A DNA stretch of 64,000 bases. Origin: Epsilonproteobacteria bacterium tcs-49. GTDB taxonomy: Bacteria; Campylobacterota; Campylobacteria; Campylobacterales; Sulfurovaceae. The notes beneath the pieces were generated by a model. It had not been told where the DNA came from, did not search any database, and saw only the letters and a list, made by a program, of their open reading frames with translations. Each line of letters begins with the position of its first letter. The first letter of the stretch is position 1. Positions 1-64,000 of the stretch are shown in pieces. The translations under genes and the position numbers were made by a program. Location of the stretch: assembly GCA_002049495.1 (NCBI GenBank), contig LLYS01000012.1, positions 1-64,000 of the forward strand, read 5' to 3'.

Positions 1-77
1 GGAGCAGTAGTTCAGTTGGTTAGAATACCTGCCTGTCACGCAGGGGGTCGCGAGTTCGAGTCTCGTCTGTTCCGCCA
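1..77 (+). tRNA. tRNA-Asp (GUC)
   Basis: Complete cloverleaf. The acceptor arms GGAGCAG and CTGTTCC pair over seven positions (one G-T), the T arm carries GTTCGAGTC, and the anticodon loop CTGTCAC puts GTC at 35-37, which reads Asp codons. The 3' CCA is encoded at 75-77. The first base of the window is the first base of the tRNA, so its promoter lies outside. yidD starts 23 bases downstream on the same strand. Confidence 0.97.
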
Positions 78-99
78 CTTTCATTTTCAAAGTTTATCC

Positions 100-414
100 A
101 TGAAGTACACACTATTAAAGCTTTTATCCCTCTATCAGTATATTTCCAGACTCTTTCCCGCAAGTTGCAGATACTACCCCACCTGTTCGGAGTACGCCAA
201 ATGGCAGTTTGAAAACACACACCCCCTTATCGCTTTTTACCGATCCTTTTTCCGTATATGCCGCTGCAATCAACTCTTTGACGGGGGGATCGATTATCCC
301 AAGGGAAAATTCATCTTTAAAGATCCAACTTATGGTAAGATTACAACGGTACGCTACTGGTACGTGCCGACGACGAAAGCAAAAGAATTTTATATCATAA
401 AGAGTTTTGATTAA
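100..414 (+). CDS. yidD: YidD membrane protein insertion efficiency factor
   Basis: 104-residue protein of the YidD (DUF37) family, a small membrane-associated factor that helps YidC-dependent membrane protein insertion. The family hallmark [10 protein letters not shown] is at residues ~24-33, followed by the GGxDYP motif. The frame stays open upstream into the tRNA, but the ATG at 100 is the only sensible start since anything earlier would translate the tRNA. The stop overlaps the start of lgt (TAATG), so the two are translationally coupled. Partners yidC, rnpA and rpmH, common neighbours elsewhere, are not visible here. Confidence 0.9.
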
Positions 415-1235
415 TGGAGTTTTGGAACAATATATATGACCATTTCGATCCCGTAGCGCTGGATCTGGGGTTTATCAATATCCACTGGTACGGGCTGATG
501 TACGTCGCGGCTTTGCTCGTGGCGCTTTTTACGGCAAAGTGGTTTGTCAAAAAAGATAAAATCCCCATCTCCGACAATCTTTTGGAAACCTACTTTATCT
601 ATGTCGAAATCGGCGTGATCCTGGGGGCCCGGCTGGGGTATGTTTTTATCTACTCCACCGACACGCTTTACTATATCACCCACCCCTGGCAAATTTTCAA
701 CCCCTTTATCGGCGGACAGTTTACGGGAATCAGCGGGATGAGTTACCACGGCGCGGTGATCGGATTTTTACTCGCTTCCTGGCTTTTTAGCAAGCGCCAC
801 GATTTCAGTTTCGGCAAACTGATGGATCTGGTAGCGCTGAGCATCCCCATGGGCTATATTTTCGGCCGTATCGGCAACTTTTTAAATCAGGAGCTTATCG
901 GGCGCCCCACCGACTCCCCTTTTGGTATCTACGTCAACGGTATTTTGCGCCACCCCTCGCAACTTTATGAAGCGCTCCTTGAGGGGCTGCTGATCGCCGC
1001 GGTTTTATTTGTATACAGACACTATAAAAAAGTCGACGGGGAGTTGATGGCGCTGTACGGCGCGCTGTACGGGATCGCCCGCTTTGTAGCGGAGGTTTTT
1101 CGCGCCCCCGATCCGCAGATCGGGTTCCTGTGCTGCGGCATGACCATGGGGCAGCTGCTCTCGGCATTGATGATCCTCGCCGGGATCGCGACCTTTGCCT
1201 ATCTGCGGCGCGGCTCTTTCGCCAAAGCGAAGTAG
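414..1235 (+). CDS. lgt: Prolipoprotein diacylglyceryl transferase Lgt
   Basis: 273 residues, normal length for Lgt, the inner-membrane enzyme that transfers diacylglycerol from phosphatidylglycerol to the lipobox cysteine of prolipoproteins. Several hydrophobic segments are visible, the Lgt signature [15 protein letters not shown] lies at ~151-165, and [12 protein letters not shown] follows near residue 180. ATG overlaps the yidD stop. The 3' end overlaps the convergent ThiE-like gene by 37 bases, so there is no room for a terminator between them. Confidence 0.95.
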
Positions 1236-1750
1236 CGGATCGAAGCGAAACCGTAGGGGCGAACCCTCTCCAGCGCTTCAAGCTGCTTCTCCCCCACGAT
1301 GCCCCCCAAAGCGATCACCTTGATCTTGACACGCTTGAGCAGATATTTCAAACGTTCAACGCCCAGCGGTTTGCCTTTGCCGGGGGTTGCGAAGATAGGA
1401 CTGTAGGTGACGGCGTCGGCTCCGAGCTTTTGCGCGCGCTTGACCTCTTCGATGCTGTGGCAACTGATGACGGTAAAGAGTTTTGCGCGTTTTGCCGTTA
1501 ATATTTGATCGAACTGATCGCTTCGCAGATGCACCCCGTCCGCTTTCAGGCGCTTTGCCAGCATCACCTCCCCGTGCAGCAAACGTTTTGCGTCGAGTTT
1601 TTGGGCAAGAAACTGTTTTGCGTATCCGGCGTAGTTTCCCGTCTCTTTGTCGCGAAAAACGATAAAATCGCTTTGGATAGCGTGTAGATAGTTGAGGAAC
1701 TGTTCCTGATTATCGTAGTATTTTGGATCGGTGATAGCGTAGCGAACTAT
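1199..1750 (-). CDS. ThiE/TenI-like thiamine phosphate synthase, start codon unclear
   Basis: TIM-barrel protein of the ThiE/TenI type. Visible motifs are [22 protein letters not shown] and IALGGI, which match the phosphate- and HMP-PP-binding loops of thiamine phosphate synthase. The first canonical start in frame is a TTG at 1582, which would give only 127 residues and remove the first strand and helix. Family-like sequence ([13 protein letters not shown]) continues upstream in the same frame with no ATG, GTG or TTG until a stop at 1754-1756. The best candidate is an AUA codon at 1748-1750 that overlaps the stop of the upstream gene; that start gives 183 residues. A truncated or inactivated gene is the alternative. 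Convergent overlap with lgt at the 3' end. Confidence 0.7.
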
Positions 1751-2016
1751 TTTTCAATACCTTTTAAAATATCGCTGAGGATCTTTGTCTGCTTTTGCAT
1801 CTCCACATATTTGTCAAGACGGAGAAAGAAAAACTCTAAAAGTGTAACGAAAAAGAGTCCGAAGAGTGAACCTACGAAGGTGAAGATAACGGCGTAGAAA
1901 AAGCCGTATTTAATTCCCGTAAGAAATCCGAAGGCCGCCCCGATGGCGACTAAAGCCCATGCGACCCCCAGTAGAAAGTTTATGATGAACCCGAGAAATT
2001 TCGTGGAAACTCTCAA
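1747..2016 (-). CDS. Small membrane protein downstream of atpB
   Basis: 89 residues with two to three hydrophobic segments (about residues 8-32 and 38-65), rich in Phe, Gly and Ala, followed by a charged C-terminal helix. I do not recognise a named family. It follows atpB by a few bases with a TTG start (the ATG options would cut into the first membrane segment), and the ThiE-like frame overlaps its stop, so the three are probably one transcript. Position after a lone atpB suggests a membrane role, but no function can be assigned. Confidence 0.75.
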   Translation of the reverse strand: MRVSTKFLGFIINFLLGVAWALVAIGAAFGFLTGIKYGFFYAVIFTFVGSLFGLFFVTLLEFFFLRLDKYVEMQKQTKILSDILKGIEK

Positions 2017-2018
2017 GG

Positions 2019-2699
2019 TTAATGGGATTCCTCATGCAGCATAACCGCGCCTGCGAGGTATACGTATGAAAGCATCATAAAGATAAACGCTTGCAAAAAC
2101 GCCATAAACGTCAGCAGCACATACGCCGGAAGCGGTACGAGATAGGGTGCGAGCATAAGTAGTACCCACAAGAAAAGATCGTCCCCTCTTACGTTACCGA
2201 ACAAACGGAAAGAGAGAGAAACGATTCTTGAGATGTGCGAAACGATCTCGATCGGGAACATCAGCGGCGCCAACCATTTTACGGGTCCTGCGAAATGCGC
2301 GATATAGCTCCCGAGACCGTTTTTGCGTACCCCCTCAAAGTTGTAGTAGAAAAATACGATCAAAGTCAACGGAAGCGTGAAGTTGATATTTGCCGTGGGT
2401 GATTCAAACCCGGGAATAATACCGATAACGTTGCTTACGAAGATAAACAGCCCGAGCGTAGCGATCAAAGGCAGGTATTTGCGTGCGTTGCTTGCTCCTA
2501 CAACGTCTTTACCCATACCCAGTACCCCCTGCAGGTACGCTTCCAATACGTTTTGCGTTCCCGTGGGAACAACTTTCATGCTAGCCGTTGCGGCTTTTGC
2601 GAGAAATAGGGTTATAAACGCAGCCAAGAGTGTGTGCCCCATGAAAATAAACCAGTGACTGTGATTTATAGCACCTATAAATGTAAAAATCCCTTCCAT
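2019..2699 (-). CDS. atpB: ATP synthase F0 subunit a
   Basis: 226-residue integral membrane subunit a of F-type ATP synthase, which forms the proton half-channels facing the c-ring. The conserved C-terminal segment contains [14 protein letters not shown] with the essential stator arginine, and further helices follow to the C-terminus ending in LHEESH. Five to six hydrophobic segments are visible. No other atp gene is nearby; a lone atpB separated from the main atp operon is the usual arrangement in Campylobacterota and supports the taxonomic placement. Confidence 0.95.
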
Positions 2700-2793
2700 C
2701 AGATTCCTTTTGTATGCTAATTTGCGCTTATTTTATCCAAATGATCTTAAAAAAGGACTTAATAGCGCTTCAGTTTCCGCACCCGTGGTGCGT

Positions 2794-3534
2794 TCAGTAA
2801 CTCCCCTCTTCATATTCTATTCCGTTGTTCCGCAGATAGGAGGTAAAGAGTTCATAATACTTTCGCGCTTCGCTTTTTTCATAACTGGCGACGGAGATCA
2901 CGGCTACCCTTTTGTCCCCGACAAACTTCGGCAAAGAGGAGAGATCGATATGTTCAGGTACCCGTTTCATCACGTCGATGAGATAGTTTTCGCTGGTAAA
3001 CGCCCGCAGCGTATAGCGGTGCAGCTGCCGGTTTTTGGGGTAAAACTCCTCCAGTGCCTGCGTGATCATGGAATGTGCCATTTCGGGGAAGCCGGGGGTA
3101 AAGAAAAACCGATCATCCACTTGAAAACCCGGAACGTTGTTAACCACGTTATCGAGCAGTTTCGCCCCCTTGGGCAGCATCGCCATCTTGATCCGGTGGG
3201 GATAGGCATCCTCGCCGAACTGCTGCAAAATGCGCTCTTTGGCTTCGGCATGTTCATAGAGTTTTCCATCATCCAGCGCCTCCGCCGCGCACTGCCTGGT
3301 ATAATCATCGGGAGTCGCCCCGATCCCGCCGAAGCAAAACAGCACCGCCTCGGGATCCTTTGCCACCTGCTTGATCGACTCGACGATCAGCGCCGGATCG
3401 TCTTTGATGATATGACATCCCCAAAACTCCCAGCCGCGCTTTTGCAGCTGGGAACTGACAAATTCAAAATGGGCGTCCCGGCGCCGTCTGTTGAGGATTT
3501 CACTGCCGATAATCAAAGCATAAAAGCGTTTCAT
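2794..3534 (-). CDS. CinA-like molybdopterin-binding domain protein
   Basis: 246 residues. The N-terminal part begins with a strand and GSEIL, and GGIGATPDDYTRQ at ~70-82 matches the MoCF-biosynthesis/CinA signature (GGxGPTxDD). Only the N-terminal nucleotide/molybdopterin-binding domain of CinA is present, without the C-terminal nicotinamide-nucleotide amidase domain. Such stand-alone proteins are annotated as competence/damage-inducible protein A-like; actual substrate unknown. Good spacing to atpB suggests a separate transcript. An apparently open plus-strand frame covering this gene is only its antisense shadow. Confidence 0.85.
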   Translation of the reverse strand: MKRFYALIIGSEILNRRRRDAHFEFVSSQLQKRGWEFWGCHIIKDDPALIVESIKQVAKDPEAVLFCFGGIGATPDDYTRQCAAEALDDGKLYEHAEAKERILQQFGEDAYPHRIKMAMLPKGAKLLDNVVNNVPGFQVDDRFFFTPGFPEMAHSMITQALEEFYPKNRQLHRYTLRAFTSENYLIDVMKRVPEHIDLSSLPKFVGDKRVAVISVASYEKSEARKYYELFTSYLRNNGIEYEEGSY

Positions 3535-3687
3535 CGATCTCCTTATTATATCTATTTCTTTTCCTTATTTTATCCAAAACGGATGACATTTTGTTATCTG
3601 TATTTGACCCTTTGTAGCAATTTCGGTACGATTGAGAAAAGTTTGTGCCCAACGGCTTGTATACAGCGCAACCGTCAAGGAGATGCG

Positions 3688-6222
3688 ATGACCCGAGACG
3701 AACTCAAAAAGTACAACGGCAAGAATGGACAAAAAGCCTACGTCGCCTACAAAGGCAAGGTTTACGACGTCACCGACAGTACGCTGTGGCAAAACGGTGA
3801 ACATGAACAGATGCACCAAGCCGGCAGGGACTTGACCGATGCCATGAAAGCCGCCCCCCACGGCGCCGGTGTTTTCAAAGGTTTCAAAGAGGTCGGCGAG
3901 CTGGAGGAAAGCAAAGAGCAATCCGCGCAAAGCCAAAGTGCCCCCGCAACTTTGAACGCTTTATATAAACGCTTTCACCCCCACCCCATGAGCGTGCATT
4001 TTCCCATCGCCCTGCATCTGTTTGCGGCCTTTTTCAACCTGCTTTTCCTTTTCGACAAAAGCCAGACTTGGGAACAGCTGGTCTTTTACTCCCTCTCCAT
4101 CTCCACGCTGATGGGAGTGTTTGCCATGATAACGGGCATTATGAGTTGGAAGATCAACTACGCCTTTTCGGCTTCAAAGATCTTTAAACAAAAGCTCTAT
4201 CTCTCAATCCTCACGCTGGGACTTGGTATCGTTGCCCTTATCATCTACTTTGCCGATACCGACGCGGTTTACGAGATATCGGGCTGGGGTGTCGTTTATC
4301 ACGCTATCGTCTTTGTTACGGCACTGACGGTGATCATGCTGGGTTACCTCGGCGGAATCATCGCCTGGGGGAGCAAATCCGCTTCCGGCGGCGCAAAAGG
4401 CGCTACAAAAAGAAAAGAGCAAAGCGCTCAAAATTTGACGGTTCAAAATAGAAAACGCGAACGCTACACCTTTGCGCCCCAAAACACCGCCACCGCTTTG
4501 CAGCTGCCGTCTCTGCCCCTGCAAAGCATGAACGCACCGGGGTCCCGAAAACCTTTTAAAGAGCTCAATATCCAGATAGGCGGTCCGGCGGGAGCGGGGA
4601 TCAATACCGTGGAGCGCCTGGTGAGCGAAGCGCTCAAAGCCCAGAAACTGTGCCACTTTATCACCAGTGAATTTATGTCCCGGGTCCGCGGGGGCAGCAA
4701 CACCACTTTTATCCGTATCGCGGAAGATGCGGTGGCCGCACCCCTATGGCAAGCCGATATCTTTATCGCTTTGGATGAGCAAGCGTACGAACACTCCAGA
4801 TCCAGAGTCAAAGATGCGGTCGTCATCACCGACAAGAACAACAAGATAGCGGCGAAAAATCTTATCAAAATCCCCGTAAAAGAGAGTGTGAAGGATTTGG
4901 GCTCCCTCTATGAAAACAGTTTCGCATTCGGCTTTCTGTGCGCCTATATCGGTATCGACGAGCGCAACGGCAAGCACGCGGTAAAGACGCTCTTTAAAGA
5001 CAAAAATGAACAAAACAACCTCAAAGCCTTCGATCTGGGTTTCCGTGCCTTTTCGGAAAAAAGCGACTTCAACCTCAGAAGCTTTGCGCAAAACCAGGGA
5101 GAGGGCGGCTATCTCAGCGGAAACGAATCGATCGGCTTTGGGTTTTTAAGCGGCGGGGTCAATTTCATCTCCTCCTACCCCATGTCTCCCTCCACGGGCG
5201 TCTTTACCTTTTTAGCCGGTATGGGAAAAACTTTTCCACTGGTGCTGGAACAAGCCGAGGACGAGATAGCGGCGCTGAATATGGTGATCGGTGCCTGGTA
5301 CGCCGGCGGCAGGGGATTGACCACCACCTCCGGCGGCGGATTTTCTTTGATGAGTGAAGCGCTGAGCCTGGCGGGGATGAGCGAAACCCCCGCACTCGTC
5401 TACCTCGCCCAGCGCCCCGGTCCCGCCACGGGTCTGGCCACGCGGACCGAACAGGGAGATCTCAATCTCGCTCTGCACGCGGGACACGGCAACTTTCCGC
5501 GCCTGATCCTGGCTCCCGGCGACAGTGAGGAAGCCACCCTCCTTGCCCACTACGGGGCGGACTTTGCCGATTATTTCCAAATCCCCGTCATCTATATGGC
5601 CGATCAATTTTTCGCCGATTCCATACGCTATGCTCCCAAGCTGGATTTCGACGCCCTTCCCGAACAAAACTTCATAACCCCCAGCAAGCGCAACTACCGT
5701 CGCTACGCGGATACGGACAGCGGTCTCTCCCCCCGCGCCATCCCCGGATACGGCGAAGGGATCGTGCGGGCCACCAGCGGGGAGCACTCCCAAAACGGAC
5801 AGATTACCGAAGATTATGAAATCAGAAACCAAGACAACGCCAAGCGGGCACGCAAACTGCAAACCCTGCGCGAGCACGCCCTGGCTCCCCAGGTAACAGA
5901 GGGAGAAAACTCCGTAGCGCTTGTGGGATGGGGATCAACGAAATCCGTCATCGCCGAAGTCGCCGCAAAACTGGGACTGAGCGCGGTGCATTTTTACTGG
6001 CTTTATCCCCTGAATGAAAAACACCTCGAACCGTTAAAGGCTTACGATAAACTCATCGTCGTAGAAAACAACGACAACGGCCAATTCCAAGATCTGCTGC
6101 GGCTGCACGGCATCCGGTGCCACGCTTTCATCGGCAAAGCGGACGGCTTTTGCTTCTTTAGCGACGAACTCCGTGACAGGGTCAACGAGCATCTATATGC
6201 AAAGGAGGATTCCCATGGCTAG
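3688..6222 (+). CDS. Cytochrome b5-DUF2231-2-oxoacid oxidoreductase gamma/alpha fusion
   Basis: 844 residues from an ATG with a strong RBS (AAGGAG at 3677-3682). Residues ~1-72 form a prokaryotic cytochrome b5-like domain with candidate heme histidines in GEHEQMHQAGRD (38-49) and AAPHG (55-59). Residues ~97-228 are a four-helix DUF2231 membrane domain opening with HPHPMSVHFPIAL. After a Ser/Ala/Gln/Arg-rich linker (~229-285) comes a complete KorA-type subunit: gamma domain (IQIGGPAGAGI at ~295-305, SRVRGGSN) and alpha/pyrophosphate domain (YPMSPST, QRPGPATGLATRTEQGD). Reading is continuous with no stop. An internal start at ATG 4528 (residue 281) would give an ordinary KorA but has no visible RBS. 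If the fusion is real, a TPP enzyme normally soluble would be tied to the membrane and a heme. korB follows with an 8-base overlap. Confidence 0.8.
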   Translation: MTRDELKKYNGKNGQKAYVAYKGKVYDVTDSTLWQNGEHEQMHQAGRDLTDAMKAAPHGAGVFKGFKEVGELEESKEQSAQSQSAPATLNALYKRFHPHPMSVHFPIALHLFAAFFNLLFLFDKSQTWEQLVFYSLSISTLMGVFAMITGIMSWKINYAFSASKIFKQKLYLSILTLGLGIVALIIYFADTDAVYEISGWGVVYHAIVFVTALTVIMLGYLGGIIAWGSKSASGGAKGATKRKEQSAQNLTVQNRKRERYTFAPQNTATALQLPSLPLQSMNAPGSRKPFKELNIQIGGPAGAGINTVERLVSEALKAQKLCHFITSEFMSRVRGGSNTTFIRIAEDAVAAPLWQADIFIALDEQAYEHSRSRVKDAVVITDKNNKIAAKNLIKIPVKESVKDLGSLYENSFAFGFLCAYIGIDERNGKHAVKTLFKDKNEQNNLKAFDLGFRAFSEKSDFNLRSFAQNQGEGGYLSGNESIGFGFLSGGVNFISSYPMSPSTGVFTFLAGMGKTFPLVLEQAEDEIAALNMVIGAWYAGGRGLTTTSGGGFSLMSEALSLAGMSETPALVYLAQRPGPATGLATRTEQGDLNLALHAGHGNFPRLILAPGDSEEATLLAHYGADFADYFQIPVIYMADQFFADSIRYAPKLDFDALPEQNFITPSKRNYRRYADTDSGLSPRAIPGYGEGIVRATSGEHSQNGQITEDYEIRNQDNAKRARKLQTLREHALAPQVTEGENSVALVGWGSTKSVIAEVAAKLGLSAVHFYWLYPLNEKHLEPLKAYDKLIVVENNDNGQFQDLLRLHGIRCHAFIGKADGFCFFSDELRDRVNEHLYAKEDSHG

Positions 6223-7057
6223 ACGATTCGACAACCCCGATCAACCCATCAGCTGGTGCCCGGGCTGCGGTAACTTCATCATCTTAAACCTGCTCAAAAC
6301 GGTTTTTGAGGAGTTGGATTTTGCCCGAAGCGAAGTAGTGATCGCCTCAGGCATCGGCCAAGCGGCCAGAACACCCTATTATATGGATGCCAATATGTTC
6401 GCGGGGCTGCACGGCAGAGCGATCCCCATGGCCACCGGGATGAAATCGGCAAACCCAAAACTTACCGTCGTCGCCGAAGGGGGTGATGGGGATATGTACG
6501 GTGAAGGGGGCAACCACTTTCTCAACGCCGTCAGACGGGATATGGATATGGTCAACATCGTACACAACAACATGGTTTACGGCTTGACCAAGGGGCAAGC
6601 TTCCCCCACCAGCCAAAAGGGTTTTACCACCAAGGTCCAGGTAGACGGGGTCAGCAACGAACCTTTCAACCCCTTAAGTATCGCCCTTGCAGCGGGAGCG
6701 GGGTTTGTCGCTAGAATCAGCGTCACCGATTTCGACCACGCCAAAGAGGTGCTTAAGCGCGCCTTTACCTACGAGGGATACGCCCTGGTCGATATCTTCC
6801 AACCCTGCGTCACTTTCAACAAAGTCAACGGATACGATTTTTTTGAAAAGCACACGTACAAACTGGGCCAGGATCACGACATGGGCGATTTCTCCCAGGC
6901 GATGGAAAAAGCGATGGAGAAGGCCCCCTTTCCCCTGGGGGTATTTTACGAAAAACCTTTAAAAACCTTTACCGCCGCCCACCATATAGAAAAGCCGCTC
7001 TTTGAAAACGTATACGATAAACGGGAGTTGCAAAAACTTTATGATACCATGCTTTAA
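6215..7057 (+). CDS. korB: 2-oxoacid:ferredoxin oxidoreductase beta subunit
   Basis: 280 residues from the ATG at 6215, preceded by AAAGGAGG. Beta subunit carrying the thiamine diphosphate site: CPGCGN at 15-20 contributes two of the Fe-S cysteines, and GDGDMYGEGGNHF (~88-100) is the TPP/Mg motif. Together with the upstream gamma/alpha polypeptide it makes a two-gene Kor-type enzyme that oxidises or, in the reductive TCA cycle, carboxylates 2-oxoacids such as 2-oxoglutarate. Exact substrate cannot be read from the sequence. No separate ferredoxin-like delta subunit is adjacent. Confidence 0.92.
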   Translation: MARRFDNPDQPISWCPGCGNFIILNLLKTVFEELDFARSEVVIASGIGQAARTPYYMDANMFAGLHGRAIPMATGMKSANPKLTVVAEGGDGDMYGEGGNHFLNAVRRDMDMVNIVHNNMVYGLTKGQASPTSQKGFTTKVQVDGVSNEPFNPLSIALAAGAGFVARISVTDFDHAKEVLKRAFTYEGYALVDIFQPCVTFNKVNGYDFFEKHTYKLGQDHDMGDFSQAMEKAMEKAPFPLGVFYEKPLKTFTAAHHIEKPLFENVYDKRELQKLYDTML

Positions 7058-7071
7058 AAAGGGGTGTATAT

Positions 7072-7093
7072 GCCCGTCCCTCGCGGGGCGGGC
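7072..7093. terminator. Strong hairpin between korB and adk
   Basis: GCCCGTCCC (7072-7080) and GGGGCGGGC (7085-7093) form a nine-pair GC-rich stem with a TCGC tetraloop between convergent korB and adk. No clear U-tract follows on either strand, so it is a probable but not textbook terminator. Confidence 0.5.
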
Positions 7094-7132
7094 GCAAAGA
7101 AAGAAAAGACCTGCTTTAACAGATCGGTAAGA

Positions 7133-7702
7133 TTATGCGTTTGCCTTGATAAACTCTTCCATATCGCTTACGATCGCTTCGATAGTACGCTCGCCGTCGA
7201 TCACTTTCAGCAAACCTTTGTCCGTATAAAACTTTTGGATCGCTTCCAAAGGCTCCGTATAGACTTTCATTCTGTTGTAGAAAACTTCCTCATTATCGTC
7301 AGCCCCTCTTGCTCTGTCAAGGACTCTGTCTTTAGCCGTTTCCTCACTGACGTATACTTCGATAACGGAGGTAAGTTCGATACCGGCTTCATTGTTCAGC
7401 ACCTTGTCCAGGGCTTCCATCTGCTCGGTACTTCTGGGGAAACCGTCGATGAGAATGACGTTGTCGTCGCAGTTTTTGATAGCGCTTACAACCGTATCGA
7501 TTACGATATCCAAAGGAACGAGGTTGCCTTTGGAGATAAAGCTGTCGATCGTAGCGCCAAGCTGTGATCCGCTTGCCACTTCCGCACGGAGCATATCGCC
7601 CGTAGAGTAGTGCGTAATCCCGTCGTTATTCTCCGCGATCATGCTCGCATCAGTCGTTTTTCCGCTTCCGGGAGCACCGATTACAAGAAAAAGTTTTTTC
7701 AT
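7133..7702 (-). CDS. adk: Adenylate kinase
   Basis: 189 residues, short-type adenylate kinase without a zinc LID. Interconverts ATP + AMP and 2 ADP. P-loop [11 protein letters not shown] is at ~8-18, the AMP-binding YSTGDMLR follows at ~32-39, and DGFPRS is at ~85-90. ATG at 7702. Single gene between convergent korB and aspS on the same strand upstream. Confidence 0.95.
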
Positions 7703-7830
7703 AGTAGATCTTCCTTACTGTAGATTTTGTATTCAAGGCCGTTTGTAAAAGCCCGCTGTCAAAAATTTCGAAATTATATCGAAAAAGAGATGATGGTTTT
7801 CTTTGCTGCGTTCACGCTACGAAAGCGAGC

Positions 7831-9579
7831 CTACTGCTCGATCTTTCGTATGCGAAGCGCCAACTCCTTGAGCTGCTCCTTATCCACGGGACTGGGAGCT
7901 TCGGTAAGCACGCACGACGCTCTTTGCGTTTTTGGAAAGGCGATAACGTCACGGATATTATCCCGTTTTGTCAGCAGCATGATCAGCCGGTCAAACCCAA
8001 GCGCAAACCCACCGTGGGGTGGGGCACCGAAGTTGAGCGCCTCAAGCAAAAAGCCGAACTTTTCCTGCGCTTCCTCTTCGCCGATACCGAGCAGGTTAAA
8101 CACCTCCTCCTGCACGTCGGGTTTGTGGATCCTCATGCTGCCCCCGCCCAGTTCGACACCGTTAAGGACGATATCAAAGGCAACCGATTCGATATCTTCG
8201 ATATGCTCTTTGTTGGTATCTTTTGGCATGGTAAAGGGGTGGTGCAGCGCTTTGACTTTGCCCTCCTCCACTTCAAACATGGGAAAATCCACGACCCAGA
8301 GGAAGTTCAGCGCGTCTTTGTCGATCAGATCCATCTGCCGGCCAATCTCCAGGCGCAGTCTGCCCATATAATCCAGGACCTCTTTTTTGTGTCCGGCGCC
8401 GAAAAAGACCACGTCGCCCTCTTTTAGCTCCACCCTCTCAAGCAGAGTCGCCAGGCTCTCTTCACTCAAAAACTTCACGAGCGGTCCTTTAGGGCCTTCG
8501 GCTTTCATCTGGATATACGCCAACCCCTTCGCGCCGAATTTGCGCACGTAGTTTTCAAGCTCTTTCAAATCCTTTCGGCTGAAGTGGTTGTCGCCGCCGT
8601 CGACCTTCAGCGCTTTGATACGGTTGTGCGCCTTGTCTTTGGCGATATTTTTGAAGATATCGTTATTGCTGTCTTCAAAGAGATCGATCACTTCCACCAT
8701 CGGCATCGCAAAGCGCAGATCGGGCTTGTCGCTGCCGTACTTTTCCATCGCCTCATAGTGGCTCATACGTGTAAAAGGCGGTTTTACTTCAGGGTAACCG
8801 CACTCGTTGAAGATCCCCTGGATCATATCTTCGGCCACTTTGATCACCTGCTCCTGATCGCAAAAGCTCAACTCCACGTCTATCTGGGTAAATTCGGGCT
8901 GACGGTCCGCTCTGAGATCTTCGTCGCGGAAACATTTGGCGATCTGGAAGTAGCGGTCAAAACCGCCCACCATCAGCAGCTGCTTAAACAGTTGCGGCGA
9001 TTGGGGAAGCGCGTAAAATTCACCGTTGTGCACCCGGCTGGGGACCAGATAATCCCTCGCGCCTTCGGGCGTGGATTTGGTCAAAATCGGCGTTTCCACC
9101 TCCAAAAAGTTGTTGGCGTCAAGCACTTTGCGTGCCGCCATCGCAGCCTTGCTTCGGATTTTAAACGTATTGTACGCCTCTTTTTGGCGCAGGTCGAGAT
9201 AGCGGTATTTTAAGCGGATCTCCTCGTTGACGCTTTTGTCTCCGAGCGTATAGGGAAGCGGCTTGGAGCGGTTTTCGATCACGAGATCGGTCACGACGAT
9301 CTCGATCTTCCCCGTTTTGAGTTTGGGATTTTCCAACCCCTCACCTCTGGCCCGTACTTTTCCGGTGGCGATCAAGACAAATTCGTCGCGTACCTTTTCC
9401 GCCTCTTTATAGGGCGTTTCATAGGTAGGATCGCAGACAAGCTGGACCACCTCGTCGTTATCTCTCAAATCGATAAAGATGATGCCGCCGTGATCACGGT
9501 AACTGTTTGCCCAGCCGCAAACGGTCACTTCCTGATCGATATGGCTCTCATTTACTTCGCTACAATAGTGCGTTCTCAA
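7831..9579 (-). CDS. aspS: Aspartyl-tRNA synthetase
   Basis: 582 residues from a TTG at 9579 with GAAGGG seven bases upstream; a longer frame exists but the family N-terminus ([10 protein letters not shown]) fits this start. Bacterial-type class II synthetase: N-terminal OB fold with [11 protein letters not shown], motif 2 ([18 protein letters not shown]) and motif 3 (GFDRLIMLL) are all present, plus the bacterial GAD insertion. In lineages lacking AsnRS, such as many Campylobacterota, this enzyme also charges tRNA-Asn and works with GatCAB; that is family knowledge, not shown here. Confidence 0.96.
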
Positions 9580-9681
9580 ACTAAAACCCTTCAATGTTTT
9601 TGAGGCGATTATAGCAAAAAAGCCCTTTAATTGAAATTGACATTCCCGCCGGATTTTGTTAGGCTTTGGCAAAAAAGGAAT

Positions 9682-10092
9682 ATGATGCTACGAATTGTAT
9701 TGGCATTTTGTATGGTTGCAGGCTTTGCTGCTGCCCAACAACAGGAAGCGGCGACACCCGCACCCAAAAAACAGCAACAACAGCAGCCGCAAGAGGTCAG
9801 CCTCGATAAAAAAGAGGTACAAAACTTTATGGTCGCTTTTGTACAGATCGCTCAACTGAAGCAGGTTCTTGGACAAAAGCTGCAAACAAAAGACGGTTCA
9901 AAACCCTCCAAAGAGGTACAGAAATCAGTCAATAAAGAGTTTCAAACAAAAGCGCAAAACATCATCAAAAAGGCGGGTTTGAGTATCCAGCGCTATGGAC
10001 AGTATATCCAGCTTCTACAGCAAAGTGACGATTTTAAACAGTTGGTCAAAGGGATCATCGCGCAGATGTCAAACCAACCCGCGAAAAAGTAA
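9682..10092 (+). CDS. Secreted DUF4168-like protein
   Basis: 136 residues beginning with a cleavable signal peptide (hydrophobic core ~4-17, AAA/AQ cleavage region), then a low-complexity Gln/Pro/Ala stretch (~18-40) and a helical domain with the [11 protein letters not shown] and [13 protein letters not shown] repeats typical of DUF4168. RBS AAAGGA precedes tandem ATGs at 9682/9685. Probably periplasmic; molecular role unknown. Its start lies just upstream of divergent aspS, and a strong bidirectional terminator follows. Confidence 0.75.
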
Positions 10093-10097
10093 CTTCT

Positions 10098-10127
10098 TAT
10101 AAAAACCGAACCTTTTCGGTTTTTATA
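10098..10127. terminator. Bidirectional rho-independent terminator
   Basis: A 13-bp perfect stem, TATAAAAACCGAA and TTCGGTTTTTATA, closes a four-base loop. A-rich and T-rich arms give a U-tract on both strands, serving the DUF4168 gene (+) and the dnaK-side operon (-). It overlaps the last codons of the minus-strand gene. Confidence 0.85.
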
Positions 10128-10422
10128 AACCGCATCCCCCTCCGTTTTCACTAAAAACCTCTTTTATTTCACACTCTTTACAGCGGTATTCGATAACGCT
10201 AGCACCGCTACAGCCGCTTTTTCTCAACACTCTGGACACTATGGGAGTTTTGGTAAGGGTGATATCTTTGGCTTGATCGTAGAATTTTACGGGTTTGGCG
10301 TTGCAATCTGGGCAGATACCCCGCTTGAAACTGTGGAGACGTTTGTGTTTGAGTTGGTAGTGCAGCAGGACCGCCGCTACCGCAAAAGCCAGTAGCAGCG
10401 ACAATCCTACGAAAGTATACAT
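10123..10422 (-). CDS. Small membrane-anchored zinc-ribbon-like protein
   Basis: 99 residues: one N-terminal transmembrane helix (~4-22) then a cytoplasmic or periplasmic domain with two Cys pairs, CPDC (~37-40) and CKEC (~81-84), and extra cysteines in SGCSG and GGGCGL, suggesting a zinc-ribbon-type metal site. I do not recognise the family. It starts seven bases after the dnaK stop on the same strand, so it may be co-transcribed with the heat-shock operon. Confidence 0.7.
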   Translation of the reverse strand: MYTFVGLSLLLAFAVAAVLLHYQLKHKRLHSFKRGICPDCNAKPVKFYDQAKDITLTKTPIVSRVLRKSGCSGASVIEYRCKECEIKEVFSENGGGCGL

Positions 10423-10429
10423 GAGGTGA

Positions 10430-12319
10430 CTACTCTACCTCTGCGTCGATAACGTCGTCGTCATCTTTTTTCTTTGAAGCATCGGCCTGCGCGCCGCCTT
10501 GCTGTTTCTCCTGCTCTTTGGCATACATCGCTTCGGCAAGCTTATGGCTTACTTCCGTCAGCGCCTTGACCTTCTCATCGATCTGCTCTTTTGTGGCGTT
10601 GTCGTCTTTAAGCACCTCTTTGAGTTCGTTCAGCGCCGTTTCGATCTTCTCTTTTTCGGCAGCGTCGAAGTTTTCACCCAGCTCCTCAAGGGATTTTTCC
10701 GTCTGGTGCACTAAGCTGTCCGCCTGGTTTTTCGCATCAACAAGCTCTTTTTTCTTCTCATCTTCCTCTTTGTGCGCTTCGGCGTCTTTGACCATCTTGT
10801 CGATCTCCTCTTCGCTAAGACCGGAGCTTCCGCTGATGGTGATGTTTTGCTCTTTGCCCGTTCCCTTGTCTTTGGCGGTAACTTTCAAGATACCGTCGCT
10901 GTTGATATCAAAGGTCACCTCGATCTGGGGGACGCCTTTGGGTGCGGCGGGAATATCTCTGAGTTCAAACTGCCCGAGGGATTTATTGTCTTTGGCAAAC
11001 TCTCTCTCCCCTTGCACGACGTGGATCGTAACCGCCGGCTGGTTGTCTTCGGCCGTGGAGAACACTTCCGATTTCTGCGCGGGGATCGTCGTACCCTTTT
11101 CGATCAGTTTTGTGGTTACTCCGCCGAGGGTTTCGATACCAAGGCTCAGTGGCGTTACGTCAAGAAGCAGTACGTCTTTGACGTCGCCTTTGAGTACGCC
11201 GCCCTGGATCGCGGCACCGACGGCTACAACCTCATCGGGGTTTACGGATTTGTTCAACTCTTTATCAAATACTTTCTTCACCGCTTCCTGAACCGCGGGG
11301 ATTCTTGTAGATCCGCCGACCATAACGACCTGTTTGATCTCATTTGGCGTTAAGTCCGCATTTTCGATTACGCGTTTTACCGTCGTGACCGTACCCTCTA
11401 CGAGGTCTTCGATCATACCTTCAAACTTGGCTCTGGTGATGTTTCGCGTCAAGTGCTTGGGACCGGTAGCGTCTGCGGTGATGTAGGGCAGATTGATATC
11501 GGTCTGATCGGAAGAGCTGAGCTCTTTTTTCGCGTTTTCAGCCGCCTCTTTCAATCTTTGCATCGCCATGACATCTTGCTTCAGATCAACGCCCTGCTCA
11601 TCTTTGAACTCTTTTACAAGCCAGTCGATGATTCTGTTGTCAAAGTCGTCACCGCCCAAGAAAGCGTCCCCGTCGGTTGCGAGTACTTCTACGACGTTGT
11701 CGCCGGTTTCAAGAACGGTAACGTCAAAAGTACCGCCGCCCAGGTCGTAAACCAAAATCTCTTCGGCTTCTTTCTTGTCAAGTCCGTACGCAAGCGCCGC
11801 ACTTGTGGGTTCGTTGATGATCCGAAGGACGTTCAGCCCCGCGATCTGTCCCGCTTCTTTGGTCGCTTTTCTCTGCGCGTCGTTGAAATACGCAGGCACG
11901 GTAATAACCGCGTCCGTTACGTCCTCACCGAGGTAGCTTTCCGCATCCTCTTTCATCTTGATAAGCACTTTCGCACTGATCTCTTGGGGCGTATAGGTTT
12001 TACCGTCCACTTCGATAGCACACGCGCCGCTTCGATCGACGATCTTGTAGGGCAGCTTTTCCTGCGCCTCTTTGGCCATATCCTCACTCATCATCAAGCC
12101 CATGATACGCTTAATGGAGTAGATCGTTTTTTCGGGGTTTGTCACCGCTTGACGCTTCGCGCTGTCACCGACGAGGATTTCGCCCTTGTCGGTAAAAGCT
12201 ACAACCGAAGGTGTGGTGTTTTTCCCCTCCTTGTTGGTGATGATTTTCCCCTCACCGTTATCATACACTGCCATCGCAGAGTTTGTCGTACCTAAGTCGA
12301 TTCCTAATACTTTAGCCAT
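10430..12319 (-). CDS. dnaK: Chaperone DnaK
   Basis: 629-residue Hsp70. ATPase domain starts [13 protein letters not shown], contains the actin-like phosphate loops (DLGGGTFDV near residue 195) and is followed by the substrate-binding domain and a Lys/Asp/Glu-rich tail ending VIDAEVE. Works with GrpE (next gene upstream) and DnaJ (not in the window) in folding. Lies in the hrcA-grpE-dnaK operon, whose CIRCE element is upstream of hrcA. 78-base gap to grpE contains AAAGAAAATG-type leader with AGGAG before the ATG. Confidence 0.98.
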
Positions 12320-12397
12320 TTTCTTTCTCCTTGTTAATTGTTTTGTTTCACTTTGCTAATTTTCTCTATTCCCAACCGCTCACAACCATAGATGACG

Positions 12398-12949
12398 CTA
12401 CTTGGCGATACTCACCATAGCAGGTCGCAGCAGACGCTCTCTCATCGTATAGCCGTGCTGCATCACTTCGACGATATCGCCGCTTTCATGCTCCTGGCTC
12501 TCAACCTGCATCACCGCGTTGTGCAGCTGCGGATCGAAACCGTTGTCGATATCGACGATCTCCACGCCGTGTTTGGAGATCGCTTTTTTAAACTGCTCAA
12601 TAGTCAGCTCGATCCCCTCTACCATCTTTTCGTCACCGCTGTTTTGCGCGGCTTTAAGCGCCATATCCAGCGAATCGATGACGGGTAAAAGGTCCTTTGC
12701 GAAACTTTCGTTGGCATACGCCACGGCGTTATGCTTATCCTTTTCCAGCCGTTTCTTGCTGTTTTCAAAATCGGCGTACACCTTCACGTATTTCTCCTTT
12801 TGCGCGTTGAGCTGCTCGTTCAAAGCTTCGATCTGAGCCTGCAGGTCTTCGCCCTGCTCCTTTTCTTCCTGCTCAGTTTCCTGCTCTTTTTCGCACTCCT
12901 GGCTTTCGGGCTCTTCAGTGTTTTTCACTTCTTCATTTTCAGTTGCCAC
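12398..12949 (-). CDS. grpE: Nucleotide exchange factor GrpE
   Basis: 183 residues: a long Glu/Gln-rich N-terminal coiled coil (~1-60), then the GrpE core with VYADFENSKKRLEKDK and the beta domain (VEIVDIDNGFDPQLHNAV). Releases ADP from DnaK. GTG start with AAGGAG upstream, overlapping the hrcA reading frame by 11 bases, which points to coupled translation. Confidence 0.96.
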   Translation of the reverse strand: MATENEEVKNTEEPESQECEKEQETEQEEKEQGEDLQAQIEALNEQLNAQKEKYVKVYADFENSKKRLEKDKHNAVAYANESFAKDLLPVIDSLDMALKAAQNSGDEKMVEGIELTIEQFKKAISKHGVEIVDIDNGFDPQLHNAVMQVESQEHESGDIVEVMQHGYTMRERLLRPAMVSIAK

Positions 12950-13706
12950 TTATACTCCTTATGAAATTTTTATAATCGTTCGTCAACTCTCCGAGAAGAA
13001 ACAGTTGGTACTTTCTTCCCTCTTCATTTTGTACCTGCAGTTTCGTTTTCAGCAGCGGATAGTCAAACCCTATGCGAAAATCCTGGTTGATCACCGTTCC
13101 GTCATAGAGGCTTTGGAAATCCTCCTGCAGTTCAAAATCAAAAAGCCGATTCCTGTTATAAATCTTGATATTCGAAGAGATCGCTTCATTGATCTTGGTC
13201 GCGAAGGGTTCCAACCCGATCTGTTTGATTACCGAGGCGATCTTTTCGATCTCGTTGCCCAGGAAATCCCGCAGGAACTTTTCCAGCAGCCGGTTGTAGC
13301 GCACCGCTATCTCACTTTCGGTGAAGATGATCAAGAGGTATTTGTCTTCGATATTTCTCACCTCTTCCAAGACGTTGGAGCTGACATCTTTCATGCAGAC
13401 GTAGATATCAAACTCCTTCGCGCTGCGCTCCACTTTGCCCGTATCGATCACGAACCCTTCGCCGATCGATTCAAAAAACGTGCTCCAGTACTCGATCATC
13501 GTCGTATCGGTCGGGATACGACCGCCGCTGCGATGGAGCTGCTCCACGATACCGTCATCTACCATCTTTTTAAAGTAGTAGCGGATCGTCGCGGAACTCA
13601 TATCCATGGAGATCACTTTTTTAAGCTGCTCCGAACCTATGGGATCTTTTACCTTAATGAACTCATTGATTAATGTATTTAAAATTAAAAGATATTTATC
13701 ATTCAT
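12939..13706 (-). CDS. hrcA: Heat-inducible transcription repressor HrcA
   Basis: 255 residues, shorter than the ~340-residue proteins of Bacillus but typical for Campylobacterota. N-terminal winged helix (~1-75; residues such as DPIGSEQLKK and SSATIRYYFKKM) is followed by the GAF-like dimerisation domain. Represses the operon by binding CIRCE, found ten bases upstream of the ATG. First gene of hrcA-grpE-dnaK. Confidence 0.93.
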   Translation of the reverse strand: MNDKYLLILNTLINEFIKVKDPIGSEQLKKVISMDMSSATIRYYFKKMVDDGIVEQLHRSGGRIPTDTTMIEYWSTFFESIGEGFVIDTGKVERSAKEFDIYVCMKDVSSNVLEEVRNIEDKYLLIIFTESEIAVRYNRLLEKFLRDFLGNEIEKIASVIKQIGLEPFATKINEAISSNIKIYNRNRLFDFELQEDFQSLYDGTVINQDFRIGFDYPLLKTKLQVQNEEGRKYQLFLLGELTNDYKNFIRSISGN

Positions 13707-13715
13707 CGATAACCT

Positions 13716-13742
13716 TTAGCACTCACTATCAATTTGTGCTAA
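13716..13742 (-). promoter_or_regulatory. CIRCE operator
   Basis: TTAGCACTC (13716-13724), nine-base spacer, TTGTGCTAA (13734-13742). Left arm matches the CIRCE consensus fully and the right arm differs from GAGTGCTAA at two bases. It lies directly upstream of hrcA, so HrcA autoregulates the heat-shock operon. Confidence 0.92.
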
Positions 13743-13880
13743 CAAAATTATACAACATTGAGTGATCATTTGTCAAGTTATAAAAACGGCTCTTTCGAAA
13801 CTTTTGCGCAAAGCCCATGTACAGGCGCTTAAGCATGGGATTCGTCGCCCAGTTTAAAACTATTTCGATAAAATGTTTTC

Positions 13881-14762
13881 ATGTATTTATATGAGTTTTC
13901 CAAACGTTTTCCCCACCTTAATACTGTCGATACGCTGGAGTACTGCTCCATCTTCGGCGGAGTGGAGGAAGCGCTGCACATCAAATTCTTCGACAACATC
14001 TACGACACCATCGAAGACAACATCATCAAACACCTCGACACCTTTGAAGCCCAGATCCAGCCGGCCGTGATCAAGCAGCAACCCTACGCGCACTTTTTGT
14101 GGGCGTGTACCAAAAGTGACGCGAAAAAGATCAACTGCTTCCGCAAAGCGCGCATTTCGGAAAAAAAGGGCGAAGAGCTTTTGCACGATCTGATAGAGAT
14201 GGGGGTTTTGCATCTGGAGGAATCGCGCGAACCGCCCTTAAAAACCCACCCCGGGCAAAAACTCAAAAAGGAGCTGCGCGGCTACCGTATCCAGCCCAGG
14301 ATCCGCTTTAACAAGCCCTTTTACCGCTTCTATTTCCGTTTTATCTACGGCAAAAGCGAAGAGATCGCCCAGGGCTATACCAAAAACTTTTTTGAAAAAC
14401 TTTCAAAAAATATCGACCGCTACTACAGCTACCCCTTTGAAAAAGCCGCCAACGCCCTGCTGGCCAAGCGCTTTGACCTTGAAGAGAGAGGCAGCTACTG
14501 GGATAAGGATAACGAGTTCGACGTTTTTGCCAAAACCTCCCGGGGCAAGCTGATCGTCGGCGAGTGCAAGTACAAAGACCGCAAAGTGTGCAAAAACGAA
14601 TTGACCAAACTCAAACACAAATGCAAAATCTCGGGGTTAGAACCCGATTACTACCTGCTGGCGTCCAAAAGCGGCTTCAGCAAAGAGTTGGAAAAAAACG
14701 AGGATAGAGATTTGATCCTCTTTTCCATAGAGGATTTTAAGGAGCTTTTGTATGATCGATAA
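13881..14762 (+). CDS. DUF234-type PD-(D/E)xK nuclease-like protein
   Basis: 293 residues. N-terminal helical part, a winged-helix-like middle (GEELLHDLIEMGVL), and a C-terminal DUF234 domain: NEFDVFAKTSRGKLIVGECKYKDRK contains the D...ExK pattern (residues ~208-230). DUF234 usually sits at the C-terminus of archaeal-type AAA ATPases; here the ATPase part is absent. Function unknown; nucleic acid binding is possible. Its stop overlaps the flgS start by 11 bases, so the two are coupled in translation. Confidence 0.75.
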   Translation: MYLYEFSKRFPHLNTVDTLEYCSIFGGVEEALHIKFFDNIYDTIEDNIIKHLDTFEAQIQPAVIKQQPYAHFLWACTKSDAKKINCFRKARISEKKGEELLHDLIEMGVLHLEESREPPLKTHPGQKLKKELRGYRIQPRIRFNKPFYRFYFRFIYGKSEEIAQGYTKNFFEKLSKNIDRYYSYPFEKAANALLAKRFDLEERGSYWDKDNEFDVFAKTSRGKLIVGECKYKDRKVCKNELTKLKHKCKISGLEPDYYLLASKSGFSKELEKNEDRDLILFSIEDFKELLYDR

Positions 14763-15765
14763 AAGTATGATCGATAATCTCGATAGCAAGGATCGGCAGA
14801 TCGTTTTGCAATCTTTGGAGAGTTTGATCGATCAAACCTACAAGGTGGAAAACGAGTACAAGACGCTCAACAGCTCCTATAACAGCCTGGAGGGGTTGAT
14901 CAAACAGATCATCGAGGTGCTGCCAAACGCCCTGTGGGTCATCAACGACGACAACAGCATCTTTTTGCAAAACAGCGAAGCCAAGCAGCACGACGACCAC
15001 CTGGAGATGTTTATCAACTCCCGTGACGGGGATGAGCTGTATGTGCAAAAACGCTACTTTTTGATCAATAAAAAGACCCACAACGACAAGCTGATCGTAA
15101 GCGCCACCGATATCACCAGCCACAAACGCAAGGACCGCCTGGCGTTCATGGGGCAGATGGCCGCGCACCTTGCCCACGAGATCCGCAACCCCGTAGGCTC
15201 CATCTCGCTGCTGATCCCTACGCTGATGAAGCAGGCGGGGGAAAACTCCAAACCGGTCATCGAAGAGATCAAAAAATCGATCATCAGGGTCGAACGCATC
15301 ATCAAATCCACCCTGCTGTACTCCAAAGGCGTACAGGCCAAGATCAAACCCTTCGGTACGGACAGGCTGCAGCGGGAGTTGGAAACGGCGATCCAGTACT
15401 ACGGCTATGAAAAATCGATCACCTTTGAGTTTGAGTTTACCCAGGAGAAATTAAACGCCGATTTTGACCTGATTTCGCTGATGCTGCAAAACTTTATCTT
15501 CAACGCCGTCGATGCTATCGAAGAGGATGACGAGAGCGAAGAGGGGTCGGTGCGCCTCCGCCTGGAACAGGATCGCTTCAAAATCTACGACAGCGGCGTC
15601 CCCATCGCCGATCCGGAAAAACTGTTCGTGGCTTTTAACACCACCAAAACCAAAGGCAACGGACTGGGACTGGTGCTTTCCAAGCAGATCGCCGCCGCAC
15701 ACGGGGGAGCGATCGAGTTTATCGCCGAACCCAAACATTTTATTATCACATTCAATACGCAATAA
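14752..15765 (+). CDS. flgS: Flagellar two-component sensor kinase FlgS
   Basis: 337 residues, no membrane segment: a cytoplasmic NtrB-like kinase with an N-terminal coiled coil/PAS-like region (~30-125), H-box AHLAHEIRNPVGSI with His142, and HATPase motifs (NAVDAI, NGLGLVLSKQIAAAHGG). Matches FlgS of Campylobacter and Helicobacter, which phosphorylates the sigma-54 activator FlgR after export-apparatus assembly and switches on hook/basal body genes. flgR is not in the window, but flhA is. Start at ATG 14752 with AAGGAG; a second ATG five codons on is possible. Confidence 0.85.
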   Translation: MIDKSMIDNLDSKDRQIVLQSLESLIDQTYKVENEYKTLNSSYNSLEGLIKQIIEVLPNALWVINDDNSIFLQNSEAKQHDDHLEMFINSRDGDELYVQKRYFLINKKTHNDKLIVSATDITSHKRKDRLAFMGQMAAHLAHEIRNPVGSISLLIPTLMKQAGENSKPVIEEIKKSIIRVERIIKSTLLYSKGVQAKIKPFGTDRLQRELETAIQYYGYEKSITFEFEFTQEKLNADFDLISLMLQNFIFNAVDAIEEDDESEEGSVRLRLEQDRFKIYDSGVPIADPEKLFVAFNTTKTKGNGLGLVLSKQIAAAHGGAIEFIAEPKHFIITFNTQ

Positions 15766-15774
15766 AGGATATCC

Positions 15775-16065
15775 ATGATCGTACATATCGTATTTTTCAA
15801 ACTCAAAGAGCAGAATAAAGATGCCAACCTCCGGCGGCTTCAAAGCGCTATCGAGGGGATGAAGGGCAAAGTGGAAGTGCTCCGTGATCTGGAAGTGGGC
15901 ATCGATTTCAACGGCAGCGAGCGCGCCTGCGATCTGAGCCTGTACTCCACCTTTGATTCCAAAACAGACCTCAAAACCTACGCTACGCACCCCGAACACC
16001 TCAAGGTGATCGAAATCGTCAAAGAGGTCAGCGAATACACCAAGGTGGTTGATTACGAAAAGTAG
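15775..16065 (+). CDS. Dabb family stress-responsive alpha/beta-barrel protein
   Basis: 96 residues matching the Dabb dimeric alpha/beta barrel: MIVHIVFFKLKE at the N-terminus, the Dxxxx-E/DLSLYSTF strand and TYATHPEHLKV, a family hallmark. Biochemical role generally undefined. RBS AAAGGATATCC precedes the ATG; nine bases after flgS. Confidence 0.85.
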   Translation: MIVHIVFFKLKEQNKDANLRRLQSAIEGMKGKVEVLRDLEVGIDFNGSERACDLSLYSTFDSKTDLKTYATHPEHLKVIEIVKEVSEYTKVVDYEK

Positions 16066-16101
16066 TCTATGATACAATAGTGCAACCACAAAGGAGGCAC
16101 T

Positions 16102-17214
16102 ATGAGAGCACTTGTTTTTCTCCTTACCTTAAGCCTTGCCGCGGCTTTTGCTTCGGAGGTACTTTTTGAATCCGACAGCGACAGCGGCGAAAGTTTTGTT
16201 CTGGAGCGGCTGCACAAAGACAAAGGCGTTATCTGGTCGCTGGAGTTTTTAGATGAAAGCACGATACTTTATACCCAGCGCCGGGGAGAAGCGGGAGTAC
16301 TTGATCTGGCCACGGGCACCGCTGCGCCGCTGCAGGGTTTACCCGCGATCAAGAGCGACGGCCAGGGCGGTTTGCTCGATGCGGGGGTGTCTCCCGGATT
16401 TCAGCGCGGCGGGTGGATCTACTTTACCTACGTCGCTGATCAAAACGGCCGGGGCGTGACGGTACTGGCCCGCGCCAAATTGCGCGGTAAGCGCCTGCAG
16501 GAGTGGCAAACCCTGCTGCGAACCGACTCCGGCACCGATACCGACCGCCACTTTGGCAGCCGCATCGCCTTTGATAACAAAGGCTACCTCTACTTCGGCG
16601 TCGGCGACCGGGGCGTGCGTCCCAACGCGCAAGATCTTTCAAACCACGCGGGGACGCTGATGCGCCTGCACCTTGACGGTTCGATTCCCAAAGACAACCC
16701 CTTTGTCCGTGAGGGCGGCGCCAAAGACGCCATCTACTCCTACGGCCACCGCAATCCCCAGGGGCTTTTTTACGATAATGGGGAAGATACCCTGTGGGAG
16801 ATCGAACACGGCCCCAGGGGCGGAGACGAGATCAATATCATTAAAAAGGGAGCCAACTACGGCTGGCCCGAAATCTCTTACGGCAAGGAGTACTGGGCAC
16901 CCTTCCCCGTCGGCGAGGAGAAAAAAGCGGGGATGGAACAACCCTGGAAATACTACGACCCCTCCATCGCCCCCGGCTCCCTGCTTCGCTACAGCGGTAA
17001 AGCGTTTAAAAGCTGGGAAGGCAACCTTTTTGCGGGGGCTTTGGTACTGCGCCACCTCAACCGCGTCGTCGTGGATGATAATCTGCGCCCCGCCGGGGAG
17101 GAGCGGCTGCTCAAAGAGTACGGTCAGCGCATAAGAGACGTAATCGAAGGCCCTAAGGGGTACCTCTACCTCAGTACCGACAGCGGAGAGATCCTGCGGC
17201 TAAGACCGCAGTAA
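16102..17214 (+). CDS. Secreted PQQ-dependent sugar dehydrogenase-like protein
   Basis: 370 residues: signal peptide (~1-18), then a six-bladed propeller of the soluble aldose (YliI/GSDH) family. Signature segments are FGVGDRGVR, YSYGHRNPQGL and IEHGPRGGDEINI, containing the expected catalytic histidine and calcium/PQQ residues. Oxidises aldose sugars in the periplasm if PQQ is supplied; substrate unknown. AAAGGAGG before the ATG and a TACAAT-type -10 near 16071. Confidence 0.9.
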   Translation: MRALVFLLTLSLAAAFASEVLFESDSDSGESFVLERLHKDKGVIWSLEFLDESTILYTQRRGEAGVLDLATGTAAPLQGLPAIKSDGQGGLLDAGVSPGFQRGGWIYFTYVADQNGRGVTVLARAKLRGKRLQEWQTLLRTDSGTDTDRHFGSRIAFDNKGYLYFGVGDRGVRPNAQDLSNHAGTLMRLHLDGSIPKDNPFVREGGAKDAIYSYGHRNPQGLFYDNGEDTLWEIEHGPRGGDEINIIKKGANYGWPEISYGKEYWAPFPVGEEKKAGMEQPWKYYDPSIAPGSLLRYSGKAFKSWEGNLFAGALVLRHLNRVVVDDNLRPAGEERLLKEYGQRIRDVIEGPKGYLYLSTDSGEILRLRPQ

Positions 17215-17216
17215 CC

Positions 17217-18236
17217 CTACCCCATCGGGTAGAGGATTTCGCTCTGGATCTGTTTGATTTTTTGCAGGATTTCATCCTCAAGCTTCACGTCAAAGGCGTC
17301 GAAGCTGGGATCGAGCTGTTCGGGCGTGCGCGCGCCGATGATGGTCGAGGCTACGAAATCAAAGTGCATACTCCACGCCACCGCCAGCGTCACGGGGTGC
17401 ATGCCGTACTCCTTCGCCAAATCCACGTATTTCTGCGTCGCTTCCAGGGCTCGGTCGTTGATAAAGCGCTGTGCCTGGGCTTTGACCCTGGGGTTTGTGC
17501 TTTGGATATAGCTGGAAAAGCGCGCGTTTTCGGGGTAGAACTTGGCGTTGTATTTACCGCTGAGAACCCCGCCTGCGATGGGCGAGTACGGCAGCAGCGA
17601 AATCTTCTCTTCTCGGCATACGTGCGCCAACTCGTCCAAAAAGCGCGGATTGTTCAACGAAAAGTTGTTTTGTATCGATTCAAAGCGCGCCGTCCCCTCG
17701 TACTTTGCGATCTCGTTGGCTTTGGTCAAGCCGTAGGCGCTGTCGTTTGAAGTCCCGATATAGCGCACTTTGCCCTCTTTGACAAGTTCGTCAAACGCCT
17801 GCAAGGACTCCTCTTTGGGCACGAGCGTATCGGGCCAGTGCATCTGATATAGATCGATATACTCAGTCCCCAGACGCTTCAGCGACCCCTCTACCGCTTT
17901 TTTGATATGAAAGCGGTCGATAGCGGTCATGCCGTGCCGGATAGGCGGCACGAACCAGCCGTTTGCCGCCCCTGCGACCTTGCTGGCGATGATCAGCGAA
18001 TCGCGCTGCTTGCCTTTGAGCCACTCGCCGATCCACTCCTCGGTACGCCCCGCGTCTTTGGCATTAGGCGGCACGGGATAGAGCTCCGCCGTATCGAAAA
18101 AGTTGATCCCCCGCTCATAGGCTTTGTCCATGATCGCAAAAGCTTCTTTTTTACTGCTTTGCGAACCAAAAGTCATCGTCCCCAGACAGATCGGGGTAAC
18201 CCGAAGTCCCGTTTTTCCTATATATCGATGCTGCAT
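17217..18236 (-). CDS. Aldo/keto reductase, Tas-like
   Basis: 339-residue NADP(H)-dependent TIM-barrel oxidoreductase. Catalytic Asp/Tyr in FFDTAELYP (~46-54), Lys in IIASKVAG, and the second-strand motif QMHWPDTL give the tetrad. Long loop after the first helix resembles Tas/YajO-type enzymes. Substrate unknown. Convergent with the sugar dehydrogenase, only two bases between stops; its stop region (CTACCC-CATC-GGGTAG) can fold into a small hairpin. Confidence 0.9.
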   Translation of the reverse strand: MQHRYIGKTGLRVTPICLGTMTFGSQSSKKEAFAIMDKAYERGINFFDTAELYPVPPNAKDAGRTEEWIGEWLKGKQRDSLIIASKVAGAANGWFVPPIRHGMTAIDRFHIKKAVEGSLKRLGTEYIDLYQMHWPDTLVPKEESLQAFDELVKEGKVRYIGTSNDSAYGLTKANEIAKYEGTARFESIQNNFSLNNPRFLDELAHVCREEKISLLPYSPIAGGVLSGKYNAKFYPENARFSSYIQSTNPRVKAQAQRFINDRALEATQKYVDLAKEYGMHPVTLAVAWSMHFDFVASTIIGARTPEQLDPSFDAFDVKLEDEILQKIKQIQSEILYPMG

Positions 18237-18263
18237 TGTTCCTCCTTCGTTGAATTTAGCACA

Positions 18264-19784
18264 TTATTGCAATACTTTTTTCGCAAAACTCACCGCTTCC
18301 TCGCTGGGGTTTTCCCCGCCGACGATCCGCGCGATCTCTTCGACGCGGCTTTGCCCCTGAAGCTCCGTAACCCGGCTTTGCCCCTTGCTGTTTTTATGCA
18401 CCAGAAAGTGCTGCGCCGCAGCGGCGCTGACGTGGGGCTGGTGGCTGATAGCAAAGATTTGGTACTTTGTCGAGAGTTTTTTGATCATCTCGGCGATGGC
18501 GATGGATTCGTCGCCGCTGACGTTGGCGTCGATCTCATCGAGTATGATTACGCCGTTTTGTTCGCTAAGCGCGCTGCGTACCACCAAAAGTGCCAGTCGC
18601 ACCCGGTTGAACTCCCCGCCGCTGAGGGTTTTGATGGTGGAACCTTTCAAATCCAGATCCAGCGTATCCGCGCCGCTCTCATCGATGCTTTTTGCGCCGA
18701 AGAGAAACTTCACCGGCGTCAAACGCAGCGCTTTGAGGTAACCGTTGAGCTCCTTCTCCACCGCCGCGGCGCTTTTTTTCCGATACTCCGTAAGCTGTGC
18801 CGCCGACTTTTCCAGCGCTTTACCCTCACTTTGTACAAAGCTTTCCAAATCCTTCTTGGTAAAGGAGAGGTTTTCATACTCGGCAAGCTCCTTTTTCTTC
18901 TGCTGCAGATACTCCAGACTTTCCTCCACGGAGCCGAAGCGGCGCTTGAGTTCGCTGATCTGTTCGATGCGGTCAAGCACCTCCTCCACGTCGGTGTCGC
19001 TGAGTTCGTCGATCATATCGTTGGAGCTTTCAAAATCGTTGCGCAGCTGGTTCATCGCTTCGTCAAAAACGCTGCTGTCCTTTTCCAAAATCGCGTAAGC
19101 GTCATACACCGCGCTTTCAAGCTCAAAAATCTGCTCCGCCTTTTCGATCGCTTCTTTGATCTTGTCGATCTTGGAAAGCTTATGTTTGATATCCATAAGC
19201 TCCGCATCCTCTCCCGGTTTGGGGTCGATGCTTTCGATCTTGTCGATTTCAAAGCGGGCAAACTCCATAAGCTCCTGTACCCGTTTCTCGTCCTCTTGCA
19301 CCCGCTGCAGCGCCTCAAGCTTCTGCTTGTATACCCCGTAGCGCCGCCGGTACTCATTTTTAAGCTCGGAAAAACCCTTTTGTTTTCTGTCTGCGTGCAG
19401 ATCCAAAAGCTCCAGCAGGTTGTTCAATTCGCTGCTGTCACGCACGCTAAGATGCTTGATGTGCCCCTCAAAGAGGCTTTTCAAGCGGTTTTTGGAGATA
19501 GTTTGATCGTTGAGATAGTAGCGCACCTTTTCCTTTTTGACCAGCTTCAGAGTCAACTCCTCCTCCAGGGCGAAATCCTCGCACTCCAGCCCCGTAGGCT
19601 TATCCAGCGTTATTTCGCTGAGGCTCGCGGCGGGCTTTTCCAAGCCGATAAGCGAAAGGATGGAGCCCATAAGCACCGACTTCCCCGCGCCGCTTGGCCC
19701 GGTAAAGACCACAAGCCCCCTGTCAAACTCCAGATCGATCTTGTTAAACCCCACCAGATCCAGCGCCAGCAACCGCTCTAACAC
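18264..19784 (-). CDS. recN: DNA repair protein RecN
   Basis: 506 residues, SMC-like ATPase for double-strand-break repair. Walker A GPSGAGKS at ~30-37, two long coiled coils (~150-330), signature KTLSGGEFNRVRLAL and Walker B GVIILDEIDANVSG. Slightly short of the 550 residues of E. coli but usual for this group. GTG start overlapping the last codons of nadK, so it is the second gene of nadK-recN. Confidence 0.93.
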   Translation of the reverse strand: MLERLLALDLVGFNKIDLEFDRGLVVFTGPSGAGKSVLMGSILSLIGLEKPAASLSEITLDKPTGLECEDFALEEELTLKLVKKEKVRYYLNDQTISKNRLKSLFEGHIKHLSVRDSSELNNLLELLDLHADRKQKGFSELKNEYRRRYGVYKQKLEALQRVQEDEKRVQELMEFARFEIDKIESIDPKPGEDAELMDIKHKLSKIDKIKEAIEKAEQIFELESAVYDAYAILEKDSSVFDEAMNQLRNDFESSNDMIDELSDTDVEEVLDRIEQISELKRRFGSVEESLEYLQQKKKELAEYENLSFTKKDLESFVQSEGKALEKSAAQLTEYRKKSAAAVEKELNGYLKALRLTPVKFLFGAKSIDESGADTLDLDLKGSTIKTLSGGEFNRVRLALLVVRSALSEQNGVIILDEIDANVSGDESIAIAEMIKKLSTKYQIFAISHQPHVSAAAAQHFLVHKNSKGQSRVTELQGQSRVEEIARIVGGENPSEEAVSFAKKVLQ

Positions 19785-20632
19785 AGGGCACCTCCCCAGG
19801 AAAGTTTATCGCGCAAAATATCAAAATAGTTGCGCTCCAGCCGGTGCACCAGCTTCGCCCCGCGGCCGGCCATGGTGATCACGAGGCTGTCCTCTTTTTC
19901 CAGGCTGTAGTGTTCCTGGCCGTCCACGACGATCAGCACCTTTTCGGGGGCTTTGAGCGTAATGCGAAAATCCGCCGGGGTCACCAGCGGCCGCTGCGTC
20001 AGCGAATGCGGCGAAATGGGGGTAAGGATAAACGCTTCGGTCAGCGGATACACCACCGGACCGCCGCAGGCGAGATTGTACGCCGTCGACCCCGACGGGG
20101 TGGAGACGATCAGCCCGTCGCCGTGATACGTGTTGAAATGGTCATCGTTGACGTAAGCTTCGATGGTGGCCATATGGGAGATAGAGGGGCGAGTAAGCAC
20201 CACGTCGTTGAAGCTGTAAAAGGTATCCTCTTCGCCGCTTTTTTTCACGATCCTGCCCTCGATCACCATGCGGTCGTCGATGCGGAAGCGGTCGCTGAGG
20301 ATCTTGTCGATAAAGCTGTCCATCTCCTCAGGCACCACGTCGGAGAGAAAGCTCAAGTTGCCCGCGTTGACCCCGAGTACGGGCTTATCGTACAGGTAGC
20401 TGCGCCGCACAAGCGAGATCAGCGTCCCGTCACCGCCCAAAGCCGTAAGCATGTCGCTTGCTTTGCACATCTTTTCAAAAGGCGTGCCGAATACGCCTAT
20501 CATCCCCGCGCTGATATCATCGATCATCACTTCGATGCCCTTGGCTTCAAAAAGCTCTTTGATTTTGAAAAACGTACCTTTAAGCTCCGGACTGGAGGGA
20601 CGTAAAACAACGCCTACTTTTTGTAACTGCAT
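19778..20632 (-). CDS. nadK: NAD kinase
   Basis: 284 residues. GGDGTLISLV (~68-77) is the ATP/diacylglycerol-kinase-type signature, NAGNLSFLSD follows, and DGLIVSTPSGSTAYNLACGGP is split across the conserved substrate loop. Makes NADP from NAD. Overlaps the recN start by seven bases. Confidence 0.95.
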   Translation of the reverse strand: MQLQKVGVVLRPSSPELKGTFFKIKELFEAKGIEVMIDDISAGMIGVFGTPFEKMCKASDMLTALGGDGTLISLVRRSYLYDKPVLGVNAGNLSFLSDVVPEEMDSFIDKILSDRFRIDDRMVIEGRIVKKSGEEDTFYSFNDVVLTRPSISHMATIEAYVNDDHFNTYHGDGLIVSTPSGSTAYNLACGGPVVYPLTEAFILTPISPHSLTQRPLVTPADFRITLKAPEKVLIVVDGQEHYSLEKEDSLVITMAGRGAKLVHRLERNYFDILRDKLSWGGALC

Positions 20633-20742
20633 AACCCGTCGACTCCTTGGATAGTTGGAGGTATTATACCAAAGTAAAAGGGGTTTGTATCTTGATGTTT
20701 TATGTCTGATATAGTTATTTAAGAGGGGGTGTTACGAATTGC

Positions 20743-20761
20743 CGGGGAGGGATCCTCCCCG
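20743..20761 (-). terminator. Hairpin downstream of rpsO
   Basis: CGGGGAGG and CCTCCCCG pair perfectly over eight bases with a three-base loop just after the rpsO stop. The following bases on the minus strand are not T-rich, so rho-independent termination is uncertain. Confidence 0.45.
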
Positions 20762-20771
20762 AGAGAAGTGA

Positions 20772-21044
20772 TTACTTCGCTCTGATCTCAAGCTCTTTCG
20801 TGATAGAGTTGAATTTTGCGAAATCGGTTTTTCTAAGATATTTCAAAAATCTTTTTCTTTTGCTAACCAGTTTCAAAAGTCCCAGTCTTGAAGAGTGGTC
20901 CTTCTTATTTGTTTGCAAGTGATCCGTTAACTCTTTAATTCTTGCAGTTAACAGTGCGATCTGAACTTCCGGAGAACCGGTATCGTTCTCACCTCTAGCG
21001 TATTTAGCGATAATTTCATTTTTTTTCGCCGAATCCAAAGCCAT
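20772..21044 (-). CDS. rpsO: 30S ribosomal protein S15
   Basis: 90 residues from ATG 21044, preceded by GGAGGTCAAC. Contains GENDTGSPEVQ and DHSSRLGLLKLVSKRKRFLKY, the rRNA-binding helices of S15; normal length. A longer upstream frame exists but would run through the RBS. Neighbourhood (rpsO, Rrf2, flhA) is conserved in Campylobacter, with rpsO divergent. Confidence 0.97.
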   Translation of the reverse strand: MALDSAKKNEIIAKYARGENDTGSPEVQIALLTARIKELTDHLQTNKKDHSSRLGLLKLVSKRKRFLKYLRKTDFAKFNSITKELEIRAK

Positions 21045-21207
21045 GTTGACCTCCTGATTGGTAATTTTGAAGTGAAAGTATAACAAAAATAATTAAATAA
21101 TCGTAGAGTTTTGGTAAAATATATTCAAATTTGTACAAAGCAAACAACTCAACGGATATCTGCCCGCCTCTGCGGGAATACAACCGAGAACGACCTTAAG
21201 GAAATAG

Positions 21208-21603
21208 ATGTTATTAACCCGAGCAAGTGAATACGCACTTTTATCGCTTATAGAGATTTCCAACGCTAAATCTCCGGTCAAAGCGGACAAGTTGGCACAG
21301 CAGCTCACCATGCCCAAAAGCTTTCTGGCCAAGATTTTACAAAACCTGGCGAAACAGGGAATTTTAAAATCATTCAAAGGTGCCAGCGGCGGTTTTCTGC
21401 TGGGGCGGGAACTGGACCAAATCAGTATTTTGGAAGTGGTCAAAGCGGTCGAGGGGGCGAACCCCTCGGTATTTGACTGCTCCTCGTCGCTGGATTGCTG
21501 CCCAAACAGCGTCAGCAGTTGCCAAATCTGGCCCTTTTTAAACAAACTGCAGGTCAAGATCGATGACTTTTTGGATGATCTGACCCTGCAGGATCTCGTA
21601 TAA
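21208..21603 (+). CDS. Rrf2-family transcriptional regulator
   Basis: 131 residues: winged-helix N-terminus (TRASEYALLSLIEI, AQQLTMPKSFLAKILQNLAKQGIL, GASGGFLLGR) typical of Rrf2. Four cysteines, C91, C97, C98 and C105, lie in the segment where IscR/NsrR bind an Fe-S cluster, so cluster- or redox-sensing is plausible. Just upstream of flhA on the same strand, an arrangement also found in Campylobacter. Confidence 0.88.
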   Translation: MLLTRASEYALLSLIEISNAKSPVKADKLAQQLTMPKSFLAKILQNLAKQGILKSFKGASGGFLLGRELDQISILEVVKAVEGANPSVFDCSSSLDCCPNSVSSCQIWPFLNKLQVKIDDFLDDLTLQDLV

Positions 21604-21613
21604 AGAGGCTTTT

Positions 21614-23797
21614 TTGAAAGAGACCATACTCCGGTTTATCACTCCGGCGCTCAAAACGCTGGTACAGCAAAAAGATTTGACCATTGTCGCGTTTATCATC
21701 GCGATTATGTCGATCATTATCGTACCGCTGCCGAGTATGGTTCTGGATCTGTTTTTGACCCTCTCTTTGGCGATCGCGGTATTGGTGATTTTGATGTCGA
21801 TCTATATCGAACAGCCGGTCAAACTCACCACTTTTCCCACGATTTTGCTGATCTTTACGCTTTTCCGGCTCTCGCTCAATATCGCTACGACGAGGATGAT
21901 CCTCACCGCGGGCCACGAAGGCCCCGAAAACGTTAGCGATATCATCTCCAGCTTCGGTGAATTCGTCGTTCAGGGCAACTTTGTCATCGGGATCATTATG
22001 TTTATCATCCTAGTTTTGATCAACTTCATGGTCGTTACCAAAGGTGCGACCAGAGTTGCCGAAGTGGCTGCGCGGTTTACGCTCGATTCGATGCCCGGGC
22101 GCCAGATGGCGATCGATGCGGACCTCAACGCCGGGATGATCGATGATCAGGAGGCGCGCACCCGGCGGGAAGAGATCCAGGATGAAGCCAGTTTCTACGG
22201 GGCGATGGACGGTTCGAGTAAATTCGTCAAGGGCGACGCTATCGCCGGGATTATCATCACCCTCATCAACGTCATCGGCGGTATCTTGATCGGGGTTTTC
22301 CAGCACGACTTGACCATGGCGCAAAGTGCCCAAAACTATACGATCCTTACCATCGGCGACGGTCTGGTTTCGCAAATCCCCGCTCTGCTTATCTCCACGG
22401 CGACCGGGATCATCATCACCCGCGCAAGCAAAAGCGAGGGGGATTTCGCCAACTCGACGCTGGAGCAGCTGGGCAAGGATTACCGCGTACTTTATATCGT
22501 GGGCTTTATTTTGCTGCTATTCGCGCTGGTACCGGGCCTTCCCACCTTTTCCCTGGCGTTTATCGGCTTTATCTTCGCGTCGATGGCGTTTTTGATACAG
22601 AAAAACAACGACGGCGAACTCTTTAACCTTCTGATGCCCCCCGAGGAAAAGGAAGCGGCACAGAAACAAAAAGAAGCCGAAGAGGTACAGGAAAATGCGC
22701 AAAAGCATCAAAAAACCCCCGAAGAGGAGGAGAAGGAGCTTGAGGATATCCTCAAAGTGGAGATGCTGGAGCTGGATCTGGGCTACCAGCTGATCAAGCT
22801 TGCCGACAGCAGCCAGGGCGGCGATATCCTGGAGCGGATCAAAAGTATGCGCCGCAAGATCGCCGGGGATTTCGGGTTTTTGATGCCCCAGGTGCGTATC
22901 CGCGACAACCTCCAGCTTGCCCCTAACAATTACCAGATCCTGCTCAAAGGCGTCGAGATCGGTCAGGGGGAAATTTATCCGGATAAGTTTTTGGCCATGA
23001 ACAGCGGTATGGTCACCCAGGAGATCGAGGGACTTGCCACCAAAGAACCCGCTTTCGGCCTGGACGCGATCTGGATCGATCCCGAGCAAAAAGATGACGC
23101 CAGTATCAACGGCTACACCGTCGTCGATCCCGCCACCGTGGTTTCGACCCATATGAGCGAACTGGTCAAAAAGCACTCCGAAGAGCTGCTGACCAGACAA
23201 GAGGTGCAAAATCTGCTCGAAAGCGCGAAAAAAGATTACGAAGTGGTGGTCAGCGACGCCATGAAAGTCGCCAGTACCGGTCTGATCCAGCGGGTATTCA
23301 AAGCGCTGCTGCATGAGCAGATCCCCATCAAAGATATCGTCACTATCCTTGAAACCATCGCCGACGTGGCCGAAGTGACCAAAAGCGTGGACTTTATCAC
23401 CGAGCAGGTGCGTGCGCGTCTGGCACGGGTCATCTCCAACCTCTACAGAGACCCCGAAGGGGTCGTCAAACTGGTCACCCTGGAGACGGGAACCGAACAG
23501 TTTTTGCTGGACAAGGTCAAGGAGCAGGAGGGGGTGCGCAACCTGCTTTTAAACGTGGGTCAGATCAATAATCTCGTCCAGGAAGTCAGCAGCGCCGCGG
23601 AAAGCGTTCTTTCCCAGGGCGTGGCTCCTGTGGTGCTCATCGTTGATCCGCTGCTGCGTAAATCGCTGGCGGATATTTTCGAACGGTTCGGCCTGGATAT
23701 CGTCACCCTCTCCCACGCCGAGATCGATTCAAGCGTCAAGTTTGAAGTGCTGGGCAACATCGAAGTCAATTTCAACGCCCAGCAGCCCCAGCAATAA
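21614..23797 (+). CDS. flhA: Flagellar export apparatus protein FlhA
   Basis: 727 residues. Eight membrane segments in the N-terminal ~330 residues, with FHIPEP-type signature regions (RFTLDSMPGRQMAIDADLNAG split at GLI-type loop) and the C-terminal cytoplasmic export-gate domain. Nonameric gate of the flagellar type III secretion system; its assembly is sensed by FlgS in this group. TTG start (21614) after AAAGAGG. Eleven bases after the Rrf2 gene. Confidence 0.96.
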   Translation: MKETILRFITPALKTLVQQKDLTIVAFIIAIMSIIIVPLPSMVLDLFLTLSLAIAVLVILMSIYIEQPVKLTTFPTILLIFTLFRLSLNIATTRMILTAGHEGPENVSDIISSFGEFVVQGNFVIGIIMFIILVLINFMVVTKGATRVAEVAARFTLDSMPGRQMAIDADLNAGMIDDQEARTRREEIQDEASFYGAMDGSSKFVKGDAIAGIIITLINVIGGILIGVFQHDLTMAQSAQNYTILTIGDGLVSQIPALLISTATGIIITRASKSEGDFANSTLEQLGKDYRVLYIVGFILLLFALVPGLPTFSLAFIGFIFASMAFLIQKNNDGELFNLLMPPEEKEAAQKQKEAEEVQENAQKHQKTPEEEEKELEDILKVEMLELDLGYQLIKLADSSQGGDILERIKSMRRKIAGDFGFLMPQVRIRDNLQLAPNNYQILLKGVEIGQGEIYPDKFLAMNSGMVTQEIEGLATKEPAFGLDAIWIDPEQKDDASINGYTVVDPATVVSTHMSELVKKHSEELLTRQEVQNLLESAKKDYEVVVSDAMKVASTGLIQRVFKALLHEQIPIKDIVTILETIADVAEVTKSVDFITEQVRARLARVISNLYRDPEGVVKLVTLETGTEQFLLDKVKEQEGVRNLLLNVGQINNLVQEVSSAAESVLSQGVAPVVLIVDPLLRKSLADIFERFGLDIVTLSHAEIDSSVKFEVLGNIEVNFNAQQPQQ

Positions 23798-23827
23798 TGT
23801 AACTCAATATAAAAAAGGATACTTTCC

Positions 23828-24847
23828 ATGAAACTCTATCACCTCTCCCACATCGACCTTGACGGGTACGGGTGCCAATACTTAACCGATAAAGTCTTTA
23901 GCGATACCAGGTACTACAACGCCAACTACGGGCCCGAAGTGACCGCAAGGCTCAAAGAGATCGTCGAAGATTTGCAAAGCGACGAGTTTGACAGCGCGAT
24001 GGTGCTTATTACCGATTTGAACCTGCAGGTGGGCGAGTGCCGCTTTTTGGAAAAGGAGCTTAAAAAGCTGGATAAGGAGGTCAAGCTGCAGCTGATCGAC
24101 CACCATATCAGCGGTAAAGACAGCGACAACCAGTTCAGCTGGTATCATCTGGACGCGGGAGCCAGCGCTACGAAGCTCACCTACGCCTACCTCAACGAAA
24201 ACTTCGGCGACGTCAGCGACGAGGAGGAGTTTGTCAAAGCGATCAACGCCATCGATATCTGGCTGACCGAGGATCCGCTTTTTGAATTCGGCAAGGTGTG
24301 TATGGGCTTGGTCGACGGAGCGAGGGAGCTCAATAGAACGGTTTTTGCATCGCAGGATAGGGAGTATAAGTTTTATCTGTTACGTGAAGCGAAAACCTTT
24401 TTGAAACTGGGCGCGATCGCACTGGATGAAAACTGTTTTTTCATCAAGAAGCGCTACTTCATCGGGGAGGAAAACGATATCCTCGATAACCTGGTAGCTG
24501 CCAAAGTGGTGGACCTTTTAACGGAAAACAAAGAGGCCATGAGTGTGCGCTACAAAGGGTATCTCGGGCTTATGGGCTACGGGATCGGTAAATCCTCCGT
24601 CATCGGCAACGCCTTTTTGGTGCGCAACCCCGAATACAACTTCTATATGGACGTGGGCTTTCGCGGCAAGGTCAGCTTCAGAGGCAACGACAGCGCCGAC
24701 GTGTCACGTATCGCCAAGGAGTTAGCGGGAGGCGGCGGACACAGAAATGCAAGCGGAGCGAGAATCGACGGCTTCAAAGAAAGCTTTGTCTACCGTGACA
24801 TAAAGAAGCAGATCGTTGCGCTTATGGAGGAAAAAGAGTCCATTTAA
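23828..24847 (+). CDS. DHH/DHHA1 phosphoesterase
   Basis: 339 residues. Metal-binding motifs HIDLDGYG (N-terminus), TDLN, LIDHH (~90-95) and the DHHA1 hallmark GGGGHRNASGARI (~297-309) identify a DHH-superfamily phosphoesterase, probably acting on nucleotides or short oligonucleotides (nanoRNase/cyclic dinucleotide type). Follows flhA by 30 bases with AAAAAGGA upstream. Confidence 0.88.
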   Translation: MKLYHLSHIDLDGYGCQYLTDKVFSDTRYYNANYGPEVTARLKEIVEDLQSDEFDSAMVLITDLNLQVGECRFLEKELKKLDKEVKLQLIDHHISGKDSDNQFSWYHLDAGASATKLTYAYLNENFGDVSDEEEFVKAINAIDIWLTEDPLFEFGKVCMGLVDGARELNRTVFASQDREYKFYLLREAKTFLKLGAIALDENCFFIKKRYFIGEENDILDNLVAAKVVDLLTENKEAMSVRYKGYLGLMGYGIGKSSVIGNAFLVRNPEYNFYMDVGFRGKVSFRGNDSADVSRIAKELAGGGGHRNASGARIDGFKESFVYRDIKKQIVALMEEKESI

Positions 24848-24937
24848 GCTTCAGTAAATAAAATAAACTTATAATTGTTAATTAATCATCGATAATATGC
24901 CGATCTTGACGGTATAGCATGAAACTGGAGGTTTACG

Positions 24938-25450
24938 ATGCAACGGCCAACACCGAAAAATAATGAAAAAGTGATGGGAGAGAGTGATTTTATCGTTTCC
25001 AAAACCGATACGACGGGAAAGATCACCTACGGAAACGAAATCTTCATCCAGATGTCGGGATACAGCGAAGATGAACTGCTTGACGCACCGCACAACATCC
25101 TGCGCCACCCCGATATGCCAAAGGTGGTTTTTAAACTGCTGTGGGACCGCATCCAAAACAAAGAGGAGATTTTTGCCTACGTCAAAAACCTCTGCAAAGA
25201 CGGCAGCTACTACTGGGTCAACACCAACGTGACCGCTTCGCTGGACGAGCAGGGAAAGATCATCGGCTACTACTCCGTAAGACGAAAGCCCAACCCCAAA
25301 GCCATAGAGGTCATCAGCGGCCTCTATCCAAAGTTACTGCAAGCCGAACGCAGCGGCGGCATCTCCGCTTCGCAGGAACTTTTGGAACAGACGCTGCAAC
25401 AAGAGGGAGTGGACTATGACCAATTTATCGCGCACCTTCAACAATTATAA
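24938..25450 (+). CDS. PAS-domain sensor, Aer/CetB-like
   Basis: 170 residues with a single PAS domain (~15-120): [33 protein letters not shown] and [11 protein letters not shown] are the Aer/CetB-type FAD-PAS signature. No membrane segment. Start ATG with TGGAGG upstream. Its 3' end overlaps the following chemoreceptor by 35 bases. In Campylobacter the energy-taxis receptor is likewise split into a PAS protein (CetB) and a signalling protein (CetA), so these two probably form one redox/energy receptor. Confidence 0.85.
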
Positions 25451-26861
25451 AACCCTCACCCTGCTGCTGGGCAGTACGGGTGTTGCTATCTACCTCCTGA
25501 TCCTTGGACAAACGCTTCCTGCCGTATTACTGTTTCTTTTTGCGGCGGTTGCGCTTTTTCTCCCCGCCGGCACGGCTGTTACCGGCGGCGGATGCGATAC
25601 CGCCGATCCCATGATCAAAAACATTATGGAAGTGGTCAAAGCCGCTTCACAAGGTCACCTGGAAAAACGCGTCACCCATATCAGCAAAAACCACTCTTTG
25701 GAAGATGTGGCCTGGGGTGTGAACAACCTGCTTGATCAAACCGAAGCGTTCATGCGCGAAACCTCCACCTCCATCCAGGCGGCCTCCAACGGCAAGCCCT
25801 TTCGCAAGATGCAATACAAAGGCTTAAAGGGCAGCTTTGCCACCAGTTGCGACCCTATCAACAAAGCCGTTGAGGCGATCGCTATGAGTCAGCGGGCGCA
25901 GTACAGTTCACAGCTGAAAAATATCTTTGAGAAAAACAGCGGAGGCGTGGCGAAGGGCTTTAAGCTGATCCAGACCGATCTGGCAAAAAACAGCGAAGCG
26001 CTGGAGGGCATCGTCTCCATGTCCACCGAAACGGCGGAAAAATCCGAAGAGGGGCTCAGCTCCGTGGATATGATCACTTCAAAGCTTGATGAGTTGATCC
26101 ACCTTATCAGTGACAACAACGACTCGATCATCAATCTCAACGAGCGCAGCAACGAGATCACCTCGGTGGTCAATCTCATCAAAGATATCGCCGAACAGAC
26201 CAATCTGCTTGCCCTCAACGCCGCCATCGAAGCCGCTCGCGCGGGAGAACACGGCAGAGGCTTCGCCGTCGTCGCCGACGAGGTGCGCAAACTGGCCGAA
26301 CGTACCCAAAAAGCCACGGGCGAAATCTCCATCACGATCCAGACGCTGCAGCAAGAGACCAACGAGATACAGGCCAACTCCGAACAGATCAACGAGATCG
26401 CCACCACTTCGTCCGAAGATATCAAAAGCTTTGAGCAAAACCTGCATCTGTTCAACCAGGATGCCCAGCACACCTCCACCGACGCGGGCAACGTCCTCTC
26501 CGATCTGTTCGCCTCTTTACTCAAGATCGATCATATGCTGTTTAAAACCGACACCTACGAAGCGCTGTTGAGCGAAGATGAAAACTTTGTCCCCCAGGAC
26601 CACACCCAGTGCCGCCTGAGTAATTGGTTCGAAGCCGAAGGCAAAGAACACTTTGGCTGCACGCCCGCATACAAAAAGTTGGCACAGCCTCATAAAACGG
26701 TCCATGACAAAGCGCTGGAAAATATGAAGCTGGTCAAACGCAAAGAAGCGCTTGATCCCAAAAACAAAGAGTTGATCGTGGAAAATTTCAAGCAGATGGA
26801 AAAAGCCAGCGACGAAGTCTTTTCACTGCTCAATGAGATGGTGCAGGAGAAGTGCTCCTAA
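25416..26861 (+). CDS. Methyl-accepting chemotaxis protein with CZB zinc domain
   Basis: 481 residues: a hairpin of two membrane helices at ~15-50 with no periplasmic ligand domain, two HAMP-like stretches (~60-160), the MCP signalling hairpin ([19 protein letters not shown], split tip [17 protein letters not shown]), then a C-terminal CZB domain with the four expected zinc ligands in [27 protein letters not shown] domains sense zinc or hypochlorous acid. Lack of a sensor domain fits partnership with the overlapping PAS gene. ATG lies inside the PAS frame. Confidence 0.92.
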
Positions 26862-27394
26862 TCCTGCTGCTGCAGGTACTCATCCTTAAACGCTACGTAA
26901 CGCTCGGCGGAGGCTTTGAGCTCCGCCACCTCCTCCTGAGTCAACTCCTTGACCGCTTTGGCCGGAGAACCCATGATCAGGCTTCGCGGGGGAAAAGTTT
27001 TGTTTTTTGTCACCAGCGCTCCCGCGGCGACGATGGAATCCTCGCCGATCACCGCCCCGTCCAGGATCGTCGCGCTCATCCCGATCAGACAGCGGTCCTT
27101 GACCGTGCAGCCGTGCAGCATCACTTTGTGCCCCACCGTGACGTCGTCGCCGATGATCGTGGGATTACCCGTACTACGATCGCCGTTTTTGTAATGGGTG
27201 ACATGGATCATACTCATATCCTGGATGTTGGTTCGCTTGCCGATTTTGATAAAGTGCACGTCCCCGCGAACCACGGAGCCAAACCAGATGGAGCTCTCCT
27301 CCCCGATGCTCACCTCTCCGATAACGGAGGTGTTGGGCGCGATAAAAACGTTTTTGCCAAGTTCCGGTTTCATCCCTTTAAACTCCATCAACAT
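26858..27394 (-). CDS. Gamma-class carbonic anhydrase-like protein
   Basis: 178 residues of left-handed beta-helix hexapeptide repeats (V/I-G-x-x-x at i+6). [25 protein letters not shown] and GHKVMLHGC carry the three metal-ligand histidines of the CamH/YrdA family. Reversible CO2 hydration is possible, but many relatives have no proven activity. Ends four bases inside the MCP 3' end (convergent) and starts three bases after ppk1, its probable operon partner. Confidence 0.88.
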
Positions 27395-27396
27395 CT

Positions 27397-29481
27397 CTAA
27401 CTCTCCCGAAACAGACGGCTTGCGAGCTTTTTGACCCGGCTTTCGGTCTCTTTTTGCGTGGATTTGTAGATGCGGTTGGCGTACTCCTCCAGAATTTCGT
27501 GGTTATCGATCTTGACTTCGCTGTTTTGCTCAAAGCGTTCGTAGTCGCCGTCGCTTTTGAGTACCCAGCTGAGCGTATTGTCGTTAAGCTGCAGCTGCAG
27601 AATCTGCTTGATCTTTTCCGCCTGTTCGGGTTCGACGATGGGCGTCATCAGCTCGATACGGCGGCTGAGGTTTCTAGGCATCAGATCCGCACTGGAGATA
27701 TACACCTTGGGGTCGGCGTGTTTGAAGTAGTAGATACGCGGATGTTCTAAGTACTTGCCGATGATGGAAATGACGCGGATATTGTCGCTGACCCCCTCGA
27801 TCCCCGGGCGCAGGCAGCAGATACCGCGGATGATCAGCTCGATCTTCACGCCCGCCATGGAGGCTTTGTACAGCGCTTTGATCACATCCTCATCCACAAG
27901 GGCGTTGGCTTTGAGCACCATATAGCCGTCCTTGCCGTAACTCATCTCCTGTTCGATCAACTCGATCAACTTGGGTTTGATCTGCGTGGGCGACATATAG
28001 AGCGATTTCAGGCGTGCCTGCTTGGAAAAGCCGGTAAGGAAGTGGAAAAAGCGCGTCGCGTCCTCCACATACTCCTTCTTGGAGGTAAAGTAGCTCAAAT
28101 CGGTATAGATTCGCGCCGTAGAGGGGTTGTAGTTGCCCGTGGCAAGGTGAACGTAGCTTTTGAGCTGCGCGCCGTCACGCTTGATGATCTGCGCGATCTT
28201 GGCGTGGACTTTGAGTCCCGGGATACCGTAGATCACGTGCGCGCCCGCATCTTCGAGCGCCTTGGCCCAGATCAGGTTGTTCTCTTCGTCGAATCTGGCT
28301 TTGAGTTCCACCAGCGCGGTCACCTGCTTGCCGGTTTCGGCCGCTTCGGCGAGCGCTTTGACGATGGGCGAGTTTTTCCCCGCGCGGTACAGCGTCATCC
28401 GTATCGCCAGTACGTTGGGGTCCTTGGACGCCTTTTGGATAAAATCCACCACCGGATCAAAGCTTTCAAAGGGGTGATAGTGCAGCAGATCCTGCTTGTC
28501 CAGCACCCGGAAGATATTTTCGTTTTTATCCAGCGGCGGCAGGATACGCGGCTTGAACACCGGCAGGGTCAGGTGGGCAAACTTTTTCTCCCCCACCAGC
28601 TGCCACAGGGCGCCCAGATTCAAAGGGATCGTATGACGGTAGATATCCTCGTCGTCGACGTTGATATGGCGGTTTAAAAAGGAGATGAGATCCCGATCCG
28701 CATCCTTTTCGATCTCCAGACGGACGATATCGCCCTTTTTACGCAGGCGAAGCCCCTCTTCCAAAATCTCCATAAAATCGTCCGCTTCCTCCTCCTTGAT
28801 GGCGATATCGGCGTTTCGCGTCACCCGAAAAGCCGCGGTGCTGACCGTCTCATACCCCGGAAAGAGAGAGGAGGCGAAATTTTGCACCACCGATTCGATG
28901 GGGATAAAGGTATCGTTCAGGGTTTCGATAAAGCGCGGCAATACCCGGGGGATGCGGATAAGCCCGTATTTGAGATCAAACTCGTCTTTGAGCTTGATCG
29001 CCAGGGCGAAGCTGAGATTGTTCAGATGCGGGAACGGGTGGGTCGAATCCACCGCGATGGGCACGATAACGGGATAGATCTGTTCTAAAAAGTAGCGCTC
29101 CACATCCTCTTGCTGCTCGTGGCTGAGGTTTTCAAAGGTGGTGATGGTGATGTTGCGCTGGCGCAACAGCTGGCTGATGCGTTTGTACTGCTCCTCCACC
29201 TCCAGCTTTTCGCGGTGCAGGTAGCTGCGGATCGCCTCAAGCTGCTCATAGGGCATCATCTGATCGCCCGCGCTGCCCGTCACGCCCGCTTTGAACAGGT
29301 CGTTCAGCCCCGCGACGCGGATCATGTAAAACTCATCCAGGTTCGTCCCGTAGATGGCCAAAAACTTCAACCGCTCCAGCGGCGGCAGCGAAGCGTCCTT
29401 GGCCTGGGCCAAAACCCTGCTGTTGAAGTGCAGCCATGAAAGTTCACGGTTAAAAAAATACTCTTTTTTATTCAAATTCAT
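27397..29481 (-). CDS. ppk1: Polyphosphate kinase 1
   Basis: 694 residues. Makes polyphosphate from ATP. N-terminal FNRELSWLHFN, TNLDEFYMIRVAG, the autophosphorylated histidine in PGLKVHAKIAQI and SYVHLATGNYNP are all conserved. ATG 29481 has AAAGGA nine bases upstream; a TTG three codons earlier is too close to that RBS. Confidence 0.96.
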   Translation of the reverse strand: MNLNKKEYFFNRELSWLHFNSRVLAQAKDASLPPLERLKFLAIYGTNLDEFYMIRVAGLNDLFKAGVTGSAGDQMMPYEQLEAIRSYLHREKLEVEEQYKRISQLLRQRNITITTFENLSHEQQEDVERYFLEQIYPVIVPIAVDSTHPFPHLNNLSFALAIKLKDEFDLKYGLIRIPRVLPRFIETLNDTFIPIESVVQNFASSLFPGYETVSTAAFRVTRNADIAIKEEEADDFMEILEEGLRLRKKGDIVRLEIEKDADRDLISFLNRHINVDDEDIYRHTIPLNLGALWQLVGEKKFAHLTLPVFKPRILPPLDKNENIFRVLDKQDLLHYHPFESFDPVVDFIQKASKDPNVLAIRMTLYRAGKNSPIVKALAEAAETGKQVTALVELKARFDEENNLIWAKALEDAGAHVIYGIPGLKVHAKIAQIIKRDGAQLKSYVHLATGNYNPSTARIYTDLSYFTSKKEYVEDATRFFHFLTGFSKQARLKSLYMSPTQIKPKLIELIEQEMSYGKDGYMVLKANALVDEDVIKALYKASMAGVKIELIIRGICCLRPGIEGVSDNIRVISIIGKYLEHPRIYYFKHADPKVYISSADLMPRNLSRRIELMTPIVEPEQAEKIKQILQLQLNDNTLSWVLKSDGDYERFEQNSEVKIDNHEILEEYANRIYKSTQKETESRVKKLASRLFRES

Positions 29482-29585
29482 CGATTTCAATCCTTTAATG
29501 CATCCCGATATTCTTTTATATTTCTGAAAGTTGCATATTATATCATATTACAAATCGGTTACATCTGCGTTACTTCGGGCTTTCG

Positions 29586-31559
29586 CTAGAGTTTGCGTAT
29601 CTTTGCGATCTCATCACGCAGTCTCGCCGCTTCCTCAAACTCCAGATTTTTCGCCGCCTCTTTCATCTTTTTCTGCATCTGCTTGACCAGTTTGTCCTTT
29701 TCGGATTTGGGCATCTTGTCCAGCTTTTTGCGCTTTTCGTACAGATCGCCCATATCCTCGACTTTGAGATCCTCGTCAAGCTTACGGATCGTCGTCTTTG
29801 GCGTGATCCCGTGCTTTTTGTTGTGTTCGATCTGCAGTTCCCGGCGCTTTTGGGTGATCTCCATCGCCGTTTTCATGGAGCCGGTGACCTTTTTGGCATA
29901 AAGCAGCACCTTGCCGTTGCTGTTTCGCGCGGCGCGCCCCATGGTCTGTATCAGCGACGTTTCACTGCGCAAAAAGCCCTCTTTGTCCGCATCGAGCACG
30001 GCGACGAGGCTTACTTCGGGCAGGTCCAGCCCCTCTCTGAGCAGGTTGATCCCCACCAGCACGTCAAACTCCCCCTGCCGCAGGGCGCGGATGATCTGGT
30101 TGCGCTCCACCGCGTCGATGTCGCTGTGCATATACTTGACCCGGATCCCCAGATCGGCGTAGTAGGTGGTGAGCTCTTCGGCCATCTTCTTGGTCAGTAC
30201 CGTCACCAGTACCCGCTCGTTGCGTTTGATCACCTCTTTGATGCGATCGTGCAGATCCTCCACCTGGTATTCGCTGTCGATCACCTCGATCTCGGGGTCC
30301 AGCAATCCCGTGGGACGGATCACCTGCCGCGCGATGGCCGCGGAGTGCTCCTGCTCAAACTCCCCGGGGGTGGCGGAGACAAAGAGGTAGCTGGCCTTTT
30401 TGGCGATAAATTCGTCAAACTTCAGCGGGCGGTTGTCCAGCGCGCTGGGCAAGCGAAACCCGTAATCGACCAGCACCTCCTTGCGGCTGCGGTCCCCCGC
30501 GTACATCCCGCGAAACTGGGGCAGGCTCACGTGGGACTCATCCACGATCAAAAGATAATCCCGGTGTTTGGCTTCAAAGTAATCAAGCAGCGAATACGGC
30601 GTCTCCCCGGGCTTTTTTTGCGTCAGGTGGCGGGAGTAGTTTTCCACGCCTTTGCACATCCCCGTCTCCTCCAGCATCTCCAGATCAAACTCGGTGCGCT
30701 GTTTCAAGCGCTGGTACTCGACGATCTTGTCCTCTTTTTGGAAGTAGTTCAGCCGCTCGCCCAGCTCCTCTTCGATGGTTTTGATCGCCTGTTTCATCCG
30801 ATCCTGGCCCACGATAAACTGGCTGGTGGAGTAGATGGTGATCTCGTCGTAATCCTTGATCTTTTTATTGGTCAGCGGATCGAAACTGTAGATGCTCTCC
30901 ACCTCATCGCCGAAAAACTCCAGCCGCAGCGCTTCGTCCTCGCTATAGGGCGGATAGATATCTACCACGTCGCCGTTGACTTTGAAATCCCCCCGGTCGA
31001 AGTAGTTGTCGTTGCGTTTATAACCCATATCCACCAGCCGCAGCAGAAATTCGCGCTGGTCCAGCTCGTCGCCCACGCAGAACTTGATCACCATCTTTTG
31101 GTACTCTTCGGGGTCACCCAGCCCGTAGTTGGCCGAAACGGAAGCGATGACGATCACGTCGTCGTAGTTGAGCAAACTCGCCGTAGCGCTTAAGCGCAGC
31201 CGCTCCAGCTCGTCGTTGATAGAGCTGTCCTTTTCGATAAACAGGTCACTGCGGGGGATGTAGGCTTCTGGCTGATAGTAGTCGTAGTAGCTGATGAAAT
31301 ACTCCACGTGGTTGTGGGGGAAAAAGGCTTTGAACTCGCTGTAAAGCTGCGCGGCGAGGGTTTTGTTGTGCGTCATGATAAGCGTGGGGCGCTGCAGCCG
31401 CTCGATGGTCTTTGCCATGGTGTAGGTTTTCCCGCTGCCCGTGACCCCAAGCAGGGTTTGGAACTTGTGGCCCTCTTCGATGGACTGGACGAGGGTATCG
31501 ATGGCCTGGGGCTGATCGCCCGCGGGTTCATACTGGCTGACGACTTCGAGTCTTTCCAT
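29586..31559 (-). CDS. uvrB: Excinuclease ABC subunit B
   Basis: 657 residues, nucleotide-excision-repair helicase. Walker A GVTGSGKT (~39-46), beta-hairpin [21 protein letters not shown], helicase motif VI region QTMGRAARN and the C-terminal UVR motif EAARLRDEI are present. It marks the distal, chromosomal flank of the cassette array that follows upstream. Confidence 0.97.
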
Positions 31560-31663
31560 ACGCTATGCTCCTTGGCTTATTTTAGGAGCAATTTTATCGT
31601 AATCTTGCCGCTTTGTGAACCGTGAGGGGGATTTTTGTTTTTTGACTAGCGGGTGTTCAGCCC

Positions 31664-31734
31664 GAGATAACGTTTAAAATGAGCCAATAAATTGCCCGTA
31701 GGGTAATTTATTGGCTCCTCTGATTTGTTATGCA
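31664..31734 (-). repeat. attC site 1 (distal)
   Basis: Cores GAGATAAC (31664-31671) and GTTATGCA (31727-31734). Inner arms GAGCCAATAAATTGCCC and GGGTAATTTATTGGCTC pair at 16 of 17 positions around a three-base loop. Belongs to the 173-residue cassette; its distal core GAGATAAC does not match that cassette's start, so it marks junction with the flank or a lost cassette. Confidence 0.85.
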
Positions 31735-32249
31735 TTTTTTCTTTTAAACACAGAAAAGACTTTTTTGAGGTCAACACCAGCTTTCTGTTCTTTTTTAACT
31801 TGAAAATTCTTAATTTCTTTCTTTTCTTTAATATCTGTAAATATTTGCTCAATAATTTTTAGAACATCAGTAGGTTGATTGCAAATTCCTTTTAATTGAA
31901 TAAATACAATTTCATCTTTTGGGAGTGAACCACTTCGAGTCATTTGATTGTCTCTTTCTAAAAAATATTGCGGATGAATAGAAGTAATCATAATTGCTGG
32001 AAGAATATCTTCAGGTTTCATACCATTCAGACTTTCCCATGATAATAGCTCTGAAAAAAAATGACTTTCTCCAACAGGTTGTATTACTACGGCATCATTT
32101 TTTGAGGCAAATTCTGCCATACGATCAAAATTAGATCGAAGAGTATTGCCTATCGGTTCATCCCAATTGTAATAATCAAGTACATACAAATAGTAGCTTC
32201 TTGATACATTTTCTGGAATTTCTGCAATTGAGTGAATTTTTAATCCCAT
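31728..32249 (-). CDS. Cassette protein of unknown function
   Basis: 173 residues, no signal peptide or membrane segment, C-terminus Lys-rich (KKVFSVFKRKNA). A central mixed alpha/beta region includes NDAVVIQPVGESHFFSELLSWE and EIVFIQLKGICNQPTDVLKII; pattern suggests a soluble nucleotide- or thioredoxin-like fold but I recognise no family. TAA stop lies inside the attC core, and the ATG sits about 20 bases from the cassette start, both normal for integron cassettes. Base use is far more AT-rich than uvrB. Confidence 0.75.
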   Translation of the reverse strand: MGLKIHSIAEIPENVSRSYYLYVLDYYNWDEPIGNTLRSNFDRMAEFASKNDAVVIQPVGESHFFSELLSWESLNGMKPEDILPAIMITSIHPQYFLERDNQMTRSGSLPKDEIVFIQLKGICNQPTDVLKIIEQIFTDIKEKKEIKNFQVKKEQKAGVDLKKVFSVFKRKNA

Positions 32250-32270
32250 ATATTTTCCTTATTGTGTTTA

Positions 32271-32341
32271 TGCATAACGTTTGAAATGAGCCAATAAATT
32301 GCCCGCAGGGTGATTTATTGGCTCCACTGTTTTGTTATACA
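32271..32341 (-). repeat. attC site 2
   Basis: Cores TGCATAAC (32271-32278) and GTTATACA (32334-32341); arms GAGCCAATAAATTGCCC and GGGTGATTTATTGGCTC pair at 15 of 17 positions. Nearly identical to sites 1 and 5. It is the 3' end of the hamAB cassette. Confidence 0.87.
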
Positions 32342-34650
32342 TATCTATGAATCGCATCATATCTTTCTTCACTAAGCTCATTTATAGATGTTTTAAAAAC
32401 AATTTCATTTTCGTCAATAGAATCGATATGATTTTTTAACCAGTCTATGTCTTCAAATCCGAAACCATATCGTAAGAGCCAAATTTCAATTTCATCGTTT
32501 GTTCCATAACGTATAAAATTCTTCATAATCAGTGCTCTAGAATCGGTTGTTTTGTTATAGTACAATTGGAATGCAGCACAAATCGGGTCAACTAATGATA
32601 GAGAAACCACCTTGTCTAAATAATCGTACGTGTCATAAACCAATGTGTCATAATCAAATTCAGAAATAGATGTATTTCTAGGGAATATTGATGCTTCTCT
32701 TAAATCCTTATTGGGTAAAGAGGATGGAATGGGCGAATATCTGATTTTTAGAGATTCTATTTCTTTTTTAGCATCTAGTGGAGATAATTCGCCTAATTTG
32801 ACTTTTGCTGTAATTTTTCTAACTTGATCTTTTTCTGTTATAAATGCATGGCGTAACGAGACCATTTCGCTGAATGATTTTCCTTGAATATGCCATAGCA
32901 TAATTGGGATAGCCGTACTTAAGACAGCTTTTTCGGCTCTATTTAAGCTAGTTCTTCTTAGGTGTTTAACAAATATTTTTTGGAATGAACTTTTTATTTT
33001 TTTTCTTACTTCATCATCTAGTTCATAATAACTTCTACCTGTTATCGGAACATTATTATGTAAAAGGTTTTCTAATATATATGATATATCTTGCTCTAAA
33101 CTTGTCCCTTCTAAACGCTCAACTTGTGTATTTGTCAAATGCAATTCATCGTTAAAAGTACCTTCTTTAACTGCTTCTACGATATCTTTTACATCATCTG
33201 AGATTGAGGAAAACTCTTCATCAATTTTAGAAACTTCATTTAAAAAGTAGTCATCATTTATTCTTGAACAAAATGTACTTACATTTTCTTGTTTTATGAT
33301 TGTGTATCCATATTCAAAGTTACTATTTGTTGAAGTGGTACGTCCAGCTCTACCAATTAAATTTTTTAAACTAAGTGTAGGAAGATTACGAAAATTATCA
33401 ATCCAGACTACATCGAATGGCATGTTGATACCTTGAATCAATGTGCTAGTTGCAAAACAGATATGGACGAAATTTGATCTAACAAAATCCTCTATAATCA
33501 ATCTTGCATGTAAAGGCATAGATCCATGATGGATTACAATTCCTTTTTCCATCATGTTAATTAATAATGAATATTTATCAGTGTCATTTGCACCAATGAA
33601 TTTTTTTAGCTTTTCGATCAACCTAATTGCATTTGGGTCTGTAATCTTGTTACATAGTTCAATATATTGAGCAAAGTCAGTCAGATATCTACCATCATAT
33701 ATTTTATTCTTTGCAATATATACTAATAAAGTACCACCTTGTTCCAGTATGTTTTTTACGATATCTGTATTCAAAGTTTTGATATATCGATTTTCTTCTG
33801 GGTAATATGGAGAAAAATATTTAAAATCATTATTTTTATGAGACAAAAACACTTTTCCAACAGAGTGCTGGTCATATAATCTGTAGTCAGCGTTATTTGT
33901 GAAGTGGTGTTTTAAGAGTTGTGCTTGCGGATTATTTACAAAAGGATGGGTAAATACTTTTTTTGCGTCTGGTAAAACCTTATCAATTCTTCGGACAAAT
34001 GCATCAAATTTCATTCCTCTAATATTTTCCTCTGATATTTGTGCTTCATCTAGTAAAAATAGCTTAATATTGAATTGCCCAACATTTTTAAATAATTCCG
34101 GACCTCTTTCTGGTGTAATAACAAATATTCTACGTTCGATTTTTGAAATGTTAATATTCTCAATAAATGGTAAGACTAAGACGGAATTTTCTACAAACTC
34201 ATTGATAGTATCTATATACTCTGCAATTAACGCGCGTGAAGGGACTACTATGACTATGTCATAATCTATGTTTTGAATTAGCTCGCGAAACAAATAGGAC
34301 TTACCTGCACTTGTTGGTGCAGAAAAGGAAAAATACTTTTTTTCGTTAATATTTAAATATGCATGCGCTTGTACAGGAGTAAAAGTTCTTCCGGTTTCTT
34401 CCCTGATAACATCTTCGTATATCGAATATACTTCATCGAGTAAACTTTCAGGCTCTGTTGTCTTATAGAATAGACCCATTGCATACAAAAGCTTTTTTTC
34501 ATATTTTCTTAAAATATCATCGTGAAATATTTTAATATATGCCAATTTTTCAAAACTAGCCGAGTCTATCGGACCATTATTATGAATGGTATTAATTATA
34601 TTAACCAGTGTTTGTTCAACATTCTGATTTTCAATGATGTGTTTAGGCAT
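32335..34650 (-). CDS. hamB: HamB-like helicase of a Hachiman-type defence system
   Basis: 771-residue superfamily 2 helicase of the Ski2-like kind. Q-motif region FTPVQAHAY (~90), Walker A APTSAGKS (~111-118), motif II DEAQ (201-204), then HHGSMPLHARLIIEDF, FATSTLIQGINMPFD and NLIGRAGRTT for motifs IV-VI, and a helical C-terminal region. In Hachiman systems HamB holds and regulates the nuclease HamA and senses damaged or phage DNA; HamA is encoded immediately upstream with an 8-base overlap. The stop codon is inside attC site 2, so both genes move as one cassette. AbpB-like helicases are the main alternative assignment. Confidence 0.75.
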   Translation of the reverse strand: MPKHIIENQNVEQTLVNIINTIHNNGPIDSASFEKLAYIKIFHDDILRKYEKKLLYAMGLFYKTTEPESLLDEVYSIYEDVIREETGRTFTPVQAHAYLNINEKKYFSFSAPTSAGKSYLFRELIQNIDYDIVIVVPSRALIAEYIDTINEFVENSVLVLPFIENINISKIERRIFVITPERGPELFKNVGQFNIKLFLLDEAQISEENIRGMKFDAFVRRIDKVLPDAKKVFTHPFVNNPQAQLLKHHFTNNADYRLYDQHSVGKVFLSHKNNDFKYFSPYYPEENRYIKTLNTDIVKNILEQGGTLLVYIAKNKIYDGRYLTDFAQYIELCNKITDPNAIRLIEKLKKFIGANDTDKYSLLINMMEKGIVIHHGSMPLHARLIIEDFVRSNFVHICFATSTLIQGINMPFDVVWIDNFRNLPTLSLKNLIGRAGRTTSTNSNFEYGYTIIKQENVSTFCSRINDDYFLNEVSKIDEEFSSISDDVKDIVEAVKEGTFNDELHLTNTQVERLEGTSLEQDISYILENLLHNNVPITGRSYYELDDEVRKKIKSSFQKIFVKHLRRTSLNRAEKAVLSTAIPIMLWHIQGKSFSEMVSLRHAFITEKDQVRKITAKVKLGELSPLDAKKEIESLKIRYSPIPSSLPNKDLREASIFPRNTSISEFDYDTLVYDTYDYLDKVVSLSLVDPICAAFQLYYNKTTDSRALIMKNFIRYGTNDEIEIWLLRYGFGFEDIDWLKNHIDSIDENEIVFKTSINELSEERYDAIHRYV

Positions 34651-35347
34651 TTACTTCGATTCCGATCACATATAACTCATCATGCTCAAGCAAATCATCT
34701 ATGTATGTTGAGCTGAGTGCATTATTAAGTATATCTGCTGGATTTTGGCTATTGATAGAAAAAGCTGCTACAAATCCTTTTTGATCTTGTTTAATATTTT
34801 CAATAGATTCGGCAGATACAAAATATTGTAAATCAACTAATTCTGCCACATCTTTTTTTAGTACAACAAAATCTGCGATTTGCTCCATTGCGTTTCTATA
34901 GGGATTCCCCGTACCACTGTATTTAGCTTCACCAAAGGCAATTAAATTTGTATGAGTTTCTGTGTGAAAATCAAATCCAGGATTTCCGGTAACTTTTTCT
35001 TTTAGCAATTCTGCCAATGGTACTTTAGTATGATTGTGTTGCATTTCCAATGAGTCTTGTGCTGAAGCAGATATAAGGAACTCACCGAATTCAGTACTTA
35101 CAGTAGTGCTGACTTTTTTCAATATATCATTGACTAGCTTTTCAATTGTCCTTTCTGCTCTAGCTTCATAACTCATTCTAGGAATAATGCCAAGTTCATT
35201 TATCCAACTTTTGTTTGATAGCATATCTATCATTTCACGGGCTCTAACTCCAATATCAGTTATTTTCACATGTATAGAAAACACATTACAGTCAGTCGTC
35301 TTTCCATAGTCTTGCATATTTTCAAGTTTACAACTTATGATTTCCAA
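34643..35347 (-). CDS. hamA: HamA-like DUF1837 nuclease of a Hachiman-type system
   Basis: 234 residues. The nuclease core has PLAELLKEK, GFDFHTE (D126) and IAFGEAKYSGTGNPY with E140-x-K142, the D...ExK arrangement of PD-(D/E)xK enzymes and of DUF1837/HamA. First gene of the cassette: its ATG lies 14 bases inside the cassette start at 35368, and it overlaps hamB by 8 bases. By analogy it degrades DNA once HamB releases it. Assignment rests on motif and gene order, not on a profile search. Confidence 0.72.
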   Translation of the reverse strand: MEIISCKLENMQDYGKTTDCNVFSIHVKITDIGVRAREMIDMLSNKSWINELGIIPRMSYEARAERTIEKLVNDILKKVSTTVSTEFGEFLISASAQDSLEMQHNHTKVPLAELLKEKVTGNPGFDFHTETHTNLIAFGEAKYSGTGNPYRNAMEQIADFVVLKKDVAELVDLQYFVSAESIENIKQDQKGFVAAFSINSQNPADILNNALSSTYIDDLLEHDELYVIGIEVNA

Positions 35348-35360
35348 TGTGTTCCTTTCA

Positions 35361-35431
35361 TGTATAACGTTTGAGTTGAGAAATATTTGAGCCGCAGGGT
35401 CAAATATTTCTCTCCAATGATTTGTTATGTA
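35361..35431 (-). repeat. attC site 3
   Basis: Cores TGTATAAC (35361-35368) and GTTATGTA (35424-35431). Arms GAGAAATATTTGAGCC and GGGTCAAATATTTCTC form the stem; the arm sequence differs from sites 1, 2 and 5 while the loop GCA and flanks are shared. 3' end of the small secreted-protein cassette. Confidence 0.85.
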
Positions 35432-35433
35432 TT

Positions 35434-35811
35434 TTAGTCAAATCCATTTTTTTTACAAAGTTTTTTAAATAGTAAAACATTATCTTCACATATGCTTTGA
35501 ACAATTTTTTGATTTTTAAATTCTGGCTGAGGATAAACTCTATTAACTGTCATCTTAGCACAAACATCTAGTCTATAATCAAATTCACTTCTTTGAGTTG
35601 TTGATAATTTTAATTTTTCAACTGAGTTGGCTGTTATCATAACTAGTTTTCCACAATTTGTTATGACAATATCTTGTATTTCATTTTTATTCCCACCATT
35701 AGCAACCCATGAGTCTAAATTTTTAAAATATGATTTTTCAACCTCTTCAATTGTTGAAGCATTGAGATTTAATACAAAAATTAATGTTATTAAAAATAAT
35801 ATCTGTTTCAT
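35434..35811 (-). CDS. Small secreted cysteine-containing cassette protein
   Basis: 125 residues from ATG 35811 with AAGGATAGAC upstream; the longer open frame would run back through the next attC and is rejected. Signal peptide at ~1-18 (hydrophobic core ILFLITLIFVLNL, cleavage near NAS). Mature part has four cysteines (NCGKL, VCAKM, ICEDN, LCKKN) that could form two disulfides. No family recognised. Single-gene cassette bounded at 35828. Confidence 0.75.
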   Translation of the reverse strand: MKQILFLITLIFVLNLNASTIEEVEKSYFKNLDSWVANGGNKNEIQDIVITNCGKLVMITANSVEKLKLSTTQRSEFDYRLDVCAKMTVNRVYPQPEFKNQKIVQSICEDNVLLFKKLCKKNGFD

Positions 35812-35828
35812 GTCTATCCTTACATAAC

Positions 35829-36008
35829 GTCCGTGCTGAGCGACACTCAGAAAGGAGGATTGAAAACGAAGTTTTCGAAATCCAACTGAATGAGTGGGAA
35901 AGAGTGTTCGCTCCTGCGACTTGGTATCTTGAAACTGCGAAGCAGTGAAAGATGCCAAGAACTCGTTCAGCACGGACGGTATCTCTGCGACGCAGGAGCA
36001 GAGATACC
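35829..36008 (-). mobile_element. Gene-less microcassette with multi-hairpin attC
   Basis: About 180 bases without an ORF. Terminal arms GTCCGTGCTGAGCG (35829-35842) and CGTTCAGCACGGAC (35964-35977) match at 13 of 14 positions. Inside are nested stems: GAAAAC-GAA-GTTTTC, CTTGGTATCTT with AGATGCCAAG enclosing ACTGC-GAA-GCAGT, and GCGACACTC with GAGTGTTCGC. The cassette core pair GGTATCTC (35978-35985) and GAGATACC (36001-36008) is perfectly complementary, leaving a body of only 15 bases. Both cores carry GG/CC where others have GTT/AAC. Confidence 0.7.
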
Positions 36009-36071
36009 GTTTAAAATGAGCCAATAAATTGCCCACAGGGTAATTTATTGGCTCCACTGATTTGTTATGTA
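36001..36071 (-). repeat. attC site 5
   Basis: Cores GAGATACC (36001-36008) and GTTATGTA (36064-36071); arms GAGCCAATAAATTGCCC and GGGTAATTTATTGGCTC, 16 of 17 paired. Same subtype as sites 1 and 2. 3' end of the HEPN-like cassette. Confidence 0.85.
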
Positions 36072-36643
36072 ATTTTTACTTTGAATTGTTCTTGCTCATT
36101 CAATAAACTATTGGAAACTATCTTTAAAGCTTCACAAGCTAAATCAAAATTTCCATATTCAAAATAAAAATATTGCCATTCTTTAGTTCTCCCTTGTTCA
36201 AACATGTACCGATACATAATAAATATGTCATTATTATTTTTAAATAATTGCTTTAATTTTGTTCCTCTTTCAGGATCATTATTAGAGTTGTTAGGATCTG
36301 ATTTTTCTAATGAAGCTCGAATATATAAAGTTTCTTTTCTAGTTTCACCATCAAGAGATTTATATTCTTTGTTTAATCGTTTTTGTATATTAGGTGATAA
36401 TTTATTATGTAAATCATCTAAATTGTGTCCATGGGGTTTATTGTTTCCTTCCATAATAATTAAAGTTTTTAAATATAACTCCATCGCTAAACCATAATTA
36501 GTCGCTGATGCAAATACTATTGTCGGAGAAATTTTATTTGTATTTTTATATTGTTGTAAACATCCTTTAGCAACATCATGAAATGTACTTGCTGAAGCTA
36601 GTGATGTAATATAATCAAACTTTTCTGATGGCTTTGCTTTCAT
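36065..36643 (-). CDS. HEPN-like protein, cassette gene
   Basis: 192 residues, helical. NYGLAMELYLKTLIIMEG followed by HGHNLDDLHNKL (~49-80) is the pattern of HEPN-type four-helix proteins, here without a clear Rx4-6H RNase motif; RYMFEQGR lies later (~145). HEPN proteins are common in toxin-antitoxin and defence loci. Stop in attC site 5; 12 bases downstream of the second HEPN-like gene, so co-transcribed. Function inferred only at fold level. Confidence 0.65.
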   Translation of the reverse strand: MKAKPSEKFDYITSLASASTFHDVAKGCLQQYKNTNKISPTIVFASATNYGLAMELYLKTLIIMEGNNKPHGHNLDDLHNKLSPNIQKRLNKEYKSLDGETRKETLYIRASLEKSDPNNSNNDPERGTKLKQLFKNNNDIFIMYRYMFEQGRTKEWQYFYFEYGNFDLACEALKIVSNSLLNEQEQFKVKIT

Positions 36644-36655
36644 ATATTGCTTCTC

Positions 36656-37303
36656 CTATTTTTCTTCATTTAATAAAAAAGCTTTAATATCATTAATAAA
36701 TGGTCTCAATCTTCTATAAGCAATTTTAGACTGTTCAATTTCATACTCAATGTTTTTTTTCGCTGCGGCTTCAATATGTATACTATTTCTTAGTGTGTAA
36801 AAACTTTTTATTTCATCTGCGTAAATTTCATTAACAAAGCCTATATCTACAGAAGCATCAACTTTATCATGGAAAGGGATTGAAGTCCAAGGAGTTTTTG
36901 TTTCTTTTTTTAGACATGTAAAGATTTTGTTACCTTCATAAGTAATCTCAGTTAATCCTGAAAGAGCTGCAATATCTTTAAGACTTATATGTGTAGATAT
37001 TTTTTTTACATTCTCATCTTCTTTAAAATTATTTAATAGTAAATAGTTGATTACAGCTTCATAGATTGAAGCATATTGAATAATTTGAAACTTCAAATGT
37101 GCATGTAGCTCATAGTCTTCTAAAAACAAGGCTTCCATCAATTTATAAATGTATCTGGCTGTATAAAATTCTCTTGCAAGAGATTCTTGTAAAGCTTGAT
37201 CTTTAATAAAGTCAAATTCATTAATATACCAATCATGTTCTTGTGGTAAATCTCTTTTACAGTAGTTTAAGACTTCATCTATAATTTTAGTTTCTAATGG
37301 CAT
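36656..37303 (-). CDS. Second HEPN-like protein, cassette gene
   Basis: 215 residues, mainly helical. LKFQIIQYASIYEAVINYLLL (middle, ~69-89) and FYTLRNSIHIEAA near residue 168 resemble the HEPN pattern in which a conserved Arg-Asn precedes a histidine on the last helices. A possible RNase or non-catalytic partner of the adjacent HEPN-like gene. Its ATG abuts the half-deleted attC 6, so the natural upstream part of its cassette is missing. Confidence 0.6.
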   Translation of the reverse strand: MPLETKIIDEVLNYCKRDLPQEHDWYINEFDFIKDQALQESLAREFYTARYIYKLMEALFLEDYELHAHLKFQIIQYASIYEAVINYLLLNNFKEDENVKKISTHISLKDIAALSGLTEITYEGNKIFTCLKKETKTPWTSIPFHDKVDASVDIGFVNEIYADEIKSFYTLRNSIHIEAAAKKNIEYEIEQSKIAYRRLRPFINDIKAFLLNEEK

Positions 37304-37308
37304 TTATG

Positions 37309-37331
37309 TCTCTCCAATGTTTTGTTAAGTA
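37309..37331 (-). repeat. Half-deleted attC site 6
   Basis: Only the right side survives: TCTCTCCAATGTTTT, nearly identical to the right flank of site 3 (TCTCTCCAATGATTT), and core GTTAAGTA (37324-37331). The left arm and distal core are missing and the sequence joins directly to the start of the HEPN-like gene, pointing to a deletion that fused two cassettes. Confidence 0.7.
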
Positions 37332-37681
37332 TTGAAATAATTAGCCAAATCATTTGATGACCAACCACCCCTTCCTGGCTTTCCAGGTGTACCCGACAAA
37401 CCAGGTCTCCCTGGACGTCCAGAAAACCCTGGCATACCTGGAGTACCACTCATTCCAGGACGACTAGGTAAATACCCTGTTGAGTTTCGCAAAAAGCCCA
37501 AAGCTTTGTTTTGATTATCATAGAGAACTCCATCTTCAAACCAACCGATATGTCGTCCTTGGAGTGAATACATATTGTTGTTATATATCCAAGCTATTAC
37601 TTGACCATTACGATTTCTAAAACAATCATTGTCATGAATTAATGTTGCTTGTCCATTGCGGTTGAATACCCAATCTGCCAT
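37325..37681 (-). CDS. 4-fold beta-flower-like protein with collagen-like tail
   Basis: 118 residues. N-terminal ~70 residues show four repeated short strands with N-x-x-G turns (NRNGQATLI, NRNGQVIAWI, LQGRHIGWFEDGVLYD, NKALGFLRN), matching the 4-fold beta-flower domain. Residues 75-104 are ten x-G-x triplets rich in Pro (PGM, SGT, PGM, PGF and so on), a collagen-like stretch. No signal peptide. Stop codon inside the attC 6 core, ATG close to the cassette start at 37703. Role unknown; beta-flower proteins often appear in accessory and defence regions. Confidence 0.7.
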   Translation of the reverse strand: MADWVFNRNGQATLIHDNDCFRNRNGQVIAWIYNNNMYSLQGRHIGWFEDGVLYDNQNKALGFLRNSTGYLPSRPGMSGTPGMPGFSGRPGRPGLSGTPGKPGRGGWSSNDLANYFNT

Positions 37682-37695
37682 TTATTCTCCTTTTA

Positions 37696-37767
37696 TACAT
37701 AACGACAGAGTGCAGCCGACCGTGCCGCGCAAGCGGCACGAGGTCGGCTGACACGACGGGTTAGAGC
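37696..37767 (-). repeat. attC site 7 (GC-rich type)
   Basis: Cores TACATAAC (37696-37703) and GTTAGAGC (37760-37767). Arms CAGCCGACCGTGCCGC and GCGGCACGAGGTCGGCTG pair with a two-base bulge, i.e. the extrahelical bases expected of attC. Composition is utterly unlike the AT-rich sites and recalls attC types of GC-rich Proteobacteria. Confidence 0.85.
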
Positions 37768-37991
37768 GCGGATGACGAGGACTTGGACTTGAGACAGAAC
37801 AGTTCCCACAGGCCAGGGTGCATGCGGGCAATACCGGCCTCCCAGTCCTGCCATGTGCGGCGCGTGGAGTACACCAGCGCGGCAGCAGCAGACTGCGAGA
37901 GGCTGGCAGCCTCCCGCGCTGCGCGGATCTGCTCAGGCGCGGGGTTTGCCGCCGAGCTACCCCGGCGGCTGCGGTTCGGGTGGTTAGGCAT
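37761..37991 (-). CDS. Helix-turn-helix regulator, foreign cassette
   Basis: 76 residues from ATG 37991, which overlaps the upstream gene's stop. IRAAREAASLSQSAAAALVYSTRRTWQDWEAG is split between two helices of an XRE-like HTH of the type found in plasmids and phages, followed by MHPGLWELF. Probable DNA-binding autoregulator; a palindrome fills the promoter spacer upstream of this operon. GC-rich codon use contrasts with the neighbouring cassettes. Stop inside attC 7. Confidence 0.75.
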   Translation of the reverse strand: MPNHPNRSRRGSSAANPAPEQIRAAREAASLSQSAAAALVYSTRRTWQDWEAGIARMHPGLWELFCLKSKSSSSAL

Positions 37992-38205
37992 TTTCGATGC
38001 CTTCCATCGGGTCAACCTCTGAGGCATCGGCCATAGCCACCCATTCGGCCCAGGAGTAAACCGCGGCAGGGGATTCTGCATCGTGAGCGCCTACCGGGGC
38101 TTCGGATTCCCATTCAGCGGCCTGAGCGGTAGCGGCGGCTTCATCGGTGAATCCGACAACGCGGAGCAGTTTGGAAGATGTAGCAACGTGAGTGAATGTG
38201 GTCAT
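37984..38205 (-). CDS. Small Ala/Glu-rich cassette protein
   Basis: 73 residues, acidic and Ala-rich, no membrane segment, starts MTTFTHVATSSKLLRVVGFTD split by a predicted strand and helix. Unknown family. First gene of a two-gene cassette with the HTH gene (8-base overlap). Could be the partner or toxin/antitoxin half of the HTH protein, but nothing in sequence proves it. Confidence 0.6.
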   Translation of the reverse strand: MTTFTHVATSSKLLRVVGFTDEAAATAQAAEWESEAPVGAHDAESPAAVYSWAEWVAMADASEVDPMEGIENA

Positions 38206-38265
38206 GGTGATTCTCCAGCCCCTGAATCCCCCGAGGCGCGGTATGTAGCGTCTGGCTACGGTTTA

Positions 38266-38294
38266 ATAATGGCACGGATTCCGTGCAATTGCAA
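38266..38294 (-). promoter_or_regulatory. Cassette promoter with palindromic operator
   Basis: On the minus strand TTGCAA (-35, 38289-38294), 17-base spacer, CATTAT (-10, 38266-38271). The spacer is filled by a perfect 15-base palindrome, GCACGGA-A-TCCGTGC (38272-38286), a likely binding site for the HTH protein of the operon. Confidence 0.6.
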
Positions 38295-38340
38295 GTGCAG
38301 AAACGAAAATATTTCTCGGGCGCTGAACTAGCGCTCTAAC

Positions 38341-38473
38341 TATTTATTAAACATACAAAATGTACATTTATTATCGATATACCACAATATTCACACATTT
38401 TGTAAAGCATAAATTAAACACTAATATTAGCAAAAAATTATTAAATATTCTATATCGATTCAGTTTTACGTTA
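38341..38473. other. AT-rich spacer at the proximal end of the array
   Basis: Gene-free, very AT-rich stretch between the first cassette (starts at 38340) and the toxin-antitoxin remnant. This is where attI and a divergent intI would be expected; I see neither a recombinase frame nor a recognisable attI. Together with the cassette leader it makes ~315 bases without a gene. Confidence 0.6.
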
Positions 38474-38502
38474 TTGACTTATAGGCGAATATCGCCTATA
38501 AT
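38474..38502 (+). promoter_or_regulatory. Sigma-70 promoter with inverted-repeat operator
   Basis: TTGACT, exact 17-base spacer, TATAAT. A perfect inverted repeat, arms TTATAGGCGA (38479-38488) and TCGCCTATAA (38492-38501) with a three-base centre, covers the spacer and -10. A tight autoregulatory operator for the downstream toxin-antitoxin-like pair is the natural reading. Confidence 0.85.
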
Positions 38503-38529
38503 AAAAGATGAAAGGATCTAAATGACACC

Positions 38530-38826
38530 GTGGTTTTTGATCCCGAAGATTACTCTCAAAATCTATTTTGGCAATCGAAAGGAAAAAGTGAACAAAAGGT
38601 ATACTCGATCATTTCCAAGTATCTGTCCACGATGAATAAAAATGATATCAAGATGCTGTGTAGCCAATTTGGTAAAACCATAGTCAAAAGCGTACTTAAA
38701 GACAGATATAAAAAGATGTATGCAAAGGGGTACATCTCCACAAACGGCATCGATATACCGTTAAGCGGGAAATTTGAACACAATGAAATCTATAAACAAC
38801 TTATGGGGATGATAGATGACTGCTGA
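38530..38826 (+). CDS. Putative antitoxin partner of an AbiEii-like toxin
   Basis: 98 residues, helical, basic, unknown family; contains LCSQFGKTIVKSVLKDRYKKM. Start is uncertain: GTG at 38530 lies 14 bases from AAAGGA (38511-38516), whereas the better placed ATG at 38522 is out of frame, hinting at a small indel at the start. Its last codons overlap the ATG of the AbiEii-like remnant, the usual antitoxin-toxin layout, and the operator lies upstream. Confidence 0.55.
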   Translation: MVFDPEDYSQNLFWQSKGKSEQKVYSIISKYLSTMNKNDIKMLCSQFGKTIVKSVLKDRYKKMYAKGYISTNGIDIPLSGKFEHNEIYKQLMGMIDDC

Positions 38827-39127
38827 TGTCAAACGAGCTCTTGATAAAATCTCTCATCACGCCATCTTTAACGATGAGTTATACTTCACGGGAGGTACGG
38901 CTTTATCGTATTATTTGCAGCATAGAGTCTCTGAAGATTCTGACTTGCAATGAGATGATTAGCGTATTTTCGCAAATGGACGCTACGATCACCTCCGCCA
39001 GCAATATCAAAAACCTCATCAACTCAAAAATGAACCCCGCGACGACGAAGCCGTCTATCTCAGCCAAAGCGATACAAACAATCTCTCCTTTGACGAAATC
39101 AAAAAAAGCGTTCTTGCAAAATTATGA
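38816..39127 (+). pseudogene. Remnant of an AbiEii/AbiGii nucleotidyltransferase toxin
   Basis: ATG 38816 encodes 45 residues with the nucleotidyltransferase signature FTGGTALSYYLQ then RVSEDSDL, ending at TGA 38951-38953. Full-length family members are several times longer. Past the stop, a shifted frame (about 38990-39127) encodes a C-terminal-looking piece ending SFDEIKKSVLAKL. An internal deletion and frameshift have therefore destroyed the toxin. The end abuts the acyl-CoA dehydrogenase-like gene. Confidence 0.7.
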
Positions 39128-40114
39128 CGAGGCAGTGTTGTCCTCACCGATAAACCGCTGTTTAAACAGCTCCTTGAGTGTGGGGTTCAGTCCGTTGGCG
39201 TTAAACATGATCAGCTCGCGGTAGAGCCGCTGCAGCGCGTCGCTTGCGAGCACCGAGGCGCCGCCTTTGAGCGTCATGGCGGTGGTGACGATCTGCTGCG
39301 AAAGCGCAAACAGCTCCACACGCAACAGATCCAGCTCCTCGATGTCGCTTGATGCCATAAAGCGCTTTCGTATCGCCGCGAGCTTCTGCTTTGCGGCGCC
39401 TGCGAACTCCGCATCCTGCACATACCCCAGCGCCGCTTCCCCCAGCCCGTAGAGGCAGAAGTGCACCGTCTTTGACGCGGATTTCTTTTTGGTGTAGTTG
39501 CCCACGGGGTTTGCCGAGACCACGTTTTGGCCCGGTACGAAAAAGTTGCCGAGTTCGATATCCACCGTATAGAGCCCGTATCCCACAAAGGTGGCGTCCG
39601 CAGCGCCCACCGCAAAGCCCTCACCCGAGGCAAAGGGCGCGACCGCTTCCATCTCCTGCCCTTCGCAGTGAAAGCCGATCAGCAGCGTATCGAAGATGCG
39701 GTAGCCGCTTGCCCAGCGCAGGGTGCCGGTGAGTTTGTAGCCCCCCTCTACGCGCTCGGCACTCACCGCGGTGTGGGGCAGTCGGAGGTGGTTGATGGCG
39801 ATGCCGCAGCGCTTGGCGATATAGGCTTTGCTTTTGGCAAAGCTGTTTTTGAGCATGATGTTGTGCGCGGCTAGAATCTGGATCACCAAAAACGCCAAAG
39901 TCCCCGAGACGCTTGTGAGCATGGTAAAAAGCTCCAGCTTGCGCTCGTCCTGGTGCTGCTTTGGCAGTCGCGCGATCTTCAATACGCCGCTTTCATGCAC
40001 CGCATCAAACATCTTTTCAAGCTCTTTATAATCACAGTCTGCTTTGTTGGCGTCAAAGCTTCGCAGCTTTGTGCGCAGCTTTTGCAGCGCTGCCGTATAC
40101 TCCGATATCTCCAT
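39122..40114 (-). CDS. Acyl-CoA dehydrogenase-like protein
   Basis: 330 residues, short for the family (~380). Order of helical N-domain, middle beta domain (LTGTLRWASGYRIFDTLLIG, split, with VEGGYKLTG as in ACADs) and C-terminal helices is recognisable, but the usual catalytic glutamate and FAD motifs are not evident. Related flavoprotein monooxygenases/DszC-like proteins are possible. No beta-oxidation genes nearby. Role uncertain. Confidence 0.7.
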   Translation of the reverse strand: MEISEYTAALQKLRTKLRSFDANKADCDYKELEKMFDAVHESGVLKIARLPKQHQDERKLELFTMLTSVSGTLAFLVIQILAAHNIMLKNSFAKSKAYIAKRCGIAINHLRLPHTAVSAERVEGGYKLTGTLRWASGYRIFDTLLIGFHCEGQEMEAVAPFASGEGFAVGAADATFVGYGLYTVDIELGNFFVPGQNVVSANPVGNYTKKKSASKTVHFCLYGLGEAALGYVQDAEFAGAAKQKLAAIRKRFMASSDIEELDLLRVELFALSQQIVTTAMTLKGGASVLASDALQRLYRELIMFNANGLNPTLKELFKQRFIGEDNTASS

Positions 40115-40213
40115 CTTTTCTCCGCTTTTTTACCCCGTATTGTAGCAAAAGGGGATAAATTAAAAAAAACCGGATTTATGCTAAAATCACGGTAAAAAAG
40201 AAAAAGGATCTTC

Positions 40214-40591
40214 ATGCAAAGCGTACAAACGGACAAGGCACCCCAGGCTATCGGCCCCTACTCCCAGGCTATCATCAACCGCGACATCGTCTACACCTCC
40301 GGACAGATCGCCCTGACCCCCGAAGGGGAGATGATCGAAGCCGATATCGTCAAACAGACCCATCAGGTATTTCAAAACCTCAAAGCGGTACTGGAAGAAG
40401 CCGACAGCAGTTTGCAAAACGTGATCAAAGTATCACTCTTTTTAGCCGATATGGACGATTTTGCCACGGTAAACGAGATCTACGCCGAGTATTTCGACGG
40501 CCACCAACCCGCCAGAAGCGCCGTAGCGGTCAAGACGCTGCCCAAAAACGCGCTTATCGAGATCGACGTTATCGCCAACGTCAGACTCTAA
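40214..40591 (+). CDS. ridA: RidA family enamine/imine deaminase
   Basis: 125 residues, trimeric YjgF fold. [12 protein letters not shown] at the start, YTSGQI, and [21 protein letters not shown]-type C-terminus (catalytic Arg and Glu) are classic RidA. Hydrolyses reactive 2-aminoacrylate from PLP enzymes. AAAAAGGA precedes the ATG; a Campylobacter-like -10 (TATGCTAAAAT) lies around 40176. Confidence 0.95.
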
Positions 40592-40621
40592 CCCCTCCCT
40601 CCCGGGAGATCAGGAGACCCC

Positions 40622-41557
40622 ATGCACCCCCGATGCCGCTTCGGACTCAACGAGCACAAACCCTTTTTAGACGCTCATCACGACCACGATCACGGACACA
40701 GCCACGACCACAGGGGCACGGATAAAAAGCTGCTCAAAATTGCTTTGGCGATCACCTTTGTGACGATGATAGCGGAGTTTGTCGCGGGCTTTATCTCCAA
40801 CTCTTTGGCGCTGATTTCAGACGCGATCCACATGTTCACCCACTCCTTCGCGCTGATCATCTCCCTGGCAGCTATCATCATCGCCGCGAAGGAAGCGCCG
40901 CTATCCAAGACCTTTGGCTACTACCGCGCGGAAGTGCTCGCGGCCTTTATCAACGGGCTGACGATCCTGCTTTCTATCGTGTGGATTTTATATGAAGCCG
41001 TTGAGCGGATGCTGCACCCGGCCGCCATCGATATCGGCACGGCGATCACGGTAGCGACGATCGGGCTGGTGGTCAATATCATCACGGGCGTGATCTTGAT
41101 GCAGGGGGACAAAAACAACCTCAACCTGCGCTCGGCGTTTATCCATATGCTCAGTGACGCCCTCTCCTCGGTGGCGATCATCATCGGCTACGTGGTGATC
41201 TATTTTACCCAGTGGTATTTTATCGACGTAGCGCTGGCGCTGCTGGTGGCTTTTGTCATCGGCAGATGGGCGGTGGGGATACTCAAAAGCTCTACCAACA
41301 CGCTGATGGAGAGTTCGCCGCTGGATATCAACGAAGTCAAAACCTTCATCGAAGAGTGCGAAGAGGGGATCATCGAGCTGCACGACGTGCATATCTGGGA
41401 GATTACGCAGGATATGTACAACATGACCGCCCACGTCAAGATCGAAAAACGGATGCTACAACACTACGAAGAGTTGCTGCGAAAGATGAACGAAGATTTG
41501 AAACAGCGATACAAAATCGTCCACACGACCTTTCAGATCGAGTGGGAGGAGGAGTAG
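40622..41557 (+). CDS. CDF family metal cation efflux protein
   Basis: 311 residues. His-rich N-terminus (HDHDHGHSHDH, ~22-33), six membrane helices with the ZitB-like metal sites SDAIHMFTHS in TM2 and HMLSDALSSV in TM5, and a cytoplasmic C-terminal domain. Exports Zn2+ or related divalent cations in exchange for protons. 30 bases after ridA; GGAGATCAGGAGACCCC leader. Confidence 0.93.
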   Translation: MHPRCRFGLNEHKPFLDAHHDHDHGHSHDHRGTDKKLLKIALAITFVTMIAEFVAGFISNSLALISDAIHMFTHSFALIISLAAIIIAAKEAPLSKTFGYYRAEVLAAFINGLTILLSIVWILYEAVERMLHPAAIDIGTAITVATIGLVVNIITGVILMQGDKNNLNLRSAFIHMLSDALSSVAIIIGYVVIYFTQWYFIDVALALLVAFVIGRWAVGILKSSTNTLMESSPLDINEVKTFIEECEEGIIELHDVHIWEITQDMYNMTAHVKIEKRMLQHYEELLRKMNEDLKQRYKIVHTTFQIEWEEE

Positions 41558-41560
41558 GCC

Positions 41561-42130
41561 CTACTCCTCAAAAGCGCTGTCGATAATTTGGCAGATGGTG
41601 TGTCCGATGAGGATATGCATCTCCTGGATGCGCGGCGTATTGTCCGAAGGAACCACGAGGTTGATATCGCAATAGCCGTTCATCTCGCCCCCGCCCTTGC
41701 CGCTGAGGCCGACAATCTTGCACTTGCGCTCCTTGGCAAGCTTGAGCGCTTCGATGACGTTGGCGCTGTTGCCGCTGGTGGAGATGCCGATCACCACGTC
41801 GCCCTCTGCGGCAAACGCTTCAAGCTGGCGGGAAAACACCCGATCAAACCCGTAGTCGTTGCCGATCGCCGTCAGCGCCGACGTGTCCGTAGTCAGCGCG
41901 ATAGCGGGCAGCGACTGCCGCTCCGTTTTGTAGCGTCCGGTAAGTTCCGCGGCGATATGCTGCGCGTCGGCCGCGCTGCCGCCGTTGCCAAAAAGGATGA
42001 TCTTTTTGCCCTTTTTCAGCGCTTCCACGCTCAAAAGCGCGGCGGTATAGATGTGGTGCTGCATCCCCGCCACCGTCTCTTCAAACACCTTTTGGTGCGA
42101 AATCATCTCCTGTTCGATAATGCTTAGCAT
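41561..42130 (-). CDS. gmhA: Sedoheptulose-7-phosphate isomerase
   Basis: 189 residues, SIS-domain enzyme, first step of ADP-heptose synthesis for LPS core. [22 protein letters not shown] (~47-68) and [14 protein letters not shown] are diagnostic. Last gene of gmhB-hldD-hldE-gmhA. Confidence 0.96.
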
Positions 42131-42131
42131 A

Positions 42132-43538
42132 CTAATTCCTGATCTTTTCTATGGTAGAGGTGGTTGAGCGCCCTTCGACGAAATCGATCAGCTTGACCTC
42201 TTTGGCGATATCGCTGCCCACGACCTCTTTGCCCTCATAATCCGCGCCCTTTACCAGCACGTCGGGCTGTACCGCTTTGATCAGCTCGTAGGGGGTATCC
42301 TCCTCAAAAAGCACCACGTGGTCCACCACTTCCAGCGCCGCCAGCAGATACGCCCGGTCGTATTCGCCGTTGACGGGGCGACCCTCACCTTTGAGCCGGC
42401 GTACCGACTCGTCGCTGTTAAGCCCCACGATCAGCACGTCGCCCTCGGCTTTTGCTTTTTCCAGGTACTGTACGTGCCCCAGATGCAAAATATCGAAACA
42501 ACCGTTGGTAAAGATAATCTTCTTGCCCCGGCTACGCAGATCCTTGCACAGCTCCTTGATCTGCTCGCAATCTTTGATATGCTCGTCGCTGCTGCTTTTG
42601 TGCAGCGAGGATTCATACTCGATCACCTCTTCGATGCTCACCGTAGCACTGCCCAGCTTGCCCACGGCGACCGCGGCGGCGGAGTTGGCAAAAGCGGCCG
42701 CTTGTTTGATGTCGTGGCCGCACGCCAGCGCGAAGCCCAGCGAAGCCAGCACCGTATCCCCCGCGCCGGTGACGTCGTACACTTCCCGCGCGACGGTGGG
42801 GATGACGTGCATATCCTCGCCGAAGATCGCGATCCCGTCTTCGGAGAGGGTCACGACGGCGTATTCCAGATCCAGATCGGTGCGCAGTTTGTTGCCCACC
42901 CGCTGCAGCTCGCTTTTGGCGTCGATGCCCGTCGCTTCGGAAGCTTCCTTTCGGTTTGGCGTGATCAGATAGGCGCCTTTGTACTTCTCATAATCGGTCC
43001 CTTTGGGATCGACCAGCACTTTGCGATCCGCTTTTTTGGCGATCTTGATCAGTTCACGGGTGAGCCTGTCGGTGAGCACCCCCTTGCCGTAATCGGAAAG
43101 CAGCACGATATCCACGTCGATGATCGCCGTTTCATAATACTCCAGTATCTTGTTTTCAAGCTCTCTGCTGATATCTTCCTTGCTTTCGTTGTCAAAGCGT
43201 ACCACCTGGTGTTTTTGCGCGATGACGCGGCTTTTTTTGCTGGTCTTGCGTCCCGCTTCCACAAAGAGGCGATCCTCATACTTATCCAGCAGCGAGCGCA
43301 TACTTTTAGCGTTATCATCATCGCCCACGACGCTGACGACGCGCAGCCGCGCCCCCATAGTCTTGAGGTTGTTGATCACATTGCCAGCGCCGCCGAGTAC
43401 CATCGATTCGTTTTGTACCTCTACGACCTGCACGGGAGCTTCGGGGGAGATACGTTCGCAATCGCCCCACAGGTAGTGATCGATCATCAAATCGCCGATC
43501 ACCATGATTCTTGGGTCACGTCCTTTAAGTTCAAGCAT
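42132..43538 (-). CDS. hldE: Bifunctional heptose kinase/adenylyltransferase HldE
   Basis: 468 residues from ATG 43538, just before the hldD stop (the further upstream ATG at 43556 has no RBS). Ribokinase-like N-domain ([28 protein letters not shown]) phosphorylates heptose 7-phosphate; C-terminal nucleotidyltransferase ([17 protein letters not shown]) makes ADP-heptose. Confidence 0.96.
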
Positions 43539-44520
43539 CAAACAACCCCTTTTCATATATAGTTTTGATATCGTTTACGTAATCTTCGATCCCCGCTTCG
43601 AGACTGAAGCGCGGTTCATACCCCAGCTTTTCCTTCGTCTTGGCGATGTCGGCTTCGGTATGGTTTTGGTAAAAGCTGTAGGGGTTGTCAAAGTATTCGA
43701 TCTGCTTCTCCATCCCCAGGCTGGCGTTGAGCCCCGCGACGATATCTTTAAACATCCGCGCGTTGCCGCTGCCCACGTTATACACGCCGCTCTGCCCCGC
43801 CGTGGCGGCTTTGATATTGGCTTGTACCACATCGTCGATATAGACGAAATCACGCTTTTGCTCGCCGTATTTGAACAATCTGGGATTTTTGCCCGCGAGC
43901 ATCTGCAGTCCCAGCTGCAAAATCATCGAAGCGGTGGTGCCTTTATAGAGTTCTCGCGGTCCGTATACGTTGAAATAGCGCAAGCCTGCGATGGTGATAT
44001 CGCTCTTTTGCATATACTCATAGGCGATATTGTCCATCATCAGTTTGCTAAAGCCGTAAACGTTTTCGGGTTCTTCGCCGCTGCCCACGCTGTTGGGCGC
44101 GGGGGAGTTGCCGTAGGTCCCCGCGCTGCTGGCATAGACCATCGCAGCGTTTTTGCGCACGCACATATCCAGCAGGTCTTTAAACGCGTTGACGTTGGTT
44201 TGCACCATCAGCTTTTGATCCATCACCGTCGTATCCGAAATCGCCGCCTGGTGAAACATATAATCAAAATCCATCTCCTCCAGCCGCGCCAGATCGGCGG
44301 CGCAGTTGATATCGCCGCTGATCACTTCGCCGTTAAAACCGATCAGGTTTTTAAAATGCCCCAGACTGGTAAAGTGGCCGTTCTCAAACTTGGCGCTGCC
44401 TCTGAAAGAATCAAAAACCACCACCTTACAATTTGGATAATTGTTTTGTAGGTAAAAGGCTACGTTGGCTCCGATGAAGCCCGCGCCTCCCGTGATGATA
44501 ACCGTTTTCTTGTTAAACAT
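43531..44520 (-). CDS. hldD: ADP-glyceromanno-heptose 6-epimerase
   Basis: 329-residue SDR epimerase. NAD(P)-binding GGAGFIGANVAF at the N-terminus, YASSAGTYGN, and YGFSKLMMD with the catalytic Tyr-xxx-Lys. Converts D,D- to L,D-heptose. Overlaps both neighbours, so tightly coupled. Confidence 0.96.
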   Translation of the reverse strand: MFNKKTVIITGGAGFIGANVAFYLQNNYPNCKVVVFDSFRGSAKFENGHFTSLGHFKNLIGFNGEVISGDINCAADLARLEEMDFDYMFHQAAISDTTVMDQKLMVQTNVNAFKDLLDMCVRKNAAMVYASSAGTYGNSPAPNSVGSGEEPENVYGFSKLMMDNIAYEYMQKSDITIAGLRYFNVYGPRELYKGTTASMILQLGLQMLAGKNPRLFKYGEQKRDFVYIDDVVQANIKAATAGQSGVYNVGSGNARMFKDIVAGLNASLGMEKQIEYFDNPYSFYQNHTEADIAKTKEKLGYEPRFSLEAGIEDYVNDIKTIYEKGLFDA

Positions 44521-45031
44521 GTAAAACCTTTTGTAACTGCTCTATTGTTTCTATCTCTATATTCGCCGCGTCGCTTTTTGCGCCGACGATGATCCTGGTT
44601 CCGATGCCCGCTTTTTGCGCGGCTTGCATATCGCTTGGTTTATCCCCGACCATAATAGAGTTTTTCAAATCTATATTATAGCGTTTTGCAGCTTCAAGCA
44701 GCATTCCCGCTTCGGGCTTTCTGCACTCACACCCCTCTTCGGGGCCGTGGGGGCAGAAAAACACCTCCGTTATCTCTATGCCCGCTTTGGCAAGTTCGCT
44801 TTTCATATGCGCCGTTACCGCTTCGAAATCTTCGCGGGTGTAGTATCCCCGGCCGATCCCGGACTGGTTGGTAACGACAAAGATCGGGGCTTGAACGCTT
44901 CGTAAAACCTCAAACAGCCCCGGCATAAATTCAAAATCCTCTTTTCTATGGACATAGCCGTGATCAACGTTGATCACTCCGTCTCTATCTAAAAAGAGCG
45001 CTTTTTGTAATTTTGGTTGTGTGTTGCGCAT
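44513..45031 (-). CDS. gmhB: D-glycero-beta-D-manno-heptose-1,7-bisphosphate 7-phosphatase
   Basis: 172 residues, HAD phosphatase with LFLDRDGVINVDHGYV (nucleophile Asp), VTNQSGIGRGYY, and zinc ligands CPHGPEEGCECRKP. First gene of the heptose operon, completing the pathway in one cluster. Confidence 0.95.
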   Translation of the reverse strand: MRNTQPKLQKALFLDRDGVINVDHGYVHRKEDFEFMPGLFEVLRSVQAPIFVVTNQSGIGRGYYTREDFEAVTAHMKSELAKAGIEITEVFFCPHGPEEGCECRKPEAGMLLEAAKRYNIDLKNSIMVGDKPSDMQAAQKAGIGTRIIVGAKSDAANIEIETIEQLQKVLHV

Positions 45032-45109
45032 CGTATCACTTTTCCTTTTATATCATATTATTATAACCCAAGGTGATATAATCTCATATTAATTTAAACA
45101 AAACTCGGT

Positions 45110-45115
45110 TATAAT
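45110..45115 (+). promoter_or_regulatory. -10 box of the cytochrome c gene
   Basis: TATAAT 36 bases upstream of the cytochrome ATG, in an AT-rich leader; no good -35, as usual in this phylum. AAGGGGAAA is the RBS. Confidence 0.55.
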
Positions 45116-45150
45116 CGACTCTGAAATTTTTAACACACAAGGGGAAATAT

Positions 45151-45435
45151 ATGAAAAAAGCAATTATCGCTACTGCTGTTGCAGGTACAATGACTATCGC
45201 TTCTGCCGCGTACAACGTTGCAGTATGTAAGGGATGTCACGGTCAAAACTTCGAGAAAAAAGCACTTGGTGCAAGCAAAGTCGTAAAAGATATGGCTAAA
45301 GCCGATATCGTTGCAGCGCTTAAAGGGTACAAAAACGGAACATACGGCGGAGCTATGAAAGGTACTATGCTAGGACAGGTTGCGAACCTTACTGAAGCCG
45401 ATATGAACGAGATCGCAGAAACATACGGTAAATAA
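45151..45435 (+). CDS. Periplasmic c-type cytochrome, c553-like
   Basis: 94 residues: signal peptide (~1-19), one heme site CKGCH (26-30), and a C-terminal methionine-rich segment (GAMKGTMLGQ) supplying the axial ligand. Class I small cytochrome, likely electron donor to a cbb3 oxidase or other reductase. Own promoter and strong terminator: monocistronic. Confidence 0.92.
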   Translation: MKKAIIATAVAGTMTIASAAYNVAVCKGCHGQNFEKKALGASKVVKDMAKADIVAALKGYKNGTYGGAMKGTMLGQVANLTEADMNEIAETYGK

Positions 45436-45450
45436 TTTACCGTACTGTAT

Positions 45451-45484
45451 GTAACTAAAAGTAGTCTTCGCTACTTTTAGTTAC
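45451..45484. terminator. Strong terminator hairpin
   Basis: A 14-bp perfect stem, GTAACTAAAAGTAG (45451-45464) and CTACTTTTAGTTAC (45471-45484), six-base loop, followed by ACTTTTA. Ends the cytochrome transcript. Confidence 0.85.
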
Positions 45485-45598
45485 ACTTTTACCCCCGAAT
45501 TTAACTAACTTTTTTTTCTAAACTCCCTCCACCTTTAATTTGCTATAATCTGCATTTACATTAATGATTTATAAATAATTACACGATTAGGACTTTCT

Positions 45599-46336
45599 AT
45601 GCAAAATATCGATATGAACTCCCCAGAATTCAAAGCGGAGATGGAAAAAACTGTCAAATTCACCGATAAGGTATGCAACCAGTTCGGCTTTGCCTACAAC
45701 CCCGAAAAAGAGATCAACGAGGGTGTGACCATGGGTCTGGCGCGCAACAAGCTGATGTACGGCAAGCGCTACTGCCCCTGTTTTATGGTGATCGGCGAAA
45801 CCGAGGAGGAGCGAAAAGCGGCCGATAACCGCATCTGCCCCTGTAAACCCGCCCTGGAGGAGGAGATCCCAAACGACGGCAAATGCCACTGCGGTATCTT
45901 CTGTACCCCCGAGTACGCCAAGCTGCACGCTTCCGAGGACAGCGCCGAGGAAACCGCGCACACCCACAGCAGAGGCTTGACGAAAGAGGAGGCGGAGTAC
46001 CTCGTGCAAAAAGAGCAGCTTGACGGCGACGAGCTCGAATCGCTGCTGGAAGCCAGACAGCTGGGCATAGTCGAGTTTGAACTGATCGACTGCCGCGAAG
46101 AGATGGAGTACAAGATGGCGCGTATCGTCGGCACGGACAAGTTGATGCCCACCAGCCGCTTCTACGCCGAAGCCAACGAGATGACGGATAAAATGGATAA
46201 ACAGCTCATCATCTACTGCCACACCGGCAGCCGCAGCTACCAGGTCCAGCACACCATGAAATCCATGGGCTTTAAAAAAGTGGGCAACTTAACACCCGGT
46301 ATCGTAGGCTTTCACGGGGAGATCGAGAAGGGATGA
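45599..46336 (+). CDS. Ferredoxin-thioredoxin reductase catalytic domain fused to rhodanese
   Basis: 245 residues. FTR beta domain with the complete ligand set: CPC (59-61), CPC (80-82), CHC (96-98) and C102, which bind a [4Fe-4S] cluster and form the redox disulfide. After a linker, a rhodanese-like domain (~130-245) with active Cys207 in YCHTGSRS. Suggests a ferredoxin-driven thiol or sulfur-transfer enzyme in the cytoplasm. TATAAT at 45544. Overlaps dapE by four bases. Confidence 0.9.
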   Translation: MQNIDMNSPEFKAEMEKTVKFTDKVCNQFGFAYNPEKEINEGVTMGLARNKLMYGKRYCPCFMVIGETEEERKAADNRICPCKPALEEEIPNDGKCHCGIFCTPEYAKLHASEDSAEETAHTHSRGLTKEEAEYLVQKEQLDGDELESLLEARQLGIVEFELIDCREEMEYKMARIVGTDKLMPTSRFYAEANEMTDKMDKQLIIYCHTGSRSYQVQHTMKSMGFKKVGNLTPGIVGFHGEIEKG

Positions 46337-47439
46337 AACGCTTAAACACGGTTGATCTGTTTTTAAAACTGCTCTCCTTTCCCTCCATCACCCCCGACGA
46401 TGCGGGTTCGCTGCAATTTATCCGGGAGTACCTGAGCGATTTTGAGGCGATCGAGATCGACAGGGAGGAGGTGAAAAATCTCTTTCTGTATAAAAAGTTC
46501 GGCGAAGGGCCACACCTGTGCTTCGCGGGGCACGTGGACGTGGTGCCCCCAGGTGACGGCTGGGACACCAACCCCTTTGTCCCCGTCATCCACGAAGGCG
46601 ACATCTACGCCAGAGGCTCGCAGGATATGAAAAGCGGCGTAGCCGCGTTTGTACAGGCGGTGCGGGAGTGTGAAAGCTTCGACGGTACCTTGTCGCTGAT
46701 TTTGACAAGTGATGAGGAGGGTGACGCCAAATATGGCACGCTGGAAGTGCTGAAATATCTGGAAGAGAAAAAGATGCTGCCCGATAGCTGCATCGTGGCC
46801 GAACCCACCTGCGAAGAGCGCTTCGGCGACGCGATCAAAGTGGGCAGACGGGGTTCCATCAACGGCGTACTCAAACTCGGGGGTTTGCAGGGACACGCCG
46901 CCTATCCCGAAAAAGCGGACAACCCCATCCACAACATCGCCCCCGTTTTAGCAAAGATCGCGGGTTACGACCTGGACCGGGGAGACGAATATTTCGCCCC
47001 CAGCAAATTTGTCATCACCGATCTGCGCTCGGGCATGGAGGTCACAAACGTCACCCCGGGTACGTTGAAGATGATGTTTAACGTGCGAAACTCCACGAAA
47101 ACGGACCAAAAGCGGATCAAAGAGTTTATCGCCGAAGCGTTTACGGGGTTGGATTACACCCTTGAACTTTCCCAGGGGTCCTACCCTTTCCGTACCGATA
47201 CCAAAGCACAGATTGTAAAAAGTATGGTACACTCTGTAAAACAGATTACGGGTATCGAACCCAAACTCTCAACCGCAGGCGGTACCAGCGATGCGCGCTA
47301 TATCGCGCAATTTGGGATCGACGTCGTGGAGTTCGGCGTGCGCAACGACCGCATCCACGCCCCCAACGAACGCACCGCCGTACAAGAGGTCGAGGATCTG
47401 TACGAAGTGTTTAAACACACCTTGAGGAGTTTTGCATGA
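46333..47439 (+). CDS. dapE: Succinyl-diaminopimelate desuccinylase
   Basis: 368 residues, M20 zinc peptidase family. Metal ligands in FAGHVDVVPPGDGW and ARGSQDMKSGVAAF, catalytic Glu in TSDEEGDA, and TAGGTSDARY near the C-terminus. Lysine/meso-DAP synthesis for peptidoglycan. ATGA overlaps with both neighbours. Confidence 0.95.
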   Translation: MKRLNTVDLFLKLLSFPSITPDDAGSLQFIREYLSDFEAIEIDREEVKNLFLYKKFGEGPHLCFAGHVDVVPPGDGWDTNPFVPVIHEGDIYARGSQDMKSGVAAFVQAVRECESFDGTLSLILTSDEEGDAKYGTLEVLKYLEEKKMLPDSCIVAEPTCEERFGDAIKVGRRGSINGVLKLGGLQGHAAYPEKADNPIHNIAPVLAKIAGYDLDRGDEYFAPSKFVITDLRSGMEVTNVTPGTLKMMFNVRNSTKTDQKRIKEFIAEAFTGLDYTLELSQGSYPFRTDTKAQIVKSMVHSVKQITGIEPKLSTAGGTSDARYIAQFGIDVVEFGVRNDRIHAPNERTAVQEVEDLYEVFKHTLRSFA

Positions 47440-47816
47440 TGCGATCACTGTTACTTTCACTGCTGTTATCTTTGAGTGCATTCGGGGCGTCGCTGGAGTG
47501 GGAAGACTCTCTGGACGACGTGATCGACGCGCCCGCGATGGTGATGATCGAAACCGCCTACTGTCCCTGGTGCAAACGGATGAAGTTTACGACGCTGCGG
47601 GATGAGAAGGTGGTCAAAGAGTTGGCTCCCTTTACGGCCGTACGCATGTACAAAAGCGACTGGAACCGCTTGCAGATCGATCATGTGAAGATGGTACCCA
47701 CCGTTTATTTTCTCGATCACAACAAAAAGATCATCAAAAAGGTCGTCGGATTCTGGGAAGCGAGCGACTTTCTCACCGACATCAAGGATGTCAAAGAGCA
47801 GCTTAGCCTCCGGTGA
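47436..47816 (+). CDS. Periplasmic thioredoxin-like protein
   Basis: 126 residues: signal peptide (~1-18), then a thioredoxin fold with CPWC active site (C43-C46) and cis-Pro in MVPTVYF. Related to SoxW/DUF255-type periplasmic reductases. Coupled to dapE by overlap. Confidence 0.88.
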   Translation: MMRSLLLSLLLSLSAFGASLEWEDSLDDVIDAPAMVMIETAYCPWCKRMKFTTLRDEKVVKELAPFTAVRMYKSDWNRLQIDHVKMVPTVYFLDHNKKIIKKVVGFWEASDFLTDIKDVKEQLSLR

Positions 47817-47917
47817 CTTTACATGTCATGATACGGATTTTTCTTTTACTTATTTTACTTTAACGAAGCGGGCCGACGCCCGCTTTGATGCAGTACGATC
47901 TCCCCAAAGGATATCAA

Positions 47918-49960
47918 GTGCGAATATACGAAACACTCACCGCCAAACTTTTTTTTCTTCTGCTTTTTCTCCTCGCTTCCGTTTCGCTGGCGTTGTGGCT
48001 TACGGCGGTTAATACCGCATCGGAACTCTCCCTGGCCACCTCCCATTCCCGGGCGGAAACCCGATTTCAAGCCGCGGAAAAAAACCTGCTTTCTCTGCAA
48101 AAACGTTTACGGCAGGAGGGGGAAAATGTAGCGAAGGATTTGGGGCTGGTTCTGGATATGGCGCTTCTGCACAGCTACAAAGCTTCGGACAAGGGAGCCC
48201 GCCTGCCCGCCGGACACTCGCAAAAAGTGCTGCGGCAGCTGCAAAAGTACGGCCTCGGCGACAGGGGTGACACCCTGGCCCTCTACGGTGCTTCGGGTAA
48301 CCTCGTAGCCTTTACAACGGCCGATACTTCCGGCTACGCCCCCACGCAAACGGCCCCCGTTCCTTTGCGGCTCAACAACCCCGATCCCGGGATAACCTTT
48401 TCGGCTACCCCCAACCCCCAAATGGAGCACATAACCCCGCTGAAGGTAGAGGGAACCCCGGTGGGCTATTTTCGACAAAGCAGCGCTCTATCTCCCTTGT
48501 TGCGGCAAGACGCAAACTCCGAAAGCTGCCTTGTTCTACAAACTCCGCAGCAGCGCTTTTTACTCACACAAAGCTGCAATCCTGCGCTTCCCGACACGCT
48601 ATTTAACGGCTTTGACACCTCCGACGCCAAAATACAAAGCCTCAAAAGGGAGCACTACTTCCTCCACCGTTACGATCCGCCGTTTCCCTTTATCCTCTTT
48701 CTCGCCGATCCCAAAGAGGCTTACGACGGAATCATGGCGTCGATGCACAAACAAACGGCCGTTATCGTCATACTCTTTTTGCTCCTTGCTGCCGCCGCCG
48801 TTTCCCTCTTTGCCAAAAATATACTCCTCGCCCCCCTAGCGTCACTGTCTGCGGCGATGGGACGCTTGTCGCGGGGAGAGTACGAAGATTGCGAAATCCA
48901 AAGCAAAGATGAATTGGGTACCTTGACCCACGCCCTGAACAAAGCGACACACAGTATCGAGCGCAGGGAGCACGCCACGACGCGCAACTACGAAGAGGTC
49001 ATTTTGGCGATGGTCGATATTATCGAGCAGCGTGATACCTACACCGCGGGGCACAGCAGGCGCGTCGCCGAATACTGCGAGCGCATCGCCCGCTCCATGG
49101 GCATGGGGCAAGAAACCGTACAAAAGCTTTATAAAGCCGCTTTGCTGCACGACATCGGCAAGATCCAGACCCCCGACAGCGTACTGCTCAAACCCGGCAA
49201 ACTCAACGCTTTGGAAGAGCGGCTGCTGCAACAACACGTCAGCGCCAGTGATGCCATCTTGAGTAAGCTCACCATCTACAAAGAGTTGGCCAATATCGTC
49301 AAATACCACCATGAGTGTTACGACGGCAGCGGTTATCCGTTTGGCCTCAAAGGCGAAAATATTCCGCTGCTTTCACGCATCATGAGCGTAGCCGACGCGT
49401 TTGACGCCATGACCACCAACCGTGTTTACAAACCGAGACTCAATATTGAACAGGCTCTAAAACAGCTGCAGCGACACGCCGGTACCCAGTTTGACCCCGA
49501 AGTGGTCGCCCATGCCAAGGAAGCGCTCAAGGATGTCATCTTGCAGACCCAGATCGCAACCCTGCCCGCAACGGATATCGACAAAGAGCGTTTCGCCTAC
49601 TTTTTCAAAGACAACCTGACCGGAGTATATAATTTGGATTATCTGCGTATGCTGCTTAATAAAAATATCTACAAAGACAGCCCCGCCTACGCCCTCATGC
49701 TTAAAAACTTTTCCTCATATAACGAGCGGCACGGTTGGGAAGCGGGCAACCGCTTTTTACGGGAGTTTGCCCAGTCGCTGCGTAGCCTCTACCCCCGGGC
49801 TCCCCTGTTTCGCATCGAGGGGGATGACTTTATCGTCATCGCCGACGGGGTGGACGCAAAGGCTTTACAGGCGATGCAAAAAGAGAGGGTCACGATTGAG
49901 ATCAAGCGGGTCGACCTGGAAAAGGTCGTCGCTTTTCAAACGCTCAAAAGCGCTTTGTAG
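47918..49960 (+). CDS. HD-GYP sensor protein with degenerate GGDEF tail
   Basis: 680 residues from GTG 47918 with AAAGGA six bases upstream; the longer frame starts with TTG and no RBS. Two membrane helices flank a ~235-residue periplasmic sensor, HAMP follows, then a complete HD-GYP domain (LHDIGK at ~410, HHECYDGSGYP, VADAFDAM) that hydrolyses cyclic di-GMP. The C-terminus (~560-680) is a GGDEF-like fold with the signature reduced to EGDDF (~633), so probably inactive or GTP-sensing. Reverse of the usual GGDEF-then-phosphodiesterase order. Confidence 0.88.
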   Translation: MRIYETLTAKLFFLLLFLLASVSLALWLTAVNTASELSLATSHSRAETRFQAAEKNLLSLQKRLRQEGENVAKDLGLVLDMALLHSYKASDKGARLPAGHSQKVLRQLQKYGLGDRGDTLALYGASGNLVAFTTADTSGYAPTQTAPVPLRLNNPDPGITFSATPNPQMEHITPLKVEGTPVGYFRQSSALSPLLRQDANSESCLVLQTPQQRFLLTQSCNPALPDTLFNGFDTSDAKIQSLKREHYFLHRYDPPFPFILFLADPKEAYDGIMASMHKQTAVIVILFLLLAAAAVSLFAKNILLAPLASLSAAMGRLSRGEYEDCEIQSKDELGTLTHALNKATHSIERREHATTRNYEEVILAMVDIIEQRDTYTAGHSRRVAEYCERIARSMGMGQETVQKLYKAALLHDIGKIQTPDSVLLKPGKLNALEERLLQQHVSASDAILSKLTIYKELANIVKYHHECYDGSGYPFGLKGENIPLLSRIMSVADAFDAMTTNRVYKPRLNIEQALKQLQRHAGTQFDPEVVAHAKEALKDVILQTQIATLPATDIDKERFAYFFKDNLTGVYNLDYLRMLLNKNIYKDSPAYALMLKNFSSYNERHGWEAGNRFLREFAQSLRSLYPRAPLFRIEGDDFIVIADGVDAKALQAMQKERVTIEIKRVDLEKVVAFQTLKSAL

Positions 49961-49963
49961 CCG

Positions 49964-52900
49964 CTATTTCAAACGGTGCAGCAAAGCATACAGCGCGGGA
50001 AGGTAGAGCAGGTTCAGCACCGTACCCCATGCCAGACCGAAGCCCAGCGCTACGGCCATGGGCTGGAAGATCGCCGCCTGCCCCGTGGGGAAAAAGATCA
50101 GCGAGGAGAGCCCGATGAGCGTCGTCACCGAGGTTAAAACGATGGGGCGGAAACGCTTCTTGGCAAAGTCAAACATATGCTCCAGGTTCGTCGATTTGCG
50201 CAGATAGGTCATCATAATGATCCCGTCGTTGATCACGACCCCGGCAAGCCCCAGACCGCCGATGATGGAGGGCATGGAGAGATTCATCCCCATCAGCTTG
50301 TGCCCCAGCAGGACGCCAAGGAAGGAAAAGGGGATGATCGACATCACCATAAAGGCTTGTTTGAAGGAGTTAAACAGATACAGCATCGCGATCATGATCA
50401 GCATAATGGTCAAACCCGACGCTCCGATCATATCGTTTTTGAGCTCCTTTTTCTTCTCCTCTTCCCCCTTGAGCACCACCTTCACACCCTCTTGCCGAAA
50501 ACTTTTCAAAAGCGGTTCGATGCGCGCCAAAACCTCCGTGGCCGTGATCTTTTTGGTATCGACGTTGGCGAAAACGTAAAAGTTGATCTCGCCGTTGTCT
50601 TTGGTGACCTTTTCAAAAGCTTGCGTTATTTCAAAATCGCACACTTCGCTCAGACGCACCAACTCTCCGCTCGGCAAGGCGATCTCGGTATTGACGAACT
50701 GGCGATAATCATCCTTGTTCAAACTCTCCACCTTGATATCAAGCATCTGTTTTTCGTCAAACGCCGTGGAGATCTTTTTGGAGAGATAGAGGTTGGAAAG
50801 GTAGCTGCCGATGGTTTGTTCATCCAAGCCCAGACGCTCCCCGTAGCCGTTGACCCGCAGTTTGATCTCATCTACGCCGTTGTTGGAGCTGTCGCTGACC
50901 GATTTGACCCCCTCGATGCCGGAGATGCGCTCTTTCAACTGGGCTATGGAGCTTCGCACCAGTTGCGAATTGTCGCTGACTAATCCCACCTGGATATCGG
51001 TTTTTACGGGCCCGACTTTGCGCTCCACAACGCTGATCTCGGTCAAGTCGTATCTGCTTTTGTAATCCTTTTGCTTTAAAAACTCCCGCAGTTCCCGCGA
51101 AATCTGCTGGGAAGTCTTATCGCGCACCCGCCCCTCGCTGTCGTAATAGAAACTCAGATAGGGCGTGATAAACTTATCGACGAAGTTCATGGGCTTGAGT
51201 TTTTCAAGTTCGAGGGTGATATACATCACGTAAGGGTAGCTTTCGCTGTTGCCCGCACTGTCGCGGCGGTACCCCGCGACGCTGCCGATACTGCGGATAA
51301 AAAACTCCTCCTTTTTCTGCAAAATATCCTTTTCGATCTCCTGAACGATCGCGAAACTCTCCTCTACTTTGGTATTGACGTCGGTTTTGACGGTGATATT
51401 GACTTTGGAGGCGTCAAAGCTGGGAAACATTTGAAATTTCGACGTTTTGACCGCCAGTACGGTTAGCACGGGCACAAGGATCACGAAGGTGAGCAAAAAG
51501 GTTTTTTTATAGCGTACGAGCAGGTGGATAATCCGGCTGTAGTAGTGGTTGACCTTGTCCCAGGAGAGCACCTTCGCATCGCTTTTGAGCATGTGGGATG
51601 CGTGGATGGGCAAAAAGACGAACGATTCCACGAGCGAGGCGACCACAAGGGCGGAAAAGGCGATGGGGATCAGCTTGATCACCTCCCCCAGCGTGCCGCT
51701 GATCATCAAAATCGGGATAAAGGAGAACAGCGTCGTCACCGTAGCGATGGTAACGGGTTTGAACATATCCCTAGCCCCCATCAAAGCGGCGTCTTTGGGG
51801 CTGTAGCCCTCCTCCAGGTGCTGCTGGATATTTTCACTGACGACGATGGCGTCATCGACGATGATCCCCAGCGCGATCAAAACGCCCACGAGCGAGACCA
51901 TATTGATCGTATAGCCGCTGAGCCAGAAGTACAGCGCGCCCATCACGAAGGAGGTGGGGATACCGATAGCGATGATGAGCGAAAGCCGCGTATTGACGAA
52001 AAACGCTACCAAAATCGTGATCATAATAACACCGAGCAAAATGTTTGAAATGACGATATTGAGTCTGTCTTTGATCCGTTCGGAATCGTTGTCTTTGATC
52101 ATATAGGTGACGTCGTCGCTGTTTTTTTGCAGTTGCGCCACCAGCTGCTGGATACGCTTATCAATCTCCAAAGCGTTGCCGCTGGGATCTTGCTTGATCA
52201 CCAGATTCACCGCCTGTTTGCCGTTGACGCTAAAAAGCGTCGAAGCGTCTTCATAGCGCTTCTTGACCGTGGCGATCTGCTTGAGCGGTATGCGCTGATC
52301 TCCGACTCCGATCACCGTATCGGCAAAGGCGGTATCGGTCTTTTTGCCGTTGTAGGTGGAGACGAAGTAGTGCTTGTTGCTGCTGTCTTCGATCTTGCCG
52401 ATGGGAAAGATATAGGAAAGATTCGCGATCGCCGAAACTACGGAGGCTTTATTCAGACCAAAGGCTTGGATCTTGTTATCCTCAAGCAGCACTTCGTAAA
52501 ACATATCCGAATCCCCGTAGATCGTCGTCTCCGCTACGCCGCTTACAGACATCACTTTACTCTCAAGCTGTTTTGAAAGGGTTTTGAGTCTGCTGAGGGG
52601 CTGGTTTTCGGACAAGATGGTGATATCCATCAAATTCCGTGTGGTTTCGATCACCCGGACGGTGGGTTCATCCATATCCGAAGGGAGGTTGGACTTCGTC
52701 AGCGCCACGGCGTCTTTGACCTTGTCGGCGATATTGTAGCGGTTTTTCCCCTTTTGCAGCTCCAGTACGATGGTAAAGCGCCCCGGGGAGATGACGGTGG
52801 TCATATCCGTAATCCCGTCGATACTTTTAACCTCATCCTCGATCTCGGTAACGGCCATACGGTTTAAAATATCGACGCTGGCGCCGCTGTAGGAGCCCGA

Positions 52901-53047
52901 GATGGAGATCTTGTCCAGTTCAAAAGTTGGAAAGATCTCTTTGGGAGTTTTCATATAGGCAAAGATTCCCACGGCGAAGATGAGAAAGAAAAGCAGATAG
53001 TTAAGTCGTGCATTGGTAAGAAAAAATTGTAAAAATCTATTGAACAT
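49964..53047 (-). CDS. RND family efflux transporter permease
   Basis: 1027 residues, AcrB/MexB-like. Twelve membrane helices, two large periplasmic loops, proton-relay region LIALGIIVDDAIVVSENIQQ (split across TM4). Efflux substrate unknown. No membrane-fusion protein or outer-membrane channel lies beside it; upstream is the unrelated YkgJ gene, so partners are elsewhere. Confidence 0.92.
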   Translation of the reverse strand: MFNRFLQFFLTNARLNYLLFFLIFAVGIFAYMKTPKEIFPTFELDKISISGSYSGASVDILNRMAVTEIEDEVKSIDGITDMTTVISPGRFTIVLELQKGKNRYNIADKVKDAVALTKSNLPSDMDEPTVRVIETTRNLMDITILSENQPLSRLKTLSKQLESKVMSVSGVAETTIYGDSDMFYEVLLEDNKIQAFGLNKASVVSAIANLSYIFPIGKIEDSSNKHYFVSTYNGKKTDTAFADTVIGVGDQRIPLKQIATVKKRYEDASTLFSVNGKQAVNLVIKQDPSGNALEIDKRIQQLVAQLQKNSDDVTYMIKDNDSERIKDRLNIVISNILLGVIMITILVAFFVNTRLSLIIAIGIPTSFVMGALYFWLSGYTINMVSLVGVLIALGIIVDDAIVVSENIQQHLEEGYSPKDAALMGARDMFKPVTIATVTTLFSFIPILMISGTLGEVIKLIPIAFSALVVASLVESFVFLPIHASHMLKSDAKVLSWDKVNHYYSRIIHLLVRYKKTFLLTFVILVPVLTVLAVKTSKFQMFPSFDASKVNITVKTDVNTKVEESFAIVQEIEKDILQKKEEFFIRSIGSVAGYRRDSAGNSESYPYVMYITLELEKLKPMNFVDKFITPYLSFYYDSEGRVRDKTSQQISRELREFLKQKDYKSRYDLTEISVVERKVGPVKTDIQVGLVSDNSQLVRSSIAQLKERISGIEGVKSVSDSSNNGVDEIKLRVNGYGERLGLDEQTIGSYLSNLYLSKKISTAFDEKQMLDIKVESLNKDDYRQFVNTEIALPSGELVRLSEVCDFEITQAFEKVTKDNGEINFYVFANVDTKKITATEVLARIEPLLKSFRQEGVKVVLKGEEEKKKELKNDMIGASGLTIMLIMIAMLYLFNSFKQAFMVMSIIPFSFLGVLLGHKLMGMNLSMPSIIGGLGLAGVVINDGIIMMTYLRKSTNLEHMFDFAKKRFRPIVLTSVTTLIGLSSLIFFPTGQAAIFQPMAVALGFGLAWGTVLNLLYLPALYALLHRLK

Positions 53048-53158
53048 TATAGAGATCCTAGTTTATAATCTTTTAAATGCAGTATTGTATAACATTCCAA
53101 CCTTGAATTTTATTATTTTATGTCAAATTGTTATAATTACGTCAAAAAAAGAGTTGTT

Positions 53159-53551
53159 ATGTCCTCTGACCTCCTTTCCCACCCCGATTACGAATACCGT
53201 TTCAACCCCGCACGCTGCAGTGAATGCGGCGGTAAATGCTGCACGGGGGAATCGGGTAATATCTGGATCTCCGTTCAAGAGATCAAAACCCTGATGCGCT
53301 TTTTAAAGCTGGATTTTGCGCAGCTGGAGCAGCGGTATCTGGAGAAAAGGGGTTACCGCTACAGCCTCAAAGAGCGCAAACGGCAAGAGGGGGACTTTGC
53401 CTGCATCTTTTTTGACGACGCGATCGGTGGGTGCGGTATCTACGAAGCTCGTCCCACGCAGTGCCGCACCTTCCCCTTCTGGCCCTATTTCAAAACCAAT
53501 CTCGAGGAGCTCAAAGAGGAGTGCATCGGTATTGAGGAGTGTGAAAAATGA
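53159..53551 (+). CDS. YkgJ family cysteine cluster protein
   Basis: 130 residues from ATG 53159. Cys-rich motifs RCSECGGKCCTG (~20-31) and GGCGIYEARPTQCRTFPFWP (~95-114) match the YkgJ/CxxCxxCC zinc- or Fe-S-binding family. Function unknown. Overlaps the SDR start by four bases. Confidence 0.9.
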   Translation: MSSDLLSHPDYEYRFNPARCSECGGKCCTGESGNIWISVQEIKTLMRFLKLDFAQLEQRYLEKRGYRYSLKERKRQEGDFACIFFDDAIGGCGIYEARPTQCRTFPFWPYFKTNLEELKEECIGIEECEK

Positions 53552-54378
53552 AGCAGAATATTTTGATCACGGGGTGTTCCAGCGGGATCGGCAAAGCCGC
53601 GGCGCTGCTTTTGCAAAGCCGGGGGCACCGGGTCTTTGCCACGGCGAGAAAAGATGAGGACGTCATGGAGCTGGCCGCCCTTGGTTTTGAAGCCCTATCG
53701 CTTGATGTTACCGACAGCGACTCCATCGACGCGGCGCTGCACAGCGTATCCGAGCGCACGGAGGGCAAACTGGACGTGGTGTTGAACAACGGCGCCTACG
53801 GGCAGCCCGGGGCGGTGGAGGATTTGAGCGTAGAAGTTCTCAAAGAGCAGTTTGAAACCAACGTTTTCGGCTGGCACTACCTCACCCGCAAAGCCCTGCA
53901 GCTGATGCGCCGAAACGGCGGCCGCGGCAAGATCATCCAGCACAGCTCCGTACTGGGGCTGATCTCCCTTCGTTTCAGAGGAGCATATAATGCCAGCAAG
54001 TACGCTTTGGAGGGGTTGTGCGACACCATGCGGCTGGAGCTTGCCGATACCGACATCCACGTCATCAGCGTCAATACCGGCCCCGTTACCAGCCGTTTCC
54101 GCGATAACGCGCAAGCGATGTTCGAAAAAAATATTGATGCGCAAAACAGTTTTTACAAAGCGCAATACGACAAAGAGTTGCGGGAGCGATTTGACGGCGG
54201 CGGGGGGAAAGCCCCCTTTACCCTCAGTTCCGAGCAGGCCGCCGCGGTGATCGGGGATATCGTGGAAGCAAAAAACCCAAAACCCCGCTACTATATCACG
54301 AAAGCCACCTACTTGCTCGGGTTTTTAAAACGGATACTTTCTACGAAAGCGCTGGATCGGATACTGGTAAAGATTTAA
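53548..54378 (+). CDS. Short-chain dehydrogenase/reductase
   Basis: 276 residues. NAD(P)-binding TGCSSGIGKA (~8-17), NNGAYGQPG, and catalytic Ser/Tyr/Lys in HSSVLG and YNASKYALEG. Classical SDR, substrate unknown. Confidence 0.92.
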   Translation: MKQNILITGCSSGIGKAAALLLQSRGHRVFATARKDEDVMELAALGFEALSLDVTDSDSIDAALHSVSERTEGKLDVVLNNGAYGQPGAVEDLSVEVLKEQFETNVFGWHYLTRKALQLMRRNGGRGKIIQHSSVLGLISLRFRGAYNASKYALEGLCDTMRLELADTDIHVISVNTGPVTSRFRDNAQAMFEKNIDAQNSFYKAQYDKELRERFDGGGGKAPFTLSSEQAAAVIGDIVEAKNPKPRYYITKATYLLGFLKRILSTKALDRILVKI

Positions 54379-54444
54379 CCCCGTTACACTTTTTCTACAT
54401 TTTGCTATTTTATAATTTCAGGATATGTATAAAAAGGGGTGCAC

Positions 54445-54603
54445 ATGACGATCTATATCATCGATGCCGAAAACGGAATCCAAAAGCAGACGGTCGCTTC
54501 CTATGAGGAAGCAAGGAAAAAATTCCCCCACTTTTTTAAAACGAAGGAGGAAGCCCAAAAGGCATACGGAAAAACCTGTATGGTTTGCGACGGCGCCTTT
54601 TAG
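54445..54603 (+). CDS. Short hypothetical protein
   Basis: 52 residues, preceded by AAAAAGGGG. Basic, ends KTCMVCDGAF with a CxxC pair; YEEARKKFPHFFKTKEEAQKA is split by a helix turn. Own start and RBS, TAG overlaps the convergent kinase stop. A real small gene is likely; function unknown. Confidence 0.6.
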   Translation: MTIYIIDAENGIQKQTVASYEEARKKFPHFFKTKEEAQKAYGKTCMVCDGAF

Positions 54604-55469
54604 GTTTGCGGCTTTGCCGCTTCGATACAGTGGTGCAGATCCAGCATAATAGTCGTACCCCTGTTCTCCGATGATTCGATATTGAGCGCGATCTTATTTC
54701 TGTCGCAAAACTCCTTGACAAGCGCCAATCCCATGCCAAAGCCACTTTGAGTACTGTCCTCCTGGTAGTAGCGGTCAAACACCACGAACAGATTTTTCGT
54801 ATCGATCCCCCTGCCCGAATCCTCGATGCACAAGACGCTGCCTTTCATATAAAACTTCACGTAGCCGCCGCTTGTGTTGTATTTGATTCCGTTGGAAAGC
54901 AGATTGTCCAACACCGTTGAAAAGCCCTTTTTATCACACTTGAGCTCAAGGGGTTTGACCAGGTTTTGTACCTCGATATCCCCTTTGATATCACGGAATT
55001 TATCGATACTTTTCGCCACCGCTTCACGCAGGTCAAAGCTGTCCGCTTCCACAGCGTAAACCTCCTTTTTGATCGAATACTCCATATCCTCGTACAGCTG
55101 CAGCAGGTTTTTGCACGATCCGTCGATGCGGTCGAGCTTTTTGAGCAGCTTCTCATCATCTTGCAGCGCCCGCCGCAGCATCTTCGCATTCATTTCGATG
55201 GTAGCGACGGGGGTGTTGAGTTCATGGAGGGTTTTACGCAGCATCTTTTTCAACCTCCCCTGCCCCGCAAAAAGGTTTTCAAAGATCGCCGAAGCGAAAA
55301 ACCAAAACAGCGCCAACCCAAACAGCAGTAAAAACGACGTAAGCAGCAAAAAGTTATCCCGGGTAAAGCCGAATTTGATCACGAGCAGATAGTTGGCGAA
55401 AAGGACACTCAGCAATACCAGCGCCACCACCAGTGAAAGCAGCAGCATAAAGATACGTTTAGGGCTCAA
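54600..55469 (-). CDS. Membrane sensor histidine kinase
   Basis: 289 residues: two membrane helices (~8-30, ~40-62), almost no periplasmic loop, HisKA with His82 (LHELNTPVA), HATPase motifs (NLLSNGIKYN, DSGRGID, GFGMGLALVKEF). TTG start overlapping the response regulator stop. Last gene of the NosL/ABC operon, suggesting it senses a state of that envelope system. Confidence 0.9.
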   Translation of the reverse strand: MSPKRIFMLLLSLVVALVLLSVLFANYLLVIKFGFTRDNFLLLTSFLLLFGLALFWFFASAIFENLFAGQGRLKKMLRKTLHELNTPVATIEMNAKMLRRALQDDEKLLKKLDRIDGSCKNLLQLYEDMEYSIKKEVYAVEADSFDLREAVAKSIDKFRDIKGDIEVQNLVKPLELKCDKKGFSTVLDNLLSNGIKYNTSGGYVKFYMKGSVLCIEDSGRGIDTKNLFVVFDRYYQEDSTQSGFGMGLALVKEFCDRNKIALNIESSENRGTTIMLDLHHCIEAAKPQT

Positions 55470-56115
55470 GCTTATACCCCACGCCCTTGATATTGACGAT
55501 ACTGTTTTCGGGCAGAATCTTTTTGAGTTTATTGATATACACCCGCAAACTGCCCTCGCTAAACTCCTCGTCGACCCAGAGGCGATCTTGCATCATCTCC
55601 TTGGTCACCACCTGGCGCTCATGCTCGATAAAAAGTTTCAGCAGTTCCACCACCTTCGCCGCCAGTTTCAAATCCCGATCGTCCTGCAGCACCCGGTCAT
55701 GTTCCAGATCGTAACTGACGCCGTTGGAGAAGCGGTAGCTGCGATGGCGCTTGCCGCTGCGCTTGAGCAGCGCTTCGATACGAAGCACCAACTCATCCAG
55801 ATCCACGGGCTTCTTGAGATAATCGTCCGCCCCGCTTTTAAACCCCTCGTGCAGCGTTTGGCGGTCGTTATAGGAGGTCAGAAACATCGCCGGCGTCTCG
55901 TCTTCGGCTTCGCGCAGCTGGCCCAAAAGCTCCAGGCCGCTGCTTCCGGGGATGTTGATATCAAGAATATACAGGTCAAACTTTTCGGCGAAGGTTTCGT
56001 CCAGCAGCTCCTCCGCGCTTTTTGCGTGGGTGATTTCATACCCCTGTTCTTCTAAAAACTCCTGCAGACTCTGGGCAAAGAGCGCATCGTCTTCCAGCAG
56101 CAGGATCCGCATCAT
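55459..56115 (-). CDS. OmpR/PhoB-type response regulator
   Basis: 218 residues. Receiver with LLLEDD, phospho-acceptor D52 (LYILDINIPG), Lys in DDYLKKPVDLDEL, and a winged-helix C-domain. ATGA overlap with the SafE-like gene upstream and 11-base overlap with the kinase. Confidence 0.93.
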   Translation of the reverse strand: MMRILLLEDDALFAQSLQEFLEEQGYEITHAKSAEELLDETFAEKFDLYILDINIPGSSGLELLGQLREAEDETPAMFLTSYNDRQTLHEGFKSGADDYLKKPVDLDELVLRIEALLKRSGKRHRSYRFSNGVSYDLEHDRVLQDDRDLKLAAKVVELLKLFIEHERQVVTKEMMQDRLWVDEEFSEGSLRVYINKLKKILPENSIVNIKGVGYKLEP

Positions 56116-56822
56116 TCGTGGCAATCCAGCAAAGTTTTCGAAGGGTCGACGAAGTATTCGTACCCGCCGTAGATCGTATAGATCCCGTACGCCACCACCG
56201 CAATCGCCGCGGCTTTGGTCATCACGGCGCGGAAGCCCCCTTGGCTAAACTTCCCGACAAAAAATCCCAGACTAAAAAGCGCGGGGATCGTCGACAGACC
56301 GAAAATCGCCATCACCAGCGCCCCGTAGAGGGGATCGGCGGTGCTTGCGGCAGTGATGGCAAAGAAGTAGACAAACCCGCAGGGAAGCAGCCCGTTGAGC
56401 ATCCCCAAAACGAAAAAGGAAAACAGCGACTGCGAATGCAACAGACGTTTGAAGTTGCGCTGGTACCATGCGTTTTTGGAAAAGGAGTGCTCGATCACCG
56501 TTAAAAACTTCACCTTCCCCGCCAGGGAAAGCCCCGCCAAAATCATCGCCGCCCCGGCTATAAGCAGCAGCGTGCCGTTGGCTTCACTGCTAAAGGTCGC
56601 TACTCCGCCGAGATAGCCAAAGAGCGCTCCCAGCAGCGCATAGGTCGCTACCCTGCCCAGAGAGTACAACAGGTGTGCCACACTTTGCGTGGCTTTGTTC
56701 CAGCCCGTTTGCACCTTGGTACTGCTGTAGGCGATGACGATCCCGCCGCACATCCCGATGCAGTGGCCAAACGAGCCCAAAAACGCGATGGTTATGATAG
56801 AAAATAGATCAATTGCTTCCAA
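56112..56822 (-). CDS. SafE/UreH2-like membrane protein with HCxGMCGG motif
   Basis: 236 residues, six membrane helices, TauE/SafE superfamily (COG2836 type). First helix carries FGHCIGMCGGI, a Cys/His/Met motif resembling copper sites. Relatives occur beside cbb3-oxidase and copper-maturation genes. TTG start with AAGGGAAC. Overlaps NosL-like gene upstream by 14 bases. Confidence 0.85.
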   Translation of the reverse strand: MEAIDLFSIITIAFLGSFGHCIGMCGGIVIAYSSTKVQTGWNKATQSVAHLLYSLGRVATYALLGALFGYLGGVATFSSEANGTLLLIAGAAMILAGLSLAGKVKFLTVIEHSFSKNAWYQRNFKRLLHSQSLFSFFVLGMLNGLLPCGFVYFFAITAASTADPLYGALVMAIFGLSTIPALFSLGFFVGKFSQGGFRAVMTKAAAIAVVAYGIYTIYGGYEYFVDPSKTLLDCHE

Positions 56823-57318
56823 GAAGTTCCCTTTTTACCGTTGGATTGTTCAGCGTCAGCCCCCGCAGCATACGAAGCCGCATCGTTTCAAAATCCACGA
56901 ACCCCTCCTGCTTGTGTTCATAGGCGCCGAAGCCGTAGTTCATGGGAGTCGTATCCCGCAGGGAGTACCACGCTTTGCGGCCGTCGATCCAGCGCTTGGT
57001 ATCCTTGCTCATAACCCAGATCACCGCACGGTCTTTAAACTCCGTCGTCTCCAGCCAGTTTGCCATCCCCCCGTGATCGTGAAAAAACCACGTTTTGCCC
57101 GAGGGACTGACCACCTGCGACGCGTAATCAAGACTCTCGATCACCATCCCGCAATCGCTGTCTTGGTAGTGTCCGGGATTAATCGTCAGCGGTTTTTGCT
57201 CCATATTGCCCGTTTTGATCACGACCATCTGCTGCTTGTTCGCCAGTGAAAGCACGATCACCGCGACCGCTGCGAGAAACACCCCCACCGTCAAAAGCTG
57301 CAATAGCGTTTTTTTCAC
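56809..57318 (-). CDS. NosL-like periplasmic protein (third copy)
   Basis: 169 residues from GTG 57318 with GGAG seven bases upstream; the longer frame belongs to the neighbour. N-terminal signal/anchor (~5-26), then NosL-like sequence: DSDCGMVI (C57, M59), KTWFFHDHGGMANWL and a C-terminal FETMRLRMLRG. Retains only one Cys of the NosL CxxCGM motif. Copper chaperoning is inferred from the family. Confidence 0.75.
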   Translation of the reverse strand: MKKTLLQLLTVGVFLAAVAVIVLSLANKQQMVVIKTGNMEQKPLTINPGHYQDSDCGMVIESLDYASQVVSPSGKTWFFHDHGGMANWLETTEFKDRAVIWVMSKDTKRWIDGRKAWYSLRDTTPMNYGFGAYEHKQEGFVDFETMRLRMLRGLTLNNPTVKRELLGSN

Positions 57319-58286
57319 AACAACACTCCGTTTTTTAGCCAGTATGATACCACAAAATAGCTGCACAGCAGCGTAAACAGCGCATTCGCCCATACGCTGT
57401 AGCGCTGCAGCTTTACCATGGGCTTTTTCACCGTCGCTTGCAAAAACGCGGCCGCAGCCGCGAAAAAGACGCCCAGAAAAAGGGACCCCCACAGCAGATA
57501 CCCCACATAGTAATACTCCCGCTGGAGCATACAAAAGGGGCATTTATGCGTGGGCAGTTCGTAGATGTAGGTTCCGAAAAAATGCACCACCGCATAGTAA
57601 CCCACGAATAAAAACACCCCGTTGGCAAGTGCCAGCAGATACCCCTGCCGCTGCAGCAGCAAAAGCGGTTGCAGCGCAAAAAGCAGGTAAAACAGTAGCA
57701 GCAGCGTCGCGGTACCCAACCCCAGCGGCAGAGCGTTTTGCTCCCCGCTGACGCCGTAGATAACCGAACAGCACTGTACGGGGGTTTTGGTACTGAGTCC
57801 CTGCAGATACGCAACGTCCATACCGCTTTCAAGCAGCAGCAACAGATAGATTACGACAAAAAGCACACTCTTGATACGCATAAAAGGGTAATCGGTCGCC
57901 TGCAGATCCAACCGGTTCAGCAGCAGCCAGACGCCTCCGCTAAAAAGCAGGCCCAGCTTCAGCACCAGCAGCGCTTCGCCGAACCAGACCCCCTCGACTA
58001 CCCCCGCGGCACACATCGCCCCGGGAATCATGGTAGCAAGATGATCCAGCGTATAAGCGAAAAAGGGAAAAAGCGCTATCTTGGCAAAGGTTAAAAAAAC
58101 GATCACGAGCATCACCAGGTAGCTGCGCTTTTCCAGGCTGTACTGCCGCGGGCTCGTAGCTTGAAAGTTCCAGCGGCGCAAAATCTGCAGCGCGCCTAAA
58201 AGGGCGTAGGTGCCAAAAAGCAGCAGGATCGTTTGCAAAATCAGATAGATCAAAACCCCCGTATCCATCAAAATACGCAGCTCCAT
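57315..58286 (-). CDS. Polytopic membrane protein with DsbB-like CxxC motif
   Basis: 323 residues, eight or more membrane helices. Two Cys pairs on loops: C172-C173 (PVQCCSVIYG) and C249-x-x-C252 in HKCPFCMLQRE, closely resembling the DsbB active-site pattern CPLCxxQR. May be a quinone-linked thiol oxidant for its Cys-rich partners. No exact family recognised. ATG; four-base overlap with the NosL-like gene. Confidence 0.7.
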   Translation of the reverse strand: MELRILMDTGVLIYLILQTILLLFGTYALLGALQILRRWNFQATSPRQYSLEKRSYLVMLVIVFLTFAKIALFPFFAYTLDHLATMIPGAMCAAGVVEGVWFGEALLVLKLGLLFSGGVWLLLNRLDLQATDYPFMRIKSVLFVVIYLLLLLESGMDVAYLQGLSTKTPVQCCSVIYGVSGEQNALPLGLGTATLLLLFYLLFALQPLLLLQRQGYLLALANGVFLFVGYYAVVHFFGTYIYELPTHKCPFCMLQREYYYVGYLLWGSLFLGVFFAAAAAFLQATVKKPMVKLQRYSVWANALFTLLCSYFVVSYWLKNGVLL

Positions 58287-58287
58287 A

Positions 58288-58950
58288 CTAGATGCGCCCT
58301 TGCTCGATGGTAACTACCCGATCCACAAAAGACAGCGTTTCAAACAGCGGATCGTGGGTAGCGATAAGCAGGGTTTTTCCCGCCCCTTTGAGCTGCTGCA
58401 GCTGTCGGGTAAACAGTGCTGCGTTGTCCTTGTCCAGATTGGCCGTCGGCTCGTCGCACAGGATCACTTCCGGATCGTTTACCAGCGCCCTCGCGATAGC
58501 GCATCGCTGCTTCTCCCCGCCGGAGAGGTTGCGTACGACGGTGTGTTTTTTGTGTGCGATGTTTGCCGCTTCCAGGGCTTTGGATACGGCGCGATCCACC
58601 TCTTTTACAGGCAGTTTCCGGGGGATAAGCGGCGCCAAAAGGTTTTCGTACACGCTCATATCCTCAAAAAGGTTATAGGCTTGAAAAATAAACCCGATGT
58701 GGCGGTTTCGCTGCTTTGACTGGTGCAGATCGGGGAGTTTGGAGATGGGTTCGCCCGCGATATAGACCGCTCCCTCGGAGGGTTTTTCCAACCCCGCCAT
58801 CAAAGAAAGCAGCGTGGATTTGCCGCTGCCGCTGACCCCTTTTAACACGACACACTCCCCCTGCGCTATATGCAGCCCGATCGCTTGTAAAACGGTTTTT
58901 CGCTCCCTGCCCTGCCCGTAGTATTTGCTCAGATTTTCAACACGGATCAC
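58288..58950 (-). CDS. ABC transporter ATP-binding protein, LolD/MacB-like
   Basis: 220 residues from GTG 58950, overlapping the permease stop. Walker A KGVSGSGKS, signature LSGGEKQRC, Walker B VILCDEPTAN. Sequence type of FtsX-family exporters rather than importers. Confidence 0.9.
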   Translation of the reverse strand: MIRVENLSKYYGQGRERKTVLQAIGLHIAQGECVVLKGVSGSGKSTLLSLMAGLEKPSEGAVYIAGEPISKLPDLHQSKQRNRHIGFIFQAYNLFEDMSVYENLLAPLIPRKLPVKEVDRAVSKALEAANIAHKKHTVVRNLSGGEKQRCAIARALVNDPEVILCDEPTANLDKDNAALFTRQLQQLKGAGKTLLIATHDPLFETLSFVDRVVTIEQGRI

Positions 58951-60119
58951 TTCATCGCCTCCTTGGCACCGATAATGCACAAACGCCATACCGGTACGAT
59001 CACCGCGGCGCTAAAGGGGATAATAAAAAGCAGATACAGCTGCGCAAACAGCCCCGGATCGAAAAAGGGTTTAAAATCATAATCCACGGGGAGTTCGCCA
59101 TAGCCCAGAAAGATCCTGCCAAGCAAAGGCGCGTCGGCTCCGTATACGTAGATAAAAGCGGCGATAAAGCCGCCCATAAACGCGACGCTCCCCACACACA
59201 GGGTTTCAAACCCTTTCAGGCGCAGCAGGTCGTTGATGCTCCACCCCAAAGAGCGCAGGATTCCGATCTCGCGTTTTGCGCTGCTGAGCACATGGCTGTA
59301 TTTAAAATACAAGATCAAAACAAATCCCAGCAAAACGACGGTAAAGAGGCTTAAAAAGACGCCGCTTTTCATATCGTACATGGTTTGATACCGCGCGGCC
59401 ATTTTGCGCTTGTCGATCACTTCGACGTTGGCGTAGCGGCTGAGGATGGTTTGCTTGATCGTATCAAGTTCCAACTCGTTGGGCACCTCCAAAGCGATAT
59501 CGGTGAAGGTTCCGTAGGGCAAGCCCAAAACCTCCCTGGCTTTCTCCATGGGCAGCAGCATCACGTCGTTTGCCTGCAGGGCGTAGTCCCGATCGATCAC
59601 CCCGGCGATCTCCATACGCATCGTACCGCCTTCGTATCGGTGAAACAGGTACTCGCTCTCATAATAGTTTTGACGCAAAAGCTCCTTGACGGCGGGACTG
59701 ACAAGCATCTGATCGGGCGAAAGCTTTTCAAACTCCCGTGCGGTAAGTTTGCGCAAAGTGCGGGTCAGGGAGGGTTCGAAAATATCGATCCCCACCAGTT
59801 CAAACCCTGTATCCTCGAAAACGGGATCGTCGTAGCGGCCGTGGACGCGCCCCCGTACCGCCGTGACGCCCCTGATCTCTTGCAATGCGTACAGCAGCTG
59901 CTCATCGGTAGCCACGGGCCGCCCCCCGCGAAGCTTCCTGACGACAAATTCGGGCTGCTGCGCAAGATTGAGGAAGGTTTGCTTTTGTAAAGACCCCACC
60001 ACAAACAGTCCCGAAGCGAGCAAAAAGATCAAAACCGCGGCCATCAGCAGCGTCGTGGCGTGGAAAAAGCGGTTTTTATACAGCGTCAGCAGTAAAAAGT
60101 GGAAAAAACTACCGGCCAT
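58947..60119 (-). CDS. FtsX-family ABC transporter permease
   Basis: 390 residues from ATG 60119 (GGAG seven bases upstream). N-terminal helix, ~230-residue periplasmic domain, three C-terminal helices with the FtsX core (REIGILRSLGWSINDLL). LolCE/MacB architecture: mechanotransmission or lipoprotein release rather than solute transport. Confidence 0.88.
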   Translation of the reverse strand: MAGSFFHFLLLTLYKNRFFHATTLLMAAVLIFLLASGLFVVGSLQKQTFLNLAQQPEFVVRKLRGGRPVATDEQLLYALQEIRGVTAVRGRVHGRYDDPVFEDTGFELVGIDIFEPSLTRTLRKLTAREFEKLSPDQMLVSPAVKELLRQNYYESEYLFHRYEGGTMRMEIAGVIDRDYALQANDVMLLPMEKAREVLGLPYGTFTDIALEVPNELELDTIKQTILSRYANVEVIDKRKMAARYQTMYDMKSGVFLSLFTVVLLGFVLILYFKYSHVLSSAKREIGILRSLGWSINDLLRLKGFETLCVGSVAFMGGFIAAFIYVYGADAPLLGRIFLGYGELPVDYDFKPFFDPGLFAQLYLLFIIPFSAAVIVPVWRLCIIGAKEAMK

Positions 60120-60318
60120 AGACAAACTCCGTCCCCTCAAGGGGGTTCATGGTCGGATAGATCCGCTGCTTGGAGTACCCGGGCAGCGCGAAGTCGATCG
60201 TTTTTGGAAAGAGCTTGCTGCCGTGCAGCGTTTGGGGCGAATGCAGCGGAGCACTCAGCAAAAACAGAAACACCCCCGTCAAACCTGCACTAAAAAGCAG
60301 GAAAACTTTAGTGATCAA
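60109..60318 (-). CDS. Small single-span membrane protein
   Basis: 69 residues from TTG 60318, overlapping the upstream NosL-like stop and the permease start. One membrane helix (~4-24) and a ~45-residue periplasmic tail. RBS is weak (CCGGAG at distance). Unknown, but position inside an otherwise gapless operon supports it as a real subunit. Confidence 0.55.
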   Translation of the reverse strand: MITKVFLLFSAGLTGVFLFLLSAPLHSPQTLHGSKLFPKTIDFALPGYSKQRIYPTMNPLEGTEFVYGR

Positions 60319-61417
60319 GGGCAAAGACGATCTCCGGCGTAATCTGTTCAAAGGTGAGTATCTTTTTGCCAAAGTGGGTATCGCTGAAGTTTTGCGCCTG
60401 CTCCCGGGTGGCAAAGGGGATCAACTCGTTGCCCATGGGACCGTAGATGTTGGAGCCGATCACGTAAAAAGCGCTTTTTGCTTCCAGCGGCTCCAGGGTA
60501 TAGTAATCGCTCACCGTAATCTTTTCAAAATCGGCCGCACTGTGGCCGCCTTTAAACTTTTCCGGGTGGAAAAAATACTTCATCATATCCTTTACCCCGT
60601 CAAAGTAGTGGGCGTGCCCCCCTTTGATCGCGATCTTTGCAGCCCATTTGGGGTATTTGGCCACGAACATGCCGCATACGGGACACTTTGCGCTCTTTGG
60701 CACTTCGATACGCTTTTTCTGCGCCAATACCTCTTTGTTCAAACGTTTGACTTCCCACAGGTATCTGGTAAGTGCTTGCAGGTTGCGCTCGTTTAAGCGC
60801 TTGCACACGCCGGAGCTTTGCAGATGGGTTTTTAAATGCTTCAGCGAGGAAAACGCCAAGGGATCGACCTCTTCACACACCTTTTCATAGATACGCTGCC
60901 CCCGTTTCAGGCTGCGCTCATCCCGGTTTTTGCGGTACTTTTCATCCAGCTGTATATCGCGGGTCGCCATATACAGCGCAAAATCAAAATCCCGGATATC
61001 GCCGCCGTATTTTCGGATAAACTCCTCGGCGGCGCGCTTTTTTGCAAAGGCGATCTTGAGGTACTTGCTATAGGGCGAACCCAGCGAACTGTTCAAAACG
61101 AAAAATGCGTTTTGTACATCGATAAAGGCGCCGCTTTGGGCATCGACTACCTCAATGACCGTCACACGATCCTTGATCGCGTCAAAATCCTCGGCTAAAA
61201 AGCGTAAAGCGGCATACCGTTTCGTTGTGCCGTCGCTGAGATGGGCTCTGTAATTGATCAGGTAGGTGTGTGCAAGCCCGTAGCCGCTGCGGTCGCACCA
61301 GCGATCGGCGGAATGTTTCCCCGGAAGTTCGGGTTCAATGGAGGCAGGGGCTTTCAAGGAGATGGTTTGCCCCTGCAAAAGTATGGTTAAAGAAAGAAAG
61401 AATAAAATGACACGCAA
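60308..61417 (-). CDS. NosL-like protein with duplicated and heme-less domains
   Basis: 369 residues: signal peptide (~1-17); a degenerate NosL domain (~25-165) lacking the CxxC; a helical cytochrome c-like domain (~170-230) with C181 and C205 but no CxxCH; and a C-terminal canonical NosL domain, CPVCGM (245-250), FVAKYPKWAA, AHYFDGVKDMM. Paralogue of the next gene plus an extra domain. Confidence 0.75.
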   Translation of the reverse strand: MRVILFFLSLTILLQGQTISLKAPASIEPELPGKHSADRWCDRSGYGLAHTYLINYRAHLSDGTTKRYAALRFLAEDFDAIKDRVTVIEVVDAQSGAFIDVQNAFFVLNSSLGSPYSKYLKIAFAKKRAAEEFIRKYGGDIRDFDFALYMATRDIQLDEKYRKNRDERSLKRGQRIYEKVCEEVDPLAFSSLKHLKTHLQSSGVCKRLNERNLQALTRYLWEVKRLNKEVLAQKKRIEVPKSAKCPVCGMFVAKYPKWAAKIAIKGGHAHYFDGVKDMMKYFFHPEKFKGGHSAADFEKITVSDYYTLEPLEAKSAFYVIGSNIYGPMGNELIPFATREQAQNFSDTHFGKKILTFEQITPEIVFALDH

Positions 61418-61429
61418 ACTGCTTGATTC

Positions 61430-62212
61430 CTATTTATTGATATATTTTTGAACCTCTTTGTTTTTGCCGTAAAGCTTTTCAAACTTGTCAAGCTTCACAT
61501 CCCACCAGTATAGCATAATTCCCTGCAACTGCATATCGTTGAGGTTTTCCCCGCAGGCTTTGGAAGTTTTGATCATCGCTTTCATATCACCCATGGTGTG
61601 CGCATCGAGCCGCTTGATCGCCGCTTTGTCGCACTTGGTGTTATAAAGCTTTTTCCCCATCTTATACATTTTGGAACTGCGCTTTTTATACACCATCGCC
61701 GTATCCCTAGCAAAATCATCCAGCGCGGCGGCGTACGCTCCGTCAAAATCGGTGATCGCTCCGCCGTTTTGCGCGGCAAACTGCTCCGCTGCCTCTTTCT
61801 GGGCAAAAGCGTATTTGGAGTTTGCCGTCATGGTGCCTTTTTTCTTGCTGCCCACCACGTAGTACGCTTTTTTCGCATCGATATATTGCAAAGAGGGCAC
61901 GTCTACGACCATGATCTGCTCAACCCGGTCCTTTTTCCCGCGCAGCGTCGTAAGCTCCATCTCCTCGGTAAGACAGTAGATGGAGCAGTACTGCCGCACC
62001 TCTCCGTTTTTCAACTTCGCCGCATGGGAGGTTTTGTAAAACTTGGGCAGATACATCCCGCAGTTGGGACAATACATCTTCGACTCCCCCTTTTGCATAA
62101 TCTGCGCTTTTTCCTGCGAAACGCTTTGGAACATCTTGCCCATGCCACCCATGGCAAAAAGCGATGATACGCTAAAAAGCGCCGCCGCTAAAACCGTAAC
62201 CGTTTTGTTCAT
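61430..62212 (-). CDS. NosL-like protein with heme-less cytochrome c-like tail
   Basis: 260 residues from ATG 62212: signal peptide (~1-20), NosL domain with YCPNCGMY (C48, C51, M53) and a second pair QYCSIYCL (C76, C80), then a cytochrome c-like helical part (~181-245) with KMGKKLYNTKC where CxxCH should be; C194 and C220 are conserved with the paralogue. First gene of the ten-gene operon. Confidence 0.77.
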   Translation of the reverse strand: MNKTVTVLAAALFSVSSLFAMGGMGKMFQSVSQEKAQIMQKGESKMYCPNCGMYLPKFYKTSHAAKLKNGEVRQYCSIYCLTEEMELTTLRGKKDRVEQIMVVDVPSLQYIDAKKAYYVVGSKKKGTMTANSKYAFAQKEAAEQFAAQNGGAITDFDGAYAAALDDFARDTAMVYKKRSSKMYKMGKKLYNTKCDKAAIKRLDAHTMGDMKAMIKTSKACGENLNDMQLQGIMLYWWDVKLDKFEKLYGKNKEVQKYINK

Positions 62213-62418
62213 TTTGACCCCCTGTATTATCGCCGCATACACAAAACGGAGGAAAGCCCCCGTTTTAACAAAAAAAGATGTAATGTGTTTGCCCGATATT
62301 TGATAATATTGCAGTTTTAGTAGAATTTGTAAAACTTTCGTTAGTATAACACCCTATTGTTAAGTATCTGTTAATTGATTTGCCTCAAGCTAATTTCAAG
62401 ATAATCTGTGTATAATTT

Positions 62419-62437
62419 GATAATAATTTTCATTTTC
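62419..62437 (+). promoter_or_regulatory. Fur-like box upstream of feoA
   Basis: GATAATAATTTTCATTTTC matches 15 of 19 bases of the classical Fur box, 29 bases before the feoA ATG and just after TATAAT (62411-62416). Expect iron repression of feoAB. Confidence 0.6.
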
Positions 62438-62466
62438 GCGGCTTGCACGCCATATAAGGAGCAAAG

Positions 62467-62697
62467 ATGACGATAGCTGATCTAAAGGTTGACGAAAAGG
62501 CGGAGATTGTCGGCATCGATGCGGGCAAAGAGTTCAAAAGACGCTTAAACTCTTTTGGAATCGTCAAGGGAACGGAGTTTGTACTCAAAGCAAAAACCCT
62601 GACGGCGAACACCTTTGAAATCGAAGTCAATCGCAACATGATCGCCCTTCGCCGCGGCGAAGCCCAAAAGATAAAGGTCTCCCCATGCAAGAGATAA
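62467..62697 (+). CDS. feoA: Ferrous iron transport protein FeoA
   Basis: 76 residues, SH3-like Feo[22 protein letters not shown] split near residue 30 and [12 protein letters not shown] match the family. Cytoplasmic helper of FeoB. AAGGAGC before ATG. Confidence 0.93.
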
Positions 62698-64000
62698 GAA
62701 TCGCCCTCGTGGGGCAACCCAACGTGGGAAAAAGTATGCTCACCAACTCCATCGGCCACACCCGTTTGAAAGTGGGAAACTTCAGCGGCGTCACCGTGGA
62801 AAAAAAGGAGATCGGTTTTGAACACAAAGGTTACAAGTTTATCGTCACCGACCTTCCGGGGGCGTACTCACTCAACAACTACACCATCGAAGAAAAGGTC
62901 ACCAACAGATTTTTAAACAGTGACGAATACGACATCATTTTAAACGTTATCGATACGACCAATATGGAGCGCAACCTCTACCTCACCACCGAACTTCTGG
63001 AACTGAATCAGAAGATGGTGATCGCACTTAACATGATCGATGAAGCGGAAAAGGAGGGGGTGTGTATCGACAGCGAGCAGCTCAGCGCGATTTTGGGCAA
63101 ACCCTGTATCAAAACCTCCGCTTCGCAAAATACCGGAATCGAAGAACTTTTAACGGAGCTCATAGACACTTTTGAGCGGGGCAAATACGTCTCCAAACTC
63201 AAATTCAGCGACGTAATCGAAGAGGAGATTTTGAATCTCATCACCCTTTTTGAGGAGAAAAATTTTAAAACCAAGATGGGTTACCGCGAACTTGCCATCA
63301 AGCTGCTCAAAGAGGATGAGGAAACTTTCAAACAGGTGCATGACAACCCGATCTGGGTGGAGCTGCAACCGGTTTTGAGCGAAGCGCTGGAACATATCTA
63401 CCTGCACTACAACACCAAAGACGTGGATGAGATCTTTAACGACGAACGCGTCGCCTTTGCCAAGGGGGCCGTCACCGAAACCTTCACCTGTCCTTTGCGC
63501 ATCAAAAAAACCCTCACGCAGCGCATTGACGACGTCATGATGCACAAAATCTTCGGCCTGCCCATCTTTTTGTTTTTGATGTGGGGACTCTTTCAATTGA
63601 CTTTTGAAGCGGGCAACATCCCCATGGAGTATATCGATATGTTTTTTGCCAAGCTTATCGAGGGGACAAAAAACCTGCTCGGAAACGGGGAGTTTGCTTC
63701 CGTCATCGCCGACGGCGCCCTCGCAGGCGTGGGAGCGGTGGTGCTGTTTCTGCCAAATATCGTCATTTTGTTTTTCGGCATCGCTTTGCTTGAAACTACG
63801 GGGTATATGAGCCGCGTCGCTTTCTTGCTTGACGGCTTTTTTCACAAATTCGGCCTGCACGGCAAAAGTTTTATCCCGCTTGTTACGGGCTTTGGGTGCA
63901 GCGTACCCGCGTATATGGCGGCCAGGACCCTGAAAAACCGCAAAGACCGTCTGATCACCCTGTTTATCATCGGCTTTATGAGCTGCGGCGCGAGGCTGCC
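62685..64000 (+). CDS. feoB: Ferrous iron transporter FeoB (partial, runs off window)
   Basis: ATG 62685 overlaps feoA by 13 bases. N-terminal GTPase: G1 [21 protein letters not shown]. Membrane gate begins (~280) and the frame stays open to the window edge (>438 residues). Fe2+ uptake in anoxic or microaerobic conditions. Confidence 0.95.

Follow-up and report, generated by a model that had tools for sequence, protein, structure and literature searches.

Comparative analysis of a 64,000-nucleotide stretch of DNA (hereafter, the window) identified a gene in which a cytochrome b5-like domain, a DUF2231 four-helix membrane domain and the gamma-alpha chain of a 2-oxoacid:acceptor oxidoreductase are joined in a single frame. 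At the level of sequence, this fusion is genuine and conserved in a clade of sulfur-oxidizing Campylobacterota, where it is sometimes split or trimmed. The fusion probably couples the enzyme to the respiratory membrane, either in place of or in addition to soluble ferredoxin, and our overall reading, which we advance tentatively and with a likelihood close to but short of even, is that it would provide a direct 2-oxoacid:quinone route through the b5 heme and DUF2231. Enzymes of this superfamily are regarded as soluble and linked to ferredoxin or flavodoxin, and their sensitivity to oxygen is believed to constrain the reductive TCA cycle of Campylobacterota. To judge from the open literature, the gene belongs to a known enzyme family but has an architecture not reported before: no description of the fusion was found in the open-access publications searched, and a search of the same literature for DUF2231 returned an unrelated mention only. 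A conserved heme/membrane fusion would equip the enzyme with a direct outlet to quinone or with built-in protection, both of which are testable, and the uncharacterized DUF2231 family thereby gains a specific functional hypothesis.

Architecture, distribution and history of the fusion

The fusion gene is a single uninterrupted frame of 844 codons (positions 3688-6222, forward strand; 844 aa). The genes flanking the fusion and the adjacent beta subunit gene are on the opposite strand, so that the unit in the window consists of two genes, with the following features:

3677..3682, + strand: Shine-Dalgarno-like AAGGAG (seen in the sequence), with ATG 3688 located 5 bases downstream
3688..6222, + strand: fusion gene, 844 aa (open frame and conservation in relatives)
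3691..3912, + strand: cytochrome b5-like domain, aa 2-75 (Pfam PF00173, invariant His, predicted-fold match)
3976..4371, + strand: DUF2231 four-helix membrane domain, aa 97-228 (Pfam PF09990, AlphaFold2 model)
4372..4560, + strand: variable linker between the membrane domain and the enzyme (linker lengths among fused relatives)
4564..5055, + strand: gamma (POR) domain of the oxidoreductase, aa 293-456 (PF01558, TIGR03710)
5113..6192, + strand: alpha (POR_N and C-terminal) part, aa 476-835, with YPMSP, Arg576 and Gly698 (PF01855, TIGR03710, comparison with 5b46/5b48)
6215..7057, + strand: beta subunit (TPP/Fe-S), overlapping the stop of the fusion, with Cys15, Cys18, Gln49, Arg52 and Cys198, numbered from ATG 6215 (PF02775, PF12367, alignment, comparison with Sulfolobus)

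The Pfam matches within the fusion all exceed the respective cut-offs: Cyt-b5 (residues 2-59, 37.3 bits against 23.7), DUF2231 (residues 99-228, 43.7 bits against 26.4), POR (residues 301-452, 60.6 bits) and POR_N (residues 487-713, 158 bits). Residues 293-831 match TIGR03710 (2-oxoacid:acceptor oxidoreductase subunit alpha, gamma-alpha subfamily) with 513.3 bits (cut-off 482.75). The beta subunit scores above the cut-offs for both PF02775 and TIGR02177, and its TPP GDGD motif, GGDGDMYGEGGN, is invariant; its score against the PRK11869 (NF008821) equivalog is below the cut-off (360 vs 438 bits; best match from Campylobacterota, 417). These matches suggest, with the same caution as for the overall reading, that the product is the large chain of an extra 2-oxoacid:acceptor oxidoreductase of gamma-alpha plus beta type (TIGR03710), furnished with a putative membrane anchor. 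An internal start at Met281 (position 4528) was considered and rejected, given that there is no ribosome-binding-like sequence upstream and no notable RNA structure (z = 0.46); low-level internal initiation is possible.

The N-terminal module is present in 20 of the 398 analyzed genomes of the order, and in 14 of the 398 it shares a single frame with the oxidoreductase (approximately 828-874 codons; the open frame in the window is longer, as it opens upstream). The enzyme itself is encoded in 24 of these genomes (E <= 1e-60), in one case (G381) as a distant paralog. An annotation-free scan of a second collection, with one genome per species, yielded 12 further fused assemblies, from named Sulfurimonas, Sulfurovum, Sulfuricurvum and Arcobacter and from unclassified Campylobacterales MAGs, which brings the total to about 26, with the window included and the overlap between the collections allowed for. 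Wherever the contig extends far enough, the beta gene is located directly 3' of the fusion.

The original prediction of a continuous frame with b5, DUF2231 and a complete gamma/alpha subunit is thus upheld by the 844 open codons, the domain scores and the fused relatives; the same fusion, which was to be sought in relatives, was found in about 26 assemblies of Campylobacterota, and the statement that no ferredoxin-like subunit is adjacent holds as well. The region 4370-4560, in which a missed frameshift had been suspected, stays in frame in all fused relatives and corresponds to the variable linker; this linker extends for 29-68 residues past the last membrane helix in the fused relatives and shows little conservation, which fits a tether and not a sequencing slip. 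Relatives with two separate genes, named at the outset as grounds for abandoning the fusion, do occur in some lineages, but they coexist with the approximately 26 fused assemblies, so the fusion is not refuted. The existence of this two-gene state is the one observation that would favor an artificial junction of two genes through an assembly error or an overlooked frameshift, an explanation that we consider extremely improbable: the number of fused assemblies and the differences among their linkers rule out such an artifact for the family, several of these assemblies being single-contig genomes. In one locus (L073, G299), a lone in-frame TGA, either a mutation or an assembly error, follows residue 325 of an otherwise intact fusion gene.

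In a tree of 39 enzyme sequences, the window belongs to a clade of 28 rows (bootstrap 96, SH-aLRT 91), 22 of which are fused; its closest relative (L070, 57% identity over the enzyme part) is likewise fused. The sister clade is Sulfuricurvum, where the module and the enzyme are mostly encoded by separate genes with a 4-base overlap. Within the fused clade, the Sulfurovum branch includes one split pair (G032) and two loci (L124 and L127) that encode DUF2231 without b5. The module was lost in two Sulfurimonadaceae (family f16): in L165 (1396-3159), the first 16 residues of b5 are joined in frame straight to the oxidoreductase, an in-frame deletion scar, and in L170 no b5 remnant precedes the enzyme; both retain Gln49 of the beta subunit. 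A frame without the module is also found in L153 (G190). Among other states of the genes, L128:5956-6648 is a decayed copy in which one frame contains a degenerate b5, weakly matches DUF2231 and includes a fragment matching beta, and L083:6001-6690, from a Sulfurimonadaceae MAG, encodes b5-DUF2231 alone, with His110 and His205 and with no oxidoreductase downstream on the contig.

The b5-like and DUF2231 domains

The b5 domain lacks the canonical eukaryotic HPGG heme motif, which is replaced by GxHxxxHxAGxDLT...APH, and is classified as b5-like, not as canonical b5. His39, His43 and His58 are invariant in all 14 fusions, and His39 and His58 are nearly invariant across phyla. The AlphaFold2 model of the full-length protein is poor (pLDDT 66, 14 sequences), so only a model of the 228 N-terminal residues, built on 51 homologs, was used (mean pLDDT 92.1, pTM 0.74). 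In this model, the b5 fold, which superposes on 6nzx and 6vz6 at 0.8 A, is followed by four helices (99-122, 126-158, 164-189 and 199-227), and the loop charges favor a cytosolic location of both ends. Tethering of the enzyme to the membrane, as proposed in the original prediction, is supported by conservation, the four-helix prediction (pLDDT 92) and this charge pattern. The further suggestion made there, a possible supply of electrons through heme, is plausible.

Of the 16 positions in the membrane domain with conservation of 90% or more across phyla, 15 are near the cytosolic face (P = 4e-4), including His97, His99, His104, Trp154, Asn157, Tyr158, Lys169 and Gly222; in the model, this cluster is located where a quinone site or a b5 docking site would be expected. 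In modules beside an oxidoreductase, the bundle contains further near-invariant positions, namely, His110, Thr140, Gly143, Gly180, His205 and Thr211. His110 is present in 27 of 27 modules adjoining an oxidoreductase vs none of the 22 found elsewhere and His205 in 27 of 27 vs 2 of 22, a contrast that is confounded with phylogeny because all oxidoreductase-linked rows are from Campylobacterota. His110, His205 and the nearby positions could form a cavity for a cofactor such as heme. A single bis-His membrane heme held by His110 and His205 was rejected as a candidate: the estimated heights of the two residues differ by about 15 A, and such a ligand pair is therefore not claimed. More generally, the membrane part contains no pair of histidines at matching height for one bis-His heme, as estimated from modeled heights. 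All of the heights, including those behind the location of the conserved residues, depend on helix boundaries placed by eye. Searches with Foldseek and VIA-align produced many tied four-helix bundles (Z 10-13), none of them outstanding, and no match to a single heme protein family, an outcome that speaks neither for nor against kinship with four-helix membrane b-type cytochromes such as b561 and b6.

The oxidoreductase and the gene neighborhoods

In the beta subunit, Cys15, Cys18 and Cys198 are kept, and the fourth cluster-cysteine position is occupied by Gln49 in all 14 aligned members; this position corresponds to the GIGC cysteine, which we take to be the fourth cluster ligand in the Sulfolobus enzymes. 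For StOFOR, the CXGC pair is named as cluster ligands in the literature, and the reported cluster potential of StOFOR1 is -545 mV. Because one of the four cluster cysteines is replaced by Gln, the beta subunit is not that of a standard four-Cys ferredoxin enzyme, and the designation of the enzyme as ferredoxin-dependent in the original prediction is doubtful. The Gln variant is found also in Desulfurella, where the genes are near each other but unfused, so the presence of Gln49 is not linked to the module. The normal cysteine occupies this position in L139, from Chloroflexota, and in L173, the distant Campylobacterota paralog. The latter locus (L173:1483-4564, G381) encodes a different gamma-alpha/beta pair, followed by a 179-aa gene without a Pfam match.

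All 14 fusions have YPMSP instead of YPITP as the alpha carboxylate motif (Thr to Ser), and Arg576 of the fusion aligns with Arg344 of the Sulfolobus enzyme. The StOFOR1 mutants K49R (beta) and D468A (alpha) favor pyruvate or lose the activity toward 2-oxoglutarate (PMC5020499). Comparison with 5b46/5b48 shows that the window has Arg52 and Gly698 at the positions of Lys49beta and Asp468alpha, respectively; most relatives retain Lys52 and have Asp or His at the Gly698 position. For the window enzyme, these residues point to pyruvate, as a hint and no more, and their resemblance to the pyruvate-favoring changes makes the initial label, KorA, too specific. Placement of this TPP enzyme in central carbon metabolism likewise needs care because the window genome encodes three other enzymes of the superfamily, so that the fusion enzyme is an extra one. 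The same genome encodes ATP citrate lyase and hence probably a reductive TCA cycle.

A same-strand gene for Fe/Mn superoxide dismutase (Pfam Sod_Fe) adjoins the oxidoreductase genes in 15 loci; the window locus has no neighbor of the superoxide dismutase or rubrerythrin type, the superoxide dismutase of this genome being encoded on another contig. In several Sulfuricurvum, the split genes are preceded by a gene for PEP synthase (named from the sequence by eye). A HiPIP-like gene adjoins the oxidoreductase genes in L085, L087, L095, L127, L066, L088 and L093, with Pfam support for one of the two tested, and in L065 (G032), a Cas9-like gene (assigned by eye, 1017 aa) is located approximately 1.6 kb upstream of the superoxide dismutase gene, near the split genes. 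A link to a high-oxygen lifestyle via the aa3-type oxidase was rejected: COX3, a component of this high-oxygen oxidase, is not enriched, being found in 2 of the 24 oxidoreductase carriers vs 30 of the 374 other genomes (1 of 23 carriers without the distant paralog).

In other phyla, a small rubrerythrin is encoded 9-152 bases 3' of b5-DUF2231 in 10 of the 24 loci, and no description of this conserved pair was found. The paired loci are L098, L101, L102, L106, L107, L109, L111, L113, L119 and L120. In Desulfurella acetivorans (L105:3248-10956), aconitase, b5-DUF2231, rubrerythrin, a lipoprotein, peroxiredoxin, a second rubrerythrin and the oxidoreductase pair are all encoded on one strand.

Possible functions and comparison with known systems

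Under the tentatively favored reading, the b5 domain and the enzyme would both be cytosolic, on either side (in sequence) of the four membrane helices. The substrate, in this genome pyruvate or another small 2-oxoacid of that kind, would be oxidized with CoA, and electrons would pass from TPP via the modified beta-subunit cluster to the b5 heme and onward to quinone, bound close to the conserved residues on the cytosolic side of DUF2231. The fusion enzyme would then constitute a 2-oxoacid:quinone route alongside the ferredoxin- or flavodoxin-dependent Por and Oor. The least certain step is a possible extra membrane heme in the OafO-linked version (His110, His205 and the nearby Gly/Thr). Several lines of evidence are consistent with such export of electrons: the occurrence of the fusion in some 26 assemblies, with a single frame in 14 of 398 genomes and beta directly downstream wherever the contig extends far enough; the adjacency of the module and enzyme genes, with the 4-base overlap, even where they are split; the invariant His39, His43 and His58 in a domain that fits solved b5 proteins at 0.8 A; the conserved DUF2231 residues near the cytosolic face (15/16) and loop charges that put both ends inside; His110 and His205, which are particular to oxidoreductase-linked modules; the replacement by Gln49 of the cluster cysteine of the Sulfolobus ferredoxin enzymes; and the three other superfamily members in the genome, which make the fusion enzyme an extra one. 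Arg52, Gly698 and the PEP synthase beside the split Sulfuricurvum genes add a hint of pyruvate. Against this reading, the membrane part has no matched-height His pair and its four-helix fold matches no single heme protein family; the His110/His205 contrast is confounded with phylogeny; the module is dispensable (16 b5 residues are left in L165 and none in L170, with Gln49 kept in both); Gln49 is not tied to the module, as seen in Desulfurella; and the motif is YPMSP instead of YPITP. Furthermore, obligate autotrophy without use of organic substrates has been reported for some likely carriers (PMC12403661), and such a lifestyle speaks against a predominantly oxidative or catabolic role. The broader proposal, namely, that a superfamily enzyme is hard-wired to the respiratory membrane, that the b5 heme and a quinone (perhaps heme) site in DUF2231 deliver electrons to the quinone pool, and that DUF2231 is a general membrane electron-transfer module, paired with rubrerythrin in other phyla, appears possible from the sequences, with somewhat worse than even prospects.

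Protection of the enzyme, albeit rather unlikely, is a serious rival because genes related to oxygen radicals surround the module in many lineages, with superoxide dismutase as the same-strand neighbor in 15 loci, rubrerythrin 3' of the module in 10 of the 24 loci from other phyla, and peroxiredoxin and rubrerythrins between the module and the enzyme in Desulfurella, and because Por and Oor of Campylobacter jejuni are oxygen-labile, with hemerythrins shielding both (PMC4257069). In that case, b5-DUF2231 would take electrons from the quinol pool to remove oxygen or radicals, or to re-reduce the cluster, beside the oxygen-sensitive enzyme, the flow being towards the enzyme's surroundings; persistence of the enzyme after the loss of the module is in line with this role. 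Protection is weakened by the lack of a recognized oxygen- or peroxide-reducing site in the module and of a link to the aa3-type oxidase, COX3 not being enriched in carriers, and the window locus has no protective neighbor, with superoxide dismutase on another contig. The variable, flexible linkers, the lineages in which b5 was lost and DUF2231 retained, and the persistence of module-less enzymes would also fit a module that only keeps the enzyme membrane-bound in the vicinity of other complexes, with electrons still passing to ferredoxin or flavodoxin; this seems improbable inasmuch as the conserved b5 histidines and the conserved cytosolic pocket would be superfluous for a mere anchor. Least plausible among the functional alternatives, and highly unlikely, is the reductive direction, in which the enzyme would receive electrons from the module and use them to fix CO2 (pyruvate synthesis) in these autotrophs. 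Reductive carboxylation driven by heme b or quinol would require a large energy input, since the potentials of both are too positive by hundreds of millivolts (StOFOR1 cluster, -545 mV), and the ordinary Por and Oor are available for CO2 fixation; the points in favor of this direction are the ATP citrate lyase in the genome, and so a probable reductive TCA cycle, the PEP synthase beside the genes in Sulfuricurvum and the assignment of two-subunit enzymes to CO2 fixation in a 2025 paper (PMC12403661). The literature on two-subunit enzymes is divided, describing them either as an oxygen-tolerant form or as an anaerobic form.

As in the fusion, the Sulfolobus StOFOR1/2 (5b46/5b48; PMC5020499) and Hydrogenobacter KorAB combine a gamma-alpha large chain with a beta subunit, have no intramolecular ferredoxin domain and contain the TPP motif and the Arg344 equivalent; unlike these enzymes, the fusion has N-terminal b5 and membrane domains, Gln for the cluster cysteine and YPMSP for YPITP. 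The 'two-subunit Oor' genes described in 2025 in seven mangrove isolates (Thiomicrolovo, Hydrocurvibacter and Sulfonitrofixus), for which a CO2-fixing role under anaerobic conditions was put forward (PMC12403661), and the genes of several fusion carriers are probably the same; the main text of that paper mentions neither cytochrome b5 nor the fusion. The archaeal b5 proteins 6nzx (Hadesarchaea) and 6vz6 (Methanococcoides) belong to the same b5 subfamily (52-55% identity, rmsd 0.8 A) but, unlike the fusion, are stand-alone domains. The b5-DUF2231 proteins of Deferribacteres, Nitrospirae, Aminicenantes and others consist of the same two-domain module but, except in Desulfurella, have no adjoining oxidoreductase; often, rubrerythrin is next to them, and they lack His110 and mostly His205. 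In flavocytochrome b2 and sulfite oxidase, a b5 domain is a built-in electron relay, with catalytic domains unrelated to those of the fusion; the b5 domain of the window differs from these in lacking HPGG. Finally, the Euglena pyruvate:NADP oxidoreductase, in which PFOR is combined with a P450-reductase domain, is soluble, employs a flavin acceptor and has no membrane domain, but is alike in principle, as a superfamily oxidoreductase fused to its own electron acceptor.

Follow-up and report, generated by a model that had tools for sequence, protein, structure and literature searches.

Within the 64-kb stretch of DNA analysed here (referred to as the window), positions 31665-38340 hold a genuine integron gene-cassette array on the minus strand, comprising six complete cassettes and one remnant; all features whose coordinates are given below lie on this strand. 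The array ends next to uvrB (29586-31559), which follows directly downstream in the same orientation, and every cargo gene is encoded on the minus strand, both as an earlier note on this DNA had described. In each of the six complete cassettes, the start is complementary to the cassette's own R'' at 7/7 positions (a trace of the circular form), which adds one boundary to the five that the note had regarded as confirmed.

Cassette architecture

Cassette 1 (37703-38339, 637 nt) is GC-rich, starts with GTTAGAG, carries the R'' core CTCTAAC, and contains two ORFs (37984-38205 and 37761-38081), with a Pfam match to HTH_31 at the cut-off. Cassette 2 (36008-37702, 1695 nt; start GTTATGT, R'' ACATAAC) encodes a beta-flower/collagen-like protein (37325-37681; Pfam Bflower, 2e-30), a 215-aa protein (36656-37303), and a HEPN-like protein of 192 aa (36065-36643; Pfam HEPN, 3e-4, slightly under the cut-off), and is apparently a fusion of two cassettes. 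Cassette 4 (35368-35827, 460 nt; start GTTATGT, R'' ACATAAC) holds a 125-aa ORF (35434-35811), and cassette 5 (32278-35367, 3090 nt; start GTTATAC, R'' GTATAAC) holds two genes. Cassette 6 (31671-32277, 607 nt; start GTTATGC, R'' GCATAAC) holds a 173-aa ORF (31728-32249) for which Pfam and PADLOC searches returned no family match.

attC sites

A simple core-and-arm scan for attC was either too strict or too noisy, and a covariance model (R1), built from 23 attC sites of Campylobacterota, was used instead. Ten of the 16 base pairs of the model show double-sided changes, with 41 compensatory cells compared to 8.9 by shuffling. Exactly five strong matches were obtained in the 64 kb, each scoring highest on the minus strand (82.5 to 40.6 bits, E 2e-14 to 9e-6), with the next non-overlapping match at E 0.79. 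These are the attC sites of cassette 6, the last complete one (31665-31733; 82.5 bits, E 2e-14), cassette 5 (32272-32340; 79.5 bits, E 1e-13), cassette 4 (35362-35430; 78.2 bits, E 2e-13), cassette 2 (36002-36070; 72.2 bits, E 3e-12), and cassette 1, which is of a GC-rich type (37697-37766; 40.6 bits, E 9e-6). Four of the five belong to the training set, making the scores partly circular; the exception is the site at 36002-36070. A sixth site is the long branched attC of cassette 3 (35822-35984, 163 nt), in which a long main stem closes a multibranch junction and which reaches an arm score of 40.5 against null maxima of 28-34. The seventh, at 37305-37333 within cassette 2, is half an attC comprising just R''-L'', with an ATG directly after it; its match to the model is at E 4.2, and it shares 90% identity with the 5' half of the cassette 4 attC (family D2). 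The seven attC-like sites that the earlier note had proposed all exist, and the strong matches of the covariance search, a check the note had suggested, are confined to the array. A search of the array against Rfam returned no family apart from a chance hit to mir-186 (E 0.12).

Since the hairpins are repeated and near-palindromic, they might be read, as the earlier note had allowed, as dispersed repeats unrelated to integrons, a reading whose probability we consider negligible and which is refuted by the data. The sites are tied to cassette boundaries with matching cores in six of six cases, their R'' and R' cores are paired on a conserved stem with canonical TAAC..GTTA pairing and covariation, and sites of the same kind are found beside intI across Campylobacterales.

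Gene-less mini-cassettes

Cassette 3 (35828-36007, 180 nt) is a gene-less palindromic mini-cassette (type 3) with the core variant GGT/ACC at both ends and a 5' hairpin formed by GGTATCTCTGC..GCAGAGATACC. It shares 71% identity with mini-cassettes of a different genome, and pairing is kept across 16 distinct mini-cassette copies. At the far end of the array, a truncated mini-cassette remnant of type 2 (31641-31670) consists of TTATCTCGG and GGGCTGAACACCCGCTAGTCA with an internal deletion, and matches the first cassette of an integron on another contig of the same genome (C1), so that one mini-cassette type is common to both arrays. A description of such a family was not found in the literature searched; these gene-less units may represent the minimal mobile unit of the integron system. 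The truncated left end and the half attC in cassette 2 are signs of decay within the array.

Cargo of cassette 5

The largest cassette probably encodes a Hachiman defence system, judging from similarity of its two products. The first is a DEAD-box helicase of 771 aa (32335-34650) matching HamB in PADLOC (5.6e-54) and the solved HamB 8vx9 (3.9e-7). The second is a HamA-like protein of 234 aa (34643-35347) that carries an FGEAK motif and matches Pfam HamA at only E 0.041, below the cut-off. It is 40% identical to a protein of another genome (G175) that likewise adjoins a HamB homologue, with both the FGEAK motif and the gene pair kept. A search of 299 genomes recovered a single further HamA relative, with no attC near it. 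We infer that the cassette would be expressed and would act against phage.

The integrase gene and attI sites of the genome

The earlier note had called the array integrase-free, which is correct for the window in that intI is absent from all 64 kb, but does not hold for the genome: a search elsewhere recovered a full-length IntI on contig C1 (411.6 bits vs a cut-off of 265), with a tyrosine-recombinase core and an N-terminal SAM-like domain in Pfam, and with its own attI and array. This is the single integrase gene of the genome.

The window array is headed by an orphan attI region (38338-38445) with the core TATGTTTAATAAATAG followed by TT at 38355-38338 and the junction G at 38340. Its 19-mer is identical to that of the intI-linked attI on C1 (two exact copies in the genome, none for the reversed control), and the core fits the consensus TATAATGTtc.tt.AATAAATAG derived from 64 sites. 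The region is also 75% identical over 105 nt to an attI-like site on contig C3 (E 6e-13), which likewise stands ahead of a cassette whose attC matches, and 92% identical over 36 nt to the intI-linked attI of another genome (G382). Judged from sequence, the genome thus carries one intI and at least three attI-headed arrays (C1, C3, and C4, the last being the window). The consensus TATAAT element before the junction, a candidate cassette promoter, reads TACAAT at C1 and CATTTT at both C3 and the window attI, which points to a possibly weak cassette promoter in the window array. A direct upstream repeat of the core, of the kind known from class 1 attI, is weak overall: best matches score 8.44, compared to 8.29±0.11 for shuffled sequences, and cluster somewhat around 40 nt. 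Judged by eye alone, species-specific motifs near attI may recur in the intI promoter.

That cassettes insert at attG sites has been established in other settings (Loot et al. 2024, as cited in PMC12444791), and no intI remnant was found upstream of the window attI when one was looked for, both of which would suit an off-target insertion by IntI at a chance attG-like site upstream of uvrB. We nonetheless consider such an origin very improbable, given that the junction falls within the 105-nt block homologous to the attI-headed site on C3 and within a conserved attI core.

attI-headed arrays in related genomes

The note had further held an integron array to be unusual in this phylum. The integron cassettes of a Campylobacterota host are supported, but their rarity is not: IntI was found in 69 of 399 genomes and in 27 of the 87 genera of the order, Campylobacterota are listed among integron phyla in a review (PMC8618304), and CALINs have been tabulated for Sulfurovum NBC37-1 and Sulfurimonas autotrophica (PMC10295459). 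The attI core AATAAATAG, followed by TT, is present at nearly all inspected intI loci of the order, and a search of 77 genomes with the attI pattern gave 75 matches vs 12 for the reversed control. The genomes closest to ours that were compared have UvrB proteins only 76% identical to that of the window.

In related genomes, 37 attI-like sites with no intI beside them were examined. Of these, 22 lead a correctly oriented attC array, single-contig genomes included; at the other 15 the covariance model found no attC, several of these being at contig ends. At three sites without intI (L135, L143, and L152), the upstream sequence is homologous over as much as 233-261 nt to the intI-attI spacer of the same genome, and a fourth (L149) retains an intI fragment, as expected from loss of intI. 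At three others (L138, L146, and L147), homology to the linked attI extends over only 22-28 nt, and some of these may be something other than attI duplicates. In 77 genomes lacking a strong IntI match, attI-like sites numbered 33 vs 10 for the control, which indicates that such sites can outlive intI.

Origin and activity of the window array

We consider it likely that the array is a real attI-headed array that derives from a second integron platform after loss of its intI, and that the IntI of C1 can recombine it in trans. The source platform, either duplicated or acquired, would have lost intI while retaining attI and cassettes. The single integrase would then act on the window attI and swap cassettes among at least three attI-headed arrays (C1, C3, and C4).

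Alternatively, the C4 integron may have lost its intI long ago, leaving attI and attC as relics that the C1 enzyme no longer uses. This is consistent with the half attC in cassette 2, the truncated left end, the CATTTT in place of TATAAT at the window attI, the occurrence of attI-like sites even where a genome gives no strong IntI match, and the proposal that CALINs are degraded integrons (PMC9024848). However, cores are perfect and attC structure is preserved in all six cassettes, the attI core matches the intI-linked attI exactly over 19 nt, and one mini-cassette type is common to the window and C1 arrays; we therefore regard a fossil array as unlikely, although deserving of serious weight.

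We tentatively propose, at somewhat less than even chances, that in many Campylobacterota one IntI serves several scattered attI-headed arrays in trans, CALINs being live satellite integrons among which mini-cassettes move. The occurrence of several attI copies per genome, heading arrays without intI, suggests that several cassette stocks, anti-phage genes included, could be under the control of one integrase; this intI-distant layout, which recurs across the bacterial group, may allow a single enzyme to act on more than one array. An order-wide attI in multiple copies also makes it directly testable whether CALINs arise by integrase loss, by rearrangement, or by off-target insertion. A description of multi-copy attI with one intI was not found in the literature searched; attI outside class 1 integrons is called poorly described (PMC9024848, PMC8618304), and the standard tool does not search for it (PMC9024848).

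Comparison with known systems

The array lacks the intI adjoining attI and cassettes that makes a complete integron, intI being on C1. A CALIN is a set of attC sites that has no integron integrase (Cury 2016, as described in PMC8618304 and PMC9024848). The window array resembles CALINs in having at least two attC sites, no intI nearby, a chromosomal location, and AT-rich cargo. The earlier note's CALIN label is apt to that extent, but the array starts with an attI that has homologues at other attI-headed sites in the genome and is more than a bare CALIN, a distinction that escapes the usual definition, which counts attC and intI only. With the sedentary chromosomal integrons of Vibrio and Xanthomonas it shares an attI, cassettes in one orientation, and a gene-then-attC layout, whereas here intI is on another contig and the genome has several attI-headed arrays rather than one. 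Xanthomonas also has CALINs away from intI, for which the available part of PMC12444791 does not report attI. The Delta-attI gene cassettes of class 1 and 2 integrons (PMC12901181) similarly involve partial attI copies out of their usual place; in those, the copy replaces attC behind an ORF within the array, whereas the window attI precedes the whole array at a separate chromosomal place. Finally, cassette 5 resembles Hachiman (HamA-HamB) in its adjoining HamB-family helicase and HamA-like protein with FGEAK, and differs in that the HamA-like protein is too diverged for the Pfam cut-off and the pair is packaged as a single integron cassette with its own attC.

The cassette array and its attC sites

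Between 38340 and 31665 of the window, on the minus strand, genes and attC sites alternate in the canonical order of an integron array. A covariance model (R1) built from 23 attC sites of the phylum identified five strong attC sites in the window, all within the array and all scoring best on the minus strand; four of these five belonged to the training set of the model, and the site at 36002-36070, outside the training set, scored 72 bits. Together with a long attC of 163 nt (35822-35984, minus strand) and a half attC (37305-37333, minus strand), they make up the seven attC-like sites claimed in the earlier note.

The 23 aligned sites came from integron loci within the order Campylobacterales, and their structure was assigned by hand. 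While 94.5% of cells were paired (79.6% when shuffled), this figure is biased upward, and compensatory changes are the stronger evidence, because the structure was derived from those same sites: 10 pairs changed on both sides, with 41 compensatory cells versus 8.9 when shuffled. In every cassette, the start and the cassette's own R'' are complementary at 7/7 positions. This also holds for a 180-nt mini-cassette whose core is GGT/ACC at both ends in place of the usual GTT/AAC, and the complementarity is a trace of circular cassettes. Given an attC model with covariation and matching cassette cores, the integron array proposed from sequence inspection is real; unrelated hairpin repeats are excluded as an explanation.

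The attI site and location of the integrase

The first cassette is preceded by TATGTTTAATAAATAG followed by TTA, where 19 nt are identical to the sequence adjoining intI. These are the only two exact copies in the genome (2.22 Mb, 17 contigs, 99.9% completeness), and the reversed 19-nt control gave zero genomic matches even when three mismatches were allowed. The integrase is encoded on another contig, C1 (139043-139984; TIGR02249, 411.6 bits, cut-off 265), and neither intI nor an intI remnant was found in the window; the reported absence of an integrase therefore applies to the window and not to the genome. A 36-nt stretch of the window attI shares 92% identity with the intI-linked attI of genome G382, and a third attI-like site on contig C3 (L170 6463-8070, minus strand; 75% identity to the window attI over 105 nt) heads a single cassette with a strong attC, which encodes a 503-aa ORC/CDC6-like AAA ATPase. 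The core AATAAATAG followed by TT is present at nearly all intI loci inspected across the order (consensus over 64 sites, TATAATGTtc.tt.AATAAATAG). Judged from these matches, the window array retains its attI. Off-target insertion of cassettes at a chance genomic site (attG) is contradicted by this attI block and is disfavoured.

Between attI and the next gene (38530-38953, plus strand) lies a 98-aa ORF with weak similarity to DUF5461, followed by a short ORF resembling, by eye, a truncated AbiEii-type nucleotidyltransferase. No other member of the genus was present among 40 relatives searched.

attI-headed arrays without intI across the order

Within the order, 69 of 399 genomes and 27 of 87 genera contain IntI. 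In a survey of 77 genomes (the 69 with IntI and 8 picked for mini-cassettes), the attI pattern GTNNNNNNAATAAATAGTTR occurred 75 times, compared with 12 occurrences of its reversal, and a single genome often carried several copies with the variable hexamer unchanged between them. Forty loci were fetched, holding 42 attI-pattern sites, and intI or an intI fragment adjoins only five. An R1 attC follows on the same strand at 22 of the remaining 37, which include one site (L164) too close to a contig end to exclude intI, and several others reach contig ends. Where similar, the upstream flanks of sites without intI match the intI-attI spacer of their own genome over ~20 to 261 nt. At L149 (5232-5700), a fragment of intI (about 71 aa at 64.8% identity) adjoins an attI-like site and is possibly an intermediate of intI loss.

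In the single-contig genomes G166, G027, G303, and G382, intI and other attI-headed sites are separated by tens to hundreds of kilobases; the layout is therefore not produced by split contigs, which are ruled out as its cause. The window attI likewise lies deep within its contig, C4, of which the window is bases 1-64000. Because the pattern is also in excess (33 occurrences versus 10 for the control) in 77 genomes that lack a strong match to IntI, attI copies can outlast intI. Genomes of this kind (e.g. G009, G015, G086, G035, G004) carry attI-like sites, often two sharing one hexamer.

The favoured reading is that a second integron platform lost its integrase while attI and cassettes stayed, and that the IntI of C1 would act on the window array in trans; the loss of intI is the well-supported half of this reading. 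The main rival, that the array is a fossil, we consider rather unlikely.

Palindromic mini-cassettes

Cassette 3 (35822-36008, minus strand) is gene-less; its palindromic body prolongs the R'/R'' core pairing and is followed by the long, branched attC. Related mini-cassettes of three types (156-196 nt) occur across the order, with copies at L008 (8580-8739, minus strand), L089, L096, L098, L103, L104, L110, L119, L155, L159, and L189. They are located behind attC sites, in tandem, or directly at attI (e.g. L008, L089, L119, L155, L189, L139, L079, L159), often as the first cassette. Several draft contigs terminate within a mini-cassette, which suggests that they occur in multiple copies. BLAST queries matched 24 of 399 genomes for type 1, the weakest being short partial matches, and 7 of 399 for type 3. 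Across 16 distinct mini-cassettes, 340 of 352 tested stem positions pair (261±5 with shuffled partners), an overstated value given that copies were in part chosen for pairing; sequence differs between copies while pairing is kept. A TAAC-like core similar to the start core is repeated inside several (e.g. GATAACAAG, AACAACAAA), and in the window copy this inner core (35920-35935, minus strand) has the same ACC variant as the start core. Such a second core may indicate that the attC can fold in more than one way.

On its left, the array ends in a truncated type-2 mini-cassette whose full counterpart stands first among the cassettes of the C1 integron, which suggests that cassettes may have been exchanged between the two arrays.

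Cassette cargo

Cassette 5 probably constitutes a Hachiman system within one cassette, as predicted from similarity: HamB is well matched (PADLOC, 5.6e-54; solved HamB, 3.9e-7), and its partner has weak HamA similarity (E 0.041) and an FGEAK motif that is kept in the sole relative found, which also adjoins a HamB homologue. Two adjacent genes of one cassette possibly encode an RNase pair: the product of the first (36656-37303, minus strand) has 215 aa and an RNSIH motif and looks HEPN-like by eye, and that of the second (36065-36643, minus strand) is a HEPN-like protein with weak HEPN similarity. The remaining cargo comprises a beta-flower protein (37325-37681, minus strand) whose Gly-Xaa-Yaa tail is collagen-like, a GC-rich HTH cassette, and two proteins without an assigned family. 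A weak relative of the beta-flower protein is found in the attI-headed array L163. In the C1 integron, the order facing intI is attI, mini-cassette, 219-aa gene, YCII-domain gene, three-gene cassette (L008 4468-7425, minus strand), and more attC sites; the middle protein of the three-gene cassette matches the PADLOC candidate defence family PDC-M09A (4.6e-26).

Comparison with known integrons

Integrons and CALINs (attC clusters without an adjacent integron integrase) have already been reported in Campylobacterota, and the array is not, as had been suggested, unusual for the phylum. No description of the palindromic mini-cassette type was found in the open-licence literature; with respect to that literature, both the mini-cassette family and the occurrence of several intI-less, attI-headed arrays per genome look new.

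Follow-up and report, generated by a model that had tools for sequence, protein, structure and literature searches.

The window, the whole stretch of 64,000 nucleotides analysed from Epsilonproteobacteria bacterium tcs-49, carries a cassette array at 31.6-38.3 kb on the minus strand, which runs from an attI-like start at 38337-38355 to an end beside uvrB (Table 1). One cassette of the array contains two intact genes, encoding a hamA-like nuclease and a hamB-like helicase, which overlap by exactly 8 bases, as an earlier note on this DNA had claimed. The limits of the cassette are recombination points, G^TTATAC in the upstream attC and G^TTATGC in its own attC. The attC cores read previously (GTTATAC at 32334-32340 and its complement at 35362-35368) were both found, and the cassette placed at 32271-35368 is real, but its ends were a few bases off and lie strictly at 32278 and 35367. 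The leader is 20 bases long and the stop codon of the hamB-like gene (TAA) lies inside the R'' core of the attC, so that the cassette is very compact. Most cassettes do in general contain a single short gene, as the note remarked, but the array beside the integrase of the same genome has a two-gene restriction-modification cassette and a three-gene cassette. No second copy of the exact hamAB cassette was found in the searches run.

Table 1. Coordinates of the hamAB cassette and the neighboring features of the window array
Feature	Position	Strand	Description
hamAB integron cassette	32278-35367	-	3,090 bp, cut point to cut point; attC family; sister cassettes
hamA-like gene	34643-35347	-	234 aa, TTG start, AGGA upstream; PD-(D/E)xK residues E89, D126, E140, K142
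hamB-like gene	32335-34650	-	771 aa, Ski2/Hel308-type SF2 helicase
attC of hamAB cassette	32271-32342	-	folding z -3.75; covariance model 76.5 bits
attC of preceding cassette, left edge of hamAB	35361-35432	-	similarity, folding, covariance model
attC of next cassette	31664-31735	-	similarity, folding, covariance model
attC with altered core	36001-36072	-	GGTATC for GTTATC; similarity, covariance model
attC of first cassette of the array	37697-37768	-	G+C-rich; folding z -6.55; similarity, covariance model
attI-like array start	38337-38355	-	19 bp identical to L010:10736-10754 beside the resident integrase
Gene of next cassette	31728-32249	-	173 aa, without family match
Gene of preceding cassette	35434-35811	-	about 125 aa, signal-peptide-like N-terminus, without Pfam match
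Long imperfect palindrome between two cassettes	35822-36003	-	outer cores attC-like

The sites of about 71 nt starting at 31664, 32271, 35361, and 36001 form one family. Three of the four are 91-94% identical to one another, and the site at 35361 is 71-74% identical to those three. Counts of 7-mer cores were near expectation (7 found versus 3.1 expected), so the cores alone are weak evidence; the full attC sites are not due to chance. As single strands, the three ~71-nt sites with intact cores folded into attC-type hairpins (z of -3.8 to -5.7 against shuffled sequences). A covariance model trained on ten attC sites, including five from the window, recovered all window sites and, in sequence on which it was not trained, found further sites at the edges of the Marinobacter and Oceanicaulis cassettes described below. 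The same model gave no attC matches in 16 control loci and one weak, unconfirmed match in L012 (E of 0.28). Loose searches for attC by regular expression and folding returned mostly chance matches in coding DNA and were replaced by similarity and the covariance model, and an Rfam search gave no attC match, only a chance match to an miRNA.

Other parts of the array were also annotated. The palindrome listed in Table 1 is likely a gene-less cassette. A half attC at 37305-37333 indicates that two cassettes were fused, and this half site and the GGTATC core at 36001-36010 may be decaying sites that fix cassettes in place. Adjacent genes at 36065-36643 and 36656-37303 share one cassette; the product of the first fell slightly short of the Pfam HEPN cut-off (E of 2.8e-4), and the two are possibly another defence or toxin pair. 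A cassette gene at 37325-37681 encodes a 4-fold beta-flower protein (Pfam, 2.2e-30) that ends in a collagen-like Gly-X-Y tail. Beside the array start, short open reading frames at 38530-39000 give the impression of remnants of an AbiE-type pair.

No integrase gene was found beyond the attI-like start of the window array. An integron integrase is encoded on another contig (C1:139043-139984; TIGR02249, 411.6 bits, cut-off of 265), and the array beside it begins with the same 19 bases as the window array (TATGTTTAATAAATAGTTA). One attC beside this integrase (L010:9451-9516) is 94% identical to the window site at 35361-35432, and another is 77-78% identical to two other window sites. Because of the common array start and the related attC sites, the window array seems to be a second array belonging to this integron system, without an integrase of its own. 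On the integrase side, a two-gene cassette (L010:4266-6373) pairs an ApaLI-like restriction enzyme (5.6e-99) with a type II DNA methylase; attC-like sites at 4215-4273 and 6388-6447 flank the pair, so that the whole restriction-modification system is one cassette. The three-gene cassette of about 3 kb (L010:6468-9425) encodes a middle protein that matches the PADLOC candidate PDC-M09A (4.6e-26).

We then examined the nuclease. Its TTG start is supported by close relatives, which have ATG-GAA-ATA at the same position. The Pfam HamA model (PF08878) scored 14.2 bits (E of 0.041), under the cut-off of 25, and the PADLOC and NCBIfam models did not match the nuclease; among 46 relatives, the Pfam and PADLOC HamA models matched few, and weakly. 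Searching PDB sequences with the HamA-like protein, or with a profile of its family, gave no match, and a comparison of structures was therefore needed. The AlphaFold model of the nuclease (pLDDT of 92.8) matched HamA first (8vx9_A, Z of 11.2 over 181 residues, Foldseek probability of 0.93), followed by 8vxy_A (Z of 10.2), the HamA domain of AbpA (8zue_A, Z of 8.5), and a next match with a Z of 5.8. The HamA match spans the full protein (residues 1-234), including parts outside the nuclease core, at a sequence identity to solved HamA of about 6%. Profile comparison with canonical HamA by hhalign gave an E of 2.4e-5 and a probability of 75% and aligned three motifs, in which the conserved E89, D126, E140, and K142 correspond to G-E, G.D..H, and GExK of canonical HamA. 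The four residues are invariant among the 46 aligned relatives. In the model, a helix carries E89, and the two strands that follow it carry D126, E140, and K142, as in PD-(D/E)xK enzymes.

The helicase has the motifs GKS (116-118), DEAQ (201-204), and GRAGR (433-437). The PADLOC HamB1 profile matched it (5.6e-54) over the helicase part, not over the whole profile, and its structure model matched Hel308, PolQ, and HamB structures. Residues 1-80 of the model are helical. The AbpAB/Hachiman helicase 8zue_B aligned over residues 1-769, while the matches to Hel308, PolQ, and Ski2 mostly started at 77-87. In HamB, the N-terminal part holds HamA (PMC12278908), and the alignment of 8zue_B from residue 1 is consistent with an extra N-terminal helical bundle in the modelled protein.

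A relative from the same order (L018) was found via the helicase and combined with the window copy into a two-sequence profile, which retrieved 50 genome loci and 4 viral contigs; a search of plasmids gave no HamA relatives. The gene pair is retained in the approximately 50 relatives across many phyla, with a hamA-like open reading frame followed by a hamB-like one in every locus that extends far enough, except that of Streptococcus (L069), which is a partial HamA match. The pair is thus a Hachiman-type system of a sister branch outside the current HamA profiles. Its divergence follows from the absence of a PADLOC HamA match and a Pfam score under the cut-off, and because the failure of the HamA models concerns detection thresholds, we classify the pair as a divergent Hachiman-type branch rather than placing it in the annotated family. 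The earlier description of the pair as Hachiman-like, with a DEAQ helicase and with D126, E140, and K142 in the nuclease active site, was borne out by the HamB profiles, the nuclease structure, the comparison of motifs and profiles, and the conserved pairing; structure prediction, which it had proposed for the pair, returned HamA as by far the best PDB match for the nuclease. The profile search it had also proposed agreed for HamB, which was matched by PADLOC, but not for HamA, which PADLOC missed and Pfam left under the cut-off.

The host also has a canonical Hachiman locus. Its hamA is intact (C6:728-1612; PADLOC, 2.6e-107), but the hamB gene is split immediately ahead of Walker A, with the halves at the contig ends C6:1 and C3:95222 (L101:1-1612 and L019:5055-7222). 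Assuming a correct assembly, no Hachiman-type system other than the cassette was seen intact in this strain.

Next, we examined cassettes of this type in other bacteria. A different lineage of the family, represented in Marinobacter profundi (L047), Oceanicaulis (L055), and Halomonas (L043), showed 85-89% DNA identity over 3.1 kb with unrelated flanks, and the identity started and stopped exactly at attC cores. The array that holds the Marinobacter copy has at least four attC sites. Full integron integrases are present in the Marinobacter and Halomonas genomes, that of Marinobacter on the same scaffold as the cassette, about 325 kb away. Compared at the DNA level, these sister cassettes show movement, and the suggestion that the locus illustrates a way in which such systems may spread gains support from relatives carried as cassettes in other phyla. 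In the phylogenetic tree, the window copy was separate from the Marinobacter, Oceanicaulis, and Halomonas cassettes (97/98); because their lineage is separate, capture into cassettes probably happened at least twice. The window copy was sister to the Bacteroidota copies (84/88), a grouping taken only as a lead. The root of the tree was not used because the canonical HamB outgroup rows had very long branches.

The copies nearest to that of the window are from Bacteroidota. Four Bacteroidota relatives have a common 3.1-kb unit, in which identity extends from CGTTGCC to near GGCAAC in all pairs, and these units adjoin long attC-like palindromes. In the Natronoflexus genome, an attC-like palindrome motif of about 130 nt occurred about 20 times, several of them in cassette-like arrays, and never in the reversed control. 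Copies were located at L140:1654-3681, 7799, and 9539 and at L024:1960-2093. Two copies lie 4-6 kb from a gene for a 675-aa tyrosine recombinase, which was below the IntI cut-off, and the IntI search for the Bacteroidota relatives gave none over that cut-off. The palindrome arrays of Natronoflexus are a possible integron-like platform in Bacteroidota.

Altogether, the hamAB cassette very probably carries an entire abortive-infection system of Hachiman type, from a divergent branch, and the pair would move as a single integron cassette. If it works like E. coli HamAB (Tuck et al. 2024, PMC12278908), the HamB-like helicase would restrain the HamA-like nuclease while surveying DNA. The trigger may be a free end of single-stranded DNA, or a phage genome that is damaged or being replicated, upon which movement of the helicase driven by ATP hydrolysis would free the nuclease. 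The freed nuclease would cut all DNA indiscriminately, whereby the infection would be stopped and the cell lost. We infer complex formation, DNA sensing, release, and the abortive outcome from E. coli HamAB. The stop codon inside the attC, the 20-base leader, and the overlapping genes imply that the pair could be excised, shuffled, or captured in one piece by the integron integrase that this genome encodes on another contig, acting in trans.

Other readings of the pair were weighed against this one. The pair could be a variant of AbpAB and not Hachiman proper, in which case the HamA-like part would be only a scaffold in a nuclease-helicase pair. The nuclease model does match the C-terminal domain of AbpA (Z of 8.5), and the closest solved helicase by sequence (9wh1_B, 6.4e-27) partners an AbpA/HamA-C-terminal protein. 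However, in AbpA (528-565 aa), a Cap4 nuclease domain lies at the N-terminus and the HamA domain has inactive residues (PMC10732053, PMC12278908), whereas the window nuclease has 234 aa and a HamA domain only, with D-ExK intact in all relatives. AbpAB identity was rejected because the nuclease is wholly of the HamA fold, has an intact ExK, and has no Cap4 domain, and we regard it as extremely improbable. It is also quite unlikely that the genes encode a restriction-like or DNA-repair nuclease-helicase pair whose action is unrelated to Hachiman, such as the cutting of specific or modified DNA. The PD-(D/E)xK fold is common to restriction and repair enzymes, of which EndoMS, PaqCI, and FokI matched at Z of 4.9-5.8, and the helicase core is similar to Hel308, but HamA matched far better than any other structure and did so over the full length, beyond the nuclease core, and the cassette has no methylase or recognition domain.

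A reading that we take seriously, at somewhat under even chances, is that the Hachiman-type pair is inert in its host, being stored unexpressed, as many cassettes far inside chromosomal arrays are assumed to be. This reading concerns the state of the pair, not its identity, and is compatible with the divergent Hachiman-type system proposed above. A promoter scan gave no signal above chance. The cassette comes after several others, at a distance of about 3 kb from where the array begins, and is possibly silent; expression is usually weak in cassettes that lie far from the array promoter (PMC12409362). In contrast, both reading frames are intact and every invariant residue is kept, which argues for recent use, and Vibrio arrays show internal expression under some conditions (PMC12409362). 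Extending the Hachiman-type interpretation, we tentatively suggest, with rather more doubt than confidence, a third, compact Hachiman branch (HamA of about 235 aa and HamB of about 770 aa) that is widespread, invisible to HamA profiles, and repeatedly packed into cassettes, and that was passed in this form among Campylobacterota, Pseudomonadota, and Bacteroidota, in Bacteroidota arrays perhaps with a recombinase other than a classical IntI.

Hachiman itself and the role of integrons as stores of defence genes are already known (PMC12409362), and the storage and exchange of defence genes as attC cassettes are attributed there to Darracq 2025 (Science), Kieffer 2025 (Science), and Getz 2025 (Nat Microbiol). 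A literature search, whose coverage did not extend to these three papers, returned no report of Hachiman in a cassette. As far as that literature goes, the divergent branch and its recurrent packing into cassettes are new. They add a broad branch (about 50 loci in one scan) to a defence family, one that pipelines based on HamA profiles would miss. In addition, independent cases in different phyla indicate that packing and exchange as a cassette is open not only to single small genes but to a whole nuclease-helicase system of presumed abortive action, and the sister cassettes provide natural comparisons with exact boundaries.

Compared with Hachiman (HamAB of E. coli ECOR31, PDB 8VX9), the window pair likewise joins a nuclease to a Ski2-like helicase and has the HamA fold and the D-ExK motif. 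Its nuclease is shorter (234 aa versus about 259-300 aa for canonical HamA) and falls below detection by sequence profiles; its helicase has 771 aa, whereas that of 8VX9 has 1,174 aa and the canonical copies of the host's phylum have 689-853 aa; and, unlike the 8VX9 system, the pair is cassette-borne. With AbpAB (PDB 8ZUE and 9WH1; PMC10732053), it shares the HamA domain and a helicase that aligns over its full length with AbpB (8zue_B), but the window nuclease lacks the Cap4 domain and its HamA site is intact. The array resembles CALINs, which are arrays without an adjacent integrase (PMC8618304), in that its integrase is elsewhere in the genome, and differs from them in retaining an attI-like start. 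Like integron-borne defence cassettes, the window holds defence genes in an attC cassette, but here it is a two-gene HamAB-type system in a host outside Vibrio.
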